Source of the DNA: Paralichthys olivaceus
Lineage: Eukaryota; Chordata; Actinopteri; Pleuronectiformes; Paralichthyidae
Assembly (NCBI RefSeq): GCF_024713975.1
Contig: NC_091113.1
Coordinates: forward strand, 228,501 to 292,500
DNA length: 64,000 nt
Reading direction: 5' to 3'
The notes beneath the pieces were generated by a model that had not been told where the DNA came from, made no database searches, and saw nothing but the letters and a program-made list of their open reading frames with translations. Positions 1-64,000 of this stretch are shown here, one piece after another (positions within the stretch are counted from its first letter, which is position 1; each line of letters opens with the position of its first letter). A program made the translations under genes and the position numbers.

Positions 1-388
1 AACACAAATTTACATCAGAAAAATCTACATTCACCTGATGAGTCAACATCTCATTTTACCATTCTATATAAAATCAGTTTCCTTTGTGATAATGACCTGA
101 ATGGATGGTCACTGCGTTTTGCATCGTGTGACTAACAGAACAGAGTCTGATTGGACCGTTCAAATCGCTCAAGTTTGACTTTTATTTATCTATTTATTTA
201 TCAATATGACCCACCTTCATCTATCAAAATAAAATATTTAAATGTAATAAATTGAGTGAAACTCAAATGTCAGTTTTGCTCTTTCTTTGCTTCCGTACTC
301 TGATTTAATGATTTTTAACTTTAAGTTTCCAAATGTTAAACCTCTGTGTCCTTGTTTCTGTTTTAAATAAAGTTGCAACACGGCATCG

Positions 389-2939
389 TCAGTTTAGCAT
401 CAGTCCCTCGCTCACCGGCATGTTGATGTGAGCGGTCAGCAGGGGGCAGCTCTTTCCCTCGTGCAGGACGAACACCTTGATAATGTCAGAGATGCCCTTG
501 TCACTGGTGCACTCCACAAAGGTCTCGACGGGGTAGACGAGTCCAGGCACCAGCAGCGGGATCCTCATGTACGGGTTCCTCATGCGGTACAGGCTCTGGT
601 CGTACAGGAAGCTGATGGCCAGGTTCATGATGGGCCGACAGGCTGCCGTGTTCTGGATGTTCAGGGTCAGTTTGAAGGATGGACCCAGACCCTGAACCAC
701 GGCGTTCATCTTGAGCGGTTCGGAAAGGCTTGAGGACACCGGTGTCAGGCTGGACTCCAGAGCCTTGACGTAAGCTTTGGCAGCAGCGAGACGCATGCGG
801 CTCAGGTCCATCTGGAAGGCGCGGTGCATGGTCACACCATTCTCTCGCTCCCGCAGCGTTTGGTCAACGTACAGCTTGGTCTTCTTGGGCACGTTGAGGC
901 GGACGCTCTGGGCCAGCGGTGGCCCGGGGGCGCTGTCCCTGTCGTCGAACGCTGCCGTCCTCTTCAGGATCTTTACCATCAGGCCACCTCCCTTGGTGGT
1001 CATGATCATTGTCCCGTCCTCACGTCCATACCGGCCAAAGCAGATGCTGGTGACCACGTCAGGCGTCTTGATGGTGCTCAGCAGGTTCTTGTCTCGGAAC
1101 AGCTGCACCTCACAGTTAGCAAGGCCCACCAGAACTGCCTGGAACCCCCGTGTGGGAAGGTCCATGACCGCCATGGTGGTGATGGGAGCAGGGAGGACGG
1201 TCTGCCACAGCTTCTTCCCCTGAGGACAGAAAGCCAGACACAAAGCTCAGCTTGTCCTGTGTTTGGTCAGATTCACGTCAGGTGGTTCAATGAAGTGGAA
1301 GTTCAAGACCCCCCTCAGTCACTGTTGTCTTGGTAACAATGGTTAAAGTCAGGTGGTTTTGTGCGGTGGAGTTTACCTTCTGCGTGAAGCCCTGGAGACT
1401 TTCATTAGTGCAGCCGACTACAACATTCTTCCCGACTCTGACCAGACCCACCGGGTGAGACGCCAGCTCGATGCAGTACTTCGGTTTGTCCGATTCCCTG
1501 AGGAGCAGCACAGACGTCAGTCAACATGCAACTTCACGTTTGTTTTAAAACAAATGTGCGTCTGTGACGTCAGTGCACATCTTCTTGTTCTGACACATCA
1601 GAGGTTCCCTCCAACACGTGTGCGTGTCTCACCTGCGCAGGATGTAGATGTTTCCATTGCGACACGCCACCGTAATGCGAAACTCCACGTCGAACTGACC
1701 CGTCACATCCATCATGGTGGGGGGAGACGGCAGCGTCATCTACGACAGATGTTTCATTTCAACACATATAAAAATCAAACCAGGCTGATGTTACAGATCA
1801 GAGTCTGATAACGACTCCCGTGTTCCTCCGTGGCTCAGACTGCAGAGAAAATAGTCCTCAGTGACACGTTACCTTGGACAGGATGATGAAGGCCTCGGGG
1901 TCGAGGACGTAGACGTCGCTGCTCTCTGTCCCGATCACCAAGCAGCTGACGCCGTCCTCATCGGCCGTGCTCTTCTTCAGAGTCCCGATGCAGGTGATGA
2001 CCGTCTGAAACAACATCACAGATAATCAATAATTGATAATGATCTGATCACCACTTCCTGTCTCTCTCTTCTGCTGCTTTCACGTCACTTTAAAATAAGC
2101 TAAGCCATATCATCTTGGTCGCCCCCTGGTGGCTGGCTGCAGTATAGGTTATAAACCTCCTACATGTTAGCAGATGGGACATGGACCAAACAAAAAAATC
2201 TGAATAGACATTAAATAAATGTTTCTAAAAGATGGTTTCTGATCAGCGCTAAAGTCACTTGCCATGTTTGTTCATCAATGAAATGATGATGATGCGACTG
2301 TTACCTGTCGTCTGATTGGCTGCTGTTTGTGCAGCTGGACAAACTCATCCATGTGGTTAGTCTCCAGAGAGAGGAACCTGAGCGAACGCACAGACAGTGG
2401 GACATCTGCCTTCTTCCTGATGCTCTCCAGCATCTCCTTCAGGGTCAGAGGGTCGATCTGACCCTCCCTCACCTGCTGCCACACGTCCTGACCAATCAGA
2501 GCACAGACACATGTCACAGAGAAATTTTTATCACAACCCTGAGACCAACCACGACACAAACACTCACCTGCTCCAGCATGTTCACCTCCAGACCGGGCAG
2601 CGTGAACTTGAAGTACGGCCTCAGGTTCTTGTAGACATAGACGCAGGGTCCGGACGCCACGGCAACGGCGGGGATGCGTGGCTCATGCAGGTCCATGAAG
2701 AAGGCGACGAGGCCAGCGGGAAGGTCCAGAAGGGTGCTCTCACTCAGCAGCGCTGTCCCCCGGTACACCTTTAGCTTCATGCCTGATGAACCCGAGCCCA
2801 GGTCGCCAACCACCAGCCGACTCTCCCCGTCCCCGCTCAGGTCCGCCAGGTCCACACACGACGAGAAAGTGAAGAGGCCCGCCACCGGGTCATAGTGAGC
2901 GTCCAACCACTTCCCTCCATCACTGCTTGACTCAGACAT
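389..2939 (-). CDS. bbs1: BBS1, BBSome subunit (complete, 6 coding exons)
   Basis: The product is the Bardet-Biedl syndrome 1 protein, a subunit of the BBSome coat complex that moves membrane proteins in and out of cilia. Coding exons in transcript order: 2939-2568, 2487-2305, 2004-1873, 1739-1633, 1497-1377, 1219-389. All have GT-AG borders. They sum to 1746 nt, giving 581 aa against about 593 in human. Recognisable blocks are KWLDAHYDP near the start, [46 protein letters not shown] and the C-terminal [15 protein letters not shown] and [12 protein letters not shown]. The N-terminal part is the beta-propeller and the last about 100 residues the GAE-like domain (family knowledge). The start is the ATG at 2939, followed by [14 protein letters not shown] as in orthologues. 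The last exon is one uninterrupted 831-nt block. AATAAA signals for this strand lie near 181-197. It is head to head with kif20b. Confidence 0.96.
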
Positions 2940-2986
2940 GACGAATAACTTGATTCACACAGAGACGTCTGACAGGAACAGCAGCT

Positions 2987-3955
2987 GCACAGGTGAGTCA
3001 CACGTGAGATACACATATGTAGGTCACACACATGTTAGTCACACATGTCAGTCACACACATCTAAGTCACACATGTAAGTCATACACGTAAGTCACACAT
3101 GTTAGTCACACATGTCAGTCACACACATCTAAGTCACACACGTAAGTCACACATGTAAGTCACACATGTTAGTCACACATGTTAGTCACACATGTAAGTC
3201 ACACATCTAAGTCACACATGTAAGTCACACATGTTAGTCACACGTTAGTCACACATGTAAGTCACTTGGTCACACACATGTACGTCACACATGTTAGTCA
3301 CACATGTTAGTCACACATGTACGTCACACATGTTAGTCACACACATCTAAGTCACACACATCTAAGTCACACATGTAAGTCATACACGTAAGTCACACAT
3401 GTAAGTCACACATGTCAGTCACACACATCTAAGTCACACACGTAAGTCACACACGTAAGTCACACATGTAAGTCACTTAGTCACACACATGTAAGTCACA
3501 CATGTAAGTCACACATGTTAGTCACACATGTTAGTCACACATGTAAGTCACACATGTAAGTCACACATGTTAGTCACACACGTTAGTCACACATGTAAGT
3601 CACACATGTAAGTCACACAAGTAAGTCACTTAGTCACACACATTTAAGTCACACATGTTAGTCACACATGTTAGTCACACATGTAAGTCACTTAGTCACA
3701 CATGTTAGTCACACATGTTAGTCACACAAGTAAGTCACTTAGTCACACACATGTAAGTCACACATGTTAGTTACACATGTTAGTCACACATGTAAGTCAC
3801 ACATGTTAGTCACACATGTAAGTCACTTAGTCACACATGTTAGTCACACATGTTAGTCACACATGTTAGTCACACATGTTAGTCACACATGTAAGTCACA
3901 CATGTTAGTCACACATATTAGTCACACATGTTAGTCACACATGTTAGTCACACAG
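2987..3955. repeat. 13-bp satellite, AGTCACACATGTT/A type
   Basis: About 950 bp of tandem copies of a unit of roughly 13 bp, AGTCACACATGTT or AGTCACACATGTA, with CACACACATCTA and CACTTAGTC variants. It starts just upstream of the bbs1 ATG. On the bbs1 sense strand the units read TGTGACTAACATG or TGTGACTTACATG, and a plausible acceptor (CCTGTGCAG) lies at about 2990. The array may therefore sit inside a bbs1 5'-UTR intron (inference). No coding content. Confidence 0.95.
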
Positions 3956-4520
3956 GTGATCTAGAACTGATCCACAGCTGATCAATGACAGATCCATGAA
4001 GCACCCCTCAGGGTAAGTAAAGATATTTGATCGATAAGTTGATAAAAGTAATAATTCTGATAACTGATTAATTAATTTAAGTTTGTCAAACTGATAAGTG
4101 AACATAAACAATGTTATTGATTAATAATCAGACTGACAATGATATTAAAAGTTATTGATAATAAAGACTGAGGAGGTGTTAGAACTATCGACTATTGATT
4201 ATTTTAGCCTCTTTCAAAGTTATTGTGATTAAAAGGCTGAAACACCTGATGACACCGAGGTACAGGATTATTATTTTCATTACAACAACCAACCATTACA
4301 ACTGAACTAATAACTTTTATTATAATTCGTTATTCATGAATAATAATAATAATAATAACAATAATCAGGACCTGTTGTATCAGCACAGTTAATCCCCTTC
4401 CTCCGTCACCGTTGTCATGGAAACGTCTCGTCAATCCTGGCGTCGTCTTGATTTGGTCGCGAGGCAGCGCGAGGTCCGAAAGAACACGAGCGATGAGATG
4501 GATTCAGAAAAAAATGATAA
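3956..4520. other. AT-rich spacer, no gene seen
   Basis: AT-rich DNA between the 13-bp satellite and the probable promoter, with runs of AATAAT. I see no open frame, RNA gene or repeat of note. Confidence 0.6.
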
Positions 4521-4525
4521 TCCAA

Positions 4526-4618
4526 GTGGTCCTGATCCTGGTCCTGATCCTGGTCCTGATCCTGGTCCTGGTCCTGGTCCTGGTCCTGATCCTGGTCCTG
4601 GTCCTGATCCTGGTCCGT
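4526..4618 (+). repeat. 6/12-bp minisatellite, GGTCCTGATCCT
   Basis: Tandem GGTCCT and GATCCT hexamers, about 15 units. They read as Pro-Gly-Pro-Asp in one frame, which produces a spurious proline/glycine-rich frame on both strands. I do not consider this coding. Confidence 0.85.
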
Positions 4619-4817
4619 CTCTGCGCCGTCCTCCTCTGATCACGTCATCACCACCCGCCGGCCAATACTTTCTGATCTTTTCTTTATTTGATTTCCTTTA
4701 TTTCTTTAATTATTTTATTTTAATCTCTAAACATTTGAATCGTGTTTTTGTTCTCGTAAATAATAATAATAATAAAAATAATAATCTTTGTGTCTGATCT
4801 TTTCTCTTCAGTCGTAA

Positions 4818-4827
4818 TCTCGCGAGA
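4818..4827. promoter_or_regulatory. CGCG element TCTCGCGAGA, copy 1
   Basis: A perfect 10-bp palindrome. This motif is a known core element of CpG-type housekeeping promoters, reported as the binding site of BANP when unmethylated. Its position suits the bbs1 side of the divergent promoter (inference). Confidence 0.7.
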
Positions 4828-5082
4828 TCCTGACCGAACATTCGAACTACACCTGTGACGTTTCCTTTTTCCGGCTCTCTGATTGGTCGTCAGGTCCCAG
4901 TTTAAACTGCTGAGCTGCGTTCACGTTCGAATGTTGTTTACATGTTACTAACATGTTTGTCTGCCACATCACAGGCTTTAACATCAATGAATCTCACAAT
5001 GTCATGACAACATATATGATCACATTCATTTTAGTTATTGATCCATCATAATGGAACCCCTGAAACCGCGGGTTCTTCTTAG

Positions 5083-5092
5083 TCTCGCGAGA
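5083..5092. promoter_or_regulatory. CGCG element TCTCGCGAGA, copy 2
   Basis: Second perfect copy of the palindrome, 265 bp from the first and about 20 bp upstream of an inverted CCAAT box (CCATTGG). It suits the kif20b side of the promoter (inference). Confidence 0.7.
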
Positions 5093-5998
5093 TTAGACGA
5101 CGCTGGTGGAGCCATTGGAACAAACGGCGGCGACAGCGACTCGATGTTGAGTTGTGTGAGTTCAGACTTTAAAGTGTTTCACTGAAGTTCAGAGACTCAG
5201 CGACTCACTGTCATGTTCCTGTCATGTTCCTGTCATGTTCCAGCACATGTGAACACGTGACGAGGGTTGTGTCTGTGAAAGACGTAAAATCTCAACGAAC
5301 ACACTCGGAACTTTGTGTTAGTGAGGTGAGCTAGTTGTGGCTAATGCTAACAACAAAGTTAGCACAGTTCACACTGTTGTTAGCTTCAGTTAACGCTGAC
5401 ACCTTCTAGCATGTTCACATGTGCTGGAACATTGAACTGATGTGTTTTCTTCTGCTCTAACTTAAAGTGAGTGACTTCCTCCAGGTTCCTCGTGAACAGG
5501 TGAAGACAAACATGACCGAGTATTAGAATGTGACGTGTTTAAACTCATCGCTGTGCAGCGGTGACTTGATGTTCATCCCTGATTATTCTGCTCAGTGACT
5601 CCACAGACTTCACACAGTTTTTTAATGGTCTCTGTTTATTGTTGAATCCATTCAAATGTCTGTTCCGGACAATAACTCTGTTGTGCCCTGTATCAAAGGG
5701 AGAATACGTTTCCTCAAAACATCTTTGTCATTTACATTATTAAAATGTAGTTCAGCTTTTCAGTGACTATTCCATAATTTCCTTAATTCCTTATTTATTA
5801 TAATGATCTTTTTTCTTGTTTTGATTGTGTCTAGTTTATGGTTGTAACTTTTGTCTCTTGTTTGTTTTATAATTGTTGTGGTTCACATTATTGTCCCGTT
5901 CTTTTTCTCATCGACAACCAGGTTATACATCTCAAGGGGTTCGTCCGACAACAAGAAATATTCTCTAAATGACAGTATGTGTGTGTGTGTTGACAGAC

Positions 5999-14931
<8,933 letters not shown>

Positions 14932-15103
14932 CCTCATCATCTCGTGACATCACTACGACGTGACAGAAGGTTTTTAAGACGTCAGAAGAATCAAATTGGA
15001 CACTTTTCTTGTGTTTGGGTAAATAACTGCACAGTTCATGTTTGTGTGATGATGATTTTTAGATTTTTAATTTGTGGTTTCTGGACCTTTTTGTTGTCGG
15101 GTC

Positions 15104-15109
15104 AATAAA
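15104..15109 (+). terminator. kif20b polyadenylation signal
   Basis: AATAAA 173 bp after the kif20b stop codon, in the sense orientation. It is the likely poly(A) signal; the intervening 3' UTR has no other feature. Confidence 0.7.
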
Positions 15110-15960
15110 GAGAGAAAGTTGAATCGTTTTCATTTGATAAAAAAATAAAAACAAGTCTCTGCCTCCTCCCCTGCTTCACTTTACTGCTACAGTGACTGAG
15201 AAGGTCCCAACTCAGTAAACCACTCATCTGATTTTAAATATATATAATTTATTCCATAGTCACCTCTGTTACCTGCCCACATTACAGTCAGAACACAACT
15301 CATATTGAAAAGTATATACGTAGCACACGTTCACTGTATATATGCAGAGTATATAACAGGCCTACTCAACTCGTGGCTCCTTTGATAGTTTGCTCTGGTG
15401 ACGTCCTGTAAACGAGTGTGTGATAAAACTCTGATCAATTGTGTGTGTGTGTGTGTGTGTGTTAGAGTTTTTTTTTATATGATCTTCTCAAATGATTCAT
15501 ATGAAACCAGATTAAAGTGAAAAAAATCAATAATTAATTCTATGTGGTAAAATATCTACAAACATGGTATTTATATTTTTTCAACTTTAAAATCCACAGA
15601 GTAAATATTTGAAACAGGAACTGATTATTTTGCAGCTGCTGAGCCTTGGGTGGGCATGAATCAGTGCTGGGGAGAAAACTGTTGATTAAACAAATGACTG
15701 GAGGATATAAAACAAACAGCAAACATGTTCATTGTTTTCTTTTCTTGTTTTTCTTATGTGACAAAATATGACATTTTATTTTCTGTAAATATTCTAATGT
15801 AGAACTGCAGCTTTTACAGAACAGGATCAATACCTGCGATAAAAACCTAGACGATGGGTTTGTCCCTTAAACAAGAGTTCAACATCCTGCAGCAGCAAAA
15901 AACTAAATCAAATTCATTTGAGTTGCTCACGACAGTTACTGAGAAATCACTGACAGATGA
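15110..15960. other. kif20b/slc16a12 convergent 3' region
   Basis: AT-rich DNA between the two tail-to-tail genes, with one short (GT)n tract near 15440. It probably holds the distal 3' UTR of slc16a12. No open frame or RNA gene recognised. Confidence 0.5.
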
Positions 15961-15964
15961 AACC

Positions 15965-16575
15965 TGAGATCAATAACATCAACAACTCAGATCAATAACA
16001 TCAACAACTCAGATCAATAACATCAACAACTCTGAGATCAATAACATCAACAACTCAGATCAATAACATCAACAACTCAGATCAATAACATCAACAACTC
16101 TGATCAATAACATCAACAACTCTGATCAATAACATCAACAACTCTGATCAATAACATCAACAACTCTGAGATCAATAACATCAACAACTCTGATCAATAA
16201 CATCAACAACTCTGAGATCAATAACATCAACAACTCAGATCAATAACATCAACAACTCTGAGATCAATAACATCAACAACTCTGAGATCAATAACATCAA
16301 CAACTCAGATCAATAACAACAACTCAGATCAATAACATCAACAACTCAGATCAATAACATCAACAACTCTGATCAATAACATCAACAACTCAGATCAATA
16401 ACATCAACAACTCAGATCAATAACATCAACAACTCTGAGATCAATAACATCAACAACTCAGATCAATAACATCAACAACTCTGATCAATAACATCAACAA
16501 CTCTGAGATCAATAACATCAACAACTCAGATCAATAACATCAACAACTCAGATCAATAACATCAAGAACGGATCA
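15965..16575. repeat. 22-bp minisatellite in the slc16a12 3' UTR
   Basis: About 27 tandem copies of a 22-bp unit that begins GATCAATAAC and continues ATCAACAACTCA, with a 24-bp CTGAG variant and one shortened copy near 16315. Its last, partial copy contains the slc16a12 stop codon (16573-16575), so the array occupies the first 600 bp of that gene's 3' UTR. Confidence 0.95.
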
Positions 16576-19500
16576 ATAACTCAGGTGCGCCCTCGTGCGG
16601 TGGAGGCAGCAGCGACGAATCCCAGCGACGGTAGAGAGGATGAGCGCGCTCGCCAACAGGGCAGCGCCACTGAGCAGGAAGGTGGCTGTGTAACTTCCTG
16701 TGATGTCAACCAGCCAACCTGCAGACCACAGAAGAAGAGTTAAGTTGTGACATCACCACGGTCCAACTGCGTCTGTTCGAGTACACACAGACCAATCAGA
16801 AATAAGAGTGAGCATGTCGTCAGGCGGAAGAGTTACGCTGATGGCACCGACAACAAACCCAAAATAAGTCGGACTGTCAATCATGACTGACAGTAAATGT
16901 TCGAATGCTAACAACAAAAGGCTAATTTTAAATTTCAAATTATAAAATGTTTAAAAATGCTAATAACAAAACATTTGAATGCTAATATTGTTAAAATGTA
17001 AATGATAAAAGTGATGTTCATGTAGAAATGTTAGCTGCAAAGCTAAAGCTAAGAGATAAACTGCACATGGACGTTTCTTGCAGTTGGAGTTTGAGGATGA
17101 AGATGACGTGACGCACGTTAAAGAGTCGAACTCTCCACAGTTAAAGGAGACGTCAACGTTGCTGCTGCTTGAACAGAATCACTTTGTTGTGTGAACTCGA
17201 CATATTTAAGATTCTGTCCCGCTCACGTGTTGCTAACATTGACTCATCAGAGATTTCGTTCAACAGTTTGTTTACATATTATTGTGCTTTTGTTTGATTA
17301 TAATTTACAGACTATAGATATATATAAAAATCAAGCTTTCTTGTGGGATATTTCAGGCTCTTTGTGGCCCTCTAGTGGCCAGTTTCCTTCTGACTAAGAC
17401 TTATTACTGAATCTTTCTTTCTGTTTATTTGACCTCGGAATGAAATTAAGATTTTTGTTCAATTTAATGTCGAAAACTTAAAATACATAATAAACAACAG
17501 AATAATATGTAAAAGACAAAATAATTCAGTTGACCATATGACACAGACGTGGGCGGAGTCTTTGGCCTCATACTGCATCACATTGTTTCCTGCTCATGAA
17601 GTTTCTCTGGTACTTTGACTCTTGATGAGTTAAGAACAAAAGACGTTGCTGCTTGTCGACATCAATGAAACAAATCAAATGTGATTGATCTTATGAATAT
17701 GTAATGGGGGGGGGGGGCTATTTAAAAAGAAAAAACATGGAGGTGACTGTTTTGTGAAATGTCAGATGATAAACTGTTAAAATAATATTTTTAATCAAAT
17801 ATTTTGAAAACAAAGTGTGGTCATTTTGCTCACCCCCGATGGGCGGGCTGACGAGATACGGGATGGCGTGGAGGAAATAGACCACACCCAGTGCCGAGGA
17901 CAGGTATGGAGCTCCCACCACATCCGAAGTCACCACAGGGATCAGAGCAACGTAGGCTCCGTCGAAGTATCCGAAGAGAACTGCGAAGGGCACGAGGATC
18001 GGGAAGGATCGAAGCAACGGCACGAAGAGGCAGCAGAGACCCTCCATCGCCACGGAGACGATATAACAGGTGAGACGATACGGCTTCAAACACCTGAGAC
18101 AGTAAAACACCACATTTACATAACTGCAGTTTATCAATGATCCGCTCATTATCTCTTTGTCCTTTAAACTCTCTGTCCTCTGTCCTTTCTACATTAAATT
18201 TCTGCCAATAGATCTTTCACCTGAATCTTACACACTGCACCTTTAACAGAAAAGGAAGGAAAGGTAAGATTCGAAAGTTTGGACTCGAACGATAAGTTTT
18301 GTCTGTCAGTCAGCAGAGTGAGACGTAAAGAAACATGTCCGCTCGTCTCCACTTTCTCCAGAAATGAAGTTAAAATATCTCAGATTCAAACGCTGCCCTC
18401 TTGTGGTGACGTCATTTGGAGTCAGATCAGTGGGGGAGGAGCCGGCAGCTCACTGATTGATCATCAAGGACATTTTCGAAACCAGGAGACGAACTGACTC
18501 TTCAAGGTTTCAGGTCGACAGGTTTTATCTCCACGTTGAGCTGACGGGGTTTTCTGACGTCGTGTCAACAGGACAGTTGAGGAACAGAGTTCAGTTCAGG
18601 GTCGTCCTGTACGAAGGAAGTTGAATGACTATTGTCACACTCTGTTTGTTCCACTGTTCATCGTCAGGATGAAAAGTCCGAGTCAACGACGATAAAGTCA
18701 AACAAACAACAGTTTCAACAAATTCAGTCGTGATAATTCAACTAATTATGTGAATAAAAGGGAAATAATATCGTTCAGATTGTTTCAATTAAAAGTGACG
18801 AAATCATTTTCATGTTAATCATCGTTTACACCCCTGAGCTTGTCCGCTTTGATTGGTTCACAGATTGACTTCCTGTCTGGCGGAGTCGTACCTGCGGTCT
18901 GTCAGCCAGCCGAAGGTGATGTTCCCCACGATGTCAATGACTCCAAGGATCGACATGAGGAAAGCGGCGTGCTGGTGCCTGACGCCGGCATGCAGAGCAT
19001 AGGGCACCAGGTAGACGAAGGGGAGGCTGCAGCCGCTGGCTAAGAACAGGAAGGACACGGCCAGGAACAGGAAGTCGGGCAGCAGCAGGAAGCGGTACTC
19101 CTCACTTGACCAGAAGCAGGAGCTGGAGCATCTCCACCTCTCCACCTGAGGGGTGGGGTTTCTCTGCAGGAGGGGTAGCGACGGTAAAGAAGGAGAGGGC
19201 GACGCACCTGATGAAGAACATCCAACGTCAGATTCTTTGGAGAGCTTCACTGCGAGTTCGGCATCCTGCGATGACACAGGACCTGTGGTGGGAGACGGAC
19301 AGGTGACCACGTGTCAGTTTGAATAAACGTGTTCTGTCAAAATGAAGGACATGCTTATCACTGCTCCTCACCACGTGTGTCCTCCCCCGCTGAGTCCGTC
19401 TCCTCCTCCCGCAGTGTGATCGGTCGAAGAAGCGCCCCACAGACACAGAGGTTGGCGACGAAGGCGCTGAGGACGAGCAGCGCCCCCCTCCACGAGTACA

Positions 19501-20982
19501 GCTCGATCAACAGCTGCACGACCGGAGCCAAGACAAACGTCCCGATCCCGCTGCCTGACATGGCGACGCCGTAGGCCAGAGCCTTCCTCCGCTGGAAATA
19601 ACAACCCACCATGGCGATGGCCGGCGTGTAACAGAGAGCGAAACCCAGACCTGGACAACAAGGACAGTTTGAAAAGTGAGGACATTTTAGGAAAACAATA
19701 CTTTTTAAATTGAAGACATTTTTGATAATAGAGACATCCTTAACACATGGTGACACTTGAAGACATATTGACAGAGTGGAGACATGTTGACCTGTTGCAC
19801 TGCAGGGACCGATCGACCTGTGAGGCGGTTTCAATTGCAGGGACATGTTGACCTGTGTGGACACGTTGACCTGTGTGGACATGTTGACCTATGAGGACAT
19901 GTATACCTGTGAGGACGCCCATGAAGACATAGAGCAGCTCTAGGCTGCTGGTGAAGGAGCTGAGGAGGAGGCCACAGGACGAGATAAGTCCTCCCAACAT
20001 CACCGTCCCCCGGCATGACCACCGGTTCCCAACCAGACTGCCGACAGGAGCTGGACACACAGAAACACACAGCTGATGTCAGAGCGGTGCAGCGCCCCCT
20101 GCAGGTTGCTGACGGGTGTGATGGCACTGACCACCGAGCATCGTGGTGCAGTCCACCAGACTGTGGATCCACGCTGTCTCTGAGTAGTCGGCTCCGAAAT
20201 GAGCCTGAAACTCGGCGAAGAAGATGGAGATGCACCTGCAGGCAGAGTGTGATGAGTTATTGATCAGTGATCAGTTAATCTGTTGATGATCAGCTGAGCC
20301 AGTGTTGTGTAACGTCCACTGAGGTTTCTGGACTTCACAGTTCACTTCCTGTTATGTAAATGGTTTGAATGGTTAAACTGGGACCACAGTCCACCTGCGC
20401 TCACAACGATCCGCTTCATGGTAAGTGGTTGTCAGGGGTAACCGAGGCAGAGCTAGTTTCTTTTCCTCCGACATGGTTCAGAAAATGATTGGCTCGGTGG
20501 TCTGGACCCGATCCTCCATTAACAACATTTTCCCGATCACATGCTTCTGGAACATCGGACTCGAGGTTCATGAACCTTGAGAACAACGTTTTATCTGTGA
20601 AATAAAAACTAGACTCAACGAATAGGATTCAAAGTGAAATGCTTCCTGTCTGTGGCTCAGCAGCTGATCTCAGGGTTGATGGTTCCAGCGCCAAGTTCTG
20701 TTGAGCAACTTCAACCCAAAGTTCTCCTGATGTTTGCTTCTTTGTGATTCTTCACATTATCGAGTTATTTTCTGTGGTTGATGATGAAACGTCTCAGACG
20801 TCCATCGTGTCTCAAACTGCTCGTGTCTCAACCCAAACAGTCCCCCCCCCCCGTTTCCAGTCTTTATGCTATGCTAAGCTATCTGTCTCTTTATAGAACT
20901 ACAAACTGTGATGAAGAACAGAAAAATTAAGTTTAATAGAAATCAACATATAATAGTTTAAGAGAGAGAGCTTCTGTTGTGT

Positions 20983-21014
<32 letters not shown>

Positions 21015-21140
21015 CTGTGTGTGTGTGTGTTACCTGGTCACTGCTCGTGTGCAGACCGTCACCATGAAGCAGCAGCCGACGATCACCCAACCCCACCCCC
21101 CGTCCGGAGGAGACACCCCGCTGCTCCGCTGCTTCACCAT
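16573..21140 (-). CDS. slc16a12: Monocarboxylate transporter 12 (complete, 7 coding exons)
   Basis: A 12-segment major facilitator of the SLC16 family; SLC16A12 in mammals is a basigin-dependent creatine transporter. Coding exons: 21140-21034, 20235-20132, 20050-19907, 19650-19372, 19282-18892, 18093-17834, 16718-16573. They sum to 1431 nt, 476 aa. Landmarks: the SLC16 signature DGGWGWVIV at residues 13-21, [66 protein letters not shown] and [19 protein letters not shown]. These match SLC16A12 and clearly not SLC16A9. The long loop between segments 6 and 7 is Ser/Pro-rich. The start is the ATG at 21140 ([15 protein letters not shown]), which aligns with an internal Met of the human protein. 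The open frame continues upstream to about 21257 through a Gln/Asp/Leu repeat but begins there with GTG, so I treat that part as 5' UTR. Confidence 0.95.
17545..17700 (+). repeat. Dispersed repeat, 3' end, copy 1
   Basis: Shares TTTGACTCTTG, then GACGTTGCTGCTTG and GACATCAATGA, then a GAATATG-type tail with the sequences at 42640-42870 and 54515-54780. All three are in the same orientation, so they are copies of one dispersed family, apparently its 3' end. Lies in the last intron of slc16a12 and ends in a G-run. Confidence 0.7.
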
Positions 21141-21822
21141 GACTGCAGCTTCAGGCTGAACTGGACTCCTTTGGTCCTGGCTCAGATCCTGGTTCAGGTC
21201 CTGGTCTTGGTCTTGGTTCAGATCCTGGTTCAGGACCTGATTCTGGTTCAGGTCCACCCGTGAGGAGTTTGTCGAGTTGACTCGATCTGTCCTTGTCCTC
21301 CTGCAGCTCAGGTCGGGTCAGGGGTCAGTCCTCGGCTGATGGGAGGCGACTGGCCGGGTGGAGCTGAGCAGCAGAGTCAAGAAGAAGAAGATGAACAGAT
21401 GAAGGAGAAAAGAGTAAAAACAGACGAGTGGAGCTGATCTGAAAACCATCTTTCATCCTCTTTTCTTTCCGCGGAGTCAGACGAGCCGGTTCGTTGTCTC
21501 TGAGTTAGAACCGTCTCCGGTCAATAAGTCACCAGCTGACCCTTAATCATTAACCCACCTCTCTGCCTGATCCCTGGATGTGATGAGATATTAACCAAGC
21601 GCTCCCACATCCACAGGAGCGTTTGATTTCAGGCCCTCTGGTTGTCCGGTGTCTGTGTTTGTCTGTCCCCTGCTGAGACTCCATCAATATGTGCAGCTGT
21701 GACAGGAAGCGCTTCACTCAGCTGACCCCCCCACCCTGTCCCCGAGTGACAGCTGCGACAGGACGGTAATTATGTCCCACATGTGTTTATTTACGTCCTG
21801 AGAGGTGTTTACTGCCCGTGGG
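21141..21822. other. slc16a12 5' region with short GGTTCAG/GGTCCTG repeats
   Basis: 5' UTR and upstream sequence of slc16a12. From 21170 to 21255 there are imperfect copies of GGTTCAGATCCT and GGTCCTGGTCTT that read as a Gln/Asp/Leu/Asn repeat in the slc16a12 frame, without an ATG. The remainder to 21822 is unique sequence with no other gene. Confidence 0.6.
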
Positions 21823-24800
21823 ACAGATCAGTTATAGATCAGTTATTGATCAGTTATAGATCAGTTATAGATCAGTTATTGATCAGTTATTGATCAGTTA
21901 TAGATCAGTTATAGATCAGTTATTAATCAGTTATAGATCAGTTATAGATCAGTTATATATCAGTTATAGATCAGTTATAGATCAGTTATAGATCAGTTAT
22001 TAATCAGTTATAGATCAGTTATAGATCAGTTATTGATCAGTTATTAATCAGTTATTGATCAGTTATAGATCAGTTATATATCAGTTATAGATCAGTTATA
22101 GATCAGTTATAGATCAGTTATTGATCAGTTATAGATCAGTTATTAATCAGTTATTGATCAGTTATAGATCAGTTATTGATCAGTTATAAATCAGTTATAA
22201 ATCAGTTATATATCAGTTATAGATCAGTTATAGATCAGTTATAGATCAGTTATTGATCAGTTATAGATCAGTTATTAATCAGTTATTTATCAGTTATAGA
22301 TCAGTTATTGATCAGTTATTGATCAGTTATTGATCAGTTATAGATCAGTTATAGATCAGTTATAGATCAGTTATAGATCAGTTATTAATCAGTTATTTAT
22401 CAGTTATAGATCAGTTATTGATCAGTTATTGATCAGTTATTGATCAGTTATATATCAGTTATAGATCAGTTATAGATCAGTTATAGATCAGTTATAGATC
22501 AGTTATTGATCAGTTATAGATCAGTTATAGATCAGTTATAGATCAGTTATTAATCAGTTATTTATCAGTTATAGATCAGTTATTGATCAGTTATAGATCA
22601 GTTATAGATCAGTTATTGATCAGTTATTAATCAGTTATAGATCAGTTATTGATCAGTTATAGATCAGTTATTGATCAGTTATAGATCAGTTATAGATCAG
22701 TTATTGATCAGTTATAGATCAGTTATAGATCAGTTATAGATCAGTTATAGATCAGTTATTAATCAGTTATAGATCAGTTATAGATCAGTTATTGATCAGT
22801 TATAGATCAGTTATAGATCAGTTATTGATCAGTTATAGATCAGTTATTAATCAGTTATTTATAAGTTATAGATCAGTTATTGATCAGTTATAGATCAGTT
22901 ATAAATCAGTTATAGATCAGTTATAGATCAGTTATAGATCAGTTATAGATCAGTTATTGATCAGTTATAGATCAGTTATAGATCAGTTATAGATCAGTTA
23001 TTAATCAGTTATAGATCAGTTATAGATCAGTTATTGATCAGTTATAGATCAGTTATTAATCAGTTATTTATCAGTTATAGATCAGTTATTGATCAGTTAT
23101 AGATCAGTTATAGATCAGTTATTAATCAGTTATAGATCAGTTATAGATCAGTTATTGATCAGTTATAGATCAGTTATAGATCAGTTATAGATCAGTTATT
23201 AATCAGTTATAGATCAGTTATAGATCAGTTATTGATCAGTTATTGATCAGTTATTAATCAGTTATAGATCAGTTATAGATCAGTTATAGATCAGTTATTG
23301 ATCAGTTATAGATCAGTTATAGATCAGTTATAGATCAGTTATTGATCAGTTATAGATCAGTTATAGATCAGTTATTAATCAGTTATAGATCAGTTATAGA
23401 TCAGTTATAGATCAGTTATAGATCAGTTATTGATCAGTTATAGATCAGTTATAGATCAGTTATTAATCAGTTATAGATCAGTTATAGATCAGTTATTGAT
23501 CAGTTATAGATCAGTTATAGATCAGTTATTAATCAGTTATAGATCAGTTATAGATCAGTTATTGATCAGTTATTAATCAGTTATAGATCAGTTATAGATC
23601 AGTTATTAATCAGTTATATATCAGTTATAGATCAGTTAAAGATCAGTTATTGATCAGTTATTAATCAGTTATAGATCAGTTATTGATCAGTTATAGATCA
23701 GTTATAAATCAGTTATAGATCAGTTATAGATCAGTTATTGATCAGTTATATATCAGTTATAGATCAGTTATAGATCAGTTATTGATCAGTTATTAATCAG
23801 TTATAGATCAGTTATTGATCAGTTATAGATCAGTTATAAATCAGTTATTGATCAGTTATAGATCAGTTATTGATCAGTTATAGATCAGTTATTGATCAGT
23901 TATTGATCAGTTATTGATCAGTTATAGATCAGTTATAGATCAGTTATTGATCAGTTATTGATCAGTTATAGATCAGTTATTGATCAGTTATAGATCAGTT
24001 ATAGATCAGTTATAGATCAGTTATTGATCAGTTATAGATCAGTTATTGATCAGTTATAGATCAGTTATTGATCAGTTATAGATCAGTTATTGATCAGTTA
24101 TTGATCAGTTATAGATCAGTTATAGATCAGTTATAGATCAGTTATTGATCAGTTATAGATCAGTTATAGATCAGTTATTGATCAGTTATAGATCAGTTAT
24201 TGATCAGTTATTGATCAGTTATTGATCAGTTATAGATCAGTTATTGATCAGTTATTGATCAGTTATAGATCAGTTATTGATCAGTTATTGATCAGTTATA
24301 GATCAGTTATTGATCAGTTATAGATCAGTTATAGATCAGTTATTGATCAGTTATAGATCAGTTATTGATCAGTTATTGATCAGTTATAGATCAGTTATAG
24401 ATCAGTTATTGATCAGTTATAGATCAGTTATAGATCAGTTATTGATCAGTTATAGATCAGTTATTGATCAGTTATTGATCAGTTATAGATCAGTTATTGA
24501 TCAGTTATAGATCAGTTATAGATCAGTTATTAATCAGTTATTGATCAGTTATTGATCAGTTATTGATCAGTTATTGATCAGTTATTAATCAGTTATTGAT
24601 CAGTTATAGATCAGTTATTGATCAGTTATAGATCAATTATTGATCAGTTATAGATCAGTTATAGATCAGTTATAAATCAGTTATTGATCAGTTATAGATC
24701 AGTTATTGATCAGTTATTGATCAGTTATAGATCAGTTATTGATCAGTTATAGATCAGTTATTGATCAGTTATAGATCAGTTATAGATCAGTTATTGATCA

Positions 24801-27800
24801 GTTATAGATCAGTTATTGATCAGTTATAGATCAGTTATAGATCAGTTATAGATCAGTTATTGATCAGTTATTAATCAGTTATAGATCAGTTATAGATCAG
24901 TTATAAATCAGTTATAAATCAGTTATTGATCAGTTATAGATCAGTTATTGATCAGTTATTGATCAGTTATTGATCAGTTATAGATCAGTTATTGATCAGT
25001 TATTGATCAGTTATAGATCAGTTATTGATCAGTTATAGATCAGTTATAAATCAGTTATAAATCAGTTATTAATCAGTTATAGATCAGTTATTGATCAGTT
25101 ATAGATCAGTTATTAATCAGTTACAGATCAGTTATTGATCAGTTACAGATCAGTTATTGATCAGTTATAGATCAGTTATAAATCAGTTATAAATCAGTTA
25201 TTGATCAGTTATAGATCAGTTATTGATCAGTTATTGATCAGTTATAGATCAGTTATTGATCAGTTATAGATCAGTTATTGATCAGTTATTGATCAGTTAT
25301 AGATCAGTTATTGATCAGTTATAGATCAGTTATTAATCAGTTATTGATCAGTTATTAATCAGTTATTGATCAGTTATAGATCAGTTATAGATCAGTTATT
25401 GATCAGTTATAGATCAGTTATTGATCAGTTATTGATCAGTTATAGATCAGTTATAGATCAGTTATTGATCAGTTATAGATCAGTTATTGATCAGTTATTG
25501 ATCAGTTATAGATCAGTTATTAATCAGTTATATATCAGTTATTAATCAGTTATTGATCAGTTATAGATCAGTTATTGATCAGTTATTGATCAGTTATTAA
25601 TCAGTTATAGATCAGTTATAGATCAGTTATTAATCAGTTATAGATCAGTTATAGATCAGTTATTGATCAGTTATTAATCAGTTATAGATCAGTTATTGAT
25701 CAGTTATAGATCAGTTATAGATCAGTTATTAATCAGTTATAGATCAGTTATAGATCAGTTATTGATCAGTTATTAATCAGTTATAGATCAGTTATTGATC
25801 AGTTATATATCAGTTATAGATCAGTTATTAATCAGTTATAGATCAGTTATAGATCAGTTATTGATCAGTTATAAATCAGTTATAGATCAGTTATAGATCA
25901 GTTATTGATCAGTTATAGATCAGTTATAGATCAGTTATAAATCAGTTATAGATCAGTTATAGATCAGTTATAAATCAGTTATAGATCAGTTATAGATCAG
26001 TTATTGATCAGTTATAGATCAGTTATAGATCAGTTATTAATCAGTTATTGATCAGTTATAGATCAGTTATTGATCAGTTATAGATCAGTTATTGATCAGT
26101 TATAGATCAGTTATAGATCAGTTATAAATCAGTTATAAATCAGTTATTGATCAGTTATAGATCAGTTATTGATCAGTTATAGATCAGTTATTGATCAGTT
26201 ATAGATCAGTTATAGATCAGTTATAAATCAGTTATAAATCAGTTATTGATCAGTTATAGATCAGTTATTAATCAGTTATAGATCAGTTATTGATCAGTTA
26301 TAGATCAGTTATTGATCAGTTATAGATCAGTTATTAATCAGTTATTGATCAGTTATTAATCAGTTATTGATCAGTTATAGATCAGTTATAGATCAGTTAT
26401 TGATCAGTTATAGATCAGTTATTGATCAGTTATAGATCAGTTATAGATCAGTTATTGATCAGTTATTGATCAGTTATAGATCAGTTATTGATCAGTTATA
26501 GATCAGTTATAGATCAGTTATATATCAGTTATTAATCAGTTATAGATCAGTTATTAATCAGTTATAGATCAGTTATTGATCAGTTATAGATCAGTTATTG
26601 ATCAGTTATAGATCAGTTATAGATCAGTTATTGATCAGTTATAGATCAGTTATAGATCAGTTATAAATCAGTTATAAATCAGTTATAGATCAGTTATAGA
26701 TCAGTTATAAATCAGTTATAAATCAGTTATTGGTCAGTTATTGATCAGTTATTGATCAGTTATAGATCAGTTATAGATCAGTTATTGATCAGTTATAGAT
26801 CAGTTATAGATCAGTTATTGATCAGTTATAGATCAGTTATAGATCAGTTATTGATCAGTTATATATCAGTCATAAATCAGTTATAAATCAGTTATTGATC
26901 GGTTATTAATCAGTTATAGATCAGTTATTGATCAGTTATATATCAGTTATAAATCAGTTATAAATCAGTTATTGATCGGTTATTAATCAGTTATTGATCA
27001 GTTATTGATCAGTTATTAATCAGTTATAGATCAGTTATTGATCAGTTATAGATCAGTTATTGATCAGTTATAGATCAGTTATAGATCAGTTATTGATCAG
27101 TTATAGATCAGTTATAGATCAGTTATAGATCAGTTATAAATCAGTTATAAATCAGTTATTGATCAGTTATAGATCAGTTATTGATCAGTTATTGATCAGT
27201 TATTGATCAGTTATAGATCAGTTATTGATCAGTTATAGATCAGTTATTAATCAGTTATTGATCAGTTATTAATCAGTTATTGATCAGTTATAGATCAGTT
27301 ATAGATCAGTTATTGATCAGTTATAGATCAGTTATTGATCAGTTATTGATCAGTTATAGATCAGTTATAGATCAGTTATTGATCAGTTATTAATCAGTTA
27401 TATATCAGTTATTAATCAGTTATTGATCAGTTATTGATCAGTTATTGATCAGTTATTAATCAGTTATTGATCAGTTATAGATCAGTTATAGATCAGTTAT
27501 TGATCAGTTATAGATCAGTTATTGATCAGTTATAGATCAGTTATAGATCAGTTATTGATCAGTTATAGATCAGTTATTAATCAGTTATAGATCAGTTATA
27601 TATCAGTTATTAATCAGTTATAGATCAGTTATTAATCAGTTATAGATCAGTTATTGATCAGTTATAGATCAGTTATTGATCAGTTATAGATCAGTTATTG
27701 ATCAGTTATAGATCAGTTATATATCAGTTATTAATCAGTTATAGATCAGTTATTAATCAGTTATAGATCAGTTATTAATCAGTTATAGATCAGTTATTAA

Positions 27801-30735
27801 TCAGTTATAGATCAGTTATTGATCAGTTATAGATCAGTTATAGATCAGTTATAAATCAGTTATAAATCAGTTATTGGTCAGTTATTGATCAGTTATTGAT
27901 CAGTTATTGATCAGTTATAGATCAGTTATAGATCAGTTATTGATCAGTTATAGATCAGTTATAGATCAGTTATTGATCAGTTATAGATCAGTTATAGATC
28001 AGTTATTGATCAGTTATATATCAGTCATAAATCAGTTATAAATCAGTTATTGATCGGTTATTAATCAGTTATAGATCAGTTATTGATCAGTTATATATCA
28101 GTTATAAATCAGTTATTGATCGGTTATTAATCAGTTATTGATCAGTTATTGATCAGTTATTGATCAGTTATTGATCAGTTATTGATCTGTTATAGATCAG
28201 TTATTGATCAGTTATTGATCAGTTATATATCAGTTATAGATCAGTTATTAATCAGTTATATATCAGTTATAGATCAGTTATTGATCAGTTATATATCAGT
28301 TATTGATCAGTTATAGATCAGTTATTGATCAGTTATAGATCAGTTATTGATCAGTTATAGATCAGTTATAAATCAGTTATAAATCAGTTGTAGATCAGTT
28401 ATTGATCAGTTATAAATCAGTTATAAATCAGTTATTAATCAGTTATAAATCAGTTATTGATCAGTTATTGATCAGTTCTAGATCAGTTATAGATCAGTTA
28501 TTAATCAGTTATAGATCAGTTATATATCAGTTATAGATCAGTTATTGATCAGTTATAGATCAGTTATTGATCAGTTATAGATCAGTTATATATCAGTTAT
28601 ATATCAGTTATAGATCAGTTATTGATCAGTTATTAATCAGTTATAGATCAGTTATAGATCAGTTATTAATCAGTTATTGATCAGTTATAGATCAGTTATA
28701 GATCAGTTATAGATCAGTTATTGATCAGTTATAGATCAATTATTGATCAGTTATAGATCAGTTATTGATCAGTTATAGATCAATTATTGATCAGTTATAG
28801 ATCAGTTATAGATCAGTTATTGATCAGTTATAGATCAGTTATATATCAGTTATAGATCAGTTATTGATCAGTTATAGATCAGTTATTGATCAGTTATTGA
28901 TCAGTTATAGATCAGTTATAGATCAGTTATAGATCAGTTATTGATCAGTTATAGATCAGTTATTGATCAGTTATTGATCAGTTATAGATCAGTTATTGAT
29001 CAGTTATAGATCAGTTATAGATCAGTTATATATCAGTTATTGATCAGTTATAGATCAGTTATTGATCAGTTATTGATCAGTTATAGATCAGTTATAGATC
29101 AGTTATTGATCAGTTATTGATCAGTTATAGATCAGTTATTGATCAGTTATAGATCAGTTATTAATCAGTTATAGATCAGTTATAGATCAGTTATATATCA
29201 GTTATTGATCAGTTATAGATCAGTTATTGATCAGTTATTGATCAGTTATAGATCAGTTATTGATCAGTTATAGATCAGTTATAGATCAGTTATATATCAG
29301 TTATTGATCAGTTATAGATCAGTTATTGATCAGTTATAGATCAGTTATTGATCAGTTATTGATCAGTTATAGATCAGTTATAGATCAGTTATTGATCAGT
29401 TATTGATCAGTTACTGATCAGTTATAGATCAGTTATTGATCAGTTATAGATCAGTTATTAATCAGTTATTGATCAGTTATAGATCAGTTATAGATCAGTT
29501 ATAGATCAGTTATTGATCAGTTATAGATCAGTTATTGATCAGTTATTGATCAGTTATAAATCAGTTATAAATCAGTTATAAATCAGTTATATATCAGTTA
29601 TTGATCAGTTATAGATCAGTTATTGATCAGTTATAGATCAGTTATATATCAGTTATTAATCAGTTATAGATCAGTTATATATCAGTTATAGATCAGTTAT
29701 TGATCAGTTATTGATCAGTTATTGATCAGTTATAGATCAGTTATGAATCAGTTATAGATCAGTTATTGATCAGTTATAGATCAGTTATATATCAGTTATT
29801 AATCAGTTATAGATCAGTTATAGATCAGTTATTAATCAGTTATAGATCAGTTATAGATCAGTTATAGATCAGTTATTGATCAGTTATATATCAGTTATTG
29901 ATCAGTTATAGATCAGTTATAAATCAGTTATAGATCAGTTATAGATCAGTTATTAATCAGTTATAGATCAGTTATAGATCAGTTATAGATCAGTTATTGA
30001 TCAGTTATATATCAGTTATTGATCAGTTATAGATCAGTTATAAATCAGTTATAGATCAGTTATAAATCAGTTATAGATCAGTTATTGATCAGTTATTGAT
30101 CAGTTATTGATCAGTTATAGATCAGTTATGAATCAGTTATTGATCAGTTATAGATCAGTTATAAATCAGTTATAAATCAGTTATAGATCAGTTATAAATC
30201 AGTTATAGATCAGTTATTGATCAGTTATTGATCAGTTATTGATCAGTTATATATCAGTTATAGATCAGTTATTGATCAGTTATAGATCAGTTATATATCA
30301 GTTATAAATCAGTTATAGATCAGTTATAGATCAGTTATTAATCAGTTATAGATCAGTTATAGATCAGTTATAGATCAGTTATTGATCAGTTATATATCAG
30401 TTATTGATCAGTTATAGATCAGTTATAAATCAGTTATAGATCAGTTATAAATCAGTTATAAATCAGTTATAGATCAGTTATAGATCAGTTATTGATCAGT
30501 TATATATCAGTTATTGATCAGTTATTGATCAGTTATAGATCAGTTATTGATCAGTTATTGATCAGTTATATATCAGTTATTGATCAGTTATAGATCAGTT
30601 ATAGAACAGTTATTAATCAGTTATTGATCAGTTATAAATCAGTTATAGATCAGTTATATATCAGTTATTGATCAGTTATTGATCAGTTATAAATCAGTTA
30701 TAAATCAGTTATAGATCAGTTATAAATCAGTTCAG
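21823..30735. repeat. 11-bp satellite array, 809 monomers, 8.9 kb
   Basis: An uninterrupted array of the monomer AT(A/T)(G/A/T)ATCAGTT between slc16a12 and asah2. Full monomers run from 21834 to 30732: 8899 bp, exactly 809 x 11. Variation is almost confined to monomer positions 3-4 (AG, TG, TA, AA, AT, TT). Rare changes elsewhere include GATCGG, CAGTCAT and TTGGTC. Marker variants show kilobase-scale higher-order duplication. The frames that open within it, for example 24310-24510, are repeat artefacts. No gene lies within. Confidence 0.99.
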
Positions 30736-31152
30736 TAATAGATCAATAATATATAAATACATAGTATTGATTGATCTCTTCCTCCTCTGTTTGTTTGTGC
30801 GACTGAGGATTATTTTGTCTCAGTTTCATGTTTTTATGAACACAGATAATATTTATGAAATATTAAAATCTTCTGTATCTCAAACCTCCAAATTCACATT
30901 TTGTTGAAAAACTATCCAAACTTTATAATTTCTTTCCATTCACACAGATCATCTCTGTGAGCAAGTGTGAATATTACCCATAATCCTCTGCTTCCTTCAC
31001 CAAATTCTGTTTCAAATTTAAATTTAAAAGCTTCCTTCTGATTATTGGAAATAAACTTTAATAACTTCTCCATCTTTTTAAGATATCTACAGCTTCAGTC
31101 TTCATCACCACCACCACCGATGAAGATGATGATGGTGATGATGATGGTGATG

Positions 31153-31184
<32 letters not shown>

Positions 31185-31731
31185 GATAATGGTGATGATG
31201 ATGATGTGATGGTGATGAAGATGAATTGGTCTTGGTTTTTAATCATGTGTTTGATCACAATCCATAATCTATATTATATAAGTGTGTGTGTGTGACGTCC
31301 AATTGCAACCTTTGGAGTATGTGTGTGTTTATCAGTCAGATAAGAGCTGAACTGTGAAACACACACCACACACAGACACACACAGCGGCAGCAGGTGAGA
31401 ACGACCTCGTCTTCATCAAGGTTCTGATTCGTCTCAGGCTCGTTTCCTGAGTTGTCGTCATGAAATTGACCTCAGATACTTTAACTTCCTGTTTCTGCTC
31501 AAACTGATTCGATTTTATATGATTCACATGACCAATGGTTGTGTGGCATGGTGTAGATGTTGTGTGGACGTTGTGTAGATGTTGTGTGGACGTTGTATTG
31601 AGGTTGTGTAGATGTTGTGTAGTGGTTGTTTAGATGTTGTGTAGTGGTTGAATATATGTATATGTAGAAATATCAGCTGAGGATCCTGGGTAATAAAGTT
31701 CTGATGACGTGTTACCCTCAGTGTCTGAAAG
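30736..31731. other. asah2 upstream region
   Basis: AT-rich unique sequence followed by a (GAT)n/(GATGGT)n tract at 31118-31212 and a short (TG)n near 31280. It presumably contains the asah2 promoter and 5' UTR. I cannot point to a core promoter. Repeated GTTGTGTAGATGTTGTGTGG motifs occur at 31550-31650. Confidence 0.5.
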
Positions 31732-37973
<6,242 letters not shown>

Positions 37974-39908
37974 CATCATCAGTCCTGATCATCAAGGAAC
38001 AAAACACAAATAGCACGACCCAGAGGACATTTCCAGTAACAACTGTTTCCATCAGAGACGAGTCGAATGAGACACATTTTTTAAATTAGTATAAAAAATT
38101 TTAAAGTCAAATTTAAAGTCCTGCATCTTGGGAATAATGAAGCGTTAATGATCAATAGTTACACTGACAGTAAAGTTCAAACATTCTTCTAAGAAATAAT
38201 ACTTTAATCAACTCCTGCTAATAGCAAAAATATTTATTTTGACTTTGTATAGAAATGTATCAAGCAAACCAGAGTTACACAACACACGGAAGATTTTATC
38301 ATCACAGCACGAGTCCATGTTCAAGATCATGACATCTACACGGACGTGCACAAAGTCAAACCGTCAGGAGACGTCCAACACATCTTACACAAAACGTTTC
38401 CATCGTCAGAGCTTCTGGTGAAATCACATCTTCATAGAACTAAATGCTTTTTCTTTTTCAAAGGTGAATCAAAGAAATGGATCCAATTAAACATTTTGAC
38501 AAAACAGTTTTGTTTTTTCTGGCACAAACACTCAGCACATCTCATTTTCATTCTTTATCCACTGAGTTTGTGTTTGTAATTTCATTTTGGTGGTTGAGCC
38601 CTTTTCTACAACATCCAGTCAAGATTCTTCACAGGATTGTTTACCTGCAGCATTTCTCAGATAATGTTAATGCAAATATCTCAAACTCTGATCGGAATCT
38701 GAAACACAACAATGATCTGTAAACACAAATTGCATATTAACTCTGGCTAAAAACAAACATCTGTAAAAGGTGTTAAAACATCTTTTTAACATAAAGTGCT
38801 GTGATATAATCTTTTCACATCATTTGTAAATTGCATCTTCATCCTCAAATGTTTCCAGTCGAGATTTCACTGAGACACTGAACATCAGCAGCTGATCCAG
38901 ACATTGTTTAGTTTGTCACGTTTACTTTTATGAAACCAGAGCAGTAAAGTCAGGGCCCAGCTCTCAATGAGATTAACTCTTGAGTTGGAGCCTCTGATCA
39001 TCAAAGAATCTCCTCAGTTTGATGAAGTATGAGGGAAATGTAGATTTACAAAAGTAACTGAGCAAAGTACGAGTCGACCTCATGAGATTTCAGATACTTT
39101 GTAGTCTGACTGTAACGGACTTGTCACAAAATGTCTCATCTCCATAGAAACTAAGAAATCTTAAGTGAACAGGATGATTTTTTGTTTGTCATTTAACAGC
39201 TGTTTTTTTTCTCAACTCTCAGAAATGATGGTTCAGTTTCTCATTGTTTTACTGACAATGTAGTTCTTTGTTCGGCTTATTGGCCTGGTAACCAACTTTA
39301 AGAGGCATTACCACCATCTACTGTCTTCTTCTTCTCTGTTCGGCCCACCGCCCACAAGCTCGATCCCTCCAACAACCTACTGCCCCCTGCTGATGTTAGT
39401 TTAACCACCTCACTTATTGGTGGTTCAGTTTATAACCGCCATCCACCGTGCCGGTGCACCGCTCCAGGAGGCCCTGCTATCAGCCCGACCATCTTCTTCT
39501 TTCTTTGTTCGGTTCTTTTTCTTCCTTCCTGATGAAGTATTTTCCTTAAAGTGCTTTCAGTCTGACACTCACAAAGTCTCGTATGAAAATGTTGGTCCTT
39601 TAAATCAAAAACAAAAATCACATGGAAAAAAAAGTTCCGTTACAAAATGGAATAAAGGCAGTTTCACAATAATTCAGGTGAACAGATACTGTAGGACGCT
39701 GGTTTACACTGGCACATACACAACAGAGACGTCTGGTCTCTCTGTGAAACTCTGGATTATTTACACTTTTTAGAAATGCTCAGTCTGAAGAGGAAGCAGC
39801 AATGAACCAAAACTCCTGACATCCCGAACGTTCAGCCGTCAAACACATTATGATCTGATGTCGTAACTTTGGAGCCCAGGTTTGATCCACTGGAGCGTCT
39901 GTCATCTC
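37974..39908. other. asah2/fam13c convergent 3' region
   Basis: Presumed 3' UTRs of the two tail-to-tail genes. I see no conserved frame. The stretch 39280-39520 (GGCCTGGTAACCAACTTTAAG, GGCATTACCACCATCTACTG, then CTTCTTCTT runs) looks like a short dispersed repeat that I cannot name. Confidence 0.5.
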
Positions 39909-53750
<13,842 letters not shown>

Positions 53751-54245
53751 GCCAGACACACTGACCCAGAGATTACCCTGGACCCAGTAGGAGGCTTCAC
53801 AAAATGTCCAGGTCCTGGGACACGGTGGCAGTAAAGTGCTGCCAGGTATTAGCCAGATCCCAACCTCCAGCAAAGATCCATTTAATGAAGCTTTAAATGG
53901 ATACGTAAAGAGGATGAGGAGTTTTCAGGAAGAAGACTGCCCCTACAGGCTGAGTTAGTCAGCTACTATCCAGGAATTAGACTGGGACCATCCAGTGATA
54001 CGAGCCATGATGCCGTCCTGTCGACCAGCTCTTCCAGGGATTAGTCAGTGACGCTCCACACGTGAACAGTTTACCAATATAAACCTTCATCTCTCCAGTG
54101 ATTAGCCGGTCCCTGTGGTACAATGATGATATCCCAGTGTTGTCAGGAACTATCCAGGACCGGAGTGCGTGAGCTCAGCTGGAGCTTCTGATGACGTGCA
54201 CTGATGAAGAGGAGGATGCGTTTGTTTCACCCCCCCCCCCCCCCC

Positions 54246-54300
<55 letters not shown>

Positions 54301-54514
54301 CGTGAGGTTTTTCCCGCAGCGATGGGGGAGGGGCTTGTTGTTGACGTCATCTCATTCATAAAAAAGTGAGGTAGGTGTGTGTGTGTGTCTGCTCCTTCAT
54401 CTCTATCAGACATGTCCTCATGTCCAAATACTTTAAACAGGAAGTTAAACTGTTTCTTCTAATGTAGAGAATCTGTTGATGTCTTCAGTTCATCAGCATC
54501 TATTGTCCTCGTGT
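53751..54514. other. fam13c upstream region with (C)n and (CT)n
   Basis: No gene seen. A C-run then (CT)n tract lies at 54231-54297, followed by a short (GT)n at 54375. It may include the fam13c first exon or promoter if the ATG at 53750 is correct. TATCCAGG and GGGATTAG motifs recur loosely at 53960-54130. Confidence 0.5.
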
Positions 54515-54640
54515 CCTGGAGACGGATCCTCACATGAGACTCTGAGCTTCAGGTACTGCTCAGAAAGTGTCTCTGTAGTTTGACTCTTGTTGAGGACAGA
54601 GGACGCTGCTGCTTGTTGACATCGATGAGACAAAGTGAAT
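54515..54640 (+). repeat. Dispersed repeat, 3' end, copy 3
   Basis: Shares GAGACGGATCCTCACA and TAGTTTGACTCTTGTTGAG with the copy at 42640, and GACGCTGCTGCTTG with the copy at 17545. Its tail GTGAATATGGG runs directly into the minisatellite at 54634. Confidence 0.75.
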
Positions 54641-54778
54641 ATGGGACAAAGTGAATATGGGACAAAGTGAATATGGGACAAAGTGAATATGAGACAAAGT
54701 GAATATGGGACAAACTGAATATGGGACAAAGTGAATATGAGACAAAGTGAATATGGGACAAACTGAATATGGGACAAA
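54634..54778 (+). repeat. 16-bp minisatellite, GACAAAGTGAATATGG
   Basis: About nine copies of the 16-bp unit, with GAG and ACTGA variants. The first unit is the tail of the dispersed repeat just upstream. The 16-bp period gives three parallel reading frames on the minus strand that are artefacts. Confidence 0.95.
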
Positions 54779-54784
54779 TCAAAG

Positions 54785-57700
54785 GTGACGGATGTTTAGC
54801 AGCTTCCTGTGGAATGTGTCAGTCAAAGCTCCAGATTCAGTGACTCGTGTGAAATGATGTGAATATAATTGATGATGATAAAGTCCGTTCTGTTATTAAC
54901 TGACATTAACCTTCAAACTGTAAGAAAATAGAAACAAAGCATTTTTATTCATAGGTTTTATTATTTTATTTGAAAACAGATCAAAGTGATATTGCAAAAT
55001 GTTTTTTTTGTTTTGTTTTTAACAGTCAGGTCGATAAAGCTTTCTTGAACTGAGACAGTTTGCACAGCTACCATGGCAGGCACATATTAATAATGATATT
55101 AATAATGATATTAATAATATTCTACAACTTAAAATACTCCCAATATATACAAACATATCAGTGACCATCAAGTTTCATTACACAAACTCAAAAACACTAA
55201 ATATAATCAAAGAATCAATTTGTACGTTTTTCATTTTTCATTATTTTGAAACCAGCCTGGTAACGACACACAAGCTTATTTCACATCTTTTTGTTTGTGT
55301 TTCACAAATGAGATAAAACCTGTTCGCTGGGATCTCAGAACCAGGAACAAGACCACGATCCCTCACTGGCTTCCCACCATGAAATATTTTATTATTATTA
55401 GTTTTGTTTGATTATGATTAAATATATTTCCTACATGTTCTTAACACGACATACGGGTTTGTCAGATTTGAGAGACGTTGGGGGAAACATTTGACTGTCC
55501 ATTCTGTGCTAAGCTAGGCTAACTACATTCTGACTCCTGCTGTGGAACCACATCAACATCTCAAAACTAAAATTTTTCCTTGAATGTGACAAATTCTTTC
55601 ACGTTGTTATTTTCATGCAGAGCTCACAGAAATCCCAAAAATATCTCAGCGTGATCAGACTGTGAATAAAAAGGCTTCATACCAACGTGAAACAACGAGC
55701 AGCTTTTACAAAAGGCCACAAAATATCATCATATGATTTTAAACTTCAACTCTGTGGATGCAGCACAAACCACGAGTCACATGATCAGTCGTAGATAATC
55801 ACGTCTCCTTCAACTCTGATGGTTATTCTGAATTGATTAACTGAGAAATCATGAGGCTGACAAATTTCTCAATTTGATAAACTCGTTATTTTTAAATGTT
55901 TGCTGGTTCCAACTTTTTCAGATGTTTGCACATTCTCTCTGTTGTCGACAGTAAAGTGAATAGTTTTGTGTTTCGTTTCGTTGGTTTGATAAATGTTGAC
56001 ATTTAAAGAGGAACTTTGTCCGTTCTGACGCATGACGGCTGAAACTCTGGAGGAGATAATAGATATAAAATAATGGACCTGACCATCTGAAGGGCTCTTT
56101 TCTTTTCTAACCATGGAAGTGTCATCGCTGAGCCTTGGAGAAAATGTCTTCATACTATTTCAACCAAAAGCTTCAGATTATTTTTGGCGACGTCCGAAAA
56201 ACAAACTTGAAGAAACAGACGTGATTGTGCACGTGTCTGAGGATGTGTGCAAAGATATGTAGGAAGTCAAGAGGATATGTACAAAATATCTGTTTAGATT
56301 CAAAGTAGAAATGTTCCCCCATCTTCCACTAGGGGGCAACAGCAGCTCCTACACCCAAATGTTTCTTCATAATCTTGGTTTTTAAAATCCCACAACTGAA
56401 ATGAGGAGTGAAGGCATCACAGTGACCTCAAGATGAACTCGTACATCGTCCAGAGACGAACCTTCAGCTCACACTCCAGATGTCCAAGGGACAGGAAGTA
56501 GACACAAAGTTCAAGTGTCAGCCAGTGATGAAAGGACACTTGACAGGAGCGGAGGTTTTCTGTGGGCTGCAGTGTCTGTGTTGTCCACAGGGGGGAGCTG
56601 AAGGGAAAACAGGAAACGAGAAACTCGACTTTGGTCAAACTTGGTTTTAACATGTGAGCTTCTGTTGCCAAAGTTATTTGTGAGAAACGACTGCTCCAGG
56701 TGAACTGACTCAAGAGATTGAAAATACGTTTGTAGAATCATTTGCTCCAAGTTAAAATAACAACAGAGATATTAAAGTGCAGTCTTTGAGATTTCAGACT
56801 TAAATTGTGCGTTAACGGCAAATATTTCCCAACAACTCCAAATGACCGAAAAGCCACAGAGGAAATGTGATGAGGTTCTGGGGCTCTAGGACAGTTTCTC
56901 ACGTCTCATTTGAGAATCCAGCCGTGGTCATTCCTCTGGGAACCACTCTGTGATGACCGGATTCTACTGGACGCCTCCGGACAAGCTTCAGGCTCCAGAT
57001 AATCAGATAATCAGATTTAATCAGCAGATTTCTGTAGAACTGAAGAACTGTTCTTCTTCTGAGCGTCGCAGCATCGTGAAACATCACAAGAGGCTTTAAT
57101 CTGGGTTTTCCTGGATTCATGTTCCTCTGAGTCCTAATCGTTCTTTTCTGCACTTTTGCTTTAGATTCATGGAACAAAGATCATGTTCCCAGTTTGTCAG
57201 TGTTACAGTGTTTAGCAGAATAGGAACACACGTGATTTAATCTTAATTCTCAGGAGCGATTTCTCTGAAGTAATAGATCAAATGAAAATATATGGGACAT
57301 AAGGTGAAACCCACACTGGGGCCTGATGGAAGAACAAAGTTTATCCAGAGTAAAACAAGGAAGCAGGTTTGTTCTGGATGTTTCAGATTTCAGGCAGTTT
57401 TCTTAACAATGAAGCAGCGAAGACGACCACGTCTTGAAAAGCTAAGAAGACACTTGTCCCTTTTGGACAAGACATAAGTAAATCTGACATCTGACATGAA
57501 AAGGAAGTGAGTGCTCATGATGTCTCCCATTAAAGGGAACAGACTGGACCTGTTTGATCCACAAAGTCCTCCAGTCCACTTTCATTTGTGAAAATCTGCA
57601 CATGTAGTGCTCAGTTAATTTGGGGACACGATGTGGTGACAAAACATTGAGGGTTTGATTCCCACATGGTCCAGCCATACTCAAAACACCCCAGGTTCTT

Positions 57701-57791
57701 CAGGTAGAGACACAGTTGAGAGAGAAGTCGTCTTCTTTGTCCTCGTAGAGCTTCAGGTTTTGTGTCTGTGTTTAATCCGGTGGTTGGGACT
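54785..57791. other. prkg1 downstream / presumed 3' UTR
   Basis: Unique AT-rich sequence below the prkg1 stop codon. Several TTTATT (AATAAA on the minus strand) occur near 54950-54975, which could end a long prkg1 3' UTR. No convincing coding frame, RNA gene or large repeat. Confidence 0.45.
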
Positions 57792-61678
<3,887 letters not shown>

Positions 61679-61787
61679 CTGAAAACACAAAACACAGGAG
61701 TGACCTTATGACGACGTTATGACGAGCATCTGAGCGAGAACAGGTTCCGTATCGACTCGTCCAACGTCTTTAAACGCTCGGTCGTAC

Positions 61788-61930
61788 CTGCAGCATTTGA
61801 CCACGTGGAAGAACGGGAACTTCTTGGAGGTTTGGATGGAGAAAGAGGTGATGGAGGAGGTCGGAGGAGCAGGGAGGCTGGTGAGTCGCTCTCTCTGCCG
61901 CCTCACTGGGATGGGAAGCAACTCCCTCAT
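61788..61930 (-). other. Candidate alternative first exon of prkg1
   Basis: An ATG at 61930 opens a 143-nt segment (MRELLPIPVRRQRERLTS to FFHVVKCC) ending at a GT donor (61787-61786). Joined to the kinase exon at 61678 it stays in frame and yields R-YEAEN. A TGA stands four codons upstream in frame. It does not resemble the regulatory domain that normally precedes this point, so if real it would make a kinase lacking cGMP sites. It may be chance. Confidence 0.3.
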
Positions 61931-63957
61931 GTCCGAACTTCAATCTGAGCGTTCAGGAGACGACAGATCCGACAAACTTTCTGTCTTCTCTAAACTCAGA
62001 CGCTTCGTTCGTCTAATTCATCACCAAAGAACTTGTAGAAAAAAATTCTGAAACATGAAACTTCTTCAGGAATGTAGAGTCTGGTAAAATTTTCTGGGTC
62101 AAAACCAAACACATGAGCTTTAAACTGGAATTCTGACGTTTGAGTCCTTTATTTTTGCAGAGAAACATCAATCACTTCCTTAAGATTAAACCCGAACGAG
62201 TCGGATCCTCACGAAAAAGTTCTGCACAGCGTCCGAAGAAGAGCCGTCTCAAAGGAAGAGCTCCAGTTCACATGATGAGGGCGGCGGCAGAGCTCGGCTG
62301 TGCTCTGCTCGTACCAGCGGTGCGGTGAAGTTTTCTGATCCTCCAGCTCTGTGTTAAAGCTCTACAGTTTAAACCAGGCAGCAGGACGTCGTCAGAATCC
62401 AGAAGAGACGAAATCCAGACAGCGAATCATCACGCAAACAGAAAGTCGCAGCTTGTTCCAGGGCACAAACTTTTATTTTACCTCTGAAGACCAAATTCTG
62501 TTTCTGCAGTAAAACTGAAACTGCGACGAGGAAAGGCCGTCCACGTCTGGTTGGAGCGAGTCCTGGTGTGAAGTCAACCTGAGAAGACGAGGACGCCGCT
62601 GGTATTTTTAGCACATGGAAACATTGCTGAGAGGTTCACCCTTAGCACAGCTCTGCCATCAAACAGACTGAAAGACAGAAGGAGGACAAACTGTCCCCAG
62701 TTCACAACCAGACGTCTCAACTTCAGAGGTCAGCAGGATGTTCAGGACGGTTCCCTGGTTCCTCTTCATCTGTTCAACATCCATCAACTGGACTCATCCA
62801 TCAACTGGACTCATCCATCAACTGGACTCATTAGTTTGAGCATCGGTTCAATGTTTCTATTTCAAAGGATCTTTATTTAAACAAAGAAAGATTTTTAAAC
62901 ATTCATTGTTTTCATAACATGATCACAAACAACCTCACGTTCTGTTGTCCAGCTTCTCAGATTGTTCTTCATCACGTTTACACAACTGATTTACAAACAC
63001 TCATATGTTAGATGTTGTGTTTACGACTCTAGAATCCAATATTATCCGTCTGTCGTGTAAACAAGTCAAAAGTGTGAATTCACTTTTATAAATCTGCACT
63101 TTAACATAAAGTATTCTATTTGTACTGTTTATATTGTATACGTTTTATTAAATTTTCACTGTTAATGTTCAATCTGCTCAGTTCTGCACAGTCCTCGCCT
63201 CATTCACCTCATTCGCCTTGTTTTTAAACATGCTCATATCCTTTTTGGATTTTATGTCAATATTGTATTTTAATGTAAATTTTGGTCGGCTGGTATTCCA
63301 GAAAGGACAGCACAAGAATCTCAATTCACAGGGAAACGTGTTCTCGTGTGTATTTGACAATAAAAATCTTTGAATCTCAAAACTTTTCTGCTTTTATTTT
63401 GACAATTTGTCGTGGATTTGTTGGATTTTTCTTTATTTGTTGCTTGTTGTTGTTGTTTTGATATAATTTTTAGAAATAAATTTGTGTTCTTGTTTGTGAG
63501 CTAAACTTTTCTGTGGATCATCTTCCCCCCCGGAGTCTGATGTCAAGATGAAATCCTGACACATGTTATGGTTGTGATCTCAACCAGCAAACATCTGAAA
63601 ACAGGGACAGGACTATTTCCTGGAATCAGACCTCAGCAGAAACAGAAGCCGCTGCCGTCGGTTGAGAACGACTCTTAAACACGCTAAATATAGTTTGTGA
63701 CAGTGAGGAGGAGATTGACTGGAGCTCAGAGCAGAGCTCCAATCTTCAGACCTTCACCCTGCCCAAGTGCCGCTGAGCAAAACACTCCCACATGAAGGGC
63801 ATGATGGGAAATATCAGTCGTATGAAGGAAACTTTATTCTAGACAATTTCTTTAAATAAAACATTTGTCAGCGTCAAGATGAAAACATTATTTTCTTTAA
63901 AAAAAACTGGTACGATGAAAAAAGAAAAAGATTAATAATAATAAGAAGAAAGTGTGT

Positions 63958-64000
<43 letters not shown>
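61931..64000. other. prkg1 intron sequence
   Basis: No exon or RNA gene recognised. A short direct repeat CATCAACTGGACTCATC occurs about three times near 62780-62830, and a (GT)n tract closes the window at 63954-64000. Presumably the large intron before the kinase exons. Confidence 0.5.

Follow-up and report, generated by a model that had tools for sequence, protein, structure and literature searches.

An 8.9-kb stretch near the start of contig C21 of Paralichthys olivaceus is, with high probability, a large and fairly young AT-rich subtelomeric minisatellite of the VNTR type, which has grown by block duplication and most likely has no dedicated function; its youth and the variability of its length are properties that we infer. 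The unit of this array, NNATCAGTTAT, is exactly 11 bp long and is repeated 809 consecutive times without a single inserted or deleted base. The window, i.e. the whole 64-kb stretch of DNA that was analyzed, corresponds to C21:228501-292500 (C21, 19.85 Mb; assembly, 588 Mb in 25 contigs), and the array is located approximately 250 kb from the start of the contig. Coordinates without a contig name refer to the window.

Extent, register and gene setting of the array

The repeat and its degenerate right border comprise the following features:

21825..30732, plus strand: 11-bp minisatellite array with 809 full units and 9 bp of another; consensus (A/T)(G/A/T)ATCAGTTAT, no indels
30733..30750, plus strand: two decayed flanking units (CAGTAAT and AGATCAATAAT), shifted by 5 bp against the array's phase

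TRF called a single array at 21825-30732 with 0% indels, and a wraparound alignment of the array to the 22-bp TRF consensus gave 8367 matches and 541 mismatches with 0 insertions and 0 deletions. The lag-11 match within the array was 0.911, and phase tracking in 33-bp windows with an 11-bp step showed a constant phase from 21811 to 30721. The claim of the original prediction that the array shows no net slip thus holds for its interior in all three analyses, and the starts of the 14 variant monomers that it named all differ by multiples of 11 when checked by hand. The array had been placed from 21834 onwards; it is real, but its true left edge lies 9 bp further out, at 21825. Phase breaks were absent inside the array, while one was found at its very right edge, where the partial unit at 30724-30732 is followed by the decayed units with their 5-bp offset (15 of 18 bases matching, counted by eye; phase 5 score 0.64). 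Since the interior contains no phase break, the length changes that survive are of whole units, in agreement with the proposed growth and shrinkage by whole monomers.

When the array was cut every 11 bp from 21825, the 809 units fell into 19 types. The five most frequent carry AG, TG, TA, AA or AT before ATCAGTTAT and together account for 783 units. The GC content is approximately 25% (A+T approximately 75%), and no runs of four or more identical bases occur between 21825 and 30732. A protein-coding role was rejected: the commonest unit contains the stop TAG and its reverse complement contains TAA and TGA, and the 11-bp step carries stop codons through all frames, so that the array is not coding.

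Two genes border the array:

17721..21317, minus strand: exons of a monocarboxylate-transporter-like (SLC16/MFS) gene, with MFS_1 and MCT matches
31729..37970, plus strand: exons of a neutral ceramidase gene, with Ceramidase_alk and Ceramidse_alk_C matches

MFS_1 matches three open frames of the SLC16-like gene, one of them above Pfam's cut-off. The best solved-structure matches of 19361-19888 are MCT1 and MCT2, and 21033-21317 shows a weak match to the N-terminal part of MCT2 (E 0.005). The array appears to lie upstream of the presumed first coding exon of this gene. On the other side, Ceramidase_alk was found at 32506-32727 and 32731-32916 and Ceramidse_alk_C at 36748-37074 and 37713-37970, the segment 32731-32916 matching the neutral ceramidase entry 4wgk, which we take to be the human enzyme, with an E value of 3.2e-18. 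The first ceramidase exon is probably located at 31729-31893, in a frame without a family match, and the array appears to be upstream of this gene as well. Most of the interval between these two divergent genes thus appears to be taken up by the array. A kinesin and BBS1 are found to the left of the SLC16-like gene, and a cGMP-dependent kinase on the minus strand further to the right of the ceramidase. The array may have a regulatory role. Its position as an 8.9-kb spacer between the two genes is probably incidental. The window also contains a TC/TG microsatellite with a 100-bp higher-order period at 34693-35134, as well as a 22-bp array, AGATCAATAACATCAACAACTC, at 15967-16580; GTTATTGATC in the reverse complement of the latter is also present in the main array, which would be compatible with kinship.

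Relatives in the assembly and variation among units

The whole assembly was searched for a motif in which three cores are separated by two free bases each, allowing up to two mismatches. This gave 815 forward and 79 reverse matches, compared with 0 for the reversed control. Local counts cover every match (main array, 808; C21:173 kb, 6; C7:48 kb, 1; C3:63 kb, 79). For all four places, on three contigs, the distance to a contig start is less than 260 kb. Assuming 24 chromosomes, stretches of this length at both ends of each would amount to 2.1% of the assembly. Weaker BLAST relatives were found towards the ends of C14 (approximately 120 kb from the end), C24 (approximately 77 kb) and C6 (approximately 627 kb), and internally at two places on C8 and one on C17. 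At C14:24.726 Mb, a related array of 2.6 kb carries irregularly spaced TGATCAGTTA cores with many length variants and has lost its register. A further indel-free 11-bp array (CAATCTATTAT / CAATCTATAAT; 103 full units) was identified at C21:56161-57303; its core differs from that of the main array and its kinship is uncertain.

Spread as a transposon or as a segmental duplication with shared flanks is ruled against by the absence of flank similarity: no similarity at E 1e-3 was detected among 15 pieces of approximately 0.4-2 kb with the low-complexity filter on. This sample consisted of both window flanks and nine related places, four of which were taken whole; C24 was represented by its left flank, and BLAST issued a parameter warning for the right piece of C6.

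Variation in the main array is concentrated at the first two positions of the unit. At position 1, 43% of the units differ from the commonest base, and at position 2, 21%, while each of the positions 3-11 is 99.4-100% one base. Only 20 of the 809 x 9 core cells depart from it, and these rare variants affect eight of the nine core positions. By hand count, 15 substitution classes are visible, four at positions 1-2 and 11 at positions 3-11, each number being a lower bound on mutation events. The core does mutate, but its variants have not become common, unlike a few two-base variants, which have spread. In the C3 array, too, the most variable position is one of the first two (position 2), and core variants reach 14%; in the array at C21:173 kb, variation is found at positions 3 (25%) and 8 (34%).

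The free positions 1-2 against a nearly fixed ATCAGTTAT, together with the variable position 2 of C3, could hint at constraint, but the core variation on C3 and at C21:173 kb speaks against this. In one alternative, the core is held by selection for protein binding, with the array as a decoy, or as an element that spaces or insulates two divergent promoters. TAACTG in the reverse complement of ATCAGTTAT fits what we take to be the vertebrate MYB site, YAAC(G/T)G, and CAGTTA is present 796 times in the array; the near-uniform core and an array that takes up most of the gap between apparently divergent genes would also suit this explanation. However, the number of classes per position is not very different inside the core (11 over nine) and outside it (four over two), and nearly every core position has its rare variants. 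In the array at C21:173 kb, moreover, 26 of the 87 full units have a G at position 8, which breaks the motif, and the array at C21:56 kb has another core. A literature search on the idea of MYB binding returned nothing on the subject, as judged by title. Selection on a binding core is thus very unlikely.

Register, duplicated blocks and the neighbor pattern

According to the original prediction, simple slippage should leave partial units. This expectation is not supported. Slippage or unequal exchange between misaligned tandem copies gains or loses whole units by default; misaligned copies pair in register, and length changes consequently come as whole units. If the ratio of indels to substitutions is assumed to be 1:5, 1:8 or 1:12, the probability that the array, with its 15 substitution classes, contains no indel is 0.065, 0.17 or 0.30, respectively. 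In the sister 11-bp arrays, hand counts gave ratios of indels to classes of 3:21 (C3), 2:8 (C21:173 kb) and 0:13 (C21:56 kb). Pooled, these are 5 indels versus 42 classes (1:8.4), hence a probability of approximately 0.18 for an indel-free main array. Two of the five indels are at T-runs, and the other three fall among the four units decoded first in the array concerned. With so few visible mutations (15 classes; P approximately 0.17-0.18), an indel-free array is not very surprising.

For comparison, we analyzed 264 kb of the C21 end (C21:28501-292500), in which TRF found 26 arrays that exceed 300 bp and have a unit length of 7 bp or more. Nine of these have 0% indels by TRF's rounded figure. 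By alignment, six of the 23 C21 arrays with a period of up to 100 bp are indel-free, the main array included. Five arrays located elsewhere were aligned as well, and two of them lack indels. On C21, the remaining five indel-free arrays measure just 0.48-1.17 kb, and none equals the 8.9 kb of the main array; four with unrelated units lie at C21:125436, 134285, 138399 and 151742. The perfect register is ordinary, left by repeat growth in whole copies.

The absence of base runs in the unit is a partial reason for the register at best. In the 5.2-kb A-rich array at 44292-49537 of the window (TRF unit approximately 28 bp, with shorter internal periods), 141 of 162 indel openings are in runs of four or more. 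When this array is set aside, only 17 of 269 openings in the remaining C21 arrays are in base runs, and only four of 118 in the related C14 array (hand sums), which counters the absence of runs as a general cause.

The order of the unit types along the array contains duplicated blocks, the clearest pair being the following (from a unit-level alignment, with coordinates derived by hand from unit numbers):

26687..27016, plus strand: duplicated block, first copy, units 443-472
27831..28160, plus strand: duplicated block, second copy, units 547-576

These two copies align with a score of 74.6 and 29 of 31 columns identical. At least six more block alignments in the unit-type string score 28.2-32.0, while the maximum in six first-order Markov simulations was 25.6. 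Among the matches listed, recurring blocks are approximately 20-57 units long and 9-175 units apart. The longest exact match is 20 units at lag 105, compared with 10-11 in three shuffles.

Could the assembly have produced this pattern, with a true in-step array given a wrong length or order by collapse or expansion? The 200 kb to the left of the window contain 17,500 N, and C21 begins with N and lacks TTAGGG/CCCTAA in its first 3 kb. The 64-kb window itself is free of N bases, however, and an irregular order of variants whose longest exact duplicate is 20 units is unlike a stitched artefact. We therefore regard an assembly product as very improbable.

Three of the 11-bp arrays have fewer identical neighbors than their shuffles: the main array (0.25 vs 0.317 +/- 0.013), the one on C3 (0.09 vs 0.17 +/- 0.032) and that at C21:173 kb (0.15 vs 0.334 +/- 0.039). 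At C21:56 kb they are not clearly rarer (0.17 vs 0.189 +/- 0.035). Incomplete or indel-bearing units were dropped before this test (1 of 810, 5 of 106, 3 of 90 and 1 of 104, respectively). An exception in the main array is the AA unit type, whose AA-AA pairs are in excess (19 vs 3.5). Since one-unit stutter would give the opposite of a deficit, growth by blocks of at least two units, rather than single-unit stutter, fits the neighbor pattern; a bias toward losing one of two identical adjacent units would be an alternative. As to whether the deficit is general, |z| was below 2 in 34 of 43 rows (hand count; the rows overlap, with several per array). Five of the remaining rows were at -2.0 to -5.4 and four at +2.2 to +2.9, the two lowest being forced sub-periods of longer units. 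The array could also be imagined as a selected regulatory spacer, in which a fixed 9-bp core that binds a protein is repeated some 800 times in phase between divergent promoters, and unlike neighbors suppress the loss of single units and stabilize the length. We consider this highly improbable.

The favored explanation, a minisatellite grown by block duplication, would proceed as follows. A short seed would have been duplicated first, and misaligned copies would then have exchanged or been re-copied, by unequal sister exchange, synthesis-dependent strand annealing or out-of-register replication. Such events would add or remove whole units only. Few stray indels would be expected from so few mutations; they may never have arisen, or turnover may have removed them everywhere but at the edge. 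A unit free of base runs may help to keep the register.

Predicted shape and class of the repeat

The original prediction also held that the 11-bp unit could give the array a regular curvature. In a wedge model, the array is predicted to bend by 9.9 degrees per turn over 110 bp, about threefold more than the flanks (3.0-3.2; base-shuffled sequence, 4.2). Tandem permuted 11-mers of matched composition give nearly as much, however (mean 8.7, 90th percentile 14.7). The consensus unit reaches 12.9, a value attained by 16% of the permuted 11-mers, and the A6 benchmark is far higher at 26.6. Over 330 bp, the array scores 1.48 with the model twist (flanks, 1.56 and 1.95) and 2.77 with a fixed twist of 34.29 degrees (flanks, 1.58 and 1.86), so that it comes down to the level of the flanks with the former but not quite with the latter. 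The predicted bend is thus for the most part what any 11-bp period would give. Folding gave a similar picture. All six single strands examined (both strands of three windows of the array) fold better than their dinucleotide shuffles (z -3.4 to -4.9), while 51% of 400 permuted-unit arrays fold as well as the array does on average, and 49 flank windows, which are richer in GC, average -9.9 vs -9.2 kcal/mol for the array. A pure TG-unit array folds better (-19.7 kcal/mol, a value without ranking against permuted arrays). In these models, curvature and hairpins are mostly generic rather than special properties of the array, and a period kept for DNA shape, as a curved, nucleosome-phasing or hairpin array, is the least probable of the explanations considered.

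The array consists of head-to-tail units within the range of minisatellites or VNTRs (approximately 10-60 bp, arrays of up to kilobases, a single locus or a few), and its variants have been spread by block copying. The original term 'satellite' is a stretch, since satellite DNA forms very long arrays over many chromosomes and in the assembled DNA the three-unit motif occurs at four places, spread over three contigs, with no array larger than 8.9 kb. A precedent for a constant unit length is the human Y minisatellite MSY1. In extracts from PMC2599865, MSY1 is described as 75% A+T, with units that differ by base substitutions, other unit lengths never observed, and length mutants that gain or lose 1-3 whole units. 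The array resembles it in being AT-rich, with substitution variants and units of one length. MSY1 differs in its 25-bp unit, its 77-unit progenitor allele (as studied there), its variants arranged in blocks and its constitutively haploid Y locus, whereas the array counts 809 units of 11 bp, among which the variants are interspersed. A unit predicted to form a hairpin also belongs to the MSY1 type; strands of the array do better in this respect than dinucleotide shuffles, yet no better than permuted units or flanks.

Expanded AT-rich minisatellites of several kilobases are also found at FRA16B and FRA10B, with units of 33 or 35 bp and approximately 42 bp, respectively, FRA10B being listed as present above 5 kb (PMC9714581, in extract). 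The array is comparable in its AT-rich short unit and kilobase-scale expansion (8.9 kb, approximately 25% GC), a likeness in sequence alone, but its unit length is different and FRA10B is listed with 91% A+T compared with approximately 75% here. Rare fragile sites of this type are recognized by gaps or breaks that distamycin A or BrdU brings out on metaphase chromosomes. Like vertebrate subtelomeric VNTRs, the array is near a chromosome end and in an array-rich stretch: the arrays counted above (over 300 bp, unit at least 7 bp) occupy 34.8 of the 264 kb (13%), the chromosome end being sampled alone. Human VNTRs are enriched near chromosome ends, an enrichment that the abstract of PMC7608644 reports for VNTRs with more than 60% GC and units longer than 15 bp; the array, AT-rich and with a short unit, is unlike these. 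A literature search found no title naming its repeat.

The array is thus a new example of a known minisatellite class. Taken alone it matters little, but it is a clear and large case of minisatellites keeping register. Its variant code would make a good marker for studies of turnover, and the pattern of unlike neighbors in three of the four 11-bp arrays is a candidate stability effect.
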